DNA of 64,000 nucleotides, taken from contig NZ_VUMR01000002.1 in assembly GCF_009696075.1 (NCBI RefSeq), positions 1 to 64,000 on the forward strand, given 5' to 3'. A program made the translations under genes and the position numbers. How positions within the stretch are numbered: the stretch's first letter is position 1; each line of letters opens with the position of its first letter. The notes under the pieces are model-generated. The model saw nothing but the letters and a program-made list of their open reading frames with translations, did no database searches and was not told the DNA's origin. This DNA is from Holdemanella porci (GTDB taxonomy: Bacteria > Bacillota_I > Bacilli_A > Erysipelotrichales > Erysipelotrichaceae). This document shows positions 1-64,000 of the stretch, in pieces.

Positions 1-2
1 AT

Positions 3-113
3 ATGCACAAGAATCTACAATATCCAGGACAGTCATGTTCAATATCTCATTCTATTTTTAATGTGATTGGTTCCTTATCAAATCAAATTCGAGATGTTTT
101 ACCTGTCCTATAA
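3..113 (+). other. Short coding-like fragment, unidentified (cut by window start)
   Basis: An open frame of 36 codons runs from ATG at 3 to TAA at 111-113; it may be the 3' end of a longer gene entering the window. The text around PGQSCSISHSIFN looks protein-like but I do not recognise it. It lies in a patch of broken accessory genes. Confidence 0.2.
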
Positions 114-115
114 AT

Positions 116-268
116 ATACTAGCATCAGATGGTGAATATTCAGAATATATGGAAATTGAACAGGAAAAATATGATAAGATGATGGAAAAAGCAGGAATAA
201 AGGCATTAAAACGAGCATTTGAGCTTGGTGCCTTTACACAGGAGAAATTGGAATTATGGCTCAAGTAA
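116..268 (+). other. Gene fragment overlapping the next ORF, unidentified
   Basis: The frame ending at TAA 266-268 encodes a charged helical stretch (around YMEIEQEKYDKMMEKAG, ending KLELWLK). An ATG at 149 could start it, although the frame is open back to 62. Its end overlaps the start of the ORF at 256 by 13 nt, as in translationally coupled mobile-element genes. I do not recognise the family; it may be a truncated remnant. Confidence 0.25.
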
Positions 269-528
269 AAAAGAAAAAGAAGAAACAGACAGAAGCACAA
301 AGATTAGCACATCGTGATGCGGTCATTGCGCATGCAGACAATAAATTCGTTGCAGAACTTACAGAAAAGATGGACGCATTCATTTATACAAAGGATTTTT
401 ATATTGCCCTTTATAAACAATTGGAAAAAGGAATGACAGCTATCGAAGCCTATGAATCATTGGGATTCGACACAAAAACACTTGGAAAAGACTGTGCGCA
501 GTCTGCAGCCAAAAGAGCAAGACAATAG
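256..528 (+). CDS. Truncated IS-associated helix-turn-helix protein (likely)
   Basis: This 90-aa protein has a lysine-rich start (MAQVKKKKKK) followed by a helical region with KDFYIALYKQLEKGMTAIEA and ESLGFDT, ending at SAAKRARQ. From memory, similar N-terminal regions occur in longer HTH proteins that sit next to IS3-type transposases in gut Firmicutes, where the protein continues well past this point. Here it stops early and no transposase follows, so it is probably a remnant. No good Shine-Dalgarno site is visible; it overlaps the preceding fragment. The IS link is recalled family knowledge and not proven by the sequence. Confidence 0.4.
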   Translation: MAQVKKKKKKQTEAQRLAHRDAVIAHADNKFVAELTEKMDAFIYTKDFYIALYKQLEKGMTAIEAYESLGFDTKTLGKDCAQSAAKRARQ

Positions 529-722
529 CTTACAATACATCTATATCAAATTGTGATGAGTATTGGTTTATTCATAGAGAAAATGAAAATGTGTATATAT
601 ATTCATTTGATAATATTGATAGTGTCATGGAACTGTATAAAGAGGGTATGATTAGTGCTATTTCTGAACCAAGTTTGATAGAATCGTTGATTGATTTAAA
701 AAGGTTCAAATGCAGCAATTAA
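528..722 (+). other. Coding fragment without a start, unidentified
   Basis: One frame is open through 528-719 and ends at TAA 720-722. It encodes an acidic, well-mixed sequence (NCDEYWFIHRENENVYIYSF, then SVMELYKEGMISAISEP). No upstream start with a ribosome-binding site is visible and the family is unknown to me. Its 3' end abuts an antisense RelB-like remnant, so it looks like a truncated gene at a junction. Confidence 0.22.
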
Positions 723-776
723 TTCTTCCACAGTTGAACAGGAAGGTATGTTTGGATCATTTACTAATTTTCTTAA
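696..776 (-). pseudogene. RelB/DinJ-like antitoxin C-terminal remnant
   Basis: On the minus strand the frame ending at 696 encodes LVNDPNIPSCSTVEELIAAF. This closely matches the C-terminal half of the intact small gene at 2119-2244 (LDDPNTPSYSTTEELITALD). An in-frame stop at 777-779 cuts off the N-terminal half. It is a broken second copy of the same antitoxin-like gene; no partner toxin is visible. Confidence 0.45.
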
Positions 777-858
777 CTAAAGGACATTATCATTTTGTTC
801 ATTGTTTTAGAAGGGTGTTAGGTGAAATAATGTTTTAGTTTTTTTGAGAATACTGTGA

Positions 859-886
859 TTGATTTTAAGGTAAATATTGGTATAAT
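859..886 (+). promoter_or_regulatory. Promoter of the tandem-repeat RNA
   Basis: A -35 box TTGATT (859-864) and a perfect -10 box TATAAT (881-886) are separated by 16 nt. Transcription would start near 893, just upstream of the repeat units. Confidence 0.6.
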
Positions 887-930
887 TATATTGAAGGTAG
901 CAATACCTTTAGATGTGGTAAGCATCTTTA

Positions 931-1060
931 AAAGTTGTGGTCGGATGAGAGACGGTAAACGCTCATGTCTATTTACATGCTCGACAACCGAGAGAAAAGT
1001 TGTAGTCGGATGAGAGACGGTAAACGCTCATGTCTAATCATTGTCGACAACCGACAGAAA
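931..1060 (+). repeat. Two tandem ~65-nt direct repeats with internal dyads
   Basis: Unit 1 starts at 931 and unit 2 at 996. Positions 934-971 and 999-1036 are identical apart from G939/A1004. The units diverge only at 972-980 versus 1037-1043, with a 2-nt length difference, then agree again through TCGACAACCG. Each unit carries an outer dyad (GTTGT with ACAAC) and an inner stem ATGAG/CTCAT with a 12-nt loop. The loop bases AGAC can pair with GTCT just 3' of the stem, allowing a pseudoknot. Conserved stems with a variable loop suggest selection on structure. Confidence 0.75.
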
Positions 1061-1081
1061 AACTTACCAGATATGTATTAA

Positions 1082-1110
1082 AAGGAGTAGTGATACTCCT
1101 TATTTTTTTT
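1082..1110 (+). terminator. Intrinsic terminator between repeat RNA and toxin-like gene
   Basis: A perfect 8-bp stem (AAGGAGTA/TACTCCTT) with loop GTGA is followed by a run of eight T residues. It ends 10 nt before the start codon at 1121, so the downstream gene would be expressed only by read-through unless it has its own promoter. Confidence 0.85.
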
Positions 1111-1120
1111 AGAGGTACAC

Positions 1121-1762
1121 ATGGGAACGAATCGAAATATTTTAAGACCAGGTCAAAAGGAGAGATTACGTAGAGGAGCGATTCAAGGAAGTTGTTACTA
1201 CAATCATTTTTTAAAAGATAAAACTTTTGTCGTTGTTACAGAAGATTATATGTATTGTTCAATAACATTTAAAAAGCAAGATTTCTGCCATTTTACAGGA
1301 CTATCAATAGCTCGAGTATCAGAAAGTAATTTCTTTGACATTTGCCTTAATGGGACTATTACTAATTCCAATATAAGAGATGAACAACATTATGACTACA
1401 ATACATTAAGAGTCAAAAATAACATTTTAAAAAAATTAAATAAGTTTTTGCATGCGGATGCGTCAACGAATTTATTTATTTCTGGTTTAGTTACAAATAC
1501 ATTTACTTTTTCTTGTGCTATTCGAAATGATACAGAAAATATGACAATTTGTTTTGTTGGAGAAAACAATCGCGCTCGCAGTCTTCGAAAAGCAAGAAAT
1601 TCTAGAAATACTCAATCTGAAAAGCAAATCATTGGAATTTTTGAGTTGTATAATAACAAATGGGATAAATGTATATATATCCGCAACAGGCAAGATATTG
1701 TAGATAATTTTAATCATGATATTTTTTCTGATGAGCTAAAAAGATATTTACATATTGATTAA
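1121..1762 (+). CDS. PBECR4-like (BECR-fold) nuclease, candidate toxin of an RNA-antitoxin system
   Basis: This basic protein has 213 aa and no signal peptide or membrane segment. Residues ~40-70 contain an F-x2-x-DF-x-H-x-TGL signature (ITFKKQDFCHFTGLS), followed by FFDICLNGTITNSNI and a helical segment with NNILKKLNKFL. This pattern matches what I remember of the PBECR4 family (phage Barnase-EndoU-ColicinE5/D-RelE-like nucleases), whose members are predicted RNases. The C-terminal half is rich in Arg and Asn, ending IFSDELKRYLHID. A ribosome-binding site AGAGGT lies 5 nt before ATG. It sits directly behind the repeat RNA and terminator, so a type III-like toxin role is inferred. I see no similarity to ToxN, CptN or TenpN. 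The catalytic residues are not identified. Confidence 0.55.
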   Translation: MGTNRNILRPGQKERLRRGAIQGSCYYNHFLKDKTFVVVTEDYMYCSITFKKQDFCHFTGLSIARVSESNFFDICLNGTITNSNIRDEQHYDYNTLRVKNNILKKLNKFLHADASTNLFISGLVTNTFTFSCAIRNDTENMTICFVGENNRARSLRKARNSRNTQSEKQIIGIFELYNNKWDKCIYIRNRQDIVDNFNHDIFSDELKRYLHID

Positions 1763-2089
1763 TTACTAACGTTGATTTTTTGAAAGTCACATTTAATAAA
1801 AAATGATATAGATATTATTATCATTAAATAAACTAGTGCTATTTACCTTAAGAGACAAAAGAAATGTAATGACATATTATCTACAAGTTTATTCAGCATT
1901 ATAACAATATGGTGAGTTACATATAATAATGATTGGAACAAGATGTTTTAAGTTGGATTCATGAAAATTAATAATATCTTAGGTAGTATTCAAAACAAAG
2001 ATATATGCTCAGAAGTCAATTTATGTAAAATGTTGTGTAAGTGTCAATTCTAGCTCTATATCCTAATTTATTAAATGTTTCTATATACG
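1763..2089. other. Intergenic stretch, no gene seen
   Basis: AT-rich sequence between the PBECR4-like gene and the terminator of the antisense antitoxin gene. Only very short frames are present and none has a convincing ribosome-binding site. No terminator directly follows 1762. Confidence 0.6.
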
Positions 2090-2090
2090 A

Positions 2091-2116
2091 GAAAAAGCAC
2101 CTCGATAACGAGGTGC
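2091..2116 (-). terminator. Terminator of the RelB-like gene
   Basis: On the minus strand an 8-bp stem GCACCTCG/CGAGGTGC with a 4-nt loop is followed by TTTTTC, just past the stop codon at 2119. Confidence 0.75.
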
Positions 2117-2118
2117 GA

Positions 2119-2244
2119 TTATTTGTCTAATGCAGTAATTAATTCTTCCGTAGTTGAATAGGAAGGCGTGTTTGGATCATCTAGCATTTGTTTGCCTTCT
2201 TCAATGGCTTCAATTGTTGTTTGGTTTGGTTCGTGATTCTTCAT
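2119..2244 (-). CDS. Small RelB/DinJ-type antitoxin-like protein (orphan)
   Basis: This 41-aa protein starts MKNHEPNQTTIEAIEEGKQM and continues with DDPNTPSYSTTEELITALD. The pattern (IEAIEEG, then DDPN and a [YF]-S-[ST]-x-EEL-x-x-AL tail) is the C-terminal toxin-binding part of RelB/DinJ/Phd-type antitoxins as I know them. The N-terminal DNA-binding ribbon-helix-helix is absent, so the protein is shorter than usual. GGAGG lies 7 nt before ATG and a terminator follows, so it is likely expressed. No RelE/YafQ/ParE-type toxin is adjacent. A second, broken copy lies at 696-776. It could be a solitary decoy antitoxin or a remnant. Confidence 0.5.
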   Translation of the reverse strand: MKNHEPNQTTIEAIEEGKQMLDDPNTPSYSTTEELITALDK

Positions 2245-2340
2245 TTTTCCTCCATGTAGACAAAAAAAGGCCCCTCTGATAAAAGTGGAACAGATTTAGC
2301 GTGATAGGTACGTTACTTACAACAGAATCATATCAGAAAT

Positions 2341-2364
2341 AAAAAAAGAAGTCATCTGACTTCT
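2341..2364 (-). terminator. rpsT terminator
   Basis: Stem GAAGTCA/TGACTTC with a 2-nt loop, followed on the minus strand by a run of seven T, 10 nt past the rpsT stop. Confidence 0.8.
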
Positions 2365-2374
2365 TAATCCTTCA

Positions 2375-2638
2375 TTACGCGATTTCGTTAATAGCTTTTG
2401 CTAAACGTGCTTTTTGACGGCTAGCGTAGTTTTTGTGGTGAATACCTTTAGCTACGGCTTTGTCCAATTTAGAACTGCAGTCGTTGTAAGCTGCTACAGC
2501 AGCTTCTTTATCTTTAGCATCAACAGCTGCTAATACAGCTTTAATACTTGATTTCAATGCTGATTTTTTAGATACGACTAATTTGTGAGCCTTGTTATTT
2601 GTTTTAACACGTTTCTTTTGAGATTTAATCTGTGGCAT
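2375..2638 (-). CDS. rpsT: 30S ribosomal protein S20
   Basis: S20 binds 16S rRNA early in small-subunit assembly. The 87-aa product begins MPQIKSQKKRVKTNNKAH and is rich in Lys and Ala, with the helical hairpin typical of S20; the length is normal. A GTG nine bases upstream is in frame but is part of the AGGAGGTG ribosome-binding site, so ATG at 2638 is the start. It is monocistronic, with its own promoter (2671-2699) and terminator. It lies divergent from fmt. Confidence 0.95.
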   Translation of the reverse strand: MPQIKSQKKRVKTNNKAHKLVVSKKSALKSSIKAVLAAVDAKDKEAAVAAYNDCSSKLDKAVAKGIHHKNYASRQKARLAKAINEIA

Positions 2639-2670
2639 GAAGTGCACCTCCTGACATAAATTGCATATGG

Positions 2671-2699
2671 ATTATAGCAAAATTTCTGATTTATTGCAA
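2671..2699 (-). promoter_or_regulatory. rpsT promoter
   Basis: Minus-strand -35 TTGCAA (2699-2694), 17-nt spacer and extended -10 TGCTATAAT (the hexamer is 2676-2671). Near-consensus, as expected for a ribosomal protein gene. Confidence 0.75.
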
Positions 2700-2748
2700 C
2701 ACAACTTCAAAAAAATACGCTATAATACTCTAGTATTGGAGTGATATT

Positions 2749-3678
2749 ATGGAAAACAGACGCATTATTTTTATGGGAACACCCAAAATTGCTAGTGTCG
2801 TATTAAAAACAATGTTAGAAAATGATATACATGTAGGCTTAGTGGTAACACAGCCGGATAAGAAAAAGGGTAGAAAACAACAGTTAGTTTATTCAGAAGT
2901 CAAAGAAGTGGCTTTAGAATATGACATTCCTGTCTTTCAGCCTGTTAAAATTAAATCAGACTATCAAACGATTCTTGATTTTGCCCCTGATTTAATTGTG
3001 ACTTGTGCTTATGGACAAATTGTACCTAAGGAAGTCTTGGACTTTCCTGTGTTTGGTTGTGTAAACCTTCATGGTTCTTTGCTTCCTAAATATAGAGGGG
3101 GAGCCCCAATCCAAAGAGCCATTTGGAATGGTGATAAAGTAAGTGGGATGTCCTTAATGAAAATGGCACCTAAAATGGATGCAGGTCCTGTTTTAGCCCA
3201 AAAAGAAATTGAAATATTGCCTGAAGACAATTCCACATCTTTATTTGAAAAGATGGGTATTTGTGCAAGTGAGTTATTACTGGAACATTTTGAAGAGATT
3301 TGTTCTGGAAAGGCTGTCTATGTAGAGCAGGATGAAAGTCAGGTTGTATTCTCGCCTATTTTATCTAAAGAAGAAGAACATATCGATTTAAATCAGGATG
3401 ATGAACACATCTTGAATCAAATTCGTGCTTTCTCAGATGCACCAGGTGCTTATGTATTGTTGAATGGAAAGAAATTTAAGATTTTAAAGGCAAGTTATTT
3501 AGATGAACAGAATGAGTTTGGTCGTCTTATCAAGATTGGCAAGAACAAACTTGGCATTGGTCTTCATTTGGGTACACTTGTGATTGAAACTTGTCAAATG
3601 GAAGGAAAGCCAGTCATGGATTGTGCTAGCTTTTTTAATGGACAGGGTCGTAACTTGGTAGGAAATATTGTAGATTAG
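2749..3678 (+). CDS. fmt: Methionyl-tRNA formyltransferase
   Basis: It formylates Met-tRNAi from 10-formyl-THF, making fMet-tRNA for initiation. The 309-aa length is normal. The N-terminal catalytic domain carries the family signature [18 protein letters not shown] (residues ~110-127), with the catalytic Asn-His-Asp set expected from VNLHGSLLP and MDAGPVL. The C-terminal tRNA-binding OB-like domain follows ([17 protein letters not shown]). GGAGTGAT precedes ATG, and TATAAT at 2721-2726 may be its -10. It leads a cluster with lepA 10 nt downstream. The usual partner genes def and priA are not here. Confidence 0.95.
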
Positions 3679-3688
3679 GGGGAAATCT

Positions 3689-5491
3689 ATGGATCAAAAG
3701 AATGTTCGAAATTTTTGTATCATTGCACATATTGACCACGGAAAAAGTACGTTAGCCGATCGTATCTTGGAACTTACGGATACGGTGGAAAAGCGTGAAA
3801 TGAAAGATCAAATTCTAGATTCAATGGATCTAGAAAGAGAGCGTGGTATCACAATTAAATTAAATGCTGTACAGCTTGTATATCATGCCAAAGATGGACA
3901 AGACTACTTGTTCCATCTTATTGATACACCAGGCCATGTCGACTTTACATATGAAGTGTCTCGCTCTTTAGCGGCATGTGATGGGGCTATCTTAGTTGTG
4001 GATGCAGCTCAAGGCGTACAAGCACAGACTTTAGCCAATGTATATTTGGCATTAGAAAACGACTTGGAAATCTTGCCTGTATTAAATAAGGTGGATCTTC
4101 CAAGTGCCCAACCAGAAGTGGTGAAAAAAGAAATTGAAGATTTAATTGGATTGGATTGTAGTGAAGCGGTTGAAATCAGTGCTAAATCGGGATTGAATGT
4201 CGATAAAGTGCTAGAAGAAATCGTGCATAAATTACCAAGTCCAAAAGGGGATAAAGAAGCACCAACACAAGCTTTAGTTTTTGACTCTTTCTACGATTCC
4301 TATCGTGGAATCATTGCGTTTGTATCGGTAAAGAATGGAACAATCAAACCAAAAGATAAGATTCGCTTTATGGCAACCGGCGCTGAATATGAGGTCACAG
4401 AAGTGGGTGTTCGTACACCAAAAGAAGTTGTGGAAGACCAATTGAACTGTGGAGATGTAGGATGGGTCAGTGCAGCCATTAAAAACATTGAAGATGTTCG
4501 TGTCGGTGATACGATTACAGTTGCATCCAATCCTGCAAGTGAACCACTATCTGGATATCGTGAAATGCACCCGATGGTATATTGTGGTTTGTATCCTGTA
4601 GACAATGCGCGTTATGACGATTTAAAAGAAGCGTTGTCCAAATTAAAATTAAATGATGCGGCTCTACACTATGAACCGGAAACATCACAAGCTTTAGGGT
4701 TTGGATTTCGATGCGGATTCTTAGGTTTATTACATATGGACGTAGTTGAAGAGCGTTTAGAGCGTGAATACAATCTTAGTTTGATCGCAACAAGTCCTTC
4801 CGTAATTTATCATGTCTATAAAACAGATGGTACTATGGAAGAAATCGATAACCCATCGGCTTTACCAGAACCTCAAAAAGTGGATCATATTGAAGAACCT
4901 TATGTGAAGTGTGACATTATGGTGCCAAAAGAATTTGTGGGTCCGATGATGGATCTTTGTCAGAAAAAACGTGGCGAATATGTAGACCTTCAAGTTTTAG
5001 ATGATGTTCGTATGATGATGGTTTACCAAATGCCATTAAGTGAAATTATTTATGATTTCTTTGATAAGATGAAATCTTGTACAAAAGGATATGCTAGTTT
5101 TGACTATGAATTTAGCGGATACCGTACAAGTAGTCTAGTGAAGATGGATATTTTATTAAATGGACAGATCGTCGATGCCCTATCTACCATTGTGTTTAGA
5201 GATTTTGCGTATAACCGCGGTAACGCGATGGCCGTAAAATTAAAAGACTTGATTCCTAAGCAGCAATTTGAAATTCCTGTACAGGCAGCTATTGGTGGAA
5301 AGATCATTGCACGTACAAACATTAAGGCATTGCGTAAAAACGTATTGGCAAAATGTTATGGTGGCGATATCTCACGTAAAAAGAAATTGTTAGAGAAACA
5401 AAAAGAAGGAAAGAAACGTATGAAGATGGTTGGATCGGTAGAGATTCCTCAAGAAGCCTTCATGGCCGTTTTAAGTATGGATGACGACTAA
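3689..5491 (+). CDS. lepA: Elongation factor 4 (back-translocating GTPase LepA)
   Basis: EF4 is a ribosomal GTPase that remodels stalled or post-translocation ribosomes and influences 30S biogenesis. The 600-aa product shows G1 AHIDHGKST (residues ~12-20), G3 DTPGH, G4 NKVD and G5 SAKSG. The EF-G-like domains and the LepA-specific C-terminal domain follow ([25 protein letters not shown] is split across residues ~530-555). GGGGG precedes ATG. Its stop overlaps the start of hemW by one base. The lepA-hemW order is conserved in many Firmicutes. Confidence 0.97.
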
Positions 5492-6570
5492 TGGTACCAT
5501 CAGCCTATGTACATATTCCATTCTGTGATTCGATATGTGCGTATTGTGATTTTGTCCGGATTCAAAAAAATGAACAGTTCTTTTCGAGTTGGAAAGAAAA
5601 GTTAATACAAGAAATTCAAGAGTATAAGATTTCAAATCTTCATACTCTTTATTTTGGTGGGGGCACACCAAGTGTATTAAGTTTGGATGATTTTGCATCG
5701 ATAAGAAATTGTTTTCCCAAAGATATTGATGAATTTACCGTAGAATGCAATCCCGAATCCTTAGATGAAGAAAAACTAGCATCTTATGTTTCTTTGGGAG
5801 TCAACCGTATTAGTTTGGGTGTACAAAGCTTTAATGATGATCTATTAAAAGTCTGTCGAAGAAGACATACATCCAATCAGGCTAAGAATGTGATTCGATG
5901 GATTCAAGAAAGTGGAATTCATAATTTCTCCATTGATTTAATTTTTGGACTTCCCAATCAAACAATGGAAGATGTGAAAATAGATATTTCCACATTTTTA
6001 AGTTTAGATATACCACACTTATCCATCTATTCTTTACAGATTGAAGAAAATTCAATATTTGGAAAGACAGGTGTAGAGCCTTGTGATCCAGATCTTGAAG
6101 CGGATATGTTTGAATACATTACCAAAACACTTGAAGCAGCCGGATATATTCATTATGAGATTTCTAGCTTTTGTAAGCCAGGCTATTATTCCAAACATAA
6201 TCTAGCCTATTGGCAAGATAAAGACTTCTATGGCTTTGGCTGTGGCGCAAGTGGAAGACTTGATGGCATTCGTTATGATAATACGACAAGTTTAAAGCAG
6301 TATTGTTTGAAGGGTCCTTGTTCTACATATATTCCTGAACCACTATCTGAACGAGGTATGGATGCGATCATGATGGCATTGCGTACAAAGTTTGGGTTGA
6401 ATATAAGAGAATGGAATTTGAAATATCAGAATGATTTTAAAAATCATTATGCCACTGTATTAGATACGTATCGTGAGTATTTTTGTTTCGAAGGGGAATG
6501 TATCTATTTAAATGATGCTGGACTTGAAATATTAAATACGATTCTAGTTGATTTTATGATGATAGAATGA
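5491..6570 (+). CDS. hemW: HemW-type radical SAM protein (heme chaperone / coproporphyrinogen oxidase homologue)
   Basis: HemW proteins bind heme and a 4Fe-4S cluster and are proposed to insert heme; older annotation as oxygen-independent coproporphyrinogen III oxidase is usually wrong. The 359-aa product starts [21 protein letters not shown], containing the CxxxCxxC radical SAM motif (residues ~12-19). FGGGTPS (SAM binding) and the NPESL segment follow. The start codon overlaps the lepA stop (TAATG), implying translational coupling. No heme biosynthesis genes are nearby. Confidence 0.92.
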
Positions 6571-6576
6571 TATCAT
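6548..6576 (+). promoter_or_regulatory. rpsO promoter
   Basis: -35 TTGATT (6548-6553), 17-nt spacer, -10 TATCAT (6571-6576). The -35 lies inside the 3' end of hemW. Confidence 0.45.
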
Positions 6577-6585
6577 TTAGTAGCT

Positions 6586-6640
6586 TTTGTACTGAGAGTC
6601 TGGAAACTTCCAACCTTTCGCTCGGTAGAAAAGGACTAAT
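6586..6640 (+). promoter_or_regulatory. Structured rpsO leader, candidate S15 autoregulatory element
   Basis: The leader contains a perfect GGAA/TTCC hairpin and a flanking pair CTGAG/CTCGG, placed between the promoter and the GGAGGA site of rpsO. S15 represses its own mRNA through such leader structures in several bacteria. The match to a known class cannot be verified by eye. Confidence 0.35.
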
Positions 6641-6659
6641 ATACATGGAGGAAGAAAAA

Positions 6660-6926
6660 ATGTTATTAAAATCTGAAAAACAAGCAATTATGCAAGAGTA
6701 TGCAGTACACGAAGGTGACACAGGTTCTCCTGAAGTTCAAATCGCAGTATTGACTGAAGAAATCAACCGTTTAACTGAACACTTCAAAGAACACAAACAT
6801 GATTACCACTCACAACGTGGATTGATGAAAAAAGTTGGTCGTCGTAAAAAATTGTTAGCTTACTTGAAGGGTAAAGATTTAGACCGTTACAAAGCATTGA
6901 TCGCTAAATTAGGTTTAAGAAAGTAA
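6660..6926 (+). CDS. rpsO: 30S ribosomal protein S15
   Basis: S15 binds the central domain of 16S rRNA. The 88-aa product, beginning [20 protein letters not shown], carries the family signature [20 protein letters not shown]; the length is normal. ATG at 6660 is preceded by GGAGGA; the longer in-frame reading from 6567 has no ribosome-binding site and crosses the leader, so it is rejected. It is followed by a terminator and pnp, the common rpsO-pnp order. Confidence 0.96.
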
Positions 6927-6948
6927 TCGAAAAGATTACTTTTTTTTT
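6923..6948 (+). terminator. rpsO terminator
   Basis: Stem GTAATC/GATTAC with a 5-nt loop, then nine T. The stop codon of rpsO lies in the 5' arm. Confidence 0.8.
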
Positions 6949-6993
6949 ATGCATTTATTTGATAAAATATAAAAGTATGATTGAGGTGAAAAA

Positions 6994-9135
6994 ATGGCGA
7001 AACAAGAGTTTCATTTAGATTTTTGTGGTCGGGGGATCACAGTAGAAACTGGTGAAATCGCAAAACAGGCTGATGGAGCCGTTATTATCCGTTATGGAGA
7101 TACAGTGACTTTATCAACTGCTTGTGCATCAAACCAGGCAAAAGAAGGGATTGACTTTTTCCCTTTAACAGTAAGTTTTGAAGAAAAGTTATATTCTGTT
7201 GGAAAAATTCCAGGAGGATTTTTACGTCGTGAAGGAAGACCAAGCGAACATGCGACATTAACAGCTCGTATGATCGACCGTCCAATCCGTCCTTTATTTG
7301 CGGAAGGATTCCGTAATGAAGTACAGGTTGTCAACACGGTATTAAGTGTAGATCAAGATGCAAGTCCTGAAATGGCAGCTATGTTTGGTGCTTCATTGGC
7401 ATTATGTATTTCAGATATTCCATTCAATGGGCCAATCGCAGGTGTTAAAGTTGGACGTATCAATGGAGAATTGGTTGCCAACCCTACAGTGGCTCAAATG
7501 GAAGAAAGTGATATCGATTTAACTGTTGCGGGTACTGCAAAAGCTTTAAACATGGTTGAAGCTGGAGCTAAAGAAGTTAGCGAAGAAGATATGCTTGCGG
7601 CATTGATGTTTGGACATGAACAAATCAAAAAATTATGTGCATTCCAAGAAGAAATCGTAGCCGCTTGTGGTAAAGAAAAACGTGAAATCGAATTGTATGC
7701 CGTAGATGAAACAATCGATCGTGAAGTTCGTGCAAACTTTGAAGCACAAATTCGTGCAGCTGTATCGATTAAAGAAAAATTAGAGCGTTACGGAAAAATT
7801 GATGATTTAACAGATGAAGCTGCTGAAATGATCGCAAACAAAGAATATGAATCTGAAAAAGATCAAAACAATGCGGTGAAACAAGCTCGTGAAATCTGTC
7901 GTGGTATTGAAGCAGATGAAGTACGTCGTTTGATCATTGAAGATAAAGTACGTCCAGATGGCCGTCAAATCGATGAAATCCGTCCATTGAACTCACAAGT
8001 TGATTTACTTCCTCGTGTTCATGGTTCGGCTTTATTTACGCGTGGAGAAACACAGGTATTATCTACAACTACATTGGGTGCATTAAATGACAACCAGATC
8101 ATTGATGACTTAACTGTTGTTGATTCAAAACGTTTCATGCACCATTATAATTTCCCACCATATTGCGTTGGTGAAACTGGACGTATGGGAAATCCAGGAC
8201 GTCGTGAAATTGGTCATGGTGCCTTAGGCGAAAGAGCTTTAGCTCAAGTATTACCAAGTGTAGATGAATTCCCATATACAATTCGTACAGTAGCGGATGT
8301 TATGGAAAGTAACGGATCTAGTTCTCAGGCAAGTATTTGTGCAGGAACAATGTCTTTAATGGCTGCTGGTGTTCCAATCAAAGCACCTGTTGCGGGTATT
8401 GCGATGGGATTGATCATGGATGATAATTCAGGTAAATATACTGTTTTAACAGATATCCAAGGTATGGAAGACCACTTTGGAGATATGGACTTTAAGGTTG
8501 CCGGAACGAAAAATGGTATCACAGCTTTACAGATGGATATCAAAGTAACAGGTATTACTAAAAATATCTTCGAAGAAGCATTGGCACAAGCTCACAAGGC
8601 ACGTTTAGAAATCTTAGATAACATGTTGGCATGTATCCCGAGTCCAAGAGAACAATTGAGTCCATATGCACCTAAGATTGCGATGATGAACATAGATCCA
8701 GATAAGATTAAAGATGTAATCGGACCTGGTGGAAAAATGATCAACGAAATCATTGCGCAATGTGACAATGTAAAAATTGATATTGATGATGATGGAAAAG
8801 TAGTTATCTACCACAATGATTATGATACAATCGAAAAGGCGAAACAAATGATTAGTGACATCGTACGTGTTGCCAAAGTTGGAGATGTATTTGCAGCAAA
8901 AGTTGTTCGTCTAGAAAAATTCGGTGCATTCGTTAACTTGTTTGGTAATACAGATGGTTTATTACACATTTCTAAAATTTCTCACCACCGTGTAGATAAA
9001 GTAGAAGACGTGTTAAAACTTGGTGATATCATCGATGTTAAGGTTACAGAAATCGACAATAAGGGTCGTATCAATGTAAGCGCAAAAGCTTTACTTCCAA
9101 AACCTAAAACGGAAGAAGAAAAAACAGAAGCGTAA
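6994..9135 (+). CDS. pnp: Polyribonucleotide nucleotidyltransferase (PNPase)
   Basis: PNPase is the phosphorolytic 3'-5' exoribonuclease of mRNA decay. The 713-aa product has two RNase PH domains (residues ~1-210 and ~310-540), separated by an all-alpha linker. A KH domain ([11 protein letters not shown], ~565) and an S1 domain ([19 protein letters not shown], ~625-695) follow. The active-site region GETQVL and the SNGSSSQAS stretch are present. AGGTG precedes ATG. Terminator at 9143. Confidence 0.97.
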
Positions 9136-9142
9136 AAGTTAG

Positions 9143-9169
9143 GAACTCGTTAAAAACGAGTTCTTTTTT
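9143..9169 (+). terminator. pnp terminator
   Basis: Nine-bp stem GAACTCGTT/AACGAGTTC with loop AAA, then six T. Confidence 0.85.
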
Positions 9170-9209
9170 CTTGACTATGTGGTAAAATAGTTGGGTAGAG
9201 GTGAAAATT

Positions 9210-10598
9210 ATGGATTTTAATACAGAAGTACTTAAATATAAAGACGATTTCTTAAAAGACTTAAACACACTTGTATCGTATGAAAGTGTTCGTGATGAAT
9301 CAACGAAAGCTGAAAATGCTCCTTTTGGAAAAAACTGTCGTGACGTATTGGATGCCATGTTAGATATGGCCAAGCGCGATGGCTTTGAAACCAAAGACAT
9401 TGATGGATATGCAGGCGTTGTTGAATATGGTCAAGGAGAAGAAACATTTGGTGTTTTAGGACACTTGGACATTGTGCCACTAGGAGAGGGATGGACAAAA
9501 GATCCTTTAAAAGTAACATTAGAAAATGGCTACATCTTTGGACGTGGTGTTATGGATGATAAAGGTCCTGCATTAGCTGGATACTATGCATTAAAGATGA
9601 TTCGTGACTTAAACATTCCTTTGAAAAAAAGAGTCATGTTGATTACGGGATGCGATGAAGAATCTGGTATGGAATGTATGAACTACTATGTTGATCATGC
9701 TGAAGTTCCACAAATGGGATTTGTACCCGATGCCAATTTCCCAGTTATTTATGGTGAAAAAGGTGGCTTACATGTTGGCTTAGTAAGTAGTGATGCAACT
9801 GTCATCAAAAAACTTCATGCGGGAAGCCGTCCAAATATTGTGATTGGTAAAGCCGATGTCACAGTGGATGTCATGAGTTATCAACAAGAAGATTTATTTA
9901 AGTTCTATTGTGCTACGCAAGGTGTTAAGGGTTCCATCAAAAGAAGTGAAGATGGTGTAACTTTACATATTGATGGTGCATTTGCGCATGCAGCTATGCC
10001 ATATAACGGTATAAATGCCGCTGTCTTATTGTTGAACTTTATTGGTGAAGCCTATGATGATCAACTTTCAAAAGATTTATATTTCTTATTAAAAGACTGG
10101 ATGGGTAAACCAGTAGGTATTGAAAAAGATGGCTTATATATGTCTTTCTTGACAATGAATACAGGCATTGTCAATATGGAAAACAATGAAACAGACATCT
10201 TAATTGATATTCGTTATCCAAATGATACAAATGCCGATGAAATCATGGCAAAATTTGATGCAGCATGTGCAAACTTGACTTCAAATATAAAAGCAGAAAA
10301 TCGTGGAGATTCAAAACCATTATTCGTAGACCCAGATTCTCGTTTAGTGAAAGATTTAATGAGTGTCTATCAAAAATACACAGGCGATACTTTCTCTTGT
10401 CCAATCACAATTGGTGGTGGAACATATGCTCGTAAATTTGAAAATTTTGTATCGTATGGACCAGAACTTCCAAATGAAGTGATTGAAACCGATGCGTTTG
10501 TAGGAGGATGTCACCAACGTGATGAAGGTATTAAATTAGATAACTTATTACAGGCTATCTGTATTTATGCCGATGCGATCGTGACATTGTGCAGCTAA
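9210..10598 (+). CDS. pepV: PepV-type dipeptidase (M20 metallopeptidase)
   Basis: It is a cytoplasmic zinc dipeptidase, hydrolysing dipeptides and N-terminal residues of small peptides. The 462-aa product has the M20 metal-site motifs GHLDIVPLGEGW (residues ~87-98), GRGVMDDKGP (~115) and DEESGMEC (~148), plus a lid domain and a C-terminal H-containing GGCHQRDEG. ATG at 9210 follows AGAGGTG; the GTG at 9201 is part of that site. It is 1 nt upstream of trmB. Confidence 0.9.
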   Translation: MDFNTEVLKYKDDFLKDLNTLVSYESVRDESTKAENAPFGKNCRDVLDAMLDMAKRDGFETKDIDGYAGVVEYGQGEETFGVLGHLDIVPLGEGWTKDPLKVTLENGYIFGRGVMDDKGPALAGYYALKMIRDLNIPLKKRVMLITGCDEESGMECMNYYVDHAEVPQMGFVPDANFPVIYGEKGGLHVGLVSSDATVIKKLHAGSRPNIVIGKADVTVDVMSYQQEDLFKFYCATQGVKGSIKRSEDGVTLHIDGAFAHAAMPYNGINAAVLLLNFIGEAYDDQLSKDLYFLLKDWMGKPVGIEKDGLYMSFLTMNTGIVNMENNETDILIDIRYPNDTNADEIMAKFDAACANLTSNIKAENRGDSKPLFVDPDSRLVKDLMSVYQKYTGDTFSCPITIGGGTYARKFENFVSYGPELPNEVIETDAFVGGCHQRDEGIKLDNLLQAICIYADAIVTLCS

Positions 10599-10599
10599 T

Positions 10600-11241
10600 A
10601 TGAGAATGCGTAAAGTAAAGTGGGCAACGGATTATTTGCCTACTGCGAGTTGTTTAGTAAAAGAACCATCTAAACAAGCAGGAAACTGGAAAAAGCTATT
10701 GGATACAGATACTTTACATATCGAAATTGGGTGTGGTAAAGGAAACTATTCTTTAGATATGGCTAAGATGTATCCAGACACTGGATTTATTGCGATTGAA
10801 AAGAATGAGAGTGCTGCAGGTATTGCCGCTAAAAAATACGATGAGGATACAGAAAAGAAGCGTTTGAAACTGATTCAAGATGATGCGAGTTCCATTGGAG
10901 AATGGTTTGGTCCGCGTGAAGTGGATGTGATCCACTTAAATTTCTCGGATCCATGGCCTAAAAAGCGCTATGCGAAAAGACGTTTATCCAGCGCTACTTT
11001 TTTAGATCAATACAAGCGTATTTTATCTTTCAATGGTGAAATCCAAATGAAGACCGATAACAGTGCTTTATTTGAATATAGCTTGATTGAATTTCAAAAT
11101 GCCGGTTTTAAGATGGTTGAAATCAGTGTAGATTATCGTCGTGAAAAACATGATGAAGATGCAATTACAGAATATGAACAAAAATTTATTTCATTGGGTC
11201 AGCCAATTTATCGTTGTGTTTGGAGGTATGCACATGACTGA
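10600..11241 (+). CDS. trmB: tRNA (guanine-N7-)-methyltransferase
   Basis: It methylates G46 in the variable loop of tRNAs using SAM. The 213-aa product has the SAM-binding stretch IEIGCGKGNYSLDMA (residues ~46-60) and the family motif HLNFSDPWPKKRYAKRRL (~114-131). The start is one base after the pepV stop. The 3' end overlaps the thioredoxin gene by 8 nt. trmB next to a YtpP-like thioredoxin and murC matches the Bacillus trmB-ytpP region. Confidence 0.95.
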   Translation: MRMRKVKWATDYLPTASCLVKEPSKQAGNWKKLLDTDTLHIEIGCGKGNYSLDMAKMYPDTGFIAIEKNESAAGIAAKKYDEDTEKKRLKLIQDDASSIGEWFGPREVDVIHLNFSDPWPKKRYAKRRLSSATFLDQYKRILSFNGEIQMKTDNSALFEYSLIEFQNAGFKMVEISVDYRREKHDEDAITEYEQKFISLGQPIYRCVWRYAHD

Positions 11242-11572
11242 GCTTCATAATAAAGACGAATTTTTAAACGCATTAACAAATTCAGGCATTCAAGTGATGA
11301 TGTTTACAGCATTTTGGTGTCCAGACTGTATGTACATCAAACCTTTCTTGCCTGAAATTGAAGAACAATTTAGTGATTTACAGTTCTATTCTTTAAATCG
11401 TGATCATTGTATGGATATTGCGATTGAATATGAAGTGATGGGGATTCCTAGCTTTATATGTTTCAAGGATGGAAAAGAAATATCAAGATTTGTTTCTACA
11501 CTTCGCAAGACAAAAGAAGAAATAGAAGCATTTCTGAATCAGACAATAGAAAGTGAGAAGGAAATATGTTAA
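11234..11572 (+). CDS. YtpP-type thioredoxin-like protein
   Basis: This 112-aa thioredoxin-fold protein has the active site AFWCPDC (Cys ~27 and ~30) in place of the standard WCGPC, as in YtpP-type proteins, and the cis-Pro loop MGIPSF (~75). It is likely a cytoplasmic disulfide or bacillithiol-type reductant; the substrate is unknown. ATG at 11234 follows TGGAGG and overlaps the end of trmB. Its stop overlaps the next gene. Confidence 0.85.
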   Translation: MTELHNKDEFLNALTNSGIQVMMFTAFWCPDCMYIKPFLPEIEEQFSDLQFYSLNRDHCMDIAIEYEVMGIPSFICFKDGKEISRFVSTLRKTKEEIEAFLNQTIESEKEIC

Positions 11573-12237
11573 AGGATTTAATGCATGCGATCTTCAATGA
11601 AGATGTTGAAGAAGACGATGAAGAAGAAGTCGTAGAAGAACCTGCGAAACAAGAAGAAGGAACACCAGAACCTGTTGTTGCACAACCACAAGTTCTAGAA
11701 GATGAAGAAGTTGTAAAGCCAGAACCAATTTTAAAGGAAGCAGCAAGCTCTATTGAAACGGATCCTGAAAACTTTATGAATTCTCCTATTTTTGAAAAGG
11801 CGATTATTCAACCTAAACCTAAGAAGACAACAATTTTCCAAGGTTTAGATATCGATTCGATTGCACAAGAAGAGGCAAAACCGAAACAAAAAGTGTATAA
11901 ATACGATCGTCATAAATCGGTAAAAGTACGTCGTGTTGCCGAAGATTTAGATTATCAGCCAGTCCTTTCTCCAATCTTTGGAAATGTGGAAGATTCTAAA
12001 AAAGAATTTGATAAAGTGCATGATGCGATTACGTTAAACAAACCAGAAGACGAAGATTTCTCAAAAATCTTATCTCCCATGTATGGAACATACTTACCAA
12101 GTATGCAGCCTGCGGATTCCATTCCTGAATACAAGGTTGAAGAATCAAAGAAAAATATGAAGCTTTCTGAAATGTTAGAGAAGCCAAAAAAGGAAACAAA
12201 CAAACAAGAATCGTTATTTGACAAAGAAGGTGAATAA
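11566..12237 (+). CDS. Acidic protein of unknown function with repeated SP-[IM]-[FY] motifs
   Basis: This 223-aa, highly charged and probably disordered protein starts MLKDLMHAIFNEDVEEDDEE and lacks a signal peptide or membrane helix. Three short motifs recur at roughly 65-residue intervals: NSPIFEKA (~67), LSPIFGN (~132) and LSPMYGTYLP (~171). They look like linear interaction motifs. It sits between ytpP and murC, where Bacillus carries ytpQ-ytpR-ytpS (the FtsK-like SftA), so a role in division or chromosome handling is possible but only inferred. It overlaps the thioredoxin gene by 7 nt and ends one base before murC. Confidence 0.75.
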   Translation: MLKDLMHAIFNEDVEEDDEEEVVEEPAKQEEGTPEPVVAQPQVLEDEEVVKPEPILKEAASSIETDPENFMNSPIFEKAIIQPKPKKTTIFQGLDIDSIAQEEAKPKQKVYKYDRHKSVKVRRVAEDLDYQPVLSPIFGNVEDSKKEFDKVHDAITLNKPEDEDFSKILSPMYGTYLPSMQPADSIPEYKVEESKKNMKLSEMLEKPKKETNKQESLFDKEGE

Positions 12238-12238
12238 A

Positions 12239-13546
12239 ATGGCTTATCATTTTATTGGTATTAAAGGAACAGGCATGGCTGCCTTGGCATGTATCTTACA
12301 TGATGAACATAAAGAAGTCACAGGTAGTGATATCGATAAATATATCTTTACAGAAGATGGATTAAGAGCGCGTCATATTCCAATCTATTCATTCAGTCCC
12401 GATAACATTAAGGATAATGACACAGTGATCATTGGTTTATCTTTTGATCAAACGCATCCGGAAGTAAAAGCGGCGATGGACAATCCAACTGTAAAAACAT
12501 ATTATTATAATGAATACTTAGGTATTTTATTAGAGTCATACAGTTCTATCTGTGTTGCGGGAACGCATGGTAAGTCCACAACAACAGGCATTTTAGGCCA
12601 AGTTCTTTCTTTACAAGATGAATGTGCATACTTAATTGGAGATGGTCATGGCTATATGCCAGAACGTGCCAACCATTTTGTGCTAGAATCTTGTGAATTT
12701 CAAAGACATTTCTTGGCATATCATCCAGATTATGCGATCATCACCAATATTGAATTGGATCACATTGACTATTATAAAGATATGGATGATTATGTATCGG
12801 CATTCCAAAGTTTTGCCAACCAAGTCAAAAAAGGCATTGTCATTTTTGGAGATGATGAACACCTTAAAAATCTACACTACAATGTGCCGGTAACTACATA
12901 TGGTTTAAAGGATGGCAATGATTATCAAGCCATCAATATTGAACAAGGTCCATTTGGTATGCATTTTGATTGTAAGCATAATGGTGAAATTCTAGCTCAC
13001 GTTGAATTAAATGAAGTGGGAGATGCCTTTATGCAAGATGCCTTAGGATGTTTTGCACTAGCCTATATGTTAGGTATGCCTGCAGATATCATTGTACAAG
13101 GCTTACAAGACTATAAAGGAATTGCTCGTCGATTTGTGATTGATGAAGTCAAGGATAGTGTATTAGTCGATGACTATGCACACCATCCAACAGCGATTCG
13201 TCTAATGATAGATGCAGTTCGTAAAAAATATCCAGAAAAGAAAATCGTAGCGTTATATAAACCAGATCGTTATTCACGTCTACAATATTTCTTGGATGAC
13301 TTTGCCAAGAGTTTAAATACGGCGGATCAAGTATGTTTACTGGATTTCCCTAAAAATGCCGTAAGAGAAGATGAAACAATCACAGTCACAATTCAAGATT
13401 TGATGGATCGTTGTCCTAATGCGATTTTATTAGATGTAGATGATGCTTCAGCTGAAAAGTTAAAAACATTAGCTCCAGCAGCCTTTGTCTTCATGTCTAG
13501 TAAGGACATCTACTTATTGAGAGATAAATTAGAAAAAATGTTATAA
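12239..13546 (+). CDS. murC: UDP-N-acetylmuramate--L-alanine ligase
   Basis: MurC adds the first amino acid of the peptidoglycan stem peptide in an ATP-dependent step. The 435-aa product starts MAYHFIGIKGTGMAALA, with the N-terminal UDP-binding Rossmann motif. The ATP loop VAGTHGKSTTTG (~residues 105-116), the central region with ELDHIDYYKD, and the C-terminal YAHHPTAI motif follow. ATG at 12239 is preceded by AAGGTG. The murC-ytxG-ytxH-ccpA neighbourhood is as in Bacillus. Confidence 0.96.
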   Translation: MAYHFIGIKGTGMAALACILHDEHKEVTGSDIDKYIFTEDGLRARHIPIYSFSPDNIKDNDTVIIGLSFDQTHPEVKAAMDNPTVKTYYYNEYLGILLESYSSICVAGTHGKSTTTGILGQVLSLQDECAYLIGDGHGYMPERANHFVLESCEFQRHFLAYHPDYAIITNIELDHIDYYKDMDDYVSAFQSFANQVKKGIVIFGDDEHLKNLHYNVPVTTYGLKDGNDYQAINIEQGPFGMHFDCKHNGEILAHVELNEVGDAFMQDALGCFALAYMLGMPADIIVQGLQDYKGIARRFVIDEVKDSVLVDDYAHHPTAIRLMIDAVRKKYPEKKIVALYKPDRYSRLQYFLDDFAKSLNTADQVCLLDFPKNAVREDETITVTIQDLMDRCPNAILLDVDDASAEKLKTLAPAAFVFMSSKDIYLLRDKLEKML

Positions 13547-13565
13547 GAGTATTTAAGGATACTTG

Positions 13566-13614
13566 TAGATTGTTGAAAAAGCCTATACCTTTTTATAAGG
13601 GAATAGGCTTTTTG
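13566..13614. repeat. Hairpin related to the IS1182-like element end (solo copy); possible terminator
   Basis: A long stem (AAAAAGCCTAT with ATAGGCTTTTT) lies 20-65 nt after murC. It is nearly identical, in opposite orientation, to 62369-62415 next to the decayed IS1182-type transposase; GTTGA, AAAAGCCTATACC, TAAGG and ATAGGCTTTTT are all shared. It can act as a bidirectional terminator, but the match suggests it is a solo element end or a shared mobile terminator. Confidence 0.55.
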
Positions 13615-13706
13615 TTCTGTTTAGACAGAAGAAGTGAAATCATATCCTATGGAAAACCATTGACCTAAGACGAAGTTAAAAACTAGCAAGGGTGGGTGAT
13701 TTATTT

Positions 13707-14084
13707 ATGAAAAAACCAAAGGTGGCTTTTATCTGTGTACATAATACGTGCCGTAGTCAAATTGCCTAAGCATTGTCAAAACACCTTTCTTCAAATGTAT
13801 TTGAAAGCTATTCCGCTGGAACAGAAACAAAACCACAAATCAATCAAGATGACGTACGTTTAATGAAAGACCTGGATTAAATAGACATGGAAAAAACACA
13901 ATATTCTAAATTGTTGTCAGAAATAGTGCGAGTAGATATTGTGATCACAATGGGATGTAATGTAAATTGTCCTGCGATTCCATGTGAATATAGAGAATAT
14001 GGGGGATGGAGGGATCCTACTGGAAAAAATGATGTGGAGTTTTCAAAAGGCATTCACTCCATTCATACGAAAATACTTGAATGA
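13707..14084 (+). pseudogene. arsC: Arsenate reductase (low-MW phosphatase type), two in-frame stops
   Basis: One frame spans 125 codons with the thioredoxin-coupled ArsC pattern. It shows the CX5R P-loop (ICVHNTCRSQIA), SAGTETKPQINQDDVRLMKD, IDMEKTQYSKLL, VITMGCNVNCPAIPC and DPTGKNDVEF near the C-terminus. TAA at 13767-13769 replaces the residue after RSQIA (normally Glu or Gln) and TAA at 13878-13880 interrupts before IDMEKTQ. GGGTGGGTGAT precedes ATG at 13707. Everything else is intact, so inactivation looks recent, unless the TAA codons are sequencing errors or recoded. No arsR or arsB is adjacent. Confidence 0.8.
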
Positions 14085-14385
14085 ACAGAGAAAATAAAAA
14101 AGGATGAGCTGATTTCAAAGAAAATATGAACAAACAACATGGTTATACATCGATTTAAGCTTATCCTTTTTTGAAGAGTTGGGTGGGTGTTCAATGAAAG
14201 CTTGCATTTGCCATGAAAATGTTCATCATTTCCCGTATTATGCGTCTAGTTTCTGTTTTATGGAAGTGTTCGAATAATTCGACACTTCCTTTATTATTTG
14301 TAGCGTTTTCACGCTTGTGAAAAAAAGTTTCAAAATAAATAGATAAGTTAGAGAGTTCATGTTATAATTTTTCTGAGGTGGTATT
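14085..14385. other. Intergenic region with two hairpins
   Basis: Contains a long-armed inverted repeat (14096-14110 with 14157-14172, AAAAAAGGAT/ATCCTTTTTT) closing a 46-nt loop, and a GGAAGTGT.../ACACTTCC hairpin at 14262-14289 that could end transcription from either side. TATAAT at 14363-14368 is a likely -10 for the next gene. A 27-codon frame from 14194 has no ribosome-binding site. Confidence 0.5.
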
Positions 14386-14736
14386 GTGAGTTTAGATATC
14401 TTTATGAGTACATTAGCTCGTGCATTTTCATATGTGTTACCCATCGTTGGTGTCATCGCATTAATTTATATGATTCTCTTTTTGAAGCAATTGATTGAAA
14501 CTTTAAAACAAGTCTCAAAAACATTGGACACAGCCAATGATCAATTGAAAAAACTAGATGCGCCATTAAAAACGGCAGAAAATATTTCGAATACGGTGGA
14601 TGAGGTAAATCAAACCGCAAAAGAAACATTTATGAATGTGGTTGGTGCGTTAAGTGAAAATGTACAAAATGCCAAAGACTGGTTTCAAAGTAAAAAAAAT
14701 GGAAAAGAAAGCATAGAAACAAAGGAGGATGAATGA
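14386..14736 (+). CDS. DUF948/YtxG-like membrane-anchored protein
   Basis: This 116-aa protein has one N-terminal membrane helix (FSYVLPIVGVIALIYMILFL, ~residues 12-31), followed by a long amphipathic coiled-coil region (LKQVSKTLDTANDQLKKLD) and a charged tail. That is the layout of DUF948/YtxG general-stress-type proteins. GTG at 14386 is the start, with GAGGTGG ahead. It ends 1 nt before the next gene. The Bacillus ytxG-ytxH-ccpA order supports the family call; the molecular function is unknown. Confidence 0.75.
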   Translation: MSLDIFMSTLARAFSYVLPIVGVIALIYMILFLKQLIETLKQVSKTLDTANDQLKKLDAPLKTAENISNTVDEVNQTAKETFMNVVGALSENVQNAKDWFQSKKNGKESIETKEDE

Positions 14737-14737
14737 C

Positions 14738-15271
14738 ATGGATGAAAAACAATTAATTGATGATTTAGAAAAAGAATCGATGCTAGAGCTTGAAGTAATG
14801 CATGAATCCGAAAATACAGATAATGAAAGAATTATTGAGGATGCCAAGAGCAAAATCGAAAAATTATTCGATGATGTGCGTGACTTATTAAAGGATGCTT
14901 CGGATCCTGAAAAGGTTAAGGAAGCATTATCGCAGGCAAAAGAAGATGCGAAAGATATTCTTTCTTCGACAAAGGATAAAGTGGTTGAAGTAAGTGAAAG
15001 TGAACAATTTAAACAGACAATGTCAGCTGGAAAAGAATTCTTACAGGGTACAGCTGGATTGGTTGTTGAGGGCTTTAAATTTGGAAAAGAAACATTAAGA
15101 AAAAATGATTCTTTGCGCAAGGTAATTGATAAGGCGGATGAAAAAGTCGATGAAATTCGTACGAATGATTCTGTTATTCGTGCCGTTGATAAAGCAGAAG
15201 AAGTAACGGGTAAAGCTACCGAAGCATTGTTTAGTGGATTAAAGAAGATTTTTAATAAGGGGGACGAATAG
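14738..15271 (+). CDS. YtxH-position helical protein, unknown function
   Basis: This 177-aa Lys/Glu/Asp-rich protein is nearly all helix, with apolipoprotein-like repeats (AKSKIEKLFDDVRDLLKDA, KEALSQAKEDAKDIL, VIDKADEKVDEIR, AVDKAEEVTGKATEAL). There is no clear membrane helix. The start is ATG 14738, 9 nt past AAGGAGG; an ATG at 14729 touches that site and is unlikely. Position between a YtxG-like gene and ccpA corresponds to ytxH in Bacillus, but sequence similarity is only general. Confidence 0.7.
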   Translation: MDEKQLIDDLEKESMLELEVMHESENTDNERIIEDAKSKIEKLFDDVRDLLKDASDPEKVKEALSQAKEDAKDILSSTKDKVVEVSESEQFKQTMSAGKEFLQGTAGLVVEGFKFGKETLRKNDSLRKVIDKADEKVDEIRTNDSVIRAVDKAEEVTGKATEALFSGLKKIFNKGDE

Positions 15272-15273
15272 GA

Positions 15274-16281
15274 ATGAAACGAATTACCATTTATGATGTT
15301 GCCAAAGAAGCCGATGTCTCATTGGCAACTGTATCACGTGTTATTAATGATAGTAATGTAGTGCGTGAAGATACACGTATGCGTGTTCAACAAGCTATTG
15401 AAAAATTGGGTTATAAACCAAATGCGATTGCGCAAGGTTTGGCATTGTCTAAAACTACGACAATTTCAATCGTAATGAGCGAAAAATTGTTTGCGTACAA
15501 CGCAAAAATCTTGAATGGTTTGATGGATGTCGCAAAAATCTATAACTACAACATCATGTTCCATACAACAAGTAAGGGAATTTCAAAAATGCAGGATGTG
15601 ATTGAATCTATTATTAAATCACGTGTCGATGGTGTAATCTTGTTTAATGACAACTTCTCAGAAGATGAAATGGAAGTTTTACATGAATACCAAATTCCAA
15701 TGGTTGTAGTTGGAAGTAAATTAAAAGGGCAAAAGATTGGTAACGTTGGAAATGTATATATCAACTTCGAACGTATGGCTTATGAATTTGTGAATGAATG
15801 CTTCGAAAAGGGTATTGATGATATTTCTATGGTAGAAGATAAATTGAATCTTTCTATGATGGAACAATTAAAAGCGGGTGTAGATCGTGCTTATGCAGAA
15901 AAAGGATTGGTATTTGATAAGTATGTTACATACGATGATAGCTACAAATCAAGCTACACATTCTTATCCGATTACTACAAAGACCACAAACCAAGTCGTA
16001 TGGTCATCACATTCCGTGATTCTCAAGCCATCGCTTTAATGAACGCATGTAAAGAAAGCGGATATTCAATTCCAGATGATACAGAACTTGTATGTATCTT
16101 GAACTCAAAATATTTGACAATGATGCGTCCAACCATTTCAACTTACAACATTCCTGAATACGATTTAGGAGCTGTTGCGATGCGTTTACTAACTAAGATG
16201 TTAGTGGAAGATGAGTCTGTTAAACTGAACAAAGATATTGAAATTTCATTCTCAAAATTATTTAGAGAAACTACAAAGTAA
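15274..16281 (+). CDS. ccpA: LacI-family regulator, CcpA-like catabolite control protein
   Basis: It has 335 aa, the usual CcpA length. The N-terminal LacI HTH is clear: ITIYDVAKEADVSLATVSRV (residues 3-22), then the hinge helix with NAIAQGLALSKTTTISIVM. The periplasmic-binding-like core follows. In Bacillus ccpA is beside the ytxGHJ genes, and the same neighbourhood here makes CcpA the best call over a sugar-specific repressor. It would bind cre sites with HPr(Ser-P). GGGGGACG precedes ATG. Terminator at 16281. Confidence 0.8.
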   Translation: MKRITIYDVAKEADVSLATVSRVINDSNVVREDTRMRVQQAIEKLGYKPNAIAQGLALSKTTTISIVMSEKLFAYNAKILNGLMDVAKIYNYNIMFHTTSKGISKMQDVIESIIKSRVDGVILFNDNFSEDEMEVLHEYQIPMVVVGSKLKGQKIGNVGNVYINFERMAYEFVNECFEKGIDDISMVEDKLNLSMMEQLKAGVDRAYAEKGLVFDKYVTYDDSYKSSYTFLSDYYKDHKPSRMVITFRDSQAIALMNACKESGYSIPDDTELVCILNSKYLTMMRPTISTYNIPEYDLGAVAMRLLTKMLVEDESVKLNKDIEISFSKLFRETTK

Positions 16282-16304
16282 GAGTTCGTTTTGAACTCTT
16301 TTTT
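16281..16304 (+). terminator. ccpA terminator
   Basis: Stem AGAGTTC/GAACTCT with a 5-nt loop, then six T; the last base of the stop codon begins the stem. Confidence 0.8.
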
Positions 16305-16574
16305 ATATATTAAGATTTTGGTTTCGGGACAGGACCAGAAGTTTATGCTAACTCACTGGATGATAGGTACATAGATCATGGATGTAATTCTGAAGTATTT
16401 ATAAAAAGCATACAATAAAAAATACATTAAGAAAGACTGAATGAATCGGGATACCGAATGATTCAGAAAGATGGAGTGGATGTTGAAATGTTGCTGGACG
16501 ACTGTAAACGAACCGGGCACATTATTTATTCGTGTGACTTTTTCGAAAAAAAAGTTTTTTTTCTTGGTTTAGTG
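16305..16574 (+). other. Remnant coding sequence between ccpA and ybeY
   Basis: Right after the ccpA terminator comes TATATTAAGATTTTGGTTTC, which recurs with one change at 61202-61221 after the rbfA terminator. It opens a short frame encoding FGTGPEVYANSLDDRYIDHG and stops after ~31 codons. A second frame, around 16440-16560, encodes ERLNESGYRMIQKDGVDVEM and then LLDDCKRTGHIIYSCDFF, running in frame into ybeY. Neither piece is recognised. They look like debris of an inserted element. Confidence 0.35.
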
Positions 16575-16580
16575 TATAAT
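16575..16580 (+). promoter_or_regulatory. -10 box of ybeY, possible leaderless start
   Basis: TATAAT is followed by exactly six bases and then ATG at 16587, so transcription would begin at or next to the start codon. No good -35 is visible (the region is T-rich) and there is no usable Shine-Dalgarno site. Confidence 0.45.
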
Positions 16581-16586
16581 CAAGGC

Positions 16587-17042
16587 ATGGAAATAATTTT
16601 TACAAATAACGCAAAAGATAGAAGTGTCTATCGATACAAAAAAGATTTTGAAATGATATTAGAACGTGCATGCAAGGTGTTAGACAGAAAGGGAGACTGG
16701 AGTTTATCGGTAATTTATGTAACACCTGAACAGATTCACGAAATTAATCGTGACTATCGTAATGTTGACCGTCCTACAGATGTCATTAGTTTTGCGATTC
16801 AAGATGATATGAGTGATATGTGGATTGAAGAAGATCAATATGAACTTGGTGATATTTTTATCAATGTACAAGCCATTCGTGATCAAGCTAAGGCCTATGG
16901 TCATTCGATTCGTCGTGAAGCATGTTTCTTATTCTGCCATGGATTACTTCATTTAATGGGATACGATCACATGAAGGAAGAGGACGAAAAGGTAATGTTT
17001 GCCTTACAGGATGAGATTTTAGATGAATTGGTTCAAAGGTAG
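16587..17042 (+). CDS. ybeY: Endoribonuclease YbeY
   Basis: YbeY is a zinc-dependent single-strand RNase for 16S rRNA 3'-end maturation and 70S quality control. The 151-aa product has DRPTDVISFAI (~residues 67-77), LGDIFI (~93) and the zinc motif HGLLHLMGYDH (~120-130, HxxxHxxxxDH). ATG at 16587 gives the normal family length and N-terminus; an in-frame ATG at 16458 would add 43 residues of upstream debris. The end overlaps dgkA by 20 nt. Confidence 0.93.
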   Translation: MEIIFTNNAKDRSVYRYKKDFEMILERACKVLDRKGDWSLSVIYVTPEQIHEINRDYRNVDRPTDVISFAIQDDMSDMWIEEDQYELGDIFINVQAIRDQAKAYGHSIRREACFLFCHGLLHLMGYDHMKEEDEKVMFALQDEILDELVQR

Positions 17043-17370
17043 ATTTAAATATGCCTTTCAAGGCCTATTTTACGCTTTCACTTGTGATCGCAGTATTCGT
17101 CTTCAAGGCATCTTTGGATTGATTGTGATATTGTGCGGCATTCTCTTTCATTGTTCACTAAATGAGTGGATGATGTTGATTTTCGCCATTGGCTTAGTAT
17201 GGTTTAGTGAAATCATCAATTCGTGTATTGAAAGATGCGTGGATTATATTTCTCTTGAACATACCCAACAAGCCAAACATATTAAGGATATGGCCGCAGG
17301 AGCTGTCTTTATTATCAGCGTGCTTGCCGCATGTATTGGGCTTTATGTATTTTTGCCCAAACTATTTTAA
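17023..17370 (+). CDS. dgkA: Undecaprenol/diacylglycerol kinase family membrane protein
   Basis: This 115-aa protein has three membrane helices. The DgkA signature is present (WFSEIINSCIERCVDYIS, ~residues 64-81, with the catalytic Glu) and KDMAAGAV (~92-99). In Gram-positives this family phosphorylates undecaprenol, recycling the lipid carrier of wall synthesis. It sits between ybeY and era, the standard Firmicutes order, overlapping ybeY. No cdd gene intervenes between dgkA and era as it does in Bacillus. Confidence 0.92.
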   Translation: MNWFKGRFKYAFQGLFYAFTCDRSIRLQGIFGLIVILCGILFHCSLNEWMMLIFAIGLVWFSEIINSCIERCVDYISLEHTQQAKHIKDMAAGAVFIISVLAACIGLYVFLPKLF

Positions 17371-17383
17371 AAACGGAGGTAAA

Positions 17384-18292
17384 ATGAGTAATTATAAATC
17401 AGGATTTATTGCGATTGTAGGAAGACCCAATGCAGGAAAATCAACATTGTTGAATGCATTGTTGAAAGAAAAAATCGCAATCATGTCGGACAAACCGAAT
17501 ACGACAAGAAACAATATTTCGGGTATTTTGACAAATGAAGATTGTCAATATGTGTTTGTAGATACACCAGGTATTCATAAGCCGCAACAACAACTTGGAC
17601 GCGTCTTAAATAAGAATGCCTATTCGGCAATGGAAGATTGTGACGTGATTGGATGGATCGTAGATGGCTCTCAAGCTTTTGGAACAGGAGATTCATTCAT
17701 TTTAAAGCGTATTGAAACATTACATAAACCGGTTGTATTGATCATGAATAAGATTGATAAGCTTGGTAAGGAACAATTATTAAAGCGTTTGATGTATTGG
17801 CAAAAACAATATGATTTCAATGATATTGTTCCAATCAGTGCTTTGGATAAAGACAATCTTGAAGAGTTGTTGAAGGTGTTCAAAGGGTATTTGCCAGAAG
17901 GCGAGCCGATGTTTCCTGAAGAAATGAAGTCGGATCATGACATCAACTTTAGAATGTGTGAAATTGTTCGTGAAAAGATCTTATTTAAAACTCATGAGGA
18001 AATCCCTCATAGTGTAGCGGTTATTTTAGAGCGTAAAGAAAAACGTGGTAACCGCATGTATCTTCAAATGATGGTGGTAGTCGATCGTGAATCACAGAAG
18101 GGAATCTTGATTGGGAAACAAGCGAGCATGATTCGTTCGATTCGTCTAGATGCGCAAAAGGAATTAAAAGATATGCTTGGATGCAGTGTGGATTTGGAAC
18201 TCTTTGTGCGTGTCGAAAAGAATTGGCGTAATCACGAAAACAAGATCAAAGAATTTGGTTTAGACGAATTAGAACAAATCGATGAAGACTAA
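17384..18292 (+). CDS. era: GTPase Era
   Basis: Era binds the 3' end of 16S rRNA and acts as a checkpoint of 30S assembly. The 302-aa product has G1 GRPNAGKS (residues ~12-19), G3 DTPG (~57), G4 NKID (~124) and a C-terminal KH domain (GKQASMIRSIRLDAQKELKD). ATG 17384 follows ACGGAGGT. In-frame upstream reading from 17207 is an overlap with dgkA. It overlaps recO by 11 nt. Confidence 0.96.
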   Translation: MSNYKSGFIAIVGRPNAGKSTLLNALLKEKIAIMSDKPNTTRNNISGILTNEDCQYVFVDTPGIHKPQQQLGRVLNKNAYSAMEDCDVIGWIVDGSQAFGTGDSFILKRIETLHKPVVLIMNKIDKLGKEQLLKRLMYWQKQYDFNDIVPISALDKDNLEELLKVFKGYLPEGEPMFPEEMKSDHDINFRMCEIVREKILFKTHEEIPHSVAVILERKEKRGNRMYLQMMVVVDRESQKGILIGKQASMIRSIRLDAQKELKDMLGCSVDLELFVRVEKNWRNHENKIKEFGLDELEQIDED

Positions 18293-19004
18293 GATTCAGG
18301 CACTTGTATTAAGTGTTGGTGAATACAAAGATAAGGATGGCCTAGTCAAAGTTTTGACTACAGATTCCATTTTAACTTTATACGCAAGAGGACTGTTCAA
18401 ACCCAATTCTAAGAATTTGCGGCTTGTACAGCCCTTTTCTTATAATGAATTCATGATCGAAGATAAGACACAAATGCCCTTATTACTACAAGGACAAACC
18501 ATTCATTATTACTATCACATTCAAGAAGATCTGTTTAAATCGAGTTGTTGTTTCGTATTGCACGACTTGATTTCTAAAACTAAAAAAGAAGAAAATTTAT
18601 TCAATGTAGTATTGGATTGCTGGAACGCAGCCGACAAAGACTTAGATGATTTTTATTTCTGGGCCTGCATCATTCTAAAATATTGTATTGAACAAGAAGG
18701 AATCCAACCTTTTATCCAAGGGTGTGTACATTGTGAAAGCACAAGAGTAGAAACTCTTTCTGTAAAAGATGGTGGATTCTTATGTGAAAAGTGCAATCAC
18801 AATCAATATCCAAAATGGAGTATAGAACAATTAAAGAAATATCGCGCTCTATTTAAGTGCAAAGAAGAAAACTTAGAGTATGTTAAAGATCATTTCAATT
18901 TCAATCTTGATGACTTAATCTATCTAGCCAAATGGATGGAATATCATACTCATAAGAATTATCCAAGTATTCGTTTTTTAGAAAGTATTCGAGGTTTAAA
19001 GTAA
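18282..19004 (+). CDS. recO: DNA repair protein RecO
   Basis: RecO loads RecA on SSB-coated DNA with RecR. The 240-aa product has an N-terminal OB fold (KIQALVLSVGEYKDKDGLVK), a helical middle, and a zinc site formed by CVHC (~151) and CEKC (~173). Overlap with era at the start and one-base overlap with the next gene at the stop indicate a tight operon, as in other Firmicutes. Confidence 0.92.
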   Translation: MKTKIQALVLSVGEYKDKDGLVKVLTTDSILTLYARGLFKPNSKNLRLVQPFSYNEFMIEDKTQMPLLLQGQTIHYYYHIQEDLFKSSCCFVLHDLISKTKKEENLFNVVLDCWNAADKDLDDFYFWACIILKYCIEQEGIQPFIQGCVHCESTRVETLSVKDGGFLCEKCNHNQYPKWSIEQLKKYRALFKCKEENLEYVKDHFNFNLDDLIYLAKWMEYHTHKNYPSIRFLESIRGLK

Positions 19005-19420
19005 TGTTTTATGAATTAGCACTTCAAATCGCAAAAAAGGCACATTCTAAACAAGTGGATAAAGCAGGGAAAGATTATATTCTTCATCCGATGAAAGTGG
19101 CTTCTTATATGGATACGGATACAGAAAAGGCAGTTGCGTATTTACATGATGTATTAGAAGATACAGATGTCACAGAAGATGAATTGAGAAAGATGTTCCC
19201 AAATGAAATCGTAGATGGCGTAATTACATTAACGCATAGAAAAGATGAATCTTATTTTGAATATATATCTCGAGTCTCTACATCAAAGTTAGCTAAAAAG
19301 GTAAAGATTGCTGACCTTTTACATAATTTGGATATCACAAGAATCAAAGAACCTACAAAACAAGATTATCTAAGGCTAGAGAAGTACAAGGAAGCGATTC
19401 TATATCTTGCGACGCACTAG
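19004..19420 (+). CDS. Stand-alone HD-domain protein, likely small (p)ppGpp hydrolase
   Basis: This 138-aa protein matches only the hydrolase half of RelA/SpoT. It has HPMKVASYM (first His), HDVLEDT (HDxxED, residues ~48-54) and the metal-site ADLLHNL (~105-111). The length matches small alarmone hydrolases of the MESH1 kind, which cleave ppGpp (and in some cases NADPH). No synthetase domain is present. The start overlaps the recO stop (TAATG). Substrate is inferred from the family. Confidence 0.7.
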   Translation: MFYELALQIAKKAHSKQVDKAGKDYILHPMKVASYMDTDTEKAVAYLHDVLEDTDVTEDELRKMFPNEIVDGVITLTHRKDESYFEYISRVSTSKLAKKVKIADLLHNLDITRIKEPTKQDYLRLEKYKEAILYLATH

Positions 19421-19482
19421 TTTTGTGGTACAAAACATATGAAAATGAGAGAACCTATTTTTAAGTGGGTAATTAAAAACAG

Positions 19483-19506
19483 GCCATGAGAAATCATGGC
19501 TTTTTC
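19483..19506 (+). terminator. Terminator of the recO/HD operon
   Basis: Stem GCCATGA/TCATGGC with loop GAAA, then TTTTTC. Confidence 0.8.
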
Positions 19507-19611
19507 TTTGTTTGTGTCTTTGGATTTAGTCTAGAAATTTGTTGATAAATGAGATAAAATATGAAAGTGTATCCTTTTGTCTGTATACATGAAAGAAATG
19601 AGGTAAATAAC

Positions 19612-20991
19612 ATGAACGAAAAGACATTCAATGATGTAGTAAATCACATGAAAACCTCTGGATTTGTTTACCAAGGTTCAGAAATTTATGGTGGTTTGGC
19701 AAATACTTGGGATTTTGGTCCTTTAGGCATTGAATTAAAGAACAATATTAAAAATGCATGGTGGAAACGTTTCATCCAGGAAAGTGAACACAATGTAGGA
19801 TTGCAGAGTGCAATCTTAATGAACCCTAATGTATGGGTTGCCAGTGGTCACGTTGGCGGATTTAGTGATCCATTAATGGATTGTAAAGAATGTAAGAGCC
19901 GTTTTAGAGCGGATCAATTGATTGAAGAAGCCAGCAATCACACAGTAAACTGTGGTGGTATGTCAAATGAAGATATGGAAAACTATATCGCTGAACATGA
20001 AATCACATGTCCAAAATGTGGAGCTAAAAACTTTACAAACATTCGTCAATTTAACTTGATGTTCAAAACATTCCAAGGTGTATTAGAAGATGCGAAGAGT
20101 ACAATCTATTTGCGCCCAGAAACTGCACAGGGAATCTTTGTGAACTTCAAAAACGTACAAAGAACAATGCGTAAAAAATTACCATTCGGTATTGGACAGA
20201 TTGGTAAGAGTTTCCGTAACGAAATTACACCAGGAAACTTCATTTTCCGTACACGTGAATTCGAACAGATGGAACTTGAATTCTTCTGTAAACCAGGAAC
20301 GGATTTAGATTGGTTTGAATACTATTGTAAAAATTGTGTTCAATTCTTAAAAGATTTGGGTATCAACGAAGAAAATATTCGTTTACGTGCACATGATCCT
20401 GAAGAATTAGCTCACTATTCAAATGGTACAAGTGATATCGAATACCACTTCTCTGAACCTATCGGATGGGGTGAATTATGGGGTATCGCAGACCGTACAG
20501 ACTTTGACTTAAAAGCACACCAAACAACTTCTAAACAAAACTTAGAATACTTTGATCAAGAAGCAAACGAAAAATACATTCCATACGTTATTGAACCAAG
20601 TGTAGGTGTTGAACGTTTGATGTTGGCCGTGATGTGTGAAGCTTACCAAGAAGAACAATTAGAAAATGATTCTCGTGTTGTCTTAAAATTACACCCAGCA
20701 TTAGCTCCATATAAAGTAGCTGTACTTCCACTTTCTAAAAAATTATCCGATCAAGGGGATGAAGTATTCGCTAAATTAGCTAAACACTTTAGTGTAACGT
20801 ATGATGATGCACAAAGCATTGGTAAACGTTACCGTCGTCAAGATGCGATTGGTACACCATTCTGTGTTACGGTAGATTTCGAAACTGCAAACGATGGATG
20901 TGTTACGGTTCGTGATCGTGATACTATGCAACAAGAACGTATCGCTTTAGATGACCTTGTCTCATATATTGAAAAAAGAATTGAATTTTAA
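19612..20991 (+). CDS. glyS: Glycyl-tRNA synthetase (dimeric type)
   Basis: This class II synthetase charges tRNA-Gly. The 459-aa product is the single-chain alpha2 type (GlyQS) and not the two-gene bacterial GlyQ/GlyS. Motifs: [18 protein letters not shown] near the N-terminus, cysteine pairs (CKECKSRF and CPKCGAKN), [12 protein letters not shown] (motif 2 region), [20 protein letters not shown] and EPSVGVERL (motif 3). ATG 19612 follows GAGGT. No T-box is visible in the 105-nt gap, unlike the other synthetase genes here. Confidence 0.95.
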
Positions 20992-22760
20992 TGAGCTGGA
21001 TATCAGAAGATGATATAAAGGCCATTCGTCAGCAGGCCGATATTGTTGATGTGATGTCCCGTTATATCACATTAGAAAAAAAAGGCAAAGACTATAAAGC
21101 CATTTGTCCATTTCATGATGATCACGATCCTAGTTTATCGATTTCGACCGATAAACAAATATTCAAATGTTTCGTATGCGGTACCGGAGGAAATGTCTTC
21201 ACATTCGTACAAAAGATTGAAAACATTTCCTTTCTAGAAGCCGTTTGTAAGGTAGCGGAACTGATTCATTATCCTTTACACATGGATACAAGTCAGTTTC
21301 AACCTAAGGTTGATCAAAATCAGCCTTTATATGACTGCATCCAATCGTACATTCGCTTTTTAACATATGAGTTGCACAGTGAGAATGGCGAAAGCGTGAA
21401 AAGGTATTTAAGTCAAAGAAAAATAAATGAAGATATTATAAAAAGATTTGAGATTGGGTATGCACCTGAATCGAGTCGTAGTGTGAAGTATCTCAAGGCA
21501 AAAGGTTTTAACGAACAAATACTCACAGATACAGGTTTAATTCGTACTCACGATCTAGATACCTATGCCGTATTCGACAATCGATTGATGATTCCCATTC
21601 ATGATGAAAATGGAAATCCCGTTGGATTTACGGCCAGGCGTTTAAATGAAGATAAGGATGTAGCCAAATATATCAACACTTCTGAAACAAAGATCTATCA
21701 TAAGGGCCATTTGATTTTTAATTATCATAGAGCCAAAGAATTTGCGAAAAAGAACAAGCGTTGCATATTAGTTGAAGGAGCTATGGATGTCATTGCCTTT
21801 GAAAAGGCAGACATTCATGAAAGTATTGCTTGTTTAGGAACAGCTTGTACAAAAGAACAAATAACGCTATTAAAACGCTTAAACGTCCCTTTGGTTGTCT
21901 GTTACGATGGGGATCGAGCTGGTAAAGCAGCTACCTATAAGTTTGGAAAATTAGCCGTTGATTACGGGCTGAATTTTTCCATAGTAAAAAATACAACCGG
22001 TAAAGATCCAGATGAAATCTTTAATGAACTTGGAAAAGATGAACTCTATTTATCTGTTCATAAAACTGTATCATTTGTAGAGTTCTTATTTGATTATTTA
22101 CCGAACCAATATGATTTAGACAATTACGAGGATAAGAAAAAATTCACATCGGAAATGCAGTCATTCATTGAAAGGACATGCACCGATTTTGAAAAGGCCG
22201 ATTATTATTCTCGTATCCGAGATTTGACAGGATTTGATTTATCACTTCAATCCGAAAATATTCCGGCACCCAAAAAAGAATCCAGAAATAATGCGGCTGT
22301 GGTTCGAAATATAGAGCCATTAAAAAATGGAAGAACACTTGCCGAACACGGTGTTTTATGGATGATTCTAAACAGTAAACTTGCGGCCGATCAATTCAAA
22401 GATCAGATTGGGTTTTTCCAAGATCCAGTCTGTGAAGAATTGTCATTATATTGTTACGACATGTATCGAAATATGGACCATATCGATTTTGATGTACTCA
22501 TGAGCTACATTGAAAAAGAAGACGTCCGTAATTTGTTGGTAAGCCTGATGGAAAATCCGTTTCATGTTGATGGATATAATGAAGACTTCTTTAACGATAG
22601 TTTAATGAAGATCAAAGAATGTACTTTACAAGACCAAATTGACAATCTCAATGATCAGATCAAGAATGTGCAAGATCCGATGTTAAAGATTTCCTTGGCT
22701 AGTAAAAAACAGGTATTAATTATTCAAAGAAATGAAATCTTACATCGAAAGGAAGGATGA
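20991..22760 (+). CDS. dnaG: DNA primase
   Basis: DnaG makes RNA primers at the replication fork. The 589-aa product has a CHC2 zinc finger (Cys39, His42, Cys60, Cys63), the RNA polymerase domain with the TOPRIM segments [14 protein letters not shown] and [10 protein letters not shown], and a C-terminal helicase-binding region. It overlaps the glyS stop by one base. dnaG-rpoD is the core of the macromolecular synthesis operon, here without rpsU. Confidence 0.96.
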
Positions 22761-22764
22761 AAGT

Positions 22765-23988
22765 ATGGCAAATGAAAAATTAAAGTTTACAAGCTTAGAA
22801 GAGGCAAAAGAATTCTTGCTGAAGAGCAAAGAAGAAAATGCCGATGTTTCACAAAAACAATTCTTAGATGCGGTAAGTGCTTTAAATTTAGATGATGATA
22901 CAATGGACGATCTATATAACTGGATCGACGAAAACTTAATCGAATTTATCGATGGGGAAGAATTAGATGAGGATGAAGTCTTAGACGATGATCTAAACGA
23001 CGAGGATTTGGACGAAGAAGATTCGATTGCGGAAGAAATTTCCCAATTGGAAAAGACATTCGCTAATTCATCGCATGCCAAGATCAATGACCCCGTTAAG
23101 ATGTATCTAAAAGAAATTGGTCAAATTCCATTATTGGATCCAAAAGAAGAGCCCATCATTGCTCGTCAGATCCAAGAAGGGGAAGAAGCCAAAGAAACGA
23201 TGAAAAACCCTGATTTAAGTGATGAAGAGAAAAAGAAACTCGCAAAAGTCATTGCGGATGGTGAACAAGCCAAACAAACGTTGATTTCTTCAAACCTTCG
23301 TTTGGTTGTATCTATCGCCAAAAAATATGTAGGACGTGGCATGTTGTTCTTGGATTTGATTCAAGAAGGAAACTGTGGTTTAATCAAAGCCGTTGAAAAA
23401 TTTGACTACACAAAAGGATTTAAATTCTCAACATATGCGACATGGTGGATTCGTCAATCTATTACACGTGCAATCGCAGACCAGGCACGTACAATTCGTA
23501 TTCCCGTACACATGGTTGAAACGATCAATAAACTAACACGTGTTCAACGTCAATTGGTACAAGATTTAGGTCGTGATCCATTACCAGAAGAAATTGCCGA
23601 AAAGATGGAGAATATTTCGGCGGAAAAGGTTCGTGAAATCCAAAAGATTGCCTTAGATCCAGTCAGTCTAGAAACACCAATCGGTGAAGAAGACGACTCT
23701 CACTTAGGTGACTTCATTGAAGATAAAGATACATTATCTCCAGATGATTACACAAACAACCAATTACTAAAAGACGAAATCAATGCCGTTCTACAAGGTC
23801 TTACAGAACGTGAAGAAAAAGTATTGCGTTTGCGTTTTGGCTTGTTAGATGGAAGGACTCGTACACTTGAAGAAGTTGGTAAAGAATTTAACGTAACACG
23901 TGAACGTATTCGTCAGATTGAAGCCAAGGCATTACGTAAATTGAAAAATCCAAATCGCTGCAAGCGTTTAAGAGATTTCGTAAAATAA
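22765..23988 (+). CDS. rpoD: RNA polymerase primary sigma factor (sigma-70/SigA)
   Basis: The 407-aa product is the housekeeping sigma. It has a very acidic region 1.1-like segment (residues ~40-95) and region 1.2 ([16 protein letters not shown]). Region 2 includes [19 protein letters not shown] (2.4, -10 recognition), and region 4.2 HTH reads [23 protein letters not shown] 22765 is preceded by AAAGGAAGGATG; a longer in-frame start at 22732 lies inside dnaG. The promoters seen in this window (TTGACA/TATAAT-like) fit this sigma. Confidence 0.97.
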
Positions 23989-24641
23989 TGATACCTTGTT
24001 CGAATCGAATTCAAGAAATATTAGAATGGGTGAATGGAGAGTGCATTGCGGACATTGGCTGTGATCATGCCTATGTTGTCTGCAACGCCATTTTGAATCA
24101 TCAATCTAAAAAAGGCTATGCCTGTGATGTGGCACAAGGCCCACTAGATAATGCCAAGAAAACGATTGAAGAGAATCATTTATCCGATTTGGTATCTTGT
24201 CGATTGTTGGATGGCATTCAGGGTTTAGAAAGCGATGTCGACCAAATCATTATTTGTGGCATGGGAGGAAAACTCATTATCGATATCCTATCAAAGGGAA
24301 ATTTGTATCGTGGTTTACGCCTTCTATTATCTTGTCATAAAGATGATTTTGCCTTACGAAAATATTTACACGATCATCATATTCATATTGTGAAAGAAAA
24401 AATGATTTATGATCATGGACACTACTATCCTATTCTTGATTGTGTTTGTGAAGATAAGGAACAAGAGGTTTCTACATCCCAACTTTACTTTGGTGTAAAC
24501 ATGCTTATTGATGAAACATATGCAGCGTATTTAGATTTTGAAGAGAATAAGTATAAAAATATTCTTTCCAAAGTCAACAAGCCTGAATTTATTGAAAAAA
24601 TGGAATATATAAAAGAAATCCGTACTCAGAGAATTTCCTGA
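23988..24641 (+). CDS. trmK: tRNA (adenine22-N1)-methyltransferase TrmK
   Basis: It methylates A22 of tRNAs with SAM. The 217-aa product has the motif I stretch IADIGCDHAYV (~residues 20-30), DVAQGPLDNA (~49) and IICGMGG (~87-93), and a C-terminal coiled coil. Start overlaps the rpoD stop (TAATG). TrmK following sigA is the Bacillus (yqfN) order. Its 3' end overlaps the convergent ispH stop by 16 nt. Confidence 0.92.
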   Translation: MIPCSNRIQEILEWVNGECIADIGCDHAYVVCNAILNHQSKKGYACDVAQGPLDNAKKTIEENHLSDLVSCRLLDGIQGLESDVDQIIICGMGGKLIIDILSKGNLYRGLRLLLSCHKDDFALRKYLHDHHIHIVKEKMIYDHGHYYPILDCVCEDKEQEVSTSQLYFGVNMLIDETYAAYLDFEENKYKNILSKVNKPEFIEKMEYIKEIRTQRIS

Positions 24642-24653
24642 ATACGGATTTTT
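24617..24653. terminator. Bidirectional terminator carrying both convergent stop codons
   Basis: Outer stem AATCCGTA/TACGGATT with inner TCAG/CTGA; T-rich on both sides. The trmK TGA (24639-24641) and the ispH TGA (24628-24626) form the inner stem. Confidence 0.7.
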
Positions 24654-25525
24654 GGCTTTTCCATATCGAAAGATAAATAATCTTTGACTTGATTCGTTAA
24701 ATACGTAGGCGTACTTGCACCACTCGTAATCGCAATCGTAGTATATTTTTCAAAATCTTTTTTATCAATATCTTCGACCGTTTGAATCGAGAAGACATGT
24801 TCAATGCCAGCTTGTTTTCCAATATCTACAAGTTTTTGCGAGTTGTTACTAGTTGGATCTCCCACGACAATCAAACAATCGACGTTTTTTAAATCCAAAA
24901 TAGCTTGTTGCCGAACTCGCGTAGCGTTACAAATCTCATCGTGGAAGAGGGCATTCGGGTATAAGCGTCTAATCTTTTCAAACGTATCCTTCAATTCATA
25001 GATCGACATCGTAGTCTGGTTTGTCACAAAGATCTTTGAAGTACTCACTTTAGGAATCTCTTTATGTGGCTCGATCAAATGCACATGCTCACTCATTGTA
25101 TAAATCGATTCAGCTTCGGGGTGTTTATTTTTACCAATATAGAAAATGGTATACTCTTCATCTAAATATTGCTTCACAATCTTTTGTGTTTGAAGTACAA
25201 ATGGACAACTCGCATCCACCAAAATCAATCCTTTTTCTTTGGCCTTTTCATAGACTTTAGGACTGACGCCATGTGCTGTAAAGATCACAATGCCTTCATG
25301 GATTTCATCCAATAATTCCACGCGTGTCTTTGACTTATCTTCAATGGTATCAATGGAATAATATTGAAGCGCTTTTTTGACATATTGATTATGCACTAGA
25401 TTACCCAATATGGTAATCTTTTGATCTGGATATTGAATTCTTGTTTTTTTGGCGGTTTCAATGGCTTTTAAAACCCCACCGCAATAGCCCTGAGGCTTGA
25501 CTATAATAATATTTTGTGTTTTCAT
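24626..25525 (-). CDS. ispH: 4-hydroxy-3-methylbut-2-enyl diphosphate reductase
   Basis: IspH is the last enzyme of the MEP isoprenoid pathway, a 4Fe-4S enzyme that makes IPP and DMAPP. The 299-aa product has the three cluster cysteines in QGYCGGV (~residue 15), DASCPFV (~97) and EICNATR (~198), plus TAHGV, NQTTMS and SGAST. The start has no Shine-Dalgarno site and lies six bases after a -10-like box (see 25532-25559). With ispG 2 kb away, two MEP genes are in this window. Confidence 0.94.
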   Translation of the reverse strand: MKTQNIIIVKPQGYCGGVLKAIETAKKTRIQYPDQKITILGNLVHNQYVKKALQYYSIDTIEDKSKTRVELLDEIHEGIVIFTAHGVSPKVYEKAKEKGLILVDASCPFVLQTQKIVKQYLDEEYTIFYIGKNKHPEAESIYTMSEHVHLIEPHKEIPKVSTSKIFVTNQTTMSIYELKDTFEKIRRLYPNALFHDEICNATRVRQQAILDLKNVDCLIVVGDPTSNNSQKLVDIGKQAGIEHVFSIQTVEDIDKKDFEKYTTIAITSGASTPTYLTNQVKDYLSFDMEKPKIRIQEIL

Positions 25526-25531
25526 ATATTC

Positions 25532-25559
25532 ATTATGCCCTAATTTTTTGTATTTGTAA
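25532..25559 (-). promoter_or_regulatory. ispH promoter, possible leaderless transcript
   Basis: Minus-strand -35 TTACAA (25559-25554), 16-nt spacer, -10 CATAAT (25537-25532), then six bases and ATG. The same six bases, read as TTGTAA on the plus strand, form the -35 of the cshB promoter. Confidence 0.5.
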
Positions 25560-25582
25560 AATGGGAAGAATTTTGGGATAAT
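25554..25582 (+). promoter_or_regulatory. cshB promoter
   Basis: -35 TTGTAA (25554-25559), 17-nt spacer, -10 GATAAT (25577-25582). It overlaps the divergent ispH promoter at the -35. Confidence 0.5.
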
Positions 25583-25605
25583 ACTAAAGTAAGGATGTGA
25601 AAATT

Positions 25606-26928
25606 ATGAAGAATCGTATTCAAGAAATAATGGACTTAGAACGTTTTAAAACTTTAACACCGATTCAAGAACAGGTGTTAAATCGTAAAAATAAAAATAG
25701 AGATATCATTGGTGTATCCAGTACAGGATCAGGAAAGTCACACGCTTTCTTTATGCCTATCTTTGAGATGCTAGACTTTGATCAAGACTGCGTACAAGCT
25801 GTTATTTCAGCTCCAACTAGAGAACTTGCATACCAATTGTATGATCGTTGCCGTAAGATTGCCAAACACTTTAATGTACGCGTAAAATTAGTCACAGGTG
25901 GTATGGAAAAAGTGACACAAATGGAAAAGCAGCCACAAATCGTCATTGGTACGCCTGGAAGAATGAAAGACATGTTTATTAAAGATAATGTCTTGCGTTT
26001 GGATACGGCTAAAATTGTCGTAATTGATGAAGCGGATATGACCTTAGAATTTGGTTTCTTAGAAGATATTGATGAAATTCTATCGAAGATGGATAAGAAG
26101 GTTCAAATGATGGTTTTCTCGGCAACCATTCCAGAATCTTTACAACCATTCTTAAAGAAATATTTATATGATCCAGAATTTATTGAAATCAAAAAGGAAG
26201 AAGCTTTCCAAAGCGATGTAAAACACATTTTAGTTCCTTGTAAGCATAAGAGCTACGAACAAAAGATCTTAGACGTACTTCCATGTATTCAACCTTATGT
26301 ATGTTTGATTTTTGCGAATACTACGCTAGAAGCTCAAAGTATTGCGAACACCATGCGTGAAAATGGCTATGATTTAGTCGAACTTCACTCAGGTCTTGAA
26401 TCACGTGCACGTATGCAGGCCATTAAAATGATTCAAAGCCAGAGGAAAAGCTACATTGTCGCCAGCGATATTGCCAGTCGTGGAATTGACTTAGAAGGAA
26501 TTACGCACGTTATTAGTTGTGGATTCCCAAAAGATTTAAAATTCTATATCCACCGTGCAGGTCGTACCGGAAGAGCGAGTCGTGATGGACTATGTATCGC
26601 TTTATATAAAGAAAGTGATACGAAATCAATTCAGTCATTAATCAAACAAGGCATTGCATTTGAACATCAGGATGTAAAGAATAAACAATTTGTAGATTTA
26701 AAACCATATGTGAACAAGCGTCCAATGAAAAAGGATGAATTTCATGAAGAAGTGGAAAAAATCGTTCATAAGAAAAAGAAAGTAAAACCAAACTATAAGA
26801 AAAGACAACGCCAGGAAATTGATCGTATGAAACGTAGAAAGCGTCGTGAAATGATTAAGTCGGATATTAAGCGCCAACAAAAAGAGCGTGCGAAAGAAAG
26901 ACAACGCCAAAAAGGAATGGACGCATGA
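25606..26928 (+). CDS. cshB: DEAD-box RNA helicase, CshB-like
   Basis: ATP-dependent RNA helicase of ribosome assembly or RNA decay. The 440-aa product has Q-motif LTPIQEQVL, motif I STGSGKSHAF, Ia PTRELA, Ib TPGRM, II DEAD, III SAT, and VI HRAGRTGRA. A long Lys/Arg-rich tail (~residues 370-440) should bind RNA. ATG at 25606 follows AAGGATG. CshB (YqfR) beside nfo is the Bacillus order, supporting the subfamily. It overlaps nfo by 4 nt. Confidence 0.9.
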   Translation: MKNRIQEIMDLERFKTLTPIQEQVLNRKNKNRDIIGVSSTGSGKSHAFFMPIFEMLDFDQDCVQAVISAPTRELAYQLYDRCRKIAKHFNVRVKLVTGGMEKVTQMEKQPQIVIGTPGRMKDMFIKDNVLRLDTAKIVVIDEADMTLEFGFLEDIDEILSKMDKKVQMMVFSATIPESLQPFLKKYLYDPEFIEIKKEEAFQSDVKHILVPCKHKSYEQKILDVLPCIQPYVCLIFANTTLEAQSIANTMRENGYDLVELHSGLESRARMQAIKMIQSQRKSYIVASDIASRGIDLEGITHVISCGFPKDLKFYIHRAGRTGRASRDGLCIALYKESDTKSIQSLIKQGIAFEHQDVKNKQFVDLKPYVNKRPMKKDEFHEEVEKIVHKKKKVKPNYKKRQRQEIDRMKRRKRREMIKSDIKRQQKERAKERQRQKGMDA

Positions 26929-27764
26929 TCTATTTAGGTAGTCACGTATCTTTTAAAGCTCCAAATTACTTTAAAGGTGCTATTGAAGAAGCACTATCCT
27001 ATGGAGCAAACGCTTGTATGATTTATACGGGTCCTCCAAGCAATACGCGTCGTGTGGATGTATCTAAATTAAAGATAAAAGAAGCCAAAGACTATATGGC
27101 TGAACACAATTTTTCTATCGATCGCGTGATTGTACATGCACCGTATATCATTAACTTGGCGAATGCTCTAAAACCAGAAACAGCCCAGTTTGGGCAAGAC
27201 TTTTTAAAAACGGAATTAGAGCGTGTTTCTCAAATTGGTGCAACAACACTTGTACTGCATCCAGGAAGTCATGTAGGAGCGGGTATGGATGTAGGTATTG
27301 AATGGATTATCAATGGTTTAAATGAAGTGTTAGATCATGATGATACAGAAGTTAAGATTGCCCTAGAAACGATGGCTGGAAAAGGGAATGAGTGTGGCTT
27401 TACCTTTGAACAGTTAGCCAAGATCTATGCAGGAATCCATAAAAAATCGCGTATTGGTTATTGTATGGATACATGTCATATTTGGGATGCCGGGTATGAT
27501 ATTACGCATTTTGATGAAGTTTTAGATCAATTTGATTCTATTTTAGGTTTAGAGAATCTTTTATGTATGCATATCAATGATTCTAAGAATTCACTCGGTG
27601 CACATAAGGATCGCCATGAAAATTTAGGAAAAGGCTATATAGGCTTTGATGTATTGCACTCCATTGTGCATCATCCTAAATTAGAACATGTCACAAAAAT
27701 ATTAGAGACACCTTTTATTGATGGAAAGGCGCCTTATAAAGAAGAAATCTCAGCATTGCGCTGA
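26925..27764 (+). CDS. nfo: Endonuclease IV (AP endonuclease)
   Basis: It cleaves DNA at abasic sites and 3'-blocked ends in base excision repair. The 279-aa TIM-barrel protein has the tri-zinc motifs VLHPGSHVG (~residues 109-117), ALETMAGKGNECG (~144), CMDTCHIWDAGYD (~177-189), HINDSKNSLGAHKDRHENLG (~214-233) and ILETPF. The start overlaps cshB (ATGA). The stop lies inside the terminator hairpin. Confidence 0.95.
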   Translation: MIYLGSHVSFKAPNYFKGAIEEALSYGANACMIYTGPPSNTRRVDVSKLKIKEAKDYMAEHNFSIDRVIVHAPYIINLANALKPETAQFGQDFLKTELERVSQIGATTLVLHPGSHVGAGMDVGIEWIINGLNEVLDHDDTEVKIALETMAGKGNECGFTFEQLAKIYAGIHKKSRIGYCMDTCHIWDAGYDITHFDEVLDQFDSILGLENLLCMHINDSKNSLGAHKDRHENLGKGYIGFDVLHSIVHHPKLEHVTKILETPFIDGKAPYKEEISALR

Positions 27765-27772
27765 GATTTTTT
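27745..27772 (+). terminator. nfo terminator (overlapping its stop codon)
   Basis: Ten-bp stem AAATCTCAGC/GCTGAGATTT, short loop, then a T run; it lies between convergent nfo and ispG and is T-rich on both strands. Confidence 0.75.
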
Positions 27773-28826
27773 AAAATTTATCAATTTCTTCCTTTAAACG
27801 AGCCACAATCTTGTCTTGAGGAATCTTTTCAATGATTTCACCCTTCTTGATTAATAACCCCTCTTTTTTTCCGCCTGCAATGGCGATGTCAGCATGTTTT
27901 GCTTCTCCTGGACCATTGACAGCACATCCCATGATGGCGACTGTGACATCTTTATTGACGGTTTGAAGATAGCTTTCAATTTCATTTACGGCCGGTTCCA
28001 TATCCCATTGTGTACGTCCACAAGTTGGACATGCGATTAGATTCGGTACGTTTTGAATCAATTTACAATCTTTTAATAATTCTTTGACAATGGGAATCTC
28101 TTTTTCAGGAGCCCCATTAACACTAATACGAATCGTATTTCCAATACCTTCATTTAATAATGTACCTAAAGCTAAGCTGGACTTAATGGCACTTGTCATT
28201 GTAGTACCTGCTTCGGTTACACCTAAGTGTAGTGGGTAATCAAAGGTTTGGGCAGCAAAGCGATAGGCTTCAATACAAAGTAATGGATCACTGGATTTAA
28301 AAGATAATACCGTATCATAGAAATCTAGATCTTCTAGAATTTGTACATGTCTTTTTGCACTTTCAATCATACCTTGGGCTGTTGGCCTACCATATTTTTC
28401 ATGAATATCCTTTTCTAAAGAACCACCATTGATTCCAATACGAATCGGAATGTGTTTTTCTTTACATGCCTTCACAACCTTTTCTACATTTTCTCTAGCC
28501 CCAATATTACCTGGATTTAAACGAATCTTATCTGCGCCTGCATCAATGCATGCCAAGGCTAAACGATAATCAAAATGAATATCGGCTACTAATGGAATAT
28601 GAATTTGTTTCTTAATGTCTTTAATGGCTTTGGCATCCTCCATATCCATACAGCTGACACGAATCAATTCGCATCCCATTTTTTCAAGGTTTAAAATTTG
28701 TTTGACAACTTCATCGGCCTTTTTAGTTTCTATGTTACACATAGATTGAATAATGACGTGATTATTATGTCCAATTTCAAGATTTCCTACTTTTACTTGA
28801 CGAGTTTCAGTTCTTTTCATAGACAA
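27771..28826 (-). CDS. ispG: 4-hydroxy-3-methylbut-2-en-1-yl diphosphate synthase
   Basis: IspG (GcpE) is a 4Fe-4S enzyme converting MEcPP to HMBPP, the step before IspH. The 351-aa, two-domain bacterial form starts MSMKRTETRQVKVGNLEIG. It shows QSMCN, ADIHFDYRLAL, IRLNPGNIG, GVTEAG and the cluster cysteines in LIACPTCGRTQWD (~residues 264-276) and MGCAVNGPGEAKHAD (~301-315). Its promoter region faces the PBP gene. Confidence 0.95.
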   Translation of the reverse strand: MSMKRTETRQVKVGNLEIGHNNHVIIQSMCNIETKKADEVVKQILNLEKMGCELIRVSCMDMEDAKAIKDIKKQIHIPLVADIHFDYRLALACIDAGADKIRLNPGNIGARENVEKVVKACKEKHIPIRIGINGGSLEKDIHEKYGRPTAQGMIESAKRHVQILEDLDFYDTVLSFKSSDPLLCIEAYRFAAQTFDYPLHLGVTEAGTTMTSAIKSSLALGTLLNEGIGNTIRISVNGAPEKEIPIVKELLKDCKLIQNVPNLIACPTCGRTQWDMEPAVNEIESYLQTVNKDVTVAIMGCAVNGPGEAKHADIAIAGGKKEGLLIKKGEIIEKIPQDKIVARLKEEIDKF

Positions 28827-28922
28827 CCTCCATGACTAAAGTATACGCCATTCCTTCTTTTTTTTCCATTTCATCTTAGAAACGTGTATAATATATAATG
28901 TTTCGTACAAAGGGGGATCCAA

Positions 28923-30998
28923 TTGAAAAAGAGTAGAAAAACATTGAAAAGGACAAATCAAAATGTATCTGTTGATCAAGTCATTTCCAATCGTATATTG
29001 ATACTTACGCTTATAATAGTCGTGTGTTTCTTGGTCATCTTTTTACGATTGTTTTATCTGCAGATCATTTCATATAATGACTATACCGCCAAGCGTGAAG
29101 ACTATACGTCCATCAAACAATATACATCGGCACCACGAGGCCAGATTTATGATTGTAAGGGAAGAATCTTAGCTAAAACAGTAGTCAGTCACAATATCGT
29201 TTTTACTTCACCCAATAATTTTGATGAAGATGACTATGAACTTTATGCCAAGCGTATTGTAAAAGTCTTCAGTGTCAGTGCTAAAGATTTTACGGATGAA
29301 GATAAAAAACAAGCGTATATCACATACAAATCATTCTTATCACCAAGTGATAATGAATATGCTGCCAATCATTTATTGACTGCTAAAGAATTAAAACAAT
29401 ATAAAAATGGGGCATGGGGTGATGATGCTGAAAGTAAAAGATATCAAATTTTAATGAATCGTATTGGTAAGAAACAAATTGGAGAAATGTCTCAGGCCGA
29501 TCTAAAGATGTGTGTCATCTACCAAAGAATGGTGGACAACCAAAGTACAGGTCAAGAAAATGTTGTATTAGAAGATGTCAGTGATGATGATGTCGCGTAT
29601 TTAGTAGAACATAAAACGGATTTTCCTGGTTTTGACGTTGATTTTGGAGGTTGGAAACGCGAATATCCATATGGCGAATCTTTATCCGACGTTTTAGGTA
29701 GTGTTACTACAAGCACCCAAGGATTACCAAGTGAGCTTGCCAGTTATTATCTATCTAAAGGCTATCAATATAATGCGAGTGTTGGAAAATCAGGCCTAGA
29801 ATATCAATATAATGATTTATTAGCAGGAACCACAGAAATTGCCAAGATCACCTATGATTCAAAGGGGCTAGCGCAAAAAGAAGTGATTCAGGAAGCCAAA
29901 AAAGGATATGACATTCATTTGTCAATTGATATAGATCTTCAATCTACATTAGATAATGTATTAAAGAATACTTTGAGTGAGAATGGGGGTACGAAAAATC
30001 GTGAAAACTTCCAATCTTTATTTACGACTGTTTTAAATTCAAAAAATGGTTCGGTACTTGCGATGTCTGGCTATCAAATGGATCTAGATACCAAAGAAAT
30101 GACCTACTTTGCCGCTGGTAACTATATGTCTTTAGTGAACCCAGGATCTTGTATCAAGGGGGCTACTGTCTATATGGGTGAGAGTGAACATGTCGTAAGT
30201 CCAGGTGAAGTGATTGTCGATAAAGTTATGAATATTGGTGGTCAGGAATTTGGTTCATATGAAGACCATGGACCTGTTGATGATGTATCTGCACTACAAG
30301 TAAGTAGTAACGTTTATATGTTTAATGTAGCCATTCGTTTAGCCGGCTCAAGCTATGTAGAAAAAGAACCATTAGCTGTGGCAGACCTTCAAGGTACGCT
30401 AAATTTAATGCGTTCTTATTATTCGATGTTTGGCCTAGGCAACAAGACGGGTGTGGATGCGCCAAATGAATCGAGCTCTTATATGGGTTATGGTTCTGAA
30501 CCAGGTATGATACTAAACTATTCGATTGGTCAGTTTGATATGTATACACCACTTCAATTGGCTACTTATGGTACAACCATTGCCTCAGGTGGTAATTTAT
30601 ATGAACCACACTTTATGGCCTATGCGACAGAAGTCAATTCGAGTGAAGTAGTTATGAGTAATGGCAAAAAAATTAAATCTACATTACCTGAAAAGAATGC
30701 ACAATATTTAGAGCGTGTGCAACAAGGATTTAGAGCCTGTGTATCTTCTGGCTATTGTGGGGATGAGCTAAAGGATATTGGTGTGGAAGTATCGGCGAAA
30801 ACAGGTACAGCTGAAGTTGGCGATTATACAACCGCAAACCTGGTTGGATATGCACCAAGTTCGTCTCCAACGATGTCTTTTGCGTGCTCGGCACCGACTT
30901 CTTCAATGAATACTAAAAGCGTTGCACCAAACATTTGTCAAACAGCTGTTATGCCAGAAGTGGTGAAAAAATATTTTGAATTGTATCCAGCGAGTTAA
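28923..30998 (+). CDS. Penicillin-binding protein (class B transpeptidase)
   Basis: Cross-links peptidoglycan in elongation or division. The 691-aa product has a short basic cytoplasmic tail, one membrane helix (ILILTLIIVVCFLVIFLRLF, ~residues 26-45), a dimerisation domain and a transpeptidase domain. Active-site motifs are SxxK as GSCIK (~407), SxN as SSN (~463) and KTG as SAKTGTAE (~634). The start is TTG at 28923 behind AAGGGGG; two TATAAT boxes (28887 and 28894) lie upstream. It is not in a dcw cluster, so FtsI versus elongation PBP2 cannot be decided. Confidence 0.88.
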   Translation: MKKSRKTLKRTNQNVSVDQVISNRILILTLIIVVCFLVIFLRLFYLQIISYNDYTAKREDYTSIKQYTSAPRGQIYDCKGRILAKTVVSHNIVFTSPNNFDEDDYELYAKRIVKVFSVSAKDFTDEDKKQAYITYKSFLSPSDNEYAANHLLTAKELKQYKNGAWGDDAESKRYQILMNRIGKKQIGEMSQADLKMCVIYQRMVDNQSTGQENVVLEDVSDDDVAYLVEHKTDFPGFDVDFGGWKREYPYGESLSDVLGSVTTSTQGLPSELASYYLSKGYQYNASVGKSGLEYQYNDLLAGTTEIAKITYDSKGLAQKEVIQEAKKGYDIHLSIDIDLQSTLDNVLKNTLSENGGTKNRENFQSLFTTVLNSKNGSVLAMSGYQMDLDTKEMTYFAAGNYMSLVNPGSCIKGATVYMGESEHVVSPGEVIVDKVMNIGGQEFGSYEDHGPVDDVSALQVSSNVYMFNVAIRLAGSSYVEKEPLAVADLQGTLNLMRSYYSMFGLGNKTGVDAPNESSSYMGYGSEPGMILNYSIGQFDMYTPLQLATYGTTIASGGNLYEPHFMAYATEVNSSEVVMSNGKKIKSTLPEKNAQYLERVQQGFRACVSSGYCGDELKDIGVEVSAKTGTAEVGDYTTANLVGYAPSSSPTMSFACSAPTSSMNTKSVAPNICQTAVMPEVVKKYFELYPAS

Positions 30999-31013
30999 AA
31001 TTTTGGAAATGAC

Positions 31014-31043
31014 TTGAAATTGACTTGTAAGTTATGCTAGAAT
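31014..31043 (+). promoter_or_regulatory. rpmG promoter
   Basis: -35 TTGAAA (31014-31019), 18-nt spacer, extended -10 TGCTAGAAT (hexamer 31038-31043). Confidence 0.6.
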
Positions 31044-31077
31044 CAACTAGTAATTACTAATGTGAGGAGGACTGAAC

Positions 31078-31227
31078 ATGAGAGATCGTATTACATTTAA
31101 GTGCTCTGTTTGCGGTGAAGAAAACTATATTGGTACAAGAAATAAGAAAAAACATCCTGAACGTATGACTGTTAAAAAATATTGTCCAAAATGCAATCAG
31201 CAGACTGAACATAAGGAGAAAAAGTAA
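31078..31227 (+). CDS. rpmG: 50S ribosomal protein L33 (zinc-binding form)
   Basis: This 49-aa protein, MRDRITFKCSVCGEENYIGT and onward, ends with KKYCPKCNQQTEHKEKK. Two CxxC pairs make it the zinc-binding (C+) form of L33. The N-K-K-x-H-P-E-R pattern is typical. GAGGAGG lies 9 nt before ATG; promoter and terminator flank it closely, so it is monocistronic. Confidence 0.95.
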   Translation: MRDRITFKCSVCGEENYIGTRNKKKHPERMTVKKYCPKCNQQTEHKEKK

Positions 31228-31228
31228 G

Positions 31229-31254
31229 AAAGACCGTTTTATTCGGTCTTTTTT
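31229..31254 (+). terminator. rpmG terminator
   Basis: Stem AAGACCG/CGGTCTT with a T-rich loop, then a T run. Confidence 0.8.
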
Positions 31255-31266
31255 ATGTATTAGACT

Positions 31267-31890
31267 ATGAAAGTACTTCAACAACCCTTAGGACCCGTAC
31301 AGGCGAATTGTTATTTGGTGATGGAAAATCATCATGCTATCTTGATTGATCCTGCAGATATGTATCCAAACCTTGAATTCATCTTAAAAGAAAATGAATG
31401 CACTCTAGAAGCCATTGTTTTAACACATGCTCACTTTGATCATATTTCAGGCGTAGATAAGATTGTGGATGCATTCCATTGCGATGTGTATTTAAATCCC
31501 AATGAATTTGATTTTCTTCAAGATCCCGATTTAAATTCATCTTCTGCCTTCTATATGGATGTTACATGTGTCGTAAAATGTAAACCCATTTTAGAAGGAA
31601 AGAACACCATTGCAGGATTTGATATAGAAGCCATGTATTGTCCAGGACATTCCATCGGTTCAACTGTATTAAAAATTGAAGATTGTTTATTTACTGGAGA
31701 TGTTTTATTTCAAGGATCTATTGGAAGAATGGATTTGGCAACAGGCTCTGTATCCAGTATGAAACAATCTTTAAAAAAATTGGTTCAACTAGACAAGGAT
31801 TATAAAGTATATCCAGGTCATGGCCCATCCACTTCTTTATCGCAAGAGAAAAAATGGAACGAAAGTTTAAAATATGCAGAAATTTATTAG
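31267..31890 (+). CDS. MBL-fold metallohydrolase (YqgX-like)
   Basis: This 207-aa glyoxalase II-like hydrolase has THAHFDHISG (HxHxDH, ~residues 57-66), CPGHSIGS, TGDVLF and YPGHGPSTS (~186). It binds two metals; the substrate is unknown, possibly a thioester. It starts 12 nt after the rpmG terminator, with no Shine-Dalgarno site, and ends inside a terminator hairpin. In Bacillus yqgX is upstream of comGA, as here. Confidence 0.85.
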   Translation: MKVLQQPLGPVQANCYLVMENHHAILIDPADMYPNLEFILKENECTLEAIVLTHAHFDHISGVDKIVDAFHCDVYLNPNEFDFLQDPDLNSSSAFYMDVTCVVKCKPILEGKNTIAGFDIEAMYCPGHSIGSTVLKIEDCLFTGDVLFQGSIGRMDLATGSVSSMKQSLKKLVQLDKDYKVYPGHGPSTSLSQEKKWNESLKYAEIY

Positions 31891-31908
31891 AATTTCTGCT
31901 TTTTTTTT
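31876..31908 (+). terminator. Terminator before comGA
   Basis: Nine-bp stem GCAGAAATT/AATTTCTGC, then nine T; the stop codon of the MBL gene is in the loop. Confidence 0.85.
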
Positions 31909-31934
31909 CGTATATGAGAAGGGGGTGATAAAAA

Positions 31935-32927
31935 ATGGATGATTTATTACAAGATCTCATTGCGTATGCGATTGAAAAAAAGGCAAGTGACATTCATTTT
32001 GTTGTACAGAATCAAAAGCTTCAGATCAAACTTCGAACGCAAAATGATATGTTAGATGTCTACCAAGATATTTGGCAGCCCGCATTCTTTGAGTATCTCA
32101 AGTTCATTTCTAGAATGGATCTTACCAGTCCATATGTTCCACAGAGTGGCCAATTCAAAATTTTATTTCATAATCACGAAATCTTCTGTCGTTTCAGTAT
32201 GCTGAATAATCATAACGTGCAAACGGGTGTTATTCGAATGTTGAATACGATGCATGCGATTGAACTGAATGCTTTATCTTTATGGAAAGAAGACACGAAT
32301 TTTTTCAATTCACTTGTGCCATTAAGACAAGGCCTTGTCATCAGTGTAGGTCCGACCAATAGTGGAAAGACTACGACGCTACATGCCTTACTTCATGAGA
32401 TTGCCAAAACCAAGAAGCATAAAGTGGTCAGCCTTGAAGATCCCATTGAGATTGAGGATGATTCTTACTTGCAGCTGCAGATCAATGAAAGTATGGGATT
32501 TACCTATGATGTCGGTATTGAACAATTGTTGCGGCATGATCCTGACATTATTTGTATTGGTGAAACAAGAAACAGCTATACCGCAAAGATGGTCTTGAGA
32601 GCGAGTTTAACTGGTCACTTTGTTTTTACGAGTATTCATGCCAAAGATGGAAAGGAGTGTATTCGTCGTCTTGAAGATCTAGGTGTATCTAAGAAAGATC
32701 TGGCTAGTGTTTGTACGGCCATTATTTCGCAACGCCTATATTCTAGAGGTGACTCTAAGGTATGTGTTTATGAAATCATGGATCAAAAAACGTTGCAGTA
32801 TGTCTTGGAACACGGAAGGTATCCAAAAGAATTTAAAACTTTATCTAAAAAGATTACAGAAGGTATTGAAAAAGGATATATCGTGGATGCCCAGGCAAAA
32901 TACGATAGTCTTGGTTTTTCGGGATGA
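31935..32927 (+). CDS. comGA: Competence/pilus assembly ATPase ComGA
   Basis: A GspE/PilB-type ATPase powers the competence pseudopilus for DNA uptake. The 330-aa product is the short ComGA form without the N-terminal N1 domain. Walker A reads GPTNSGKTTTL (~residues 139-149). The Asp box and Walker B lie around HDPDIICIGETRN and the His box region reads GHFVFTSIHAKD. GGGGGTG precedes ATG. The first gene of a seven-gene comG operon. Confidence 0.92.
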   Translation: MDDLLQDLIAYAIEKKASDIHFVVQNQKLQIKLRTQNDMLDVYQDIWQPAFFEYLKFISRMDLTSPYVPQSGQFKILFHNHEIFCRFSMLNNHNVQTGVIRMLNTMHAIELNALSLWKEDTNFFNSLVPLRQGLVISVGPTNSGKTTTLHALLHEIAKTKKHKVVSLEDPIEIEDDSYLQLQINESMGFTYDVGIEQLLRHDPDIICIGETRNSYTAKMVLRASLTGHFVFTSIHAKDGKECIRRLEDLGVSKKDLASVCTAIISQRLYSRGDSKVCVYEIMDQKTLQYVLEHGRYPKEFKTLSKKITEGIEKGYIVDAQAKYDSLGFSG

Positions 32928-33834
32928 AATTGAACAATTTGCGATGTTGATGAATCAAGGCTTGCCATTAGATACATTGATTCATTTAACGTTTAAAAAG
33001 GATGAAGAAATCATAACGTATTTAAAAGAAGGGATGAGTCTTCAAGAAATATTTACTCTAAATCAAAAGAAATTGTATTTTAAATATTTACGAATTCTAT
33101 CTGAAAAATTAAATTTAAGTGATTCGTTAAATTGCATAAATAAAATTGAGAAAAGTTCGAATACTTTTTTTGAAACACTTTTAAAGAAGATTAACTATCC
33201 GTTCTTTTTATTGATCTTTGCGTTCTTTATGATTCTATTCTTTTCAGACTATGTCCTTGTTCAAATGAAAGACTACATTTCAGATAGAATGGTATTTGTG
33301 TTTATCCATCTATTAAAGTGGGGGTTTGGATTTGCGATTCTGTCCATTGTCTTCTATTTGTTTCTTTATTATGTATTGTTTTATAAATACAATTCGAAAA
33401 TGAAATGTCCATTTCGGTTAATGAAAAAAATGATATCGCTCCAATTTGTATGTATGTATCAAGCTTTAGACAAGTCTTATACTTCGACGCAGGAAATTTT
33501 AGAAACATTAGCGTGTATGGATTTTAGTGTTATTGGAAAGGTTTCCAATGAAATTCTTGCATGTTTAAAAAATGGAAAGAATATAGAAGAAAGTTTTCTA
33601 GAAATCGAAGTGTTTGATTCGGATTTAAAAAAGATGTTGGTCTATGCCTTAACGAGCAACCAAATGCATGTCTTTTTTGACTTGTACATGAAGAAATGCA
33701 GTGTGGATTTAGAAAAGTCTGTCAAGAAGATATCGACGGGTATTCAATTGTTTTCGTATATCAGTATTGGAATCTTAGTTTTGATTGTCTATCAAATTAT
33801 GATGATGCCACTCAATATGTTAAATGAATTCTAA
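32911..33834 (+). CDS. comGB: Competence pilus inner-membrane protein ComGB
   Basis: GspF/PilC-type platform protein, ~307 aa, with repeated cytoplasmic domains (EQFAMLMNQGLPLDTLIHL, ~10-28) and three hydrophobic segments (FFLLIFAFFMILFFSDY, FAILSIVFYLFLYYVLF, and FSYISIGILVLIVYQIMMM at the C-terminus). The frame is open upstream to 32683 within comGA, so the start is uncertain. TTG at 32911 gives a normal N-terminus; ATG 32944 is the next choice. Translational coupling to comGA (17-nt overlap) is likely. Confidence 0.85.
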   Translation: MVFRDEIEQFAMLMNQGLPLDTLIHLTFKKDEEIITYLKEGMSLQEIFTLNQKKLYFKYLRILSEKLNLSDSLNCINKIEKSSNTFFETLLKKINYPFFLLIFAFFMILFFSDYVLVQMKDYISDRMVFVFIHLLKWGFGFAILSIVFYLFLYYVLFYKYNSKMKCPFRLMKKMISLQFVCMYQALDKSYTSTQEILETLACMDFSVIGKVSNEILACLKNGKNIEESFLEIEVFDSDLKKMLVYALTSNQMHVFFDLYMKKCSVDLEKSVKKISTGIQLFSYISIGILVLIVYQIMMMPLNMLNEF

Positions 33835-33848
33835 AAGGAGAAAGAAAA

Positions 33849-34148
33849 ATGGAAAAGAAAAATGGTTTTACAATACTTGAAATGATGATTGTGATGTTGA
33901 TTGTTGCGCTACTTTTATTGATCACACTTCCAAATATTCAACAAAAAGAAAAAATTATTCGTAATAAGGGGTGTGAAGCTTTACTTGAAATTGTCAACTC
34001 GCAAATCATGTTATATGAAATCGATCAATTAGAAACGCCAACAAGTGTGCAGGAATTGATTGATTTTGGTTATTTAAAAAAAGGACAGGATACATGTCCG
34101 GATCATAGTAAAGTGGTGATCGTAGATGGGCAAGCCGTATCCCAATAA
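33849..34148 (+). CDS. comGC: Major competence pseudopilin ComGC
   Basis: This 99-aa prepilin has the class III leader MEKKNG, cleavage before FTILEMMIVMLIVALLLLIT (Glu at mature position 5) and a small globular domain. It should be processed by a ComC-type peptidase and assembled as the pseudopilus shaft. AAAGGAGAAAG lies before ATG. It overlaps comGD by 23 nt. Confidence 0.92.
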   Translation: MEKKNGFTILEMMIVMLIVALLLLITLPNIQQKEKIIRNKGCEALLEIVNSQIMLYEIDQLETPTSVQELIDFGYLKKGQDTCPDHSKVVIVDGQAVSQ

Positions 34149-34518
34149 GAATGGATTTACCCTTGTTGAAGTGTTAGTGGTGCTGCTTATTGTTTCTATG
34201 CTTGGATTTGGGCTTTCTACAAAGATGCACTCTTCTTTATATGTGTTTATGAAAAATCTGCAGACTCTATGTATTACGGCACAGGAAAAAGCGTATGTAA
34301 AACATCGAAAAGTGTATGTTGAAATTGGTGATTCGATCTATATTGATGAAATTGAATATGGAATACCACATGATATTGCGTGTGATCATGTATCTTTTTA
34401 CTACAATGCTAAGGGCAACATGTCTAAGGCTATGTCACTCCATTGTCAAAATGCATCGAGTCAAATGAAACTTGTTTTCCAGGTTGGAGCTGGGAGGGTT
34501 CGTCTTGAAAAAGAATAA
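34126..34518 (+). CDS. comGD: Minor pseudopilin ComGD
   Basis: The 130-aa prepilin has the leader MGKPYPNKNG, then FTLVEVLVVLLIVSMLGFGL with Glu5. The rest is a short C-terminal domain. It is second in the pseudopilin series, the ComGD position. It overlaps comGC and comGE. Confidence 0.85.
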   Translation: MGKPYPNKNGFTLVEVLVVLLIVSMLGFGLSTKMHSSLYVFMKNLQTLCITAQEKAYVKHRKVYVEIGDSIYIDEIEYGIPHDIACDHVSFYYNAKGNMSKAMSLHCQNASSQMKLVFQVGAGRVRLEKE

Positions 34519-34666
34519 TGGCTTTTTACTCGAAGATGCCTTGTTTGCGTTCTTTGTGATTTTGGTTTGTGCAAGTCTGGTGTTGAATGGTATTTATACT
34601 TTATATTTTCAAAGGAATCTAAAGATTGATGAAAAAATTGAAAAGAAATGGTTTTACACTGATTGA
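34505..34666 (+). CDS. Very short pseudopilin at the ComGE position
   Basis: The 53-aa product from TTG 34505 reads MKKNNGFLLEDALFAFFVIL and onward. It keeps a prepilin cleavage site (NNG/F, Glu5) and the hydrophobic helix, then ends after about 20 more residues (RNLKIDEKIEKKWFYTD). GGGAGGG sits 6 nt before TTG, which fixes the start. Typical ComGE is about twice as long, so this has essentially no globular domain. Confidence 0.7.
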   Translation: MKKNNGFLLEDALFAFFVILVCASLVLNGIYTLYFQRNLKIDEKIEKKWFYTD

Positions 34667-35021
34667 AGCTTTGTTGGCGTTGTTTATCACAAGTTTAGTC
34701 AGTTTATTAGGCTGTATGCTTATGCGTTGTGCTTTGCACTTTGCCCATATGGATGTGGACACGCAAAATCAATTTGCGGTTTTACAATTAAGAAGAGAAC
34801 TTGCACAATCAAATGATTTGAAAATAGAATCGGACTGTCTAAGTTATATTTTAAATCATGAAAAGAAGGTCTTGTATTTTGATAAGCATCGTATTGTGAA
34901 GAGTCCTGGCTATGAAATCTATATGGAACAAATTGATGAGGCTATATTTTATAAGAAAGAAGATGGATATTATGTTTGGTTCAAAAAGAAGAATAAAACC
35001 TATGACTTTGAACTCTATTAA
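34629..35021 (+). CDS. comGF: Minor pseudopilin, ComGF-like
   Basis: The 130-aa product starts MKKLKRNGFTLIEALLALFI, a prepilin leader cleaved between Gly and Phe with Glu5. The C-terminal domain (YILNHEKKVLYFDKHRIVKS) is typical of ComGF. ATG 34629 overlaps the previous gene by 38 nt; AAGGAA lies upstream. Identity is by position and architecture. Confidence 0.75.
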   Translation: MKKLKRNGFTLIEALLALFITSLVSLLGCMLMRCALHFAHMDVDTQNQFAVLQLRRELAQSNDLKIESDCLSYILNHEKKVLYFDKHRIVKSPGYEIYMEQIDEAIFYKKEDGYYVWFKKKNKTYDFELY

Positions 35022-35370
35022 TGGGTATGCGAGTGAAGTAAGTCTAGTGTGTTTATTTCTAGTGCTTCAGATTGTATCCTTTTTATCGTTGAGTACCCTT
35101 CAAAATGTGTATTTATTAAAGGCTAATCAACAAAATATTCTTGAACTATCCATTGTAGATCATGCCAAGCATATGATCCATCATAATAATCGCATTAAGT
35201 TATGTCATACGAGTGAAAAAATAATAAAGGACAAAGATGAAAGGATACAGAATATAGATGTGCATTTTGAAGATCAAAAGACTTTTATTGAATGTACATA
35301 TTTAGATGTTTCAATGAAAATCTATTATGATGATAAGGCAATCGTTTCGGTTGATATTGACGAACAATGA
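35002..35370 (+). CDS. ComGG-position membrane-anchored protein
   Basis: This 122-aa protein has a hydrophobic N-terminal helix (VSLVCLFLVLQIVSFLSLS) after the short leader MTLNSINGYASE, and a C-terminal beta-rich part. It is last in the comG series, matching the poorly conserved ComGG. The frame is open further upstream (to 34912), but ATG 35002 gives the pilin-like N-terminus. Its end carries the leuS promoter. Confidence 0.65.
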   Translation: MTLNSINGYASEVSLVCLFLVLQIVSFLSLSTLQNVYLLKANQQNILELSIVDHAKHMIHHNNRIKLCHTSEKIIKDKDERIQNIDVHFEDQKTFIECTYLDVSMKIYYDDKAIVSVDIDEQ

Positions 35371-35385
35371 AAAAAAAGATAAAAT
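35357..35385 (+). promoter_or_regulatory. leuS promoter
   Basis: -35 TTGACG (35357-35362), 17-nt spacer, -10 TAAAAT (35380-35385), at the 3' end of the last comG gene. Confidence 0.65.
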
Positions 35386-35389
35386 TGAT

Positions 35390-35604
35390 GCATAGCGATG
35401 AATTAGAGTAGTAGAAGGAAATGACAATTTTTAGAGAGCTAAAGTTGGTGAAATTTAGCATTGTACAGCCTTTGAACTTGCTAAGGAGCTGATGAGTAAT
35501 GTTATCCGTATACTCTGCGATAAAGAGTTTGAGGGGCACAATGAGAATTGTGAACTAAGGTGGTACCGCGTACAAACGTCCTTAGATTTCAAGGACGTTT
35601 TTTA
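35390..35604 (+). promoter_or_regulatory. T-box leader of leuS, Leu specifier CTT
   Basis: The leader shows stem I elements (GCGATGA, AGAGAGC, TTGGTGAAA), a specifier context GAACTTGCTAAGGAGC with CTT at 35477-35479, and the T-box core AAGGTGGTACCGCG (35557-35570). It ends in the terminator ACGTCCTT/AAGGACGT plus T run (35576-35604). Uncharged tRNA-Leu would favour the antiterminator. Confidence 0.93.
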
Positions 35605-35622
35605 TTTTAATAGGAGGCTAAT

Positions 35623-38037
35623 ATGTACGATCATTTAGAAGTAGAAAAGAAATGGCAGAAATATTGGGCAGATCATGAAACATTCAAAACCGATGTTTGG
35701 GATTTTTCAAAACCTAAATTTTATGCACTAGACATGTTCCCATACCCAAGTGGTGTCGGATTGCATGCTGGACACCCAGAAGGATATACGGCTACAGATA
35801 TTGTTTCGCGTATGAAACGTATGCAAGGATATAATGTGCTTCACCCAATGGGATATGATTCATTTGGACTTCCAGCTGAACAATATGCTGTTCAAACAGG
35901 AAATAATCCAAATGGCTTTACACAAACAAATATAAAGACTTTCACAAAACAGTTGCAGGAATTAGGATTTGACTATGACTGGTCAAAAATGATCGCAACA
36001 TCTGATCCAGAATTCTATCATTGGACACAATGGATTTTTAAACAATTGTATAAAGATGGCTATGCCAAATATGTAGATATGCCAGTAAACTGGTGTGAAG
36101 AATTGGGTACAGTATTATCGAATGATGAAGTTATCGATGGTAAGAGTGAACGTGGTGGATATCCAGTTGTTCGTAAAAATATGAAACAACTATGTATCGA
36201 CCAGGCTGCTTTTGCGGAACGATTACTAGAAGGTTTAAATGAAATTGACTGGCCAGAATCGACAAAGGAAATGCAAAGAAACTGGATTGGCCGTTCAACG
36301 GGTGTTGAGGTTCAATTTGAAATCGTAGGTGGAGGAAAATTCTCTATCTTTACAACATGTATCGAAACAATTTATGGTATTACATTCATGGTACTTGCAC
36401 CAGATGGAGATTTAGTGCAGGAATTAATGCCTAGAATTAAAAATCAGGATGAAGTAAAAGCTTATATTCAAGAAACGGTTTCAAAATCTGAAATGGACCG
36501 TACAGAATTGAATAAAGGAAAAACAGGATGTCGTCTAGAAGGTATTAAAGCCATCAACCCAGTCAATGGCAAAGAAGTTGAAGTCTTTATTGGAGATTTC
36601 GTTTTGGCAAATTATGGAACGGGTGCTGTTATGGCTGTACCAAGTCATGATCAACGTGACTTTGAATATGCGATTGCCCACAATATTGACAGGATTCAAG
36701 TTATCGAAGGACAAGACGTAAGTGAGCATGCCTTTGAAAAACAGGACTATTTAGGAAAAGGCTGCAAGCTAATCAACTCCGAAGAATTTACTGGTCTTAC
36801 TGTAGAAGAGGCAAAAGTAGCTATCACTAAAAAATTAGTGGATATGGGGATTGCCAAAGAAACAGTAAACTATCGTTTCCGTGAATGGATTTTTGCTCGT
36901 CAGCGTTATTGGGGAGAACCAGTACCAATCGTACACTTAGAAGATGGAACGGACTATGTTCTTCCAGATGAAGAATTGCCGTTGATTTTACCGGAGTTAG
37001 AAGACTATAAGGGACACAATGGAAAAGCGCCACTTGAAAATGCGACAGAATGGAAACAATACAACCAAAATGGTGTAAAGGGTGTTCGTGAAACAAGTAC
37101 AATGCCTGGTTCTGCCGGATCATCATGGTATTATTTACGTTATATTGATCCACACAATGATAAACAATTGGCCGATCCAGAATTATTAAAGCACTGGATG
37201 CCTGTTGATTTATATGTGGGTGGACCAGAACATGCGGTAGGACATTTGATGTATTCACGTATCTGGAACAACTATCTATACGATAAGGGTATTGTGGCAT
37301 GTAAAGAACCATTCAAAAAATTAGTACACCAAGGTATGATCTTAGGTGAAAACGGAATTAAAATGGGAAAACGATTCCCTAAATATGTTGTCAATCCTTC
37401 AGACATCGTAAAAAAATATGGTGCCGATACACTACGTTTATATGAAATGTTCATGGGACCATTGGAACAAAGTAAACCATGGTCCATGGCTGGATGTGAT
37501 GGTGCTAGAAGATGGATTGATCGTGTTTATCGTTTATTTATTGAATCTGGTAAAATCACAGATACAAACGATGGTAAATTAGATAAAGTCTATAATCAGA
37601 CTGTTAAAAAGGTTACCGAAGATTATGAATCATTAGGATTCAATACAGCTATTTCACAAATGATGATCTTTGTGAATGAAGCATATAAGGCTGACACCGT
37701 TTATAAACCATATGCCGAAGGAATCGTGAAGATGCTTTCATGTATTACACCTCATATTGGTGAAGAAATGTGGCAATTATTAGGTCACGAATCTACAATA
37801 GCGTATGAGCCTTGGCCAACATATGATGAAGCTAAATTAGTGGAAGATACAATCACTTGTGTTGTTCAGGTCAATGGTAAAGTACGTGGTAAATTTGAAG
37901 CGGCTGTTGGTTCTAGCAATGAAGAACTTCAAAAACAAGCGATGGAACTTGAAACAGTTCAACGCCAGCTTGAAGGAAAGACAATTCGTAAAGTGATCGT
38001 TGTTAAGGGTAAAGTTGTAAACATTGTTGCCAACTAA
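35623..38037 (+). CDS. leuS: Leucyl-tRNA synthetase
   Basis: Class I synthetase of 804 aa with HxGH as HAGHPEGYT (~residues 47-55). The CP1 editing domain keeps GTGAVMAVPSHDQRDFE with the editing Asp. Two signatures differ from textbook: the KMSKS loop reads KMGKR (~residue 576), and the threonine-rich editing motif usually TTRPDT reads TTCIET (~245-250). RBS AGGAGG. Controlled by the upstream T-box. Confidence 0.95.
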   Translation: MYDHLEVEKKWQKYWADHETFKTDVWDFSKPKFYALDMFPYPSGVGLHAGHPEGYTATDIVSRMKRMQGYNVLHPMGYDSFGLPAEQYAVQTGNNPNGFTQTNIKTFTKQLQELGFDYDWSKMIATSDPEFYHWTQWIFKQLYKDGYAKYVDMPVNWCEELGTVLSNDEVIDGKSERGGYPVVRKNMKQLCIDQAAFAERLLEGLNEIDWPESTKEMQRNWIGRSTGVEVQFEIVGGGKFSIFTTCIETIYGITFMVLAPDGDLVQELMPRIKNQDEVKAYIQETVSKSEMDRTELNKGKTGCRLEGIKAINPVNGKEVEVFIGDFVLANYGTGAVMAVPSHDQRDFEYAIAHNIDRIQVIEGQDVSEHAFEKQDYLGKGCKLINSEEFTGLTVEEAKVAITKKLVDMGIAKETVNYRFREWIFARQRYWGEPVPIVHLEDGTDYVLPDEELPLILPELEDYKGHNGKAPLENATEWKQYNQNGVKGVRETSTMPGSAGSSWYYLRYIDPHNDKQLADPELLKHWMPVDLYVGGPEHAVGHLMYSRIWNNYLYDKGIVACKEPFKKLVHQGMILGENGIKMGKRFPKYVVNPSDIVKKYGADTLRLYEMFMGPLEQSKPWSMAGCDGARRWIDRVYRLFIESGKITDTNDGKLDKVYNQTVKKVTEDYESLGFNTAISQMMIFVNEAYKADTVYKPYAEGIVKMLSCITPHIGEEMWQLLGHESTIAYEPWPTYDEAKLVEDTITCVVQVNGKVRGKFEAAVGSSNEELQKQAMELETVQRQLEGKTIRKVIVVKGKVVNIVAN

Positions 38038-38049
38038 GAAGGTGTGTTT

Positions 38050-39303
38050 ATGCAAATCAAAACCATAAGTATCCAAAAATATCATGAATATTTGGATACG
38101 ATTCATGAAAAAGAGTTTCTTCAATCCGACTATCAAGGTATGAAATTCTCGCAGCGAGGATGGGAAGTTGAATATATTGAAGCCATAAAAGACGGTAAGA
38201 CAGTTGCCTTTAGTATGATTGCCTGTATGCCGTTAATGAAAGTATTTAAATATTGTTATATTCCTAGAGGATTCTTTATGGACTATCATTCAAAAGAAGA
38301 TGTGATTTCTTTTACATCTTCTTTGAAAGAGTATTTAAAAAAGAAAAATGTGATCTATGCTGAAATTGATCCGTGCATTGAATTTGTACAAAGAGACAAA
38401 GACGGAAATATCGTTGAGAATGGTTACGACAACAAAGATGTCGTAGAAAATCTAAAGGCAGCTGGCTTTTTACATTTGCCAATGAAACCAGGCTATGACA
38501 TCTCTAAAGAGTGTCGCTGGGTTTCTGTTTTGAATCTAAAAGGTAAGACAAAAGAAGAAATCTTTAAAGAGTTTTCATATCAGACACGACAAGACATTCG
38601 TACTTATGAAAAATATTGTGTGAAGACGCGTGTCTTGAATGAAGATCAATTAGATGTACTGGATGAAATGGAAAAGGAAACCAGTGAAAGACAAGACTTT
38701 GAAGCTATGAGTTTGGATTACTATAAAGATTTATATAAATTTTATGGCAAATCCCATATTGAAACGGTATTGTCTTATCTCGATCTAGATGCTTATGCGA
38801 TTAAGATGCAAAGTGAGTTTGATAAGACTTCAAAAGATATTGAAAAGACAAAGGCTTTCCTGGAACAGAATCCTGGTAATGTCAAAAAGGAAAAACGTTT
38901 AAAGACGGATGAAGAATACTACAATTCTTTACTGAAGAAGCTTTCGCATATTGAAGAATTGAAACAAGAGTATGGTAAAGAGATTCCTTTGGCATGTTGT
39001 TTATTTGTCAAATATGGACATCAAATCGTATATCTAGTTGGTTCTAGTAACTATGAACATAGAGTTTTTAGAGGCCCTTATGCGATTCAATGGAAGATGA
39101 TTCAAGAAGCTATTGATGAAGGCTATGATCTATATAATTTCTATGGGATTAGTGGATACTTTCATAAGGATGAAGAAGGGTATGGTGTATTTGACTACAA
39201 GCGTGGTTATAATGCGGTTGTACGTGAATATATTGGTAACTTCATCCTTCCATGTAAACCATTTATTTTTAAAATTTACAACAATTTAAAACATATTTAT
39301 TGA
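38050..39303 (+). CDS. FemABX-family aminoacyltransferase (interpeptide bridge)
   Basis: Fem proteins transfer amino acids from aminoacyl-tRNA to lipid II or its precursor. The 417-aa product has the twin GNAT-like folds (YIPRGFFMDY near ~75 and GPYAIQWKMIQEAI near ~340) and a helical coiled-coil arm (~residues 255-315), characteristic of FemA/FemX. ATG 38050 follows AAGGTG; the GTG six bases earlier is part of that site. Adjacent leuS is suggestive, but the amino acid transferred cannot be told. Confidence 0.85.
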   Translation: MQIKTISIQKYHEYLDTIHEKEFLQSDYQGMKFSQRGWEVEYIEAIKDGKTVAFSMIACMPLMKVFKYCYIPRGFFMDYHSKEDVISFTSSLKEYLKKKNVIYAEIDPCIEFVQRDKDGNIVENGYDNKDVVENLKAAGFLHLPMKPGYDISKECRWVSVLNLKGKTKEEIFKEFSYQTRQDIRTYEKYCVKTRVLNEDQLDVLDEMEKETSERQDFEAMSLDYYKDLYKFYGKSHIETVLSYLDLDAYAIKMQSEFDKTSKDIEKTKAFLEQNPGNVKKEKRLKTDEEYYNSLLKKLSHIEELKQEYGKEIPLACCLFVKYGHQIVYLVGSSNYEHRVFRGPYAIQWKMIQEAIDEGYDLYNFYGISGYFHKDEEGYGVFDYKRGYNAVVREYIGNFILPCKPFIFKIYNNLKHIY

Positions 39304-39328
39304 GTTTAGATTCTAGATTCGATATAAT
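39300..39328 (+). promoter_or_regulatory. tyrS promoter
   Basis: -35 TTGAGT (39300-39305), 17-nt spacer, -10 TATAAT (39323-39328). Confidence 0.65.
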
Positions 39329-39334
39329 AAATTC

Positions 39335-39538
39335 GCTATGATAAGAAAGAGTACACAGATTATCTATTTCTTAGAGAGAAACTGGCTGGTGAAAAGTTTC
39401 AAATAGACCTGCGGAATACACCTTGGAGCTTCAATTTTGACGTATACCTGCGTTAAAGGTTTAAGTGCATACAAAAAATATTTTGTATGAAGTAAGGTGG
39501 TACCGCGATTCAATCGTCCTTATAGGGCGATTTTTTTT
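39335..39538 (+). promoter_or_regulatory. T-box leader of tyrS, Tyr specifier TAC
   Basis: Stem I elements (TTAGAGAGAAACTGGCTGGTG), specifier context GGAATACACCTTGGAGC with TAC at 39417-39419, and the T-box core AAGGTGGTACCGCG (39494-39507). The terminator ATCGTCC/GGGCGAT plus T run lies at 39513-39538. Confidence 0.95.
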
Positions 39539-39556
39539 ATTTTCAGGGAGGACAAA

Positions 39557-40789
39557 ATGGAATTATTTGAAGAATTGAAATGGCGTGGGCTTGTTGACAA
39601 CGTCACAAGTGAAGAAGTAGAAGATGTCATCAATAATGGAGAAGTTACATTCTATATTGGTACAGATCCAACGGCAGATAGCTTGCACATTGGACACTAT
39701 TCATCATTGTTGATGGCAAAACGTTTAGAAAAACATGGACATCACCCAATCATGTTGGTGGGTGGAGCCACTGGATTTATTGGAGATCCAAAGGCAACTG
39801 GAGAAAGAAGTATGTTGACTCCAGAAGTATTAAAATCAAATTATGATGCATTACATGCACAAATCTCTAAATTATGGGGCTTTGACATGGTCAATAACTT
39901 AGATTGGACAAAAGATATCACAATTATTGATTTTTTACGTGACTATGGAAAATTGTTCAACGTAAACTATATGTTGAATAAAGAAACTGTTAAAAAACGT
40001 TTAGATTCAGGAATCAGTTATACAGAATTTTCTTATATGATCCTTCAATCTTTGGACTTCTTAAATCTATACCAGACAAGAGGTTGTACAATGCAGATAG
40101 GTGGACAGGACCAATGGGGAAATATCACTTCAGGTCTAGAGTTAATTCGTAAAAAATGTGGTGCAGACGTGAAATGTTATGGTTTGACTATGCCATTAAT
40201 TACGAAAGCGGATGGAACTAAATTTGGTAAGAGTGAAACAGGAACGGTTTGGTTGGATCCTAAAAAGACTTCACCTTATGAATTATATCAATTCTTATTC
40301 AACACGGATGATTCAAAGGTCATTGAATATTTAAAGAAACTAACATTCCTAACAAAAGAAGAAATTGATGCTTTAGAAGTATCTTTAAAGGAAGATGCTG
40401 GAAGACGTGAGGCACAAAAGAAATTGGCTGAAGAAGTTGTACGTGATTTACATGGTGAAGAAGGCTTAGAATCGGCTTTAAATATCACAAACGCATTATT
40501 TAGAGGTCAACTCAATGATTTGGATGAACAACAACGTTTAGATGCGGTTAAAAACATGGATAAAGTTGACCAAGAAGCTGGAAAGACTTTAATCGATGTT
40601 TTAGTGGAGGCTAAGATTGCTTCGAGTCGTCGTGAAGCTAGAGAGTGGATCAAAGGAAACTCCATTAGCTTAAACGGTGTCAAAGTCAATGATGAAACTT
40701 TAGTTATTGATTCTACTCAAGCATATGTATCTAACTATGTAATCATTCGTCGTGGTAAGAAAAGATATTATTGTTTAAATTTGAAATAA
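39557..40789 (+). CDS. tyrS: Tyrosyl-tRNA synthetase
   Basis: Class I synthetase of 410 aa. HIGH motif as LHIGHY (~residues 42-47), the Tyr pocket (GGQDQWGN, ~190) and the KMSKS loop as KFGKS (~229-233). A C-terminal S4 RNA-binding domain follows (ASSRREAREWIKGNSISLNG). GGGAGGAC lies before ATG 39557. Regulated by the upstream T-box. Confidence 0.96.
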   Translation: MELFEELKWRGLVDNVTSEEVEDVINNGEVTFYIGTDPTADSLHIGHYSSLLMAKRLEKHGHHPIMLVGGATGFIGDPKATGERSMLTPEVLKSNYDALHAQISKLWGFDMVNNLDWTKDITIIDFLRDYGKLFNVNYMLNKETVKKRLDSGISYTEFSYMILQSLDFLNLYQTRGCTMQIGGQDQWGNITSGLELIRKKCGADVKCYGLTMPLITKADGTKFGKSETGTVWLDPKKTSPYELYQFLFNTDDSKVIEYLKKLTFLTKEEIDALEVSLKEDAGRREAQKKLAEEVVRDLHGEEGLESALNITNALFRGQLNDLDEQQRLDAVKNMDKVDQEAGKTLIDVLVEAKIASSRREAREWIKGNSISLNGVKVNDETLVIDSTQAYVSNYVIIRRGKKRYYCLNLK

Positions 40790-40793
40790 ATAA

Positions 40794-40837
40794 AAATACG
40801 TGGTTAGACATGTTTGCCTTGCCACGTATTTCTTTTT
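40794..40837. terminator. Bidirectional terminator tyrS / radical SAM gene
   Basis: Ten-bp stem AAATACGTGG/CCACGTATTT around an 18-nt loop, T-rich on both sides. The stop codon of the minus-strand gene lies in the loop. Confidence 0.7.
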
Positions 40838-41733
40838 ACCATTAACTTATCAATTTCATTTGTCACAATCGTTTTCTTGATTGTCCATTTTGGTTCTATT
40901 AAATCTTTCGCAATTCCATCACCTGTTAAACGTTCAATGATGACTTCTTGGGGTAATAACTCCAATTGATCGACTACAATATCGACATATTCTTCTAAAG
41001 TTAAAATATGAAATGGTTCTTTTTCATATTCTTTGGCCATTTGTGTCCCTTCAATCAAATGCAGCATATGGATCTTAATCGCATCGACAGGATGTTTGGC
41101 AATCTGTTTGACAGTTTCTAACATATCTTGTTTGTTTTCACCTGGAAGTCCATTGATAATATGGACACATGTTTTGATGTTTGTGTCCTTTAATTTGTCT
41201 AACCAATCAAACACAATTTGTGTTGAATGTTTTCGATTACACTTTTCCATTGTATCTTCATGTACACTTTGAAGGCCTAATTCAAGCCAGACTTCTTTAT
41301 TTTGACTATTTAAGTAGTCTATAATTTCATCATTTAAACAATCAGCACGAGTCGCAATCGCAACACCAGGAATATTTGGATTTTTAAAGAAAGGGTCATA
41401 TATTTTTTTCAAGATAAATAGTGGAGCATATGTATTGGAATAACTTTGAAAATACGCAAATCCAATACAATCGGGCCACTTATTTTGCATGCGCTTTAAG
41501 CCTTCTTGATATTGTTTCTGCAACGAATCATCAAAACATAAAATACTATCACCTGAGCCCATACTTGAACAGAAAGTGCATCCTCCTGTTCCTTTAAATC
41601 CATCACGGTTTGGACAGGTAAAACCTGCATTTAATGGAATCTTCGCTACTTTTTGATGGTATTTATTGCGAAAATAATAATTAATGGTTTGATACCTTTT
41701 ATTGTCATTTGAATAAGGATAAGGATTGTTCAT
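40804..41733 (-). CDS. TIGR01212-type radical SAM protein (YtqA-like)
   Basis: The 309-aa product starts MNNPYPYSNDNKRYQTINYY and has the family's spaced cluster motif FTCPNRDGFKGTGGCTFCSS (Cys at 38, 50, 53, i.e. a long first gap). The radical SAM barrel follows (ELGLQSVHEDTMEKCNRKH). Family members are of unproven function, perhaps tRNA-related. ATG 41733 follows GGGTGAT; a TTG 12 nt upstream is less likely. Confidence 0.85.
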   Translation of the reverse strand: MNNPYPYSNDNKRYQTINYYFRNKYHQKVAKIPLNAGFTCPNRDGFKGTGGCTFCSSMGSGDSILCFDDSLQKQYQEGLKRMQNKWPDCIGFAYFQSYSNTYAPLFILKKIYDPFFKNPNIPGVAIATRADCLNDEIIDYLNSQNKEVWLELGLQSVHEDTMEKCNRKHSTQIVFDWLDKLKDTNIKTCVHIINGLPGENKQDMLETVKQIAKHPVDAIKIHMLHLIEGTQMAKEYEKEPFHILTLEEYVDIVVDQLELLPQEVIIERLTGDGIAKDLIEPKWTIKKTIVTNEIDKLMVKRNTWQGKHV

Positions 41734-41762
41734 TGTATCACCCAAAACATTCTAACATAAAA

Positions 41763-41784
41763 AGAAACCGCATGTGCAGTTTCT
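41763..41784 (-). terminator. Terminator of the DAHP synthase gene
   Basis: Stem AGAAACTGCA/TGCGGTTTCT (one G-T pair) on the minus strand, followed by TTTTTATG. Confidence 0.7.
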
Positions 41785-42797
41785 TATAACTCTCTTCCAA
41801 TAACTTTTGCGATGGCTTTTCCTTTTTCAACAAGTTCGGCATAACGTTTTGGTTTTAAGCTTTGAGCACCATCACTCCAAGCATCTTCTGGATCGTCATG
41901 CACTTCAATGATCAATCCATCAGCACCAGCTGCAATAGCGGCAAGGGATAGGGATTCAATTAATTTATAATCACCAGCAGCATGACTTGGATCAATGATG
42001 ATCGGTAAATGTGTTCTTTCTTTAATGATTGGCACAACACTTAAATCCAAAGTATTACGTGTATAGGTTTCAAATGTACGAATACCACGTTCACAGAAAA
42101 TGACATTTGGATTTCCTTCTGACATAATGTATTCAGCAGCCATGATCCATTCTTGAATCGTAGCACTCATTCCGCGCTTTAATAAAATTGGTTTTTTCGT
42201 TTTTCCTACAGCTTTTAATAAATCGAAGTTTTGCATATTACGTGCACCAATCTGAATGATATCTACATTCTCTACGAATTCATCTAAATGTTCTGCACTC
42301 ATTAGTTCAGATACAATAGGAAGTCCTGTTTCTTCTCTAGCTTTTACCATGGCCATGATTCCTGCAGTACCCATACCTTGGAATGCGTATGGACTTGTTC
42401 TAGGCTTATAAGCGCCACCTCTTAACATATCAGCACCGGCTGCTTTTACTTCTTTGGCAATACGACAGATTTGGTCTTCGCCCTCAACAGAACATGGACC
42501 TGCAATCATCGCTATTTTTTTGCCACCGATTTGAATACCATTCACATCTACAATGGTATCCTCTGGATGAAACATACGGTTGGCCAATTTATAAGGTTGA
42601 GCGACACGCTGAACATTGTAGACGATAGGGTTAGCCATAACGCTTTTTTCATCAACAACACTTGTATCTCCAACCAATCCAAAGACGTTATAGTTATCGC
42701 CTTGAATCATTGTGACATGAAGATTCATGCCTTCAAATTTGTCAATCAATTTGTCGACATCGTGTTTGGGTGCATTTTTCTTTAAAGTAATAATCAT
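41784..42797 (-). CDS. aroF: 3-deoxy-7-phosphoheptulonate (DAHP) synthase
   Basis: First enzyme of the shikimate pathway, condensing PEP and erythrose-4-phosphate. The 337-aa product is the AroA-I-beta type: an N-terminal ferredoxin-like regulatory domain (MIITLKKNAPKHDVDKLID), then the barrel with IAGPCSVEGEDQ, RGGAYKPRTSPYAFQG, LLKRGMSATIQEW, CERGIRTFE and DPSHAAGD. No chorismate mutase fusion. ATG 42797 follows AAGGAT. Expression is predicted to be controlled by the upstream Tyr/Phe leader-peptide attenuator. Confidence 0.93.
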   Translation of the reverse strand: MIITLKKNAPKHDVDKLIDKFEGMNLHVTMIQGDNYNVFGLVGDTSVVDEKSVMANPIVYNVQRVAQPYKLANRMFHPEDTIVDVNGIQIGGKKIAMIAGPCSVEGEDQICRIAKEVKAAGADMLRGGAYKPRTSPYAFQGMGTAGIMAMVKAREETGLPIVSELMSAEHLDEFVENVDIIQIGARNMQNFDLLKAVGKTKKPILLKRGMSATIQEWIMAAEYIMSEGNPNVIFCERGIRTFETYTRNTLDLSVVPIIKERTHLPIIIDPSHAAGDYKLIESLSLAAIAAGADGLIIEVHDDPEDAWSDGAQSLKPKRYAELVEKGKAIAKVIGREL

Positions 42798-42828
42798 AAT
42801 AATATCCTTCTTTCCATTTGTGAGTAAC

Positions 42829-42912
42829 AAAAAAGCATTAACAGTAAAATTGTTAATGCTTAAAAGCCCTAATTAAAATACCATTCAGTTTTGATTGGTT
42901 TAATTAGGGCTA
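42829..42912 (-). promoter_or_regulatory. Transcription attenuator of the DAHP synthase gene
   Basis: Minus-strand order: a 13-bp hairpin (5' arm 42911-42899, 3' arm 42877-42865), whose 5' arm includes the leader-peptide stop codon, then a terminator hairpin AGCATTAACA/TGTTAATGCT (42860-42834) followed by six T. The 3' arm of the first hairpin plus its flank (TTAAT...GCTT) can instead pair with AAGCATTAA of the terminator, giving an antiterminator. A ribosome stalled on the Tyr/Phe codons would mask the first hairpin's 5' arm and favour that form. Confidence 0.7.
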
Positions 42913-42951
42913 TCTAAAGTAAAAGTAAAAATATGTAGATTGAATGTTCAT
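42910..42951 (-). CDS. Tyr/Phe leader peptide of the DAHP synthase gene
   Basis: A 13-codon ORF, MNIQSTYFYFYFR, has AGGTGA 6 nt before ATG. Six of the seven residues from 7 to 12 onward are alternating Tyr and Phe (three each), the end-products of the pathway opened by the enzyme. It lies right after a promoter and before paired hairpins, as in pheA/trp-type attenuators. Confidence 0.75.
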   Translation of the reverse strand: MNIQSTYFYFYFR

Positions 42952-42968
42952 GTTAATCACCTAGCTAT

Positions 42969-42997
42969 ACTATAGCTTATCCAATGAAAATATGCAA
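42969..42997 (-). promoter_or_regulatory. Promoter of the DAHP synthase leader
   Basis: Minus-strand -35 TTGCAT (42997-42992), 17-nt spacer, -10 TATAGT (42974-42969). The start would be near 42962, 11 nt before the leader-peptide ATG. Confidence 0.65.
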
Positions 42998-43099
42998 GTC
43001 ATTTTCTGAAAGTTGTTACATTTTATCTTGTCAACCTCCTTGGCAAAACTGGTTATATTTTTGTCATTTCTTGTCGAAAAGTGTAAAACAAAATAAACG

Positions 43100-43108
43100 T
43101 GCTATAAT
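43100..43108 (+). promoter_or_regulatory. hpf promoter, extended -10
   Basis: TGCTATAAT (43100-43108) forms an extended -10; no good -35 is seen. Confidence 0.5.
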
Positions 43109-43145
43109 CTAAGTAGCAATACAAATCATATAGGAGGTACATAAT

Positions 43146-43679
43146 ATGAAAGTCAATATTGTAGGAAAAAACATCACTGTAACTCAGGGAATCTCAGATA
43201 AGATTCATAAAAAATTAGATGTTTTAACAAAGTACTTCATTATCGGAGAGGATGATGTAGCCAATGTCTTGGTTCGTACATATCCGACAAAACAAAAAAT
43301 TGAAGTTACAATCCCAACACGTTATGCGATTCTACGTGCCGAGGTTGTAGATGACGATTTATATGCAGCTATTGATCGTGCTGTAGATAAATTGGAAGAT
43401 CAAATTCGTAGAACAAAAACACGTTTAACACGTAAAAATAAAGAATCACTTGCCGAAGCTTTCTTGGATCATGAATTATTTAATGATGAAGATGTAGATG
43501 ATGACGAAGTAGTTCGTACTAAATCTATCGTTCCAAAGGAAATGAGTTTAGATGAAGCTATCATGAAAATGGAATTATTAGGACACGATTTCTTCATTTA
43601 TACAGATGATGAAACAAATAAGATTGCCGTTTGCTACAAACGCCACGATGGTGGCTACGGCTTGATTGAAACGGAATAA
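43146..43679 (+). CDS. hpf: Ribosome hibernation promoting factor (long form)
   Basis: Long HPF dimerises 70S ribosomes into inactive 100S particles. The 177-aa product has the N-terminal ribosome-binding domain (MKVNIVGKNITVTQGISDKI) and, after an acidic linker (~115-125), the dimerisation domain with MSLDEAIMKMELLGHDFFIY. AGGAGGT precedes ATG. It is monocistronic, with a promoter and terminator of its own. The usual neighbour secA is absent. Confidence 0.94.
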   Translation: MKVNIVGKNITVTQGISDKIHKKLDVLTKYFIIGEDDVANVLVRTYPTKQKIEVTIPTRYAILRAEVVDDDLYAAIDRAVDKLEDQIRRTKTRLTRKNKESLAEAFLDHELFNDEDVDDDEVVRTKSIVPKEMSLDEAIMKMELLGHDFFIYTDDETNKIAVCYKRHDGGYGLIETE

Positions 43680-43686
43680 ACGCGTG

Positions 43687-43714
43687 AAAGACATGTCAAA
43701 ATGGCATGTCTTTT
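43687..43714 (+). terminator. hpf terminator
   Basis: Stem AAAGACATG/CATGTCTTT, followed by a short T-rich tail. Confidence 0.65.
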
Positions 43715-43742
43715 GTTTGAAAAGAAAAAAAATAATATAAGT

Positions 43743-43770
43743 TTGAATAAGTTATTCTTTGTGCTATAAT
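43743..43770 (+). promoter_or_regulatory. sepF promoter
   Basis: -35 TTGAAT (43743-43748), 16-nt spacer and extended -10 TGCTATAAT (hexamer 43765-43770). Confidence 0.6.
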
Positions 43771-43795
43771 TATGTTCGTTAAGGAGGTTTTTCCC

Positions 43796-44227
43796 ATGGG
43801 ATTTATGGATAAAGTAAAAGACTTCGTTGCTCCAATCGAAGAAGATGATGATTATCAAGAAGCACCACAAGCTGAAAAGGTAGAAGAAGTAGAACCTCAA
43901 AGTCGTTATGAGAGACCAAAAACTCGTACGAACGCAACTTCTTTGAATTCAAATACAAAAATGGTATTGTTTGAACCAAGAAGCTTTGGAGAAGCTGAAG
44001 AAGTAGGACAACGCTTAAAAGAAGGTCGTGCTGTAGTAGTTAACTTACACAAGCTAGATCGTGATTATGCACAACGTACGATTGATTTCTTAACAGGTGT
44101 TGTTTATGCGCTTGATGGAAAAATTCAGAAAATCGGTCAGAACGTAATTTTATGTTCTCCAGCTGAAATTGGTGTACAAGGAACTATTTCTTTAGGAAGT
44201 CCAGACGACTTCGAAGATGAAGACTAA
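43796..44227 (+). CDS. sepF: Cell division protein SepF
   Basis: SepF anchors and bundles FtsZ at the Z ring. The 143-aa product has the N-terminal amphipathic membrane helix (MGFMDKVKDFVAPI), an acidic linker and the C-terminal SepF domain (VLFEPRSFGEAEEVGQRLKE, then DFLTGVVYALDGKIQKIG). AAGGAGG precedes ATG 43796. ylmH follows 12 nt later, as in the Firmicutes ylm cluster; ylmG and divIVA are missing here. Confidence 0.94.
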   Translation: MGFMDKVKDFVAPIEEDDDYQEAPQAEKVEEVEPQSRYERPKTRTNATSLNSNTKMVLFEPRSFGEAEEVGQRLKEGRAVVVNLHKLDRDYAQRTIDFLTGVVYALDGKIQKIGQNVILCSPAEIGVQGTISLGSPDDFEDED

Positions 44228-44239
44228 TAATTACTTTTA

Positions 44240-44980
44240 ATGAGCTCATTTATGGTAGGTCATGAGGTGTTTATTTCGCAGATGAAAGATCAAATTCGTA
44301 TCTTTCAAAAACAAAATAGGCCGATCATGACCTGTTTTTTATCGATTTCTGAACAAAGCATTCTTCAAAGCATGGTGCCTAAAAATATATGTCTTGTTTT
44401 TGATGGCGGTTATGATCAAGCACAACGAAAGATCGCTTGCTTTATACCTGAAGGATATGTTGGCTTTAGTGATTGTGTTTGTCTTCATGCCACGTACAAT
44501 TCAAAATTTAAAACATTAACCCACTCCGATCTTTTAGGTTGTTTAATGCACTCTGGCATTGAAAGAAGTGTCATTGGGGATTTGATCGTGCAAAAAGAGG
44601 ATCTATATATCTTTTGTAAAGAAAAGATTTCAAAATATATCATTGACAATTGTACGCAGATTAGTAAGTGTACAGTGCATTTTGAAGAGTGTTTAGACTA
44701 TATCATTACGGAAAATAACAAAAAAGAAATACATATTATGTGCAGCAGTTTACGTTTAGATAGTGTAGTTGCGCAATTGTCACATTGTTCAAGAAGTGAA
44801 GCGTTAAAAAAGATTCATGCAGGATTTGTGAAAGTTAATGATGTGGTACTTGAACAAAATTTACAATTGTGCAATAATGATTTCGTGTCAATCAGAAAGA
44901 CAGGTCGATTCCAGTTTAAAGAAGTGGTTTCTACCACAAAAAAGGGAAGACTTGTTTTGAACTTTGATCAATATATTTAG
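44240..44980 (+). CDS. ylmH: YlmH-type S4-domain RNA-binding protein
   Basis: This 246-aa protein has a C-terminal S4 domain (LRLDSVVAQLSHCSRSEALK, ~residues 172-191, then GFVKVND). YlmH homologues act in ribosome rescue/quality control and cell division. No clear Shine-Dalgarno site precedes ATG, so coupling to sepF is likely. Terminates at the ileS leader. Confidence 0.85.
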   Translation: MSSFMVGHEVFISQMKDQIRIFQKQNRPIMTCFLSISEQSILQSMVPKNICLVFDGGYDQAQRKIACFIPEGYVGFSDCVCLHATYNSKFKTLTHSDLLGCLMHSGIERSVIGDLIVQKEDLYIFCKEKISKYIIDNCTQISKCTVHFEECLDYIITENNKKEIHIMCSSLRLDSVVAQLSHCSRSEALKKIHAGFVKVNDVVLEQNLQLCNNDFVSIRKTGRFQFKEVVSTTKKGRLVLNFDQYI

Positions 44981-44994
44981 CTAAGATAAAGACA

Positions 44995-45204
44995 CGCCTT
45001 TATTCGTTAGGATTGTAGAGAGCAATGAGTTTTGGTGAAACATTGTATGAATAGGAATTAAGGTATCCCTTTTGAGCTGATCTTATGAAATGATAGTAGT
45101 AGTTTGATCCGGTTGAACCGTTATCTCATGAAAGTGCATAGTGAAAACTATGAATTAAGGTGGTACCGCGTGTTGATTACGTCCTTTTATAAGGACGTTT
45201 TTTT
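44995..45204 (+). promoter_or_regulatory. T-box leader of ileS, Ile specifier ATC
   Basis: Stem I elements (TAGAGAGCAATGAG, TTTTGGTGAAA), specifier context AAGGTATCCCTTTTGAGC with ATC at 45065-45067, T-box core AAGGTGGTACCGCG (45157-45170), and terminator ACGTCCTT/AAGGACGT plus T run (45179-45204). A weak promoter (TTGATC 44964, TAAAGA 44987) lies at the end of ylmH. Confidence 0.93.
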
Positions 45205-45225
45205 ATTTGGAAAAGGAGATAAAGT

Positions 45226-47952
45226 ATGGACTACAAAGAAACTCTTCATATGCCTAAAACGGCATTTGAAATGCGTGGAAATTTGACTAAAAAAGAGCCT
45301 GGTTTCCAGAAGCGCTGGCAAGATGAAAAATTGTATGAAAAGATGTTAGAAAGAAGAAAAGGAGCTGAATCATTTGTATTACATGATGGTCCTCCTTACG
45401 CAAATGGTGACATCCACTTAGGACATGCCTTAAATAAGGTGTTAAAAGATGTCATTTTAAAATCACACTTTATGGAAGGATACAACACACCATATATTCC
45501 AGGATGGGATACACATGGTTTACCAATTGAAACAGCTGTGACTAAATTGGGGTATGACCGTAAGAAAATGGGAATTGCTGAATTTAGAAAAATCTGTTAC
45601 GACTATGCTTTAAAACAAGTAGCTAATCAAAAAGCTGGATTCTTAAGCTTAGGATCGATTGGAGATTATGATCATCCATATATCACACTTCAAAAGGATT
45701 TTGAAAAACACCAGATTGAAATCTTTGGAAAGATGGCCATGAAAGGTTTGATCTACAAAGGATTAAAACCAGTATATTGGTCACCAAGTAGCGAGTCTGC
45801 ATTGGCGGAAGCTGAAGTTGAATATAAAGATGTAAAGAGTCCAACTATTTATGTTAAATTTGCCGTTAAAGACGGAAAAGGTGTATTGGATACAGATTGC
45901 AACTTTGTGATTTGGACAACCACACCTTGGACAATTCCTGCAAACTTAGGAATTAGTGTAAATCCTGATTTTGACTATTCATTAGTGGATACAGAAAAGG
46001 GAAAATTGATTATGCTTTCAAGCATGGTTGAAGAATTATGTGATAAGTTTGAAATTGAAAAACGTGATGTTTTAAAGACTTTCAAAGGTAAAGAATTCGA
46101 ATATATTACATGTATACACCCATTGTATCCAGAAAGAGAAAGTTTGTTGATGTGTGGAGATCACGTAACAGCCGATGCTGGTACTGGATGTGTTCATACA
46201 GCACCTGGATTTGGTGTGGATGACTTTAACATTGGGATGAAATATGGTTTACCAGTGTATTGTAACGTTGATGCACAAGGATGCATGATGGATGATGTTG
46301 GTGAATGGCTTGCCGGCCAATATGTGGAAGATGCCAACAAGACAGTCACTCAAAAATTAGATGAATTGGGTGTATTATTAAAACTTCAATTCATTACCCA
46401 CTCTTATCCACATGACTGGCGTACTAAAAAACCTATTATTTTTCGTGCTACAACACAATGGTTTGCGTCAATTGATCAAATTCGTGATGAACTTTTAGAA
46501 CAAATTCACTCTGTATCTTGGGTACCTGCTTGGGGTGAACAACGTATGCACAATATGATCGCCGATCGTAATGACTGGTGTATTTCTCGTCAACGTGCTT
46601 GGGGTGTTCCAATTCCTATTATTTATGGAGAAGACGATACTCCAATTATGGATCAAGCTATTTTTGATCATGTTGCCAAATTAGTTGGTGAATATGGATC
46701 CAATGTTTGGTTTGAAAGAGATGTTAAAGATTTATTACCAGAAGGATATACAAATGAACATTCACCTAATGGTATCTTCCGTAAAGAAACGGATACTATG
46801 GATGTTTGGTTTGACTCTGGATCAAGTCATACAGGCGCTATGATGGATCGTGGTTTAGGCTATCCTGCTGACTTATATTTTGAAGGTAGTGACCAATATC
46901 GTGGATGGTTCAACTCTAGTTTGATTGTTGGTACTGCCGTTCATGGTAAAGCTCCATACAAACAAGTTTTATCACATGGTTTCGTTATGGATGAAAAGGG
47001 CGTTAAGATGTCTAAATCACAATGGAATGCCGTTGCACCTAGTGAAATTACGAAGAAATATGGTGCAGATATCTTACGTTTATGGGCATGTAGTGTAGAC
47101 TATCAAGCAGATGTTTCAATGGGTCAAAAGATCTTGAAACAAGTCAGTGAAAACTATCGTAAGGTACGTAATACATTGCGTTTCTTAATGGCAAACTTAG
47201 ATGATCAAAAATTTATGGCCAAAGATTGTGTAAACTTCAATGAATTAAGTGAATTGGATCAATATATTTTAACTGAATTAAAAGATGCCGTAGATTTCTG
47301 TAGAAAAGCTTATAATGAATATCGTTTCTCCGATGTTGTTACATATTTGACAAACTTAATGACGAATGAATTATCCGCTTACTACTTAGATTATACAAAG
47401 GACATTCTTTATATTGAAAAAGAAGATGCACCAGTTCGTCGTCAAGTTCAAACTGTACTTTATAATGCCGTTGAAGTGATGACTAAATTGTGGGCTCCAA
47501 TCTTGGCTCATACTTGTGAAGAAGTCAATGACTACATGCACTTTGATGCAGAAAGTATCCACTTAACGACATTCAAAGATCTAGAATTGGATTTTGATGT
47601 TGAAAAGATCAAAACGGATATGGAAGAATTATTCAAAGTTCGTAAGGATGTCTTCAAAGCACTTGAAAATGCTCGTGCTCAAGGTTTAATCGGTAAATCA
47701 TTAGAAGCTCATGTCGTATTACATGTAAGTGATGCACAAAAAGAAATTATGAATCGCGTATTAAGTAATGCTGCACAATGGTTTATTGTATCTAAAGTCA
47801 CATTCACAACGGATGAATTAGAACAATTTGAAGTATGTCAGGTACAAGTAGAAAAGGCTACAGGTCATGTATGTCCTCGTTGCTGGAACTATACTGAATC
47901 TGATAATGAAGATGGATTGTGTGATCGCTGTAACCACGTATTACACGACTAA
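45226..47952 (+). CDS. ileS: Isoleucyl-tRNA synthetase
   Basis: Class I synthetase of 908 aa, bacterial IleS type 1. HIGH motif as IHLGHAL (~residues 65-71), the CP1 editing domain (WTTTPWTIPAN), KMSKS as VKMSKSQWN (~593) and a C-terminal zinc finger of CPRCWNY and LCDRCNH. AAAGGAGAT precedes ATG. Controlled by the T-box. Confidence 0.96.
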   Translation: MDYKETLHMPKTAFEMRGNLTKKEPGFQKRWQDEKLYEKMLERRKGAESFVLHDGPPYANGDIHLGHALNKVLKDVILKSHFMEGYNTPYIPGWDTHGLPIETAVTKLGYDRKKMGIAEFRKICYDYALKQVANQKAGFLSLGSIGDYDHPYITLQKDFEKHQIEIFGKMAMKGLIYKGLKPVYWSPSSESALAEAEVEYKDVKSPTIYVKFAVKDGKGVLDTDCNFVIWTTTPWTIPANLGISVNPDFDYSLVDTEKGKLIMLSSMVEELCDKFEIEKRDVLKTFKGKEFEYITCIHPLYPERESLLMCGDHVTADAGTGCVHTAPGFGVDDFNIGMKYGLPVYCNVDAQGCMMDDVGEWLAGQYVEDANKTVTQKLDELGVLLKLQFITHSYPHDWRTKKPIIFRATTQWFASIDQIRDELLEQIHSVSWVPAWGEQRMHNMIADRNDWCISRQRAWGVPIPIIYGEDDTPIMDQAIFDHVAKLVGEYGSNVWFERDVKDLLPEGYTNEHSPNGIFRKETDTMDVWFDSGSSHTGAMMDRGLGYPADLYFEGSDQYRGWFNSSLIVGTAVHGKAPYKQVLSHGFVMDEKGVKMSKSQWNAVAPSEITKKYGADILRLWACSVDYQADVSMGQKILKQVSENYRKVRNTLRFLMANLDDQKFMAKDCVNFNELSELDQYILTELKDAVDFCRKAYNEYRFSDVVTYLTNLMTNELSAYYLDYTKDILYIEKEDAPVRRQVQTVLYNAVEVMTKLWAPILAHTCEEVNDYMHFDAESIHLTTFKDLELDFDVEKIKTDMEELFKVRKDVFKALENARAQGLIGKSLEAHVVLHVSDAQKEIMNRVLSNAAQWFIVSKVTFTTDELEQFEVCQVQVEKATGHVCPRCWNYTESDNEDGLCDRCNHVLHD

Positions 47953-47965
47953 TATGTAAATGAAA

Positions 47966-48003
47966 AGAGTAACTCTAATCGACAAGAGTTACTCTGTTTT
48001 TTA
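47966..48003. terminator. Bidirectional terminator ileS / apbE
   Basis: Eleven-bp stem AGAGTAACTCT/AGAGTTACTCT (one G-T pair), then a T run. The apbE stop codon lies in the 5' arm/loop. Confidence 0.75.
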
Positions 48004-49060
48004 TTTTATCCGTTGTGATGATTTTATAATCTTTTGTTTCTAAATCCGATGAAACATCACTATCTTTATCTACGATCCATATGGCTTGTACATCATAATC
48101 CAGGGAGGATAAATATTTCTTTCCATCTTCTACACTCATACAGAACAACGTTGTACTTAAGGCATCGGCCTTGCCGGAATCTTTTGTGATGACGGTTACA
48201 CTTCGAACATAGTTTGCAGGATAACCGGTTTTAGGATCAATAATATGAGAATATTTTTTATTCTTGTATGTAAAATATCTTTGGTAATCTCCACTTGTAA
48301 CTAAACAAGTGGCCTTTTTTGTTGAATATTGAACTAGGGCATCATTTGCATCTGGACTTTGAATACCAATCTTCCAATCTGTGCCATCTTCTTTTTCACC
48401 AAGTAAGACAACATTCCCTCCCGCATTGATATATCCATTGGTTAGGCCAGCTTTATTTAATGCTTCTTTGGCAAGTTGAGCGGTATATCCTTTGGCAATG
48501 GCACCAAGATCGATGGATAGTTCTGGATCTAAGTAAGATACTTCATGACCAGATATTTGAATTTTATCTAAGTCAATATGATTTAAAGCTTCTTGAATCT
48601 TGTCATCACTTGGAGGGACTTGCGTGTTTTCTCTAGCCTCATGCCATAGATTTAAAAGTGCACCTTGGCTGATATCAAATTGTGAGTTTTCAGACTGCAT
48701 CTGCATGGCTAGTTTTAAACAATCTATAAAGATTTCATCCATTTGAATCGGATGATTATAAGCTTCATGATTTAATGTATATAGGTTATTCATATTTTTA
48801 TAGGCGTGGTACTGGTCAAAGCGTTTATTGTTTTCTTTAAATGTCTTTCTTACAATCTTTGTATACTTGGCAAAATCGGCTTGTGAACATGAGCAATTGA
48901 GTGTAATGGGCGTGTCAAAACCAACATCTGTTAATGTAACATTTAGGTTTTCTGTTGTATCATTACCTTTATTTTGAACAAAGAATATAACGGAAGTAAT
49001 AAAGATGAGAAAGCATAGGGATATTACCAGCCAGGATAGAATAGATTTATTTTTTTGCAT
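47975..49060 (-). CDS. apbE: FAD:protein FMN transferase (ApbE)
   Basis: ApbE attaches FMN to threonine of RnfD/RnfG-type flavoproteins outside the membrane. The 361-aa product has an N-terminal membrane anchor (ILSWLVISLCFLIFITSVIFF, residues ~7-27), then the ApbE fold with LDLGAIAKGYTAQLA-like IDLGAIAKGY (~190), NAGGNVVLLG and HIIDPKTGYP. It is divergent from rnfC, its expected substrate operon. No Shine-Dalgarno site is present; a -10 sits 6 nt before ATG. Confidence 0.92.
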   Translation of the reverse strand: MQKNKSILSWLVISLCFLIFITSVIFFVQNKGNDTTENLNVTLTDVGFDTPITLNCSCSQADFAKYTKIVRKTFKENNKRFDQYHAYKNMNNLYTLNHEAYNHPIQMDEIFIDCLKLAMQMQSENSQFDISQGALLNLWHEARENTQVPPSDDKIQEALNHIDLDKIQISGHEVSYLDPELSIDLGAIAKGYTAQLAKEALNKAGLTNGYINAGGNVVLLGEKEDGTDWKIGIQSPDANDALVQYSTKKATCLVTSGDYQRYFTYKNKKYSHIIDPKTGYPANYVRSVTVITKDSGKADALSTTLFCMSVEDGKKYLSSLDYDVQAIWIVDKDSDVSSDLETKDYKIITTDKIKNRVTLVD

Positions 49061-49066
49061 AGAAGT

Positions 49067-49095
49067 ATTATAGGATGAAATGATTTTAATGTAAA
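49067..49095 (-). promoter_or_regulatory. apbE promoter, possible leaderless transcript
   Basis: Minus-strand -35 TTTACA (49095-49090), 17-nt spacer, -10 TATAAT (49072-49067), then six bases and ATG at 49060. Confidence 0.6.
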
Positions 49096-49137
49096 TGTCA
49101 GTACATATTTGAATTGTGGGAAATTGTCAAAAAATTC

Positions 49138-49166
49138 TTGAACTTGTGAAAAAAAAGGCCTATGAT
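49138..49166 (+). promoter_or_regulatory. rnf operon promoter
   Basis: -35 TTGAAC (49138-49143), 17-nt spacer, -10 TATGAT (49161-49166), 24 nt upstream of the rnfC ribosome-binding site region. Confidence 0.6.
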
Positions 49167-49196
49167 TAAAAAGTGTAAATGGGAGGTAGGATTTAT

Positions 49197-50489
49197 ATGT
49201 CACTATTTTTAGGTCCAATGAGACAGCATATCCCTGGTAAAAAAGAATTGACAGAAAAGTCTGAATTATTACATCTTATGCCTAAAAAGGAAGTCTATAT
49301 TCCTTTGGTTGCAGGCCGTACTTTAGACTTTGATATTCTTGTTGAAGAGGGAGATACTGTATCCGTTGGAACAAAACTGGCTGAAACAAAGTCAGGTTTT
49401 TATGTGCCAATTTATTCAAGTGTTTCTGGAACTTATAAAGGAATTGTTAAGCGTATGCACAATTCTTTGCGTCCACAAAATCACATGGTGATTGAATGCG
49501 ATTTTAAACAAACGAAAGTTCAATCTTTTGCCCCATTAGACTGGCAAAGTGCTACTCGCCAAGAGTGTGTTGATTTTGTAAAGAATGCAGGTATTGTTGG
49601 TTTAGGTGGAGCTGGTTTCCCAACCTATGTAAAATATATGAAACCAGATGGAGTTGATTATGTATTGATCAATGCCGTTGAATGTGAACCATATATCACA
49701 GCCGATTACCGATCTGTTATGGATGATGCCAAAGATTTAGTTACAGGTGCAAAAATCATGAAGAAAATGGCTGAAGCCAAAACGGTTTACATTTGTATCA
49801 AAGAATCTCACCCAGATTTAATTGAAAAAGTGAAATCTGTATTGACAGATGCGGCTGGTGTTGAGGTTCGACCAGTCCCTGATGTGTATCCAATGGGTTG
49901 GGAACGTGTTTTAGTGCGTGAAGTATTACATAAAGAATATGGTGGGTTACCTGCTGAAGCGGGTGCTATCATCGGAAATGCTTCAAGTGCCATCGCGATT
50001 GCGAAAGCCTTTGAAAAAGGAGAAGCCATCACACAAAAGAATCTAACAGTTAGTGGGGAATGTGTAAAAGATCCTCACAATGTATGTGTACCTGTTGGTA
50101 TGCCAGTTAGTGAAATCATCGAAGCTTGTGGTGGATATACACAAGATACTGTCCGCTTGATTTCAGGTGGACCTATGATGGGTAAAACCATTGTCAATGA
50201 TATGTTTGTCGTTGATCGTGCTATGAATGCATTAACTGTACTTCCAGCTGCAAATGATGATGCGATCGCATGTTTACGTTGTGGTAAATGTAGTGATCAT
50301 TGTCCAAGTGGATTACAGCCAGTAAGAATTACAGCTGCATTGAAAGCCAATGACGTTGACGAAATGTCAAAACGTGGCGTTATGAGTTGTATCGAATGTG
50401 GAATGTGTACATATATTTGTCCATCTCATATTGATGTAACTGAAAATGTTCGTAAGGCAAAACGTATTGTTATGCTTAAGAAAAAGTAG
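49197..50489 (+). CDS. rnfC: Rnf complex subunit RnfC
   Basis: RnfC is the NADH-side peripheral subunit of the ferredoxin:NAD+ oxidoreductase ion pump. The 430-aa product has the NuoF-like flavin/NADH region (GLGGAGFPTYVKYM, ~residues 137-150; INAVECEPYITADYR), the SLBB domain and two 4Fe-4S motifs: CLRCGKCSDHCPSG (~360) and CIECGMCTYICPSH (~400). ATG 49197 follows GGGAGG. First gene of rnfCDGEA. Confidence 0.95.
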   Translation: MSLFLGPMRQHIPGKKELTEKSELLHLMPKKEVYIPLVAGRTLDFDILVEEGDTVSVGTKLAETKSGFYVPIYSSVSGTYKGIVKRMHNSLRPQNHMVIECDFKQTKVQSFAPLDWQSATRQECVDFVKNAGIVGLGGAGFPTYVKYMKPDGVDYVLINAVECEPYITADYRSVMDDAKDLVTGAKIMKKMAEAKTVYICIKESHPDLIEKVKSVLTDAAGVEVRPVPDVYPMGWERVLVREVLHKEYGGLPAEAGAIIGNASSAIAIAKAFEKGEAITQKNLTVSGECVKDPHNVCVPVGMPVSEIIEACGGYTQDTVRLISGGPMMGKTIVNDMFVVDRAMNALTVLPAANDDAIACLRCGKCSDHCPSGLQPVRITAALKANDVDEMSKRGVMSCIECGMCTYICPSHIDVTENVRKAKRIVMLKKK

Positions 50490-50500
50490 GGAGGATTCAA

Positions 50501-51643
50501 ATGAAATTTACTTTTCATGTAAGTCCAAGCATTAAGAATAACTTGTCAACACAACGTATCATGAAAGAATTATCTTTAAGTTTACTTGTTGTGTTTGCGG
50601 CAGCCGTTATTTACTATGCCTCTGCATGGGGAGCTAGTGCTGCTTTACATTGTGTTCTTTTATTAGCTTGTTCTTTAATTACTACATTCGTTTGCGAATC
50701 CATTTTCGCAAAGATTATGAAGAAAGAGGTTAAAACTTTCTTAAAGAGCTCATTTGGATGGGTAACAGCTATTATTTTAACTTTAATGGTACCTGTGAAT
50801 ATGTCTTGTTATGCAGTTATTATTGCGACAGTATTCGCAATTGTACTTGCAAAATTATTATTTGGTGGTTTTGGACAAAACATCTTTAACCCTGCAGCTG
50901 TAGGACGTGCTGTGATTCTACAAGCTTTTACAGGTGTGAGTGTAGGTCTAATTTCACAAGCAACACCAACAACAGTGATTGCGAGCACTTATCATTGGTT
51001 ACCAAGCAATGCGGCCGTATTGGATTCATTCTTGTCTCAATATGGAGGCTTTGCAGGTCTAGCTTTAGGAACGTATCCTGGATCTATTGGTGAAACATTC
51101 TCAATCTTGATTCTGATTATTGGTGTAGTACTTGCCCTTCGTCAAATTATTGATTGGAGAGTTCCAGCTGTATATTTAGGAACAATCTTTGTGTTAACAG
51201 CTGTTGTAGCGGCCATTACAGGCATTGATTCATACCATGGAATTCCAGCTGTTGTCTGGTATCCATTATTGCACCTACTAACTGGTGGTGTTATTTTTGG
51301 TGCTGTATTTATGTTGACAGATCCAGTCACAAGTCCAACAAGTGCAAGTGGTCGTGTTGTATTTGCGATGGGTGCAGCCATTTTAACAACTTTAGTTCGT
51401 TTAAAAGCAAATCTTCCAGAAGGATGTTTATATTCCATCTTATTGATGAATATGTTTACTCCTTGGATCGAGTCTTGTTTCGATGGAAAACAATTGGAAT
51501 TGGTAAAAAAATCAAAAATTGTTTGTGTATGTCTAGCTTTGATTGGTTTAGCTATAAGCTTCTATGCGGCTAGTTCCATTCAAAAGGTAGATACGGTTCC
51601 TGAAACTGCAGCTGTTGTTGAAACAGTGGAGGTAACACTATGA
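50501..51643 (+). CDS. rnfD: Rnf complex subunit RnfD
   Basis: Membrane subunit of 380 aa with about nine to ten helices, carrying covalent FMN. The FMN-threonine motif is probably SQATPT (~residues 152-157), similar to the S-x-A-T context in the family. NPAAVGRA and FMLTDPVTSPTS are typical RnfD/NqrB segments. RBS GGGAGG. Overlaps rnfG by 4 nt (ATGA). Confidence 0.93.
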   Translation: MKFTFHVSPSIKNNLSTQRIMKELSLSLLVVFAAAVIYYASAWGASAALHCVLLLACSLITTFVCESIFAKIMKKEVKTFLKSSFGWVTAIILTLMVPVNMSCYAVIIATVFAIVLAKLLFGGFGQNIFNPAAVGRAVILQAFTGVSVGLISQATPTTVIASTYHWLPSNAAVLDSFLSQYGGFAGLALGTYPGSIGETFSILILIIGVVLALRQIIDWRVPAVYLGTIFVLTAVVAAITGIDSYHGIPAVVWYPLLHLLTGGVIFGAVFMLTDPVTSPTSASGRVVFAMGAAILTTLVRLKANLPEGCLYSILLMNMFTPWIESCFDGKQLELVKKSKIVCVCLALIGLAISFYAASSIQKVDTVPETAAVVETVEVTL

Positions 51644-52149
51644 ACAAGATCGTACATTTAGGTTTATTCTTGGCGATTGTTTCAGCCGTCGCCGGTGGTG
51701 CCTTAGCATTTGCAAATCAAATGACTGCCCCTGTTATTGCTGCAAATAACGAAAAACAAGAAAAAGAATCATTATTAGCTATGTATCCGGATGCGAACGC
51801 CAATGATTTTAAATTGGTCGATGCAACATTGGATTCTAAAACGGTTCAAAAGGTTTATGAATATAAAAACGTTTATATCTTCAACATGAGTGTAAGTGGA
51901 TATAAAGAAGGAACGGTATTCTTAGTTTCTATTGATAAAGATAGTAAGAAAATCGACAAATACAATGCCATCAGCAATGGCGATACAAAAGGTTTAGGAT
52001 CACAAGTAACACAAGCTCCATTTAGAAAATCTCTAGAAGGAAAAGATGCGACTGGTGAATTGGATACAATTTCTGGTGCGACTGTTTCTTCTGGACCTGT
52101 TGTTAGTGGTATTCATGAAGCGGCAAAACTTGTCGATACATTAAAGTAA
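51640..52149 (+). CDS. rnfG: Rnf complex subunit RnfG
   Basis: The 169-aa product has one N-terminal membrane helix and an external FMN-binding domain. The ApbE target motif is clear: DTISGATVSSGPV (~residues 145-157), where the Thr of SGAT receives FMN. It is shorter than the ~200-aa clostridial forms. GGAGGT precedes ATG. Confidence 0.94.
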   Translation: MNKIVHLGLFLAIVSAVAGGALAFANQMTAPVIAANNEKQEKESLLAMYPDANANDFKLVDATLDSKTVQKVYEYKNVYIFNMSVSGYKEGTVFLVSIDKDSKKIDKYNAISNGDTKGLGSQVTQAPFRKSLEGKDATGELDTISGATVSSGPVVSGIHEAAKLVDTLK

Positions 52150-52162
52150 GGAGGTTATCTAG

Positions 52163-52822
52163 ATGAATCGTTTTGAAAACTTTAAAGCGGGTTTAATAAA
52201 AGATAACCCAGTATTCTCATTGTTCTTAGGAATTTGTTCAACACTAGCCATCACTACATCTGTAAACAATGCGATTGGTATGGGTGTTAGTGTTATTATC
52301 GTATTGATCATGTCCAACGTGATTATTTCATGTGTTCGTAAAATTACGCCAGATGAAATTCGTATTCCTGTTTATATTGTCATTATTGCCACATTGGTAA
52401 AAATCATTCAAATGTTGATTCAAGCCTATGCGCCAAGTTTAAATACAAGCTTAGGTGTATTCATTCCGTTGATTGTAGTTAACTGTATCATCTTGGGTCG
52501 TGCAGAAGCTTTCGCAAGTAAAAACGGCGTTTTAGATTCAGCTTTAGATGGTTTAGGAATGGGTCTAGGATATACATTGGCTGTCCTTGCGATGTCATTT
52601 ATTCGTGAATTGATTTCGACAGGTGGTATTAAAGTGGTAAACCCATTTAACGAAGCGCAAGTTTGGTTAAACTTACACATTATTCCAGAAGACTTCACAG
52701 TGAGTATCTTTGGATCTAGTGTTGGAGCCTTCATTACATTTGCGGTTTTAGCCGCTGCTGTTGGTGCTTATAAACAACATGTAACAGCAAAAGAAGAAGC
52801 TGCAGCGAAGGAGGAAAAGTAA
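52163..52822 (+). CDS. rnfE: Rnf complex subunit RnfE
   Basis: This 219-aa membrane protein has six helices and is paired with RnfA as an inverted-topology homologue. Its typical segments include NPVFSLFLGICSTLAITTSV (~residues 12-31) and LIVVNCIILGRAEAFAS. AAGGAGG precedes ATG. The C-terminus is a short charged tail. Confidence 0.94.
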   Translation: MNRFENFKAGLIKDNPVFSLFLGICSTLAITTSVNNAIGMGVSVIIVLIMSNVIISCVRKITPDEIRIPVYIVIIATLVKIIQMLIQAYAPSLNTSLGVFIPLIVVNCIILGRAEAFASKNGVLDSALDGLGMGLGYTLAVLAMSFIRELISTGGIKVVNPFNEAQVWLNLHIIPEDFTVSIFGSSVGAFITFAVLAAAVGAYKQHVTAKEEAAAKEEK

Positions 52823-52823
52823 G

Positions 52824-53399
52824 ATGGGTGAATTAATGGCACTTTTAGTAACGAGTGTTTTAGTTAACAACGTTATCTTAACTCAATTCTTAGGTATGTG
52901 CCCATTCATGGGTGTTTCTAAAAAGAAAAGCTCAGCAATTGGTATGGGTGTTGCCGTTGTCTTCGTTATCGTTGTTGCAGCACTTGTTACATATGCACTT
53001 TATTATTTAGTACTTGTACCTTTACAACTTGAATTTATGGATTTGATCACATTTATCTTGGTCATCGCTTCTTTAGTTCAATTAACAGAAATGTTCATTA
53101 AAAAGACAAGTCCTGCACTTTATAAATCATTAGGTGTTTACTTACCATTGATCACGACAAACTGTGTTGTTTTGAATGTATGTTTAGTAAATATTTCTAA
53201 TAGTTATAACTTTGCACAAATGTTAGTATACTCAATCGGTACTCCATTAGGGTTTGCCCTTGTATTATTCATTTTCTCTACAATTCGTGAAAGACTAGAA
53301 CAAAGTGAAGTTCCAAATGCCTTTGTAGGCAATCCAATCGCATTGATTGTGGCTGCCATCATGGCTATGGCATTCTCTTGCTTTACAGGAATTGTATAA
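52824..53399 (+). CDS. rnfA: Rnf complex subunit RnfA
   Basis: This 191-aa membrane protein has six helices. It starts MGELMALLVTSVLVNNVILTQ and includes LGMCPFMGVSKKKSSAIGMG and LPLITTNCVVLNVCL, the conserved RnfA segments with cysteines of the intramembrane iron-sulfur site shared with RnfE. RBS AAGGAGG. Stop overlaps the next start (TAATG). Confidence 0.95.
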   Translation: MGELMALLVTSVLVNNVILTQFLGMCPFMGVSKKKSSAIGMGVAVVFVIVVAALVTYALYYLVLVPLQLEFMDLITFILVIASLVQLTEMFIKKTSPALYKSLGVYLPLITTNCVVLNVCLVNISNSYNFAQMLVYSIGTPLGFALVLFIFSTIRERLEQSEVPNAFVGNPIALIVAAIMAMAFSCFTGIV

Positions 53400-53581
53400 T
53401 GAAATATTTATTGGCAATATTGTTCTTTGGTACATTAGTCGCCATCTATATTGTTTTGTATTTAATGAATAAAAAAACACCCAAACCAGAAGGGTGTGAA
53501 GATTTAAAAGCGGATTGTGATGGATGTAAGGATTATGCCTGCACAAACAATCCATCTCACAATCAAGTGAAGGGAGAATAA
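53399..53581 (+). CDS. Small Cys-rich single-helix membrane protein in the rnf operon
   Basis: This 60-aa protein has an N-terminal helix (YLLAILFFGTLVAIYIVLYL) and a C-terminal tail with four cysteines (GCEDLKADCDGCKDYACTNN). It overlaps rnfA by one base and ends 2 nt before rnfB. The cysteine spacing (C-x6-C-x2-C-x4-C) could bind a metal or iron-sulfur centre. It resembles FeoB-associated Cys-rich membrane proteins in layout. Function unknown; operon position suggests a link to Rnf electron transfer or assembly. Confidence 0.75.
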   Translation: MKYLLAILFFGTLVAIYIVLYLMNKKTPKPEGCEDLKADCDGCKDYACTNNPSHNQVKGE

Positions 53582-53583
53582 AT

Positions 53584-53892
53584 ATGGTAATCGTAGCCGT
53601 AATTATGATGCTTGTACTTGGTGCAGTACTTGGCTTAGGTCTAGGTGTTGCCGACAAATATTTAAAAGTAGAAGCAGATGTACGTGTAGAAAAAGTAACA
53701 TCATTACTACCTGGATATAACTGTGGTGGTTGTGGATTCCCTGGATGTAGTGGTATGGCTGAAGCCTTGGTAACAGGTGATATGGACCATATCGCATGTA
53801 AACCTTGTAAAGCAGAAAAGCGTCAAGAAATCGTTGATTACTTAAAAAACACACCAGGTCCTGATGGTTCTACAGTCGAAGTAAAAGGATAA
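53584..53892 (+). CDS. rnfB: Short RnfB: membrane helix plus one 4Fe-4S domain
   Basis: The 102-aa product has an N-terminal helix (VIVAVIMMLVLGAVLGLGLG) and the RnfB 4Fe-4S domain with CGGCGFPGCSGMAEAL (~residues 47-62), then a cysteine pair ACKPCKAEK (~79). It ends soon after in TPGPDGSTVEVKG. Typical RnfB adds two or more ferredoxin-like clusters after this region (about 180-330 aa), which are absent here. GGGAGAA precedes ATG and a terminator follows, so the short length is not a window artefact. Confidence 0.85.
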   Translation: MVIVAVIMMLVLGAVLGLGLGVADKYLKVEADVRVEKVTSLLPGYNCGGCGFPGCSGMAEALVTGDMDHIACKPCKAEKRQEIVDYLKNTPGPDGSTVEVKG

Positions 53893-53895
53893 AAG

Positions 53896-53925
53896 AAAGA
53901 GATGGAATTTTCCATCTCTTTTACT
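53896..53925. terminator. Bidirectional terminator rnfB / rqcH
   Basis: Twelve-bp stem AAAGAGATGGAA/TTCCATCTCTTT with a 2-nt loop, T-rich on both strands. Confidence 0.8.
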
Positions 53926-55555
53926 TTATTTGATGATTTTTAATGATTTCTAATAAATATTTTTCATCTGGGTCAATATAAATGGTCTTATTGGATTTCA
54001 TTGTCACAAAACCAATCTTAGATCCAGGTACCTTTTTGATTTGTGAGATCAAACAATAATCTACGGGTACAGAACTTGAATCTTTGCCTTTGGAGTAATA
54101 CGCAGCTAACATTGCACATAATCGAATTTGTGGTTCGGTAAAGTCTTCACTCTTTAATAGTACGTGCGAACCGTGATAGTCTTTTACGTGGAACCATAAA
54201 TCGTTCTTACGTGAGACTTGGTGTGTCACATAGTTATTTTGAATGTTATTTTTACCTACATAGATTTCACAATCATCAAATTCTAAATGAAGGACATTTG
54301 GTTTATTGTTCTTCTTTTTACGTTTATTGTCCTTTTTAGGCATCAATACACGTTGTTTAACAAGTTCCTCTCGAATTTCTCCAGCATCAAAGACACTGCA
54401 GTGTTGAAGCTGTTCTTCGAGTTGTGTATAGTATTCAATATCTTGTTTACATTGTTCAATTTGTTCTTCTAAGATCAGTAAACTACGCTTCATCTTATGA
54501 TATTTCTGATAGTATTTATTCGCATTTGTTTTTAGATCGTAACGCATATCAATTGGAATTGTTATATCTTCATTAGTTTCAAAAGAAGGTAATACAATTG
54601 TTTTTTCTTTTTGAATCTGGTGCATATACGCAAAGATCAAATCACCATATTCTTGATATTTATGATAGTCCTTTCCATCTTCTAAGGCTTGTTCTAGCTT
54701 TGGAAGTTTTTTTGTTTGTTTCAATTTTTCCTTTTCTACAGTACGAATGATGTCGCCATATTGTTCTTTGATCCGCTTTTTTTGCTCATCTTCTTCATAT
54801 AAATGATTTAGGCCTTCCATGATTGTATAGGTCTTTGGTTGTTCATTTAAATGTTTGAGTTCAATACAATGAAAATCTTTTTTATAGATATAGAGTGTAT
54901 TTGAATTCACAACTTCATTTAATATGTCGACGTATTTTTCGCTGTTATTCATGCGATACATAAATTCATTGGATAGTAATGGAGAAAAGCCATAGATCTG
55001 TTTAACAAGACTTTGATCGAAATCGATATTTTTGATTTCAAAAGGATTTTTCTTCTCCGGTTGAGTAGGAGCTACATATTTTGCGCCTGGATGAATGAAT
55101 CGTTTGGCATTTTCATATACAGGAATACGTTTTAATGCATCTACAATTACGCCGTCTTTGACTAAGATCATATTGGCGTATTTTCCCATGAGTTCGATAT
55201 TTAGATCGTATTTCACAAGGTCTTGAAATTCATTGCGACAAGATAAGTGTAAGCACAAAATGCGATCATATCCTACTTGTTCAAAAGATTCGACAATGGC
55301 TTGTGAACAGAGCTTTCTTAAGACCATCACAAAGTTGGATGGTTCTGGTTGAATGCCGGGAATAAAGTTTGCGATATATACACGGTTTGTGTTGGAATGT
55401 ACATTAATGACAAGCTTTTGGTTTCCTTCATTTCGTGTGTGTAGATGAATCAATATTTCTTCATCGCTGATATTTTGTATTTTACCAATTTTACATGGGG
55501 TATATGCGTTTAATTTTTCTTGAATATTGTATAAAAATAATCCGTCAATAGCCAT
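53921..55555 (-). CDS. rqcH: Ribosome quality control protein RqcH (NFACT family)
   Basis: RqcH binds stalled 50S-peptidyl-tRNA and recruits tRNA-Ala for C-terminal alanine tailing. The 544-aa product has the NFACT-N domain (MAIDGLFLYNIQEKLNAYTP), a long coiled coil (~residues 250-400) and the NFACT-R domain (DLWFHVKDYHGSHVLLKS, ~460). Formerly annotated as a fibronectin-binding protein. The RBS is AGGAGGT. YlmH, a functional partner in quality control, is also in this window. Confidence 0.93.
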   Translation of the reverse strand: MAIDGLFLYNIQEKLNAYTPCKIGKIQNISDEEILIHLHTRNEGNQKLVINVHSNTNRVYIANFIPGIQPEPSNFVMVLRKLCSQAIVESFEQVGYDRILCLHLSCRNEFQDLVKYDLNIELMGKYANMILVKDGVIVDALKRIPVYENAKRFIHPGAKYVAPTQPEKKNPFEIKNIDFDQSLVKQIYGFSPLLSNEFMYRMNNSEKYVDILNEVVNSNTLYIYKKDFHCIELKHLNEQPKTYTIMEGLNHLYEEDEQKKRIKEQYGDIIRTVEKEKLKQTKKLPKLEQALEDGKDYHKYQEYGDLIFAYMHQIQKEKTIVLPSFETNEDITIPIDMRYDLKTNANKYYQKYHKMKRSLLILEEQIEQCKQDIEYYTQLEEQLQHCSVFDAGEIREELVKQRVLMPKKDNKRKKKNNKPNVLHLEFDDCEIYVGKNNIQNNYVTHQVSRKNDLWFHVKDYHGSHVLLKSEDFTEPQIRLCAMLAAYYSKGKDSSSVPVDYCLISQIKKVPGSKIGFVTMKSNKTIYIDPDEKYLLEIIKNHQIK

Positions 55556-55603
55556 AGTGGACCTCCTTAGTCTGATAAGAATTATAACATAGTTAAATTA
55601 AAT

Positions 55604-55632
55604 TTGACACACATGGTTTGGACTTGTAAAAT
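55604..55632 (+). promoter_or_regulatory. gmk promoter
   Basis: Consensus -35 TTGACA (55604-55609), 17-nt spacer, -10 TAAAAT (55627-55632). The predicted start near 55640 excludes the upstream in-frame ATG at 55635. Confidence 0.75.
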
Positions 55633-55661
55633 GGATGAAAAAGAGGGAGAGCAAGATTGTC

Positions 55662-56240
55662 ATGCAAAGAGGTTTATTAATCATTTTGAGCGGTCCTAGT
55701 GGTGTTGGAAAAGGGACAATTCGAAAATATTTTGAAACTGATGAACGTCTAAATTTGACGTATTCTACATCAATGACAACACGTAAACCACGTGCTGGAG
55801 AAGTGGATGGTAGAGATTATTTCTTTTCAACACGTGAAGATTTTGAGAAAGCCATTCAAGAAGGTGGGCTTTTAGAGTGGGCCGAGTTTGTCGGAAACTA
55901 TTATGGAACTCCTTTAAAGGAAGTCAATCGTTTGCGCGATGAAGGAAAGAATGTCTTATTGGAAATTGAAGTACAGGGAGCGATTCAAGTACAGGAAAAG
56001 TGTCCAGATGCGATTTCTATCTTTATTATTCCACCTTCAATGGAGGAATTAGAAAGACGTATTCGTGGTCGTAGCACTGAGCCTGAAGAAATCATTCAAC
56101 AACGTCTTGCCAAGGCAAGCAATGAAATGAAGATGGTATCACAATACAAATATATTGTATGTAATGATGATCCAAAGCTTGCAGCTGAGCTAATCAAGAC
56201 AATTATTCTTCGCCATGTTGAGCTTGAAGAAAATAAATAG
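55662..56240 (+). CDS. gmk: Guanylate kinase
   Basis: Phosphorylates GMP to GDP. The 192-aa product has the P-loop SGPSGVGKGT (~residues 10-19), the GMP-binding STSMTTRKPRAGEVDGRDYFF (split: residues ~33-53) and the lid RSTEPEEIIQQRL. Length is normal from ATG 55662, with AGGGAGAG upstream. The rpoZ gene usually following gmk is absent. Confidence 0.95.
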   Translation: MQRGLLIILSGPSGVGKGTIRKYFETDERLNLTYSTSMTTRKPRAGEVDGRDYFFSTREDFEKAIQEGGLLEWAEFVGNYYGTPLKEVNRLRDEGKNVLLEIEVQGAIQVQEKCPDAISIFIIPPSMEELERRIRGRSTEPEEIIQQRLAKASNEMKMVSQYKYIVCNDDPKLAAELIKTIILRHVELEENK

Positions 56241-56269
56241 TTGCAAATAAAGCTTTTTTGTGCTATAAA
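56241..56269 (+). promoter_or_regulatory. Promoter of the rimP-nusA operon
   Basis: -35 TTGCAA (56241-56246), 17-nt spacer, -10 TATAAA preceded by TGC (56264-56269), starting just after the gmk stop. Confidence 0.65.
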
Positions 56270-56287
56270 TAGATTGTATAGAAATTC

Positions 56288-56318
56288 AAGGAGTGGGTCG
56301 TACCACTCCTTATATTTT
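56288..56318 (+). terminator. Hairpin in the rimP leader, possible attenuator
   Basis: Nine-bp stem AAGGAGTGG/CCACTCCTT, then ATATTTT. It lies between the promoter and rimP. Its 5' arm AAGGAG could also mimic or occlude a ribosome-binding site. The T run is weak, so an attenuating or autoregulatory role is only possible. Confidence 0.45.
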
Positions 56319-56336
56319 GCTACTAAGGAGAAATGT

Positions 56337-56795
56337 ATGCACAATCTTAAAGAATGGATTGAAGAAGTTCTTAATGACAATGGATGCCATTTGTATGAAT
56401 TAGAATGGATTACAAATCAGGGTACACCATTATTAAGAGTTTCGGTTGAAAAAGAAGACGGTACAATGGATTTGGATACTTGTGCGACTTGCTCAGATGC
56501 GATTGGCACAATGCTTGATGAAAAAGACTGGTATGCCAAAGAATACATGCTTGAAGTTTGTTCGCCAGGAGCGGAAAGAGAGCTTCGTACGGATGAAGAA
56601 ATTCAAAGAGCAGTTGGCAAATATGTTTTTGTCAAAATGAAAGATCCAAAACAAGGCCTAGATCAAGTCATTGGTGATCTAATTGAAGCTACAGAAAATG
56701 ATGTAACGATTTCATATCGTGATAAAACAAGAACAAAGAAGATCACTATTGAAAAGAGTAACATTCAGCTGATTATGACGGCTGTAAAGGTATAG
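56337..56795 (+). CDS. rimP: Ribosome maturation factor RimP
   Basis: Needed for 30S maturation. The 152-aa product has the two RimP domains: GCHLYELEWITNQGTPLLRV (~residues 17-36), EVCSPGAERELRTDEE (~74-89) and the C-terminal SH3-like part (RDKTRTKKITIEKSNI). ATG 56337 follows AAGGAG. First gene of the conserved rimP-nusA-rnpM-ylxQ-infB-rbfA operon. Confidence 0.93.
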   Translation: MHNLKEWIEEVLNDNGCHLYELEWITNQGTPLLRVSVEKEDGTMDLDTCATCSDAIGTMLDEKDWYAKEYMLEVCSPGAERELRTDEEIQRAVGKYVFVKMKDPKQGLDQVIGDLIEATENDVTISYRDKTRTKKITIEKSNIQLIMTAVKV

Positions 56796-56805
56796 GAGAA
56801 AAAAG

Positions 56806-58419
56806 ATGAAACAAAAAATTAAAGTTGCAGATTTAGCAAAAGCTCTACAGGGCATTGAAACAGATCGTCAATTAACGAAAGAAATTGTTGAAGATGCTTT
56901 AAAAGAAGCTTTGACAAAGGCTTACCGCAAACACATCGAAATTCCAGATGCTTATGTTCGTGTGGATGTTGAGGATGGAACGATTCACATTTATCACGAG
57001 CGTATGGTTGTTGAAGAAGTGGAAGATGATGAATTAGAAATCGAATTGGAAGAAGCGCAAAAAGAAAATCCAAACATTCAATTAGGTGATATGGTTGGAG
57101 AAGAAGTAGATTTTACAGATTTTGATCGTGCGGCTGTTGTACTTGCCAAAAACGTAATGAAACAAAAGATTCGTGAAGCCGAAAAAGCATTGGTTTACGA
57201 AGAATATTGTGATAAAGTGGATGAAATGGTTTTAGGAACGATTGAAACAGTTGAAGAAAAATTCGTCATTGTAAATATTGGTAAAACATTTGCGATGATG
57301 AAAAAATCAGCTCAGATTCCAACAGAACATTATAAGGAAGGCGACAACATCTTAGTTGTGATTACTGAAGTCAACAAAGAAACAAAGGGTGCTCAAGTTT
57401 TAGTGTCTCGTGCAACTCCAGTATTTGTTCGTCGTTTATTTGAACGTGAAGTTCCAGAAATCTACAATGGAATTATTGAAATTAAAGCCATTGCTCGTGA
57501 TCCTGGTGAAAGATGTAAGATTGCCGTTTATTCACACAATGAAAATATTGACCCAATTGGAGCATGTATTGGTCCTCGTGGAAGTCGTGTACAAACAATC
57601 ATTGAAGAATTGAATGGTGAAAAAATCGATATTTTCGAATGGTCTGACAACATCAGTGAGTTAATTGCGAATGCATTAAGCCCTAGTGTGGGTGTTGCGG
57701 TGATTCCAAATGAAAACGTAAAAGATGGATTGATTGTTGTTGTTCCAGATAACCAATTGTCATTAGCGATTGGTAAGCGTGGTAAAAATGCGCGTTTGGC
57801 TGTTAAATTAACAAATCACAAGATTGATATCAAATCTGAAAGTGAAATGCAGGAATTGGGTATTGATTACATGGCTATTAGTGCAAAAATGCAAGAAGAA
57901 TACGAAGAAAAGAAAGCCAAAGAACGTGCTTATAAGCAACAACAGAAGATTGAAGAATTAAAGTCAAATGAAACTGAAATCGAAAATATTGATGTAGCTG
58001 ATTTTACTTATGAAGATGAAGAAGTGGATGTTGCTGAAGAACATTCTCAAGATACTTTATTTGAAAAAGAAAATACAGTTGAAGAAAAAGAAGTCGATGA
58101 AATGGAAGAATTGGCTCGTATTGCGAAACAAAATCGTAAAGAAAAGACAGCTGCCAATGTCAAAGAATACACTTCTAAATTTGAATCATTGGCGGATGCT
58201 TCAAATAAACAAGAGGAGCCTCAAGTTTCTAAACCTAAAAAAGAAAAGATTGAGGAAGAAAAGAAACCAGTTGAAGTAAAAAAATTCAACTACGTAGATA
58301 TGAAACCAATCTATTCGGAAGAAGAGTTGGCTGAAATCGAAGAACAGGAATATGAAGATGAAAATGCCTGGGATGATGATGTTGACTATGAAGAATATGA
58401 CGAATATTATGATGACTAG
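56806..58419 (+). CDS. nusA: Transcription factor NusA
   Basis: Elongation, pausing and antitermination factor binding RNA polymerase. It has 537 aa. N-terminal polymerase-binding domain, S1 (DEMVLGTIETVEEKFVIVNI, ~140-159), and KH1/KH2 (DPIGACIGPRGSRVQTIIEE, ~245-264; LSLAIGKRGKNARLAVKL, ~318). A long acidic, coiled C-terminal extension (~residues 365-537) ends in DYEEYDEYYDD, longer than in Bacillus NusA (~371 aa). Confidence 0.95.
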   Translation: MKQKIKVADLAKALQGIETDRQLTKEIVEDALKEALTKAYRKHIEIPDAYVRVDVEDGTIHIYHERMVVEEVEDDELEIELEEAQKENPNIQLGDMVGEEVDFTDFDRAAVVLAKNVMKQKIREAEKALVYEEYCDKVDEMVLGTIETVEEKFVIVNIGKTFAMMKKSAQIPTEHYKEGDNILVVITEVNKETKGAQVLVSRATPVFVRRLFEREVPEIYNGIIEIKAIARDPGERCKIAVYSHNENIDPIGACIGPRGSRVQTIIEELNGEKIDIFEWSDNISELIANALSPSVGVAVIPNENVKDGLIVVVPDNQLSLAIGKRGKNARLAVKLTNHKIDIKSESEMQELGIDYMAISAKMQEEYEEKKAKERAYKQQQKIEELKSNETEIENIDVADFTYEDEEVDVAEEHSQDTLFEKENTVEEKEVDEMEELARIAKQNRKEKTAANVKEYTSKFESLADASNKQEEPQVSKPKKEKIEEEKKPVEVKKFNYVDMKPIYSEEELAEIEEQEYEDENAWDDDVDYEEYDEYYDD

Positions 58420-58430
58420 GAGTTGGTCTT

Positions 58431-58691
58431 ATGCGTAAGATTCCAATGCGAAAATGTGTCGTAACACAAGAGCGCTTCCCCAAAAAAGATTTGATTCGTG
58501 TGGTGCGTACACCTGAAGAAACAATTGAGATCGATTTGACAGGTAAAAAGAATGGGCATGGTGCTTATATTTCTAAAAGCTTAGAAACGTTGGCTCTTGC
58601 CAAAAAGAATAAGGCTTTACAAAGAGCTTTAGAAACTGAAATTCCCGATGAAGTCTATCAGGAATTAGAAGCAATCATTACCAATGAATAA
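58431..58691 (+). CDS. rnpM: RNase P modulator RnpM (YlxR, DUF448)
   Basis: The 86-aa product has the family signature RKIPMRKCVVTQERFPKKDL (residues 2-21), then RVVRTP and GRGAY-like GHGAYISKSLE. YlxR/RnpM binds the RNase P RNA and modulates its activity. RBS AGGAG. Overlaps ylxQ by 8 nt. Confidence 0.9.
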   Translation: MRKIPMRKCVVTQERFPKKDLIRVVRTPEETIEIDLTGKKNGHGAYISKSLETLALAKKNKALQRALETEIPDEVYQELEAIITNE

Positions 58692-58974
58692 AGTTACGAA
58701 TTTGATACAACTAGCTTATCGTGCTGGTAAAGTAGCAAAGGGTGATTCTTTACTTGTTAGTATTCAAAAATCTCAAGCAAAACTTGTACTTGTATCTTCT
58801 TTATGCGGACAAAACCGGATGAAGAAAATTCAGGATAAATGCACATATTACAATGTGCCGTATATAGTGGTAGAACCATCTGTATTAGATGATGTTTCTT
58901 ATAAAAAGATGAGTGCTATTGCGATTGTAGATAGTGGCTTTGCCAAAGCGATTATCGAAAAGATGAAAGGTTAG
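58684..58974 (+). CDS. ylxQ: YlxQ, L7Ae-family RNA-binding protein
   Basis: The 96-aa product has the L7Ae/L30e fold: NLIQLAYRAGKVAKGDSLL (~residues 6-24), KLVLVSSLCGQN and the final IAIVDSGFAKAI. Expected to bind kink-turn RNA. Standard position between rnpM and infB. Confidence 0.9.
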   Translation: MNKVTNLIQLAYRAGKVAKGDSLLVSIQKSQAKLVLVSSLCGQNRMKKIQDKCTYYNVPYIVVEPSVLDDVSYKKMSAIAIVDSGFAKAIIEKMKG

Positions 58975-58982
58975 GTGATTAA

Positions 58983-60833
58983 ATGGCTTATAACAACAAT
59001 AAAAACAAAAAGAAACCAAATCGAAAAGGGCATAAGAGTTCGTATCAGTCTAATGCACCTAAAAAGGAAGAAGCAGTAAAGGAAATCACATATAGTGATG
59101 CGATTACTGTAGGTCAGTTAGCACAATTGCTTCACAAAAATAGTTCTGAAATCATTAAATTCTTATTTATGATGGGAAATATGTCAACAATCAATACAGT
59201 ATTGTCTGATGAGGATATTGAATTGATCTGTATGAACTTCAATGTGGAAGTACATAAAGAGGTTGTTGTTGACGAAGATGATATTGAAGAACAACTTCAA
59301 AATGTAGAAGAAGATGAATCTAAATTAGTACCTCGTCCTCCTGTTGTCACAATCATGGGTCACGTTGACCATGGTAAAACAACATTATTGGATACAATTC
59401 GTAAAGCGAATGTTACGGAAAATGAATTTGGTGGTATCACACAGCACATTGGTGCATATCAGGTATCATTAAAAGGTAGAAAAGTTACATTCTTAGATAC
59501 ACCAGGTCACGAAGCATTTACAGCTATGCGTGCTCGTGGAGCCGAAGTAACCGATATCGTTATTATCGTTGTTGCGGCGGATGATGGTGTCATGCCACAA
59601 ACAAAAGAAGCGGTAGACCATGCCAAAGCTGCAGGTGTTCCAATTGTAGTTGCGGTAAATAAAATTGATAAGCCAGGCGCAAATCCAGATCGTATCATGT
59701 CTGAAATGAGTGAACTAGGAATTATGCCTGAAGAATGGGGTGGAGATACAATCTTTACTCAAGTTTCTGCTAAAAAGGGAACTGGTGTTCCAGAATTGTT
59801 GGAAACAATGTTGTTAGTGGCGGATATGCAAGAATTAAAGGCAAATCCAGATACAAATGCTTCTGGTACAGTAATTGAAGCCAAGTTGGATAAAGGTCGT
59901 GGACCTGTTGCCACATTGTTAGTTCAACGTGGTACATTACACACGGGAGATAGTGTAGTAGTTGGTACTAGTTATGGTCGTGTTCGTAAAATGACAAACG
60001 ATCGTGGTATGGAAATCAAACATGCTGAACCAAGCTGTCCAGTAGAAATCATTGGTTTAAATGAAGTGCCAAGAGCTGGTGATGTATTCATGTCTTATGA
60101 TAGCTATAAGAAGGCTGCTGAAATTGCAGGTCATCGTTTGGATAAACAAATTGAAAAAGAACGTAATTCAACAAGCGCTATGTCTTTAGAAGATTTAGCT
60201 AAGAAAATTGATGAGGGTGATGTTCAAGAAATCAATGTCTTGATCAAAGCCGATGTTCAAGGTTCTGCGGAAGCTTTAAAAGCTAGTATGGAAAAGCTGG
60301 AAGTTGATGGAAATGTTCGTATCAATGTTATTCGTTCAACTGTAGGAACAATTACAGAATCAGATATCTTATTGGCAAATGCTTCAAATGCGATTATTTA
60401 TGGATTCAACATTCGTCCTAGTGCAGCTATTCGTAAAAAAGCGGAAGAAGAAGGTGTGGAAATTCGTTTACACAACATCATCTATAAGGCTCTTGAAGAA
60501 TTACAAGCTGCTATGAAAGGTATGCTTGCACCAGTATATGAAGAGGTTGTCATTGGTCAGGCGGATGTTCGTCAGATCTATAAGGTAAGTAAGATTGGTA
60601 CAATTGCCGGATGTATGGTTACGGATGGTAAGATAAAACGTGAATGTAAAGTTCGCTTGATTCGTGAAGGTATCGTTATCTATACAGGAAAACTTGGATC
60701 ATTACGTCGTTTCGACAATGATGTTAAGGAAGTTATAAATGGTTACGAATGTGGTATGACAATTGAAAACTTTAATGATATTAAAGTAGGGGATATTATA
60801 GAAGGCTTCGAAGATCAGGAAGTGGAAGAATAG
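58983..60833 (+). CDS. infB: Translation initiation factor IF-2
   Basis: GTPase that brings fMet-tRNA to the 30S P site. At 616 aa it is a short IF-2, with a reduced basic N-terminus. One IF2_N motif ([20 protein letters not shown], ~residues 40-59), then G1 GHVDHGKTT (~122), G3 DTPGHEAF (~167), G4 NKID (~221), G5 SAKKG, and the C1/C2 domains (fMet binding). RBS AGGTGAT. Confidence 0.96.
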
Positions 60834-60834
60834 T

Positions 60835-61173
60835 ATGTCATTAAAAACAGAACGTATGGAGATGACAATTCAAAGAGAGATTTCACATATTCTTCAATTT
60901 GAATTGAAAAATCCGAACTTAGGTTTTTGCACGGTAACGGATGTACAATGTACAAATGATTTATCACAAGCTAAAGTGTATGTTACATTCCTTGGTAAAC
61001 AAGGACGTAATGATGCAGGTATGCGTGTTTTAAATCAATCAAAGGGTTTCATTCGTTCTCAAGTAGCAAAAAAAATTAAGATTCGTAAGATGCCAGAATT
61101 GATCTTTATTCAAGATACAAGTCTTGAACAGGGAAATAAGATTGAAAACATCTTAAAGGAAATCGAAAAATAG
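60835..61173 (+). CDS. rbfA: Ribosome-binding factor A
   Basis: KH-fold 30S maturation and cold-adaptation factor. The 112-aa product has the family segments RMEMTIQREISHILQFELK (~residues 6-24), TVTDVQCTNDLSQAKVYVTF and PELIFIQDTSLEQGNKIENI. Starts one base after infB. Ends the operon; terminator follows. Confidence 0.94.
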   Translation: MSLKTERMEMTIQREISHILQFELKNPNLGFCTVTDVQCTNDLSQAKVYVTFLGKQGRNDAGMRVLNQSKGFIRSQVAKKIKIRKMPELIFIQDTSLEQGNKIENILKEIEK

Positions 61174-61201
61174 AGAAGACTTAGTGGTCTTCTCTTTTTT
61201 T
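61174..61201 (+). terminator. Terminator of the nusA-infB operon
   Basis: Stem AGAAGAC/GTCTTCT with a 6-nt loop, then CTTTTTTT. Confidence 0.85.
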
Positions 61202-62420
61202 GTATATTAAGGTTTTGGTTTCGGAATAGAGAAATATGATATGTGAAATAGCACTAAAATAACACAAGATATGAATTATCAGGAACGAAAAAGGGCTATT
61301 GAAAATAGCCAACATTTGGTAGACAAGTAAAATTCTTTGTTAAGAAGTATGTGAATATAAAACATATTCCTGCGAAAATAAATAATATTCGATTTAGATT
61401 TGTGTTCATAGTTATAGTAATGTTGGTTGAAATCAACGAGGATAGAGAATGTATAGGTAAAGAGGCCTTTGATTCAATGGTGCATACAGAATATGTACAT
61501 GATGAAGAAATGGGTGAAGAAGTGAAAAAACTTCAACTAAAACAATTACAGGAAACACTATAGATCCAGAAAGTGGCTGCTTCCATAAAGGTGAGAAGGA
61601 GAAATGTTTTGCGTACTCGTATCAAACTTTCTGCGATAAGAATACGTTCGTACTGGCAATTACAACTGTTCCTGGAAATGTACATAATAGTGTTAGTTTT
61701 TTTGATGCCTATGAAAAATTGATCAATGGAAAATACGGATACCTGATTAAGAATGTTTCGTTAGATGCCGGATACATGACACCCGCAACATGCTGAGCCA
61801 TTGTACAAAATGATCAGATTCCTTATATGCCATATAAAAGACCAATGACCAAAAAAGGCTTCTTTAAAAAATACGAATATGTCTATGATGAAGAATACGA
61901 CTGTTATCTATGTCCAAATGATAAGATCCTTATGTATACAACTACTACAAGAAATGGATACAGACAATATAAATTGGATCCAAAAGACTGCAAGGATTGT
62001 CCTCTTAGAAACAAATGTACAAAGAGTAAGAACATGACAAAAGTTATCGAACGTCACCTATGGGAAGAGTTTAGAGAATATGCCGATGAGATCCGTCATA
62101 CTATGGAATGGAAAGAAATTTATCCACAAAGAAAAGAAACCATTGAACGAGTATTTGCGGACTGTAAAGAAAACAATGGACTACGTTTCACAAGGTTAAA
62201 AGGCTTGAAGAAAAACCAACAGAATGCTTGGTTGATTTTTGCGTGCCATAATCTGAAGAAAATGTCCCTTTTGAGAGGAAAATATAGAAAAAAGCCATCA
62301 AAAAATTCAATATATCATTCAAAATATACAAAAAAAAACAATTTCATTTTGAAAATTACCTATATACAATAAAAAGCCTATGTCCTTACGAAAAGGTATA
62401 GGCTTTTGTCAACAACCTGA
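61202..62420 (+). mobile_element. Decayed IS1182-type insertion element
   Basis: From just after the rbfA terminator to the hairpin near 62415 lies a transposase remnant with flanking non-coding debris. The left side (61202-61221) repeats a 20-bp sequence also found at 16305. The right side (62369-62415) repeats the hairpin found inverted at 13566. True ends and target duplication cannot be set by eye. Confidence 0.6.
61351..62372 (+). pseudogene. IS1182-family transposase, frameshifted and interrupted
   Basis: An N-terminal piece (61351-61563) includes VEINEDRECIGKEAF and stops. The reading then continues in a -1 frame from ~61557 with DPESGCFHKGEKEKCFAYSY, TTVPGNVHNSVSFFDAYEKL and SLDAGYMTPATC, is cut by TGA near 61795, and resumes. 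The last part has PYKRPMTKKGFFKKYEYVYD, CPLRNKCTKSKN, RKETIERVFADCKENNG and NAWLIFACHNLKKM. The DDE pattern with the RPMTKKGFFKKYEYVYDE block is characteristic of IS1182 transposases. The 5' third is missing or scrambled. Not functional. Confidence 0.88.
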
Positions 62421-62479
62421 GAGATTCAATTTTGTTGAATCTCTTTTTAGAAGTAGTTTAGTTCGTTATTATATATAAA

Positions 62480-63664
62480 TTAGTCACGTTCTACGATAGT
62501 AGCACAACCCATACCACCACCGATGCAAAGTGTAGCTAAACCTTTCTTAGCATCACGTTTTTGCATTTCGTGAAGTAAAGTAACTAGGATACGGCATCCA
62601 CTAGCTCCAACAGGGTGTCCTAATGCTACGGCTCCACCGTTTACGTTAACTTTGCTCATATCGAATCCTAATTCTCTAGCAACAGCAACTGATTGTGCAG
62701 CGAAAGCTTCATTTGCTTCGATCAAGTCCATATCATCAACTGTTAATCCAGTTCTTTCCATAACTTTACGAGTAGCAGCCACTGGTCCAATACCCATAAT
62801 TTCTGGTTCAACACCAGCTAATGCACCTTGTACCCAAGTAGCCATTGGTGTAACACCTAATTCTTTAGCTTTTTCTTCACTCATAACAACGATTGCAGCA
62901 GCGCCATCATTGATTCCTGAAGCATTACCAGCAGTTACCATTCCGCCTTCTTTACCAGAGCAGCAACGTAATTTAGATAATGATTCAGCAGTTGTTCCTG
63001 GACGAGGTCCTTCATCCACTTTAAATTCAACGATTTCTTTTTTAACTTTAACTGGAACTGGTACGATTTCATCATCGAATTTGTGTTCAGCCATAGCTTT
63101 TTCAGCTTTTTGTTGAGAGTTAGCTGAGAATTCATCTAATTCTTCACGAGTTAAATTCCAACGATCACAGATGTTTTCAGCTGTGATCATCATGTGGTAG
63201 TGGTTGAATGCATCTGTTAATGCATCATTTACCATTGTATCAACGATAGTAGCGTTGTTCATACGGTAACCAAAACGAGCTTTAGTCATAGCATATGGTG
63301 CCATTGACATGTTTTCCATACCACCAGCAACAACGATATCAGCTTGACCAGCCATGATCATTGCAGCAGCTTGGTTAACACAGTTCAAACCAGATCCACA
63401 AACAACGTTTAATGTTACGGCAGGAACTTCAATTGGTAGACCAGCTTTAATACTAGCTTGACGAGCAACGTTTTGTCCTTGAGCAGCTTGGATAACGCAT
63501 CCCATTAATACTTCGTCAACTTGTTCAGGTTTAACACCTGCACGGTTCAATGCTTCTTTAATAACAATAGCACCTAATTCAGCAGCTGGAGTGTTACTTA
63601 AAGCTCCACCCATTTTACCAATAGCAGTACGACATGCACCTGCTAAAACTACTTTTTTTGTCAT
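62480..63664 (-). CDS. Acetyl-CoA C-acetyltransferase (thiolase)
   Basis: Condenses two acetyl-CoA to acetoacetyl-CoA, the entry to butyrate-type fermentation or isoprenoid precursors. The 394-aa product has the nucleophilic Cys in [14 protein letters not shown] (~residue 88), GGMENMS, and the catalytic [21 protein letters not shown] and CIGGGMGCA at the C-terminus. ATG 63664 follows GGAGGA. It lies downstream of a second thiolase in the same orientation. Confidence 0.93.
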
Positions 63665-63724
63665 ATTAATATTCCTCCATGTAAGACTATTAGTCATTTA
63701 CCTTTTAAACTTTAACATAGTGAA

Positions 63725-63767
63725 TGATGAAAATCAATCACAAATTAAAAAATTCACAAGTGAATTT
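63725..63767. promoter_or_regulatory. Thiolase promoter region with a palindromic operator-like site
   Basis: A perfect inverted repeat AAATTCAC-AA-GTGAATTT lies near 63749-63766, and a second TCACAA occurs at 63738-63743. On the minus strand TTGTGA and TATGTT with an 18-nt spacer give a plausible promoter overlapping it. TTCACAA/TTGTGAA half-sites resemble those of the redox repressor Rex, but the spacing is not canonical. Confidence 0.4.
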
Positions 63768-63772
63768 AAAGA

Positions 63773-63799
63773 AATAAGGAGAACACGTCTCCTTATTAA
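63773..63799 (-). terminator. Terminator between the two thiolase genes
   Basis: Ten-bp stem AATAAGGAGA/TCTCCTTATT on the minus strand, followed by a T-rich tail. Confidence 0.6.
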
Positions 63800-64000
63800 T
63801 TAATCGCACATTTTTACGATAACAGCAGCACCTTGTCCTCCACCAATACATAGGGAAGCAAGACCAATTTTTGATTTACGTTTTTGCATTTCATATAACA
63901 ATGAAACTAAGATACGGTTTCCACTAGCACCTACTGGGTGACCTAAAGCAATAGCTCCACCATTTACGTTTGTCTTAGCTAAGAAGGCTTCACGATCCAT
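63800..64000 (-). CDS. Second thiolase, C-terminal part only (cut by window end)
   Basis: The frame runs off the window edge; 66 residues of the C-terminus are visible. They carry [20 protein letters not shown] and [16 protein letters not shown], the catalytic His and Cys loops of acetyl-CoA acetyltransferase. It is similar to, but distinct from, the gene at 62480 (the last loop reads GGGQGAA instead of GGGMGCA), so this is a tandem paralogue pair. Confidence 0.9.

Follow-up and report, generated by a model that had tools for sequence, protein, structure and literature searches.

The aroF gene of Holdemanella porci, which encodes 3-deoxy-7-phosphoheptulonate (DAHP) synthase, is preceded by a short stretch in which a promoter, a small open reading frame (ORF) full of Tyr and Phe codons and two hairpins follow one another. 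The question raised by this locus is whether these elements make up a ribosome-mediated attenuator, as an earlier note on this DNA had proposed, and by which switch such a device would act. The window, that is, the whole stretch of DNA that was analysed (64,000 nucleotides), was examined together with genomes of the family Erysipelotrichaceae. The parts of the leader, their order and spacing, their conservation as a unit before shikimate genes and the structure of the two hairpins, H1 and T2, are directly established. From these and from comparison with relatives, we consider it likely that the leader is a transcription attenuator which adjusts the expression of DAHP synthase to the amount of Tyr and Phe tRNA that is charged.

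Architecture of the aroF leader

The whole device lies on the minus strand, in region 42829-42997, between the promoter and aroF (Table 1). The promoter, which had been described as a good one, is present, and the pattern TTGCNN-N17-TANNNT is kept in relatives, but the -35 hexamer of the window copy fits the consensus at only three of six bases, which is why the promoter is absent from the promoter-scan list for the window. Transcription is predicted to start at about 42962 and hence to give a very short 5' UTR. The 13-codon ORF with its own Shine-Dalgarno site was found as the earlier note had it. Its ATG is followed by AAC ATT CAA TCT ACA, then by six alternating Tyr and Phe codons (TAT TTT TAC TTT TAC TTT), one Arg codon (AGA) and the stop.

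Table 1. Features of the aroF leader, its second copy in the same genome and the T-boxes of the window
Feature	Position	Strand	Basis or remark
-35 hexamer TTGCAT	42997-42992	-	sequence; similar promoter in homologous leaders
-10 hexamer TATAGT	42974-42969	-	17-nt spacer from -35
Shine-Dalgarno AGGTGA of leader ORF	42962-42957	-	identical in sister species G021
Leader ORF MNIQSTYFYFYFR, 13 codons	42951-42910	-	ATG at 42951; stop TAG 42912-42910
Hairpin H1	42911-42865	-	fold; outer stem starts inside stop codon; apex is the inner hairpin
Inner hairpin of H1	42898-42873	-	followed by T-rich stretch TATTTTAA
Candidate antiterminator	42872-42865 with 42860-42853	-	UUAG-G-GCU with AGC-A-UUAA
Intrinsic terminator T2	42861-42833; T-run 42834-42829	-	11-bp stem, six T; fold and terminator scan
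Shine-Dalgarno GAAGG of aroF	42810-42806	-	
aroF, DAHP synthase	42797-41784	-	NF006421, 502.9 bits (cut-off 335)
T-box	35389		RF00230; presumably precedes leuS
T-box	39329		RF00230; presumably precedes tyrS
T-box	44974		RF00230; presumably precedes ileS
Second leader copy (L224)	G000:C90:15102-15249	-	MNTSRHYYFYFK; upstream of aroE-aroK fusion

The hairpin overlapping the ORF stop, the intrinsic terminator before the gene and the assignment of that gene as DAHP synthase were likewise borne out. Only three bases separate H1 from T2, and the inner hairpin at the apex of H1, together with the T-rich stretch behind it, could be a pause site for RNA polymerase. Nothing else lies upstream on the minus strand for T2 to terminate; since the gene on the other side of the leader is divergent, T2 would serve the leader transcript only. 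The 191-nt leader folds with -45.9 kcal/mol, against -27.4 +/- 3.7 kcal/mol for shuffled sequences (z = -5.1).

With regard to known RNA families, none in Rfam 15 reaches its gathering score in the leader, the best scores being 20.6 and 15.1 bits against cut-offs of 55 and 46.9. The T-box covariance model RF00230 identifies three T-boxes in the window at gathering score, confirming the three sites that had been pointed out, and none at aroF. The names given in Table 1 to the genes behind these T-boxes are presumed ones, assigned from the ORF sequences.

Distribution in the Erysipelotrichaceae

A covariance model, R1, was built from five aroF leaders of other genera, with the window leader left out, and gives the latter a score of 32.5 bits (E 0.0035-0.005). 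In whole genomes, R1 also matches leaders of aroE-aroK-aroF and aroB-aroC operons, none of which had been used to build it. It proved too narrow, as the genome of the window was missed in the fast whole-genome scan, and for this reason a second model, R2, was built from 16 leaders. At a threshold of E<=0.01, R2 finds 55 places in 38 of the 273 family genomes and in 19 of the 60 genera. The 52 places examined comprise the 16 of the training set and 36 new ones, of which 32 are located directly upstream of aroB, aroE-aroK or aroF, while the remaining four are among the weakest (E >= 0.0046). At least 17 genera carry the leader when those resting only on weak or unexamined places are discounted. 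Sorted by downstream gene, the leaders number 22 for aroB, 20 for aroE-aroK and 10 for aroF, a tally which includes four further leaders chosen for preceding aro genes. The check for aromatic leader ORFs upstream of aroF in related genomes, which the earlier note had suggested, returned such ORFs with the same hairpins in many Erysipelotrichaceae genera, before aroB and aroE-aroK as well as before aroF. The leader is real, and worth naming as an RNA family. A tyrA/pheA-like identity for the genes upstream of operonic aroF was considered and rejected, those examined being aroE-aroK.

Searches of the order and the class found nothing convincing as an R2-type RNA outside the Erysipelotrichaceae. 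There was one borderline match in the order search, and it recurred among the four extra-family matches of the class search; on inspection these four were ordinary terminators, and no aro gene was found adjacent to them.

The genome of the window contains a second copy of the leader, on contig C90, before aroE-aroK. This copy is devoid of a Shine-Dalgarno site, and only 6 nt lie between the end of its TATCCT -10 box and the ATG, so that its ORF may be translated from a leaderless RNA. Just upstream of aroF at L015, L016 and L020, and at the clostridial loci L124, L129 and L135, the ATG of the leader ORF is found about 6-9 nt after the -10 box, and these leader peptides are probably leaderless. 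Some relatives carry shorter variants with an R-F motif (MNPSKYYRFYN, MKKYISFRFTI, MKYSVYFRFTD), which grade into the Tyr/Phe type. In three genomes (G029, G083 and G101), a T-box stands upstream of an additional aroF paralogue that is more divergent; leader peptide and T-box thus alternate on aroF within one family.

Conserved features of the leaders

Among 48 leaders with a clear stop, 45 have three to six Phe or Tyr codons within the last eight, and in 43 the last aromatic codon is separated from the stop by a single codon. Taken together, the last seven codons of these leaders comprise 120 Tyr, 83 Phe and no Trp. With regard to structure, the alignments were fitted to the model structure and their rows are related, which makes the figures flattering, but slid controls drop to 34-58%: in 16 leaders, the outer stem of H1 presents compensatory changes at all 11 pairs, with 96.5% of cells paired, and the T2 helix has 96.8% of cells paired, while in a 59-row alignment the covariation of H1 is seen again, 92.1% of cells are paired over the whole structure and none of 500 shuffles is as good.

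A TTG[A/C]NN-N16-18-TANNNT promoter is present upstream of 45 of 50 leaders, where shuffles lead one to expect 3.3. The -35 box is mostly TTGC, with C at position 4, and not TTGA, and the spacing is exactly 17 nt in nearly all cases; the TTGC-type box is perhaps a regulator site or a promoter habit of the lineage.

Proposed mechanism

The attenuators of E. coli pheA (pheL), pheST and trp (trpL) have aromatic control codons in a short ORF, a hairpin overlapping the end of that ORF and a terminator before the gene. By analogy, the device in the window would work like trpL and pheL, although these E. coli systems govern different genes and have a well-defined classical antiterminator (2:3), whereas no such conserved helix was found in the window-type leaders. 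The leader holds an ORF with a start signal, kept in kind over genera and predicted to be translated; its control codons specify end products of the pathway, and the downstream genes are aroF, aroB and aroE-aroK; T2 stands as an intrinsic terminator between the ORF and the gene; and the 5' strand of H1 is placed where a ribosome at the control codons would cover it, as masked folding and covariation indicate.

Transcription would begin just upstream of the leader ORF, and RNA polymerase, having made the ORF and the inner hairpin, would probably pause at the T-rich stretch as a ribosome starts on the leader. When Tyr and Phe are ample, the ribosome would finish and leave, H1 would close, T2 would form and transcription would end upstream of aroF. 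Under a shortage of either amino acid, the ribosome would be held at the end of the aromatic run, a single codon away from the stop, and its footprint would mask the 5' strand of H1, which could then not close fully; the freed 3' strand of H1 and the U-run would hinder T2, and aroF would be transcribed. Comparison lends good support to the view that the signal is probably stalling at the Tyr/Phe codons. The steps that we infer are that the ORF is translated, that the ribosome stalls on it, in which direction the system responds and how an open H1 weakens T2.

When the window leader is folded with a masked ribosome footprint, H1 does not start to open before the A site is at about codon 11 and is open by codons 12 to stop, the opening being progressive with the A site at codons 11-14. 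With a ribosome stalled at the first aromatic codon, H1 would stay intact, and only the last aromatic codons would switch it. Since masked folding opens H1 only there, H1 would serve to detect a ribosome that has come to rest at the end of the aromatic run. Of the possible readings, this classical scheme is the simplest.

The antiterminator and alternative readings of the switch

An alternative antiterminator pairing had been called visible, a claim that did not hold as it was worded. The candidate is weak, at about -1.8 kcal/mol against -11.5 kcal/mol for T2; shuffled sequence does equally well, and relatives do not conserve the pairing as a helix. A conserved antiterminator between the 3' strand of H1 and the 5' arm of T2 was looked for by masked folding, by shuffles and by sliding duplex energies and was not supported, and the predicted pairing of these two segments in relatives is not above that of shuffles. 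The 3' strand of H1 drifts freely with its partner, whereas the 5' arm of T2 is near-invariant and keeps AAGCAT, so the two do not seem to be held to each other. The arms of T2 show small pairing excesses with the start or stop region of the ORF in some of the segments compared; as the rows are related and the AUGC of start codons is able to pair with either arm, these excesses were not built on. H1 itself was also considered as a terminator and rejected: UUUU follows H1 in the window copy, but not in the leaders of G006 aroE, G081 aroB and G126 aroF. It would seem that either a loose, unconserved competition suffices, or the switch acts via the pause-like inner hairpin and the T-run.

It is possible, though on balance unlikely, that the leader is functional by a different switch, in which the stalled ribosome acts on polymerase pausing at the H1 hairpin and T-run, or in which H1 and T2 control translation or RNA stability, in either case without an antiterminator helix. 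Such a switch would be consistent with the missing conserved antiterminator and with the TTNTTT that 20 of 48 homologues carry behind the inner hairpin, where 5.8 would be expected, although T-runs are common in AT-rich DNA and the window copy has TATTTT at this place instead of an exact TTNTTT. There is also a parallel in the B. subtilis yxjB leader, which requires stalling on a leader peptide together with a NusG-dependent pause; its pause hairpin is likewise the apex of a larger hairpin and no overlapping antiterminator has been identified, but it senses tylosin and not amino-acid supply (PMC6851288). Conversely, T2 is a canonical intrinsic terminator in a 5' UTR, and control of termination is its simplest use, because nothing else is there to terminate. 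A rather improbable proposal is that of a family-wide Erysipelotrichaceae shikimate leader RNA whose hairpin, built around a site of polymerase pausing, is opened by the stalled ribosome; termination would thereby be relieved with no classical antiterminator helix involved, and aroF, aroB and aroE-aroK would be controlled together.

A further alternative, to which we give limited credence, is that only one amino acid, for example Phe, is truly sensed, and that the other codons merely position the ribosome. In Corynebacterium glutamicum, aroF is preceded by the leader peptide AroR, whose aromatic codons are Phe-Tyr-Phe and which, in the accounts of it cited here, is reported to respond to limitation of Phe and not of Tyr (Neshat 2014, via PMC11802643 and PMC4046766). 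Within the Erysipelotrichaceae, some relatives have Phe only, in the R-F motif (L015, L020), and others Tyr only (YYYY), but the very presence of both kinds in one family speaks against a single sensed amino acid, and the alternation of Tyr and Phe in the window copy suggests that a shortage of either can stall the ribosome.

Chance or signal

A run of aromatic codons is in itself no rarity in this genome, where runs of six TWY codons occur at 49 sites, compared with 60 for a reversed-pattern control; by itself, a six-aromatic-codon run is uninformative in an AT-rich genome. The excess over chance resides in the combination of elements and their conservation, and not in the Tyr/Phe run alone. 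Inspection of the 350 nt upstream of non-operonic family aroF genes, a count independent of the covariance models, found that 7 of 18 have a leader ORF that possesses both a Shine-Dalgarno site and a run of aromatic codons, where shuffles lead one to expect 0.16. In the sister species G021, the ORF is identical over 42 nt, while H1 shows a compensatory change from U-A to A-U. That an AT-rich 5' UTR should have acquired an accidental FY-rich ORF and two unrelated hairpins is, however common six-codon TWY runs are, exceedingly improbable and already disfavoured, as the ORF, its spacing, the covarying H1, T2, the promoter and the class of downstream gene are kept over at least 17 genera. Judged by comparison, the leader is functional and very probably a Tyr/Phe-supply attenuator.

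Relation to known leader peptides

Devices of this kind are already known, and the one described here is not without precedent. As far as the sources on AroR describe it, its likeness to the window leader comprises a DAHP synthase gene, a short leader ORF with Phe and Tyr codons and ribosome-mediated attenuation; AroR belongs to a different phylum and has Phe-Tyr-Phe only. The uORFC-13-1 motif, predicted in 2021 upstream of Acholeplasma aroF, likewise comes from a low-GC Gram-positive lineage and combines a predicted uORF with one or more Phe codons, a promoter, an RBS and an intrinsic terminator; reports of it are confined to Acholeplasma and environmental sequences, and to the position before aroF (PMC8632094). 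Unlike uORFC-13-1 as described, the window-type leader has Tyr/Phe runs and a defined H1, and is also found at aroB and aroE-aroK operons.

In the Firmicutes, the first leader peptides of amino-acid genes to be recognised were those of his genes, in 2010, and those of ilv genes came later, with examples at hisS/hisZ in Bacilli (PMC2965389), in Listeria Rli60 at ilv (PMC5864092) and at ilv in S. aureus (PMC5794164). These share with the window leader an amino-acid-rich ORF and a terminator in lineages better known for T-boxes, but they sense His or branched-chain amino acids and their sequences are unrelated. The novelty claimed for a Tyr/Phe peptide attenuator in this lineage was therefore overstated, given AroR, uORFC-13-1 and the his and ilv leaders. 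Text searches of the open-licence literature found no paper on an Erysipelotrichaceae aro leader. What is new is the lineage, the Tyr/Phe runs whose distance from the stop is fixed, an H1 of defined structure, the occurrence at aroB and aroE-aroK as well, and the lack of an antiterminator conserved among the leaders. The central interpretation of the earlier note, a Tyr/Phe attenuator, has passed the test of ORF conservation, whereas its antiterminator and its novelty do not stand as written.

Aromatic leader ORFs beyond the family and implications

At 15 loci in Clostridium, Geosporobacter, Pelosinus and Epulopiscium, aroF is preceded by a longer ORF with a conserved aromatic core that includes Trp (e.g. 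FYSFFYFxFWGFYFSAGYLFC), followed by terminator-like sequence; conserved residues such as SAG may point to an effect of the nascent peptide. Other short Tyr/Phe-rich ORFs, with no evident sequence relation to the window leader, precede aroF at 13 loci in Clostridia and Fusobacteria. Additionally, in Salinicoccus cyprini, the Rfam family RF02863, 'Enterococcus sRNA 2410', spans an aroF leader with an aromatic ORF (MLLTRQQQHNRFYFSYF; L154:1285-1472), and this 'sRNA' is probably an aroF leader attenuator.

Leader peptides probably control the entry into the synthesis of aromatic amino acids in a large, gut-associated family of Firmicutes whose genomes also employ T-boxes at tRNA synthetase genes, and a searchable RNA without an Rfam model would link three operons into one regulon. 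With at least 45 variants and a stereotyped one-codon gap to the stop, the rules for the position of stalling become directly testable. Furthermore, to judge by the similar aromatic ORFs that precede aroF in Clostridia, Fusobacteria and Salinicoccus, attenuation of this gene by leader peptides may be far commoner in the Firmicutes than has been recorded.
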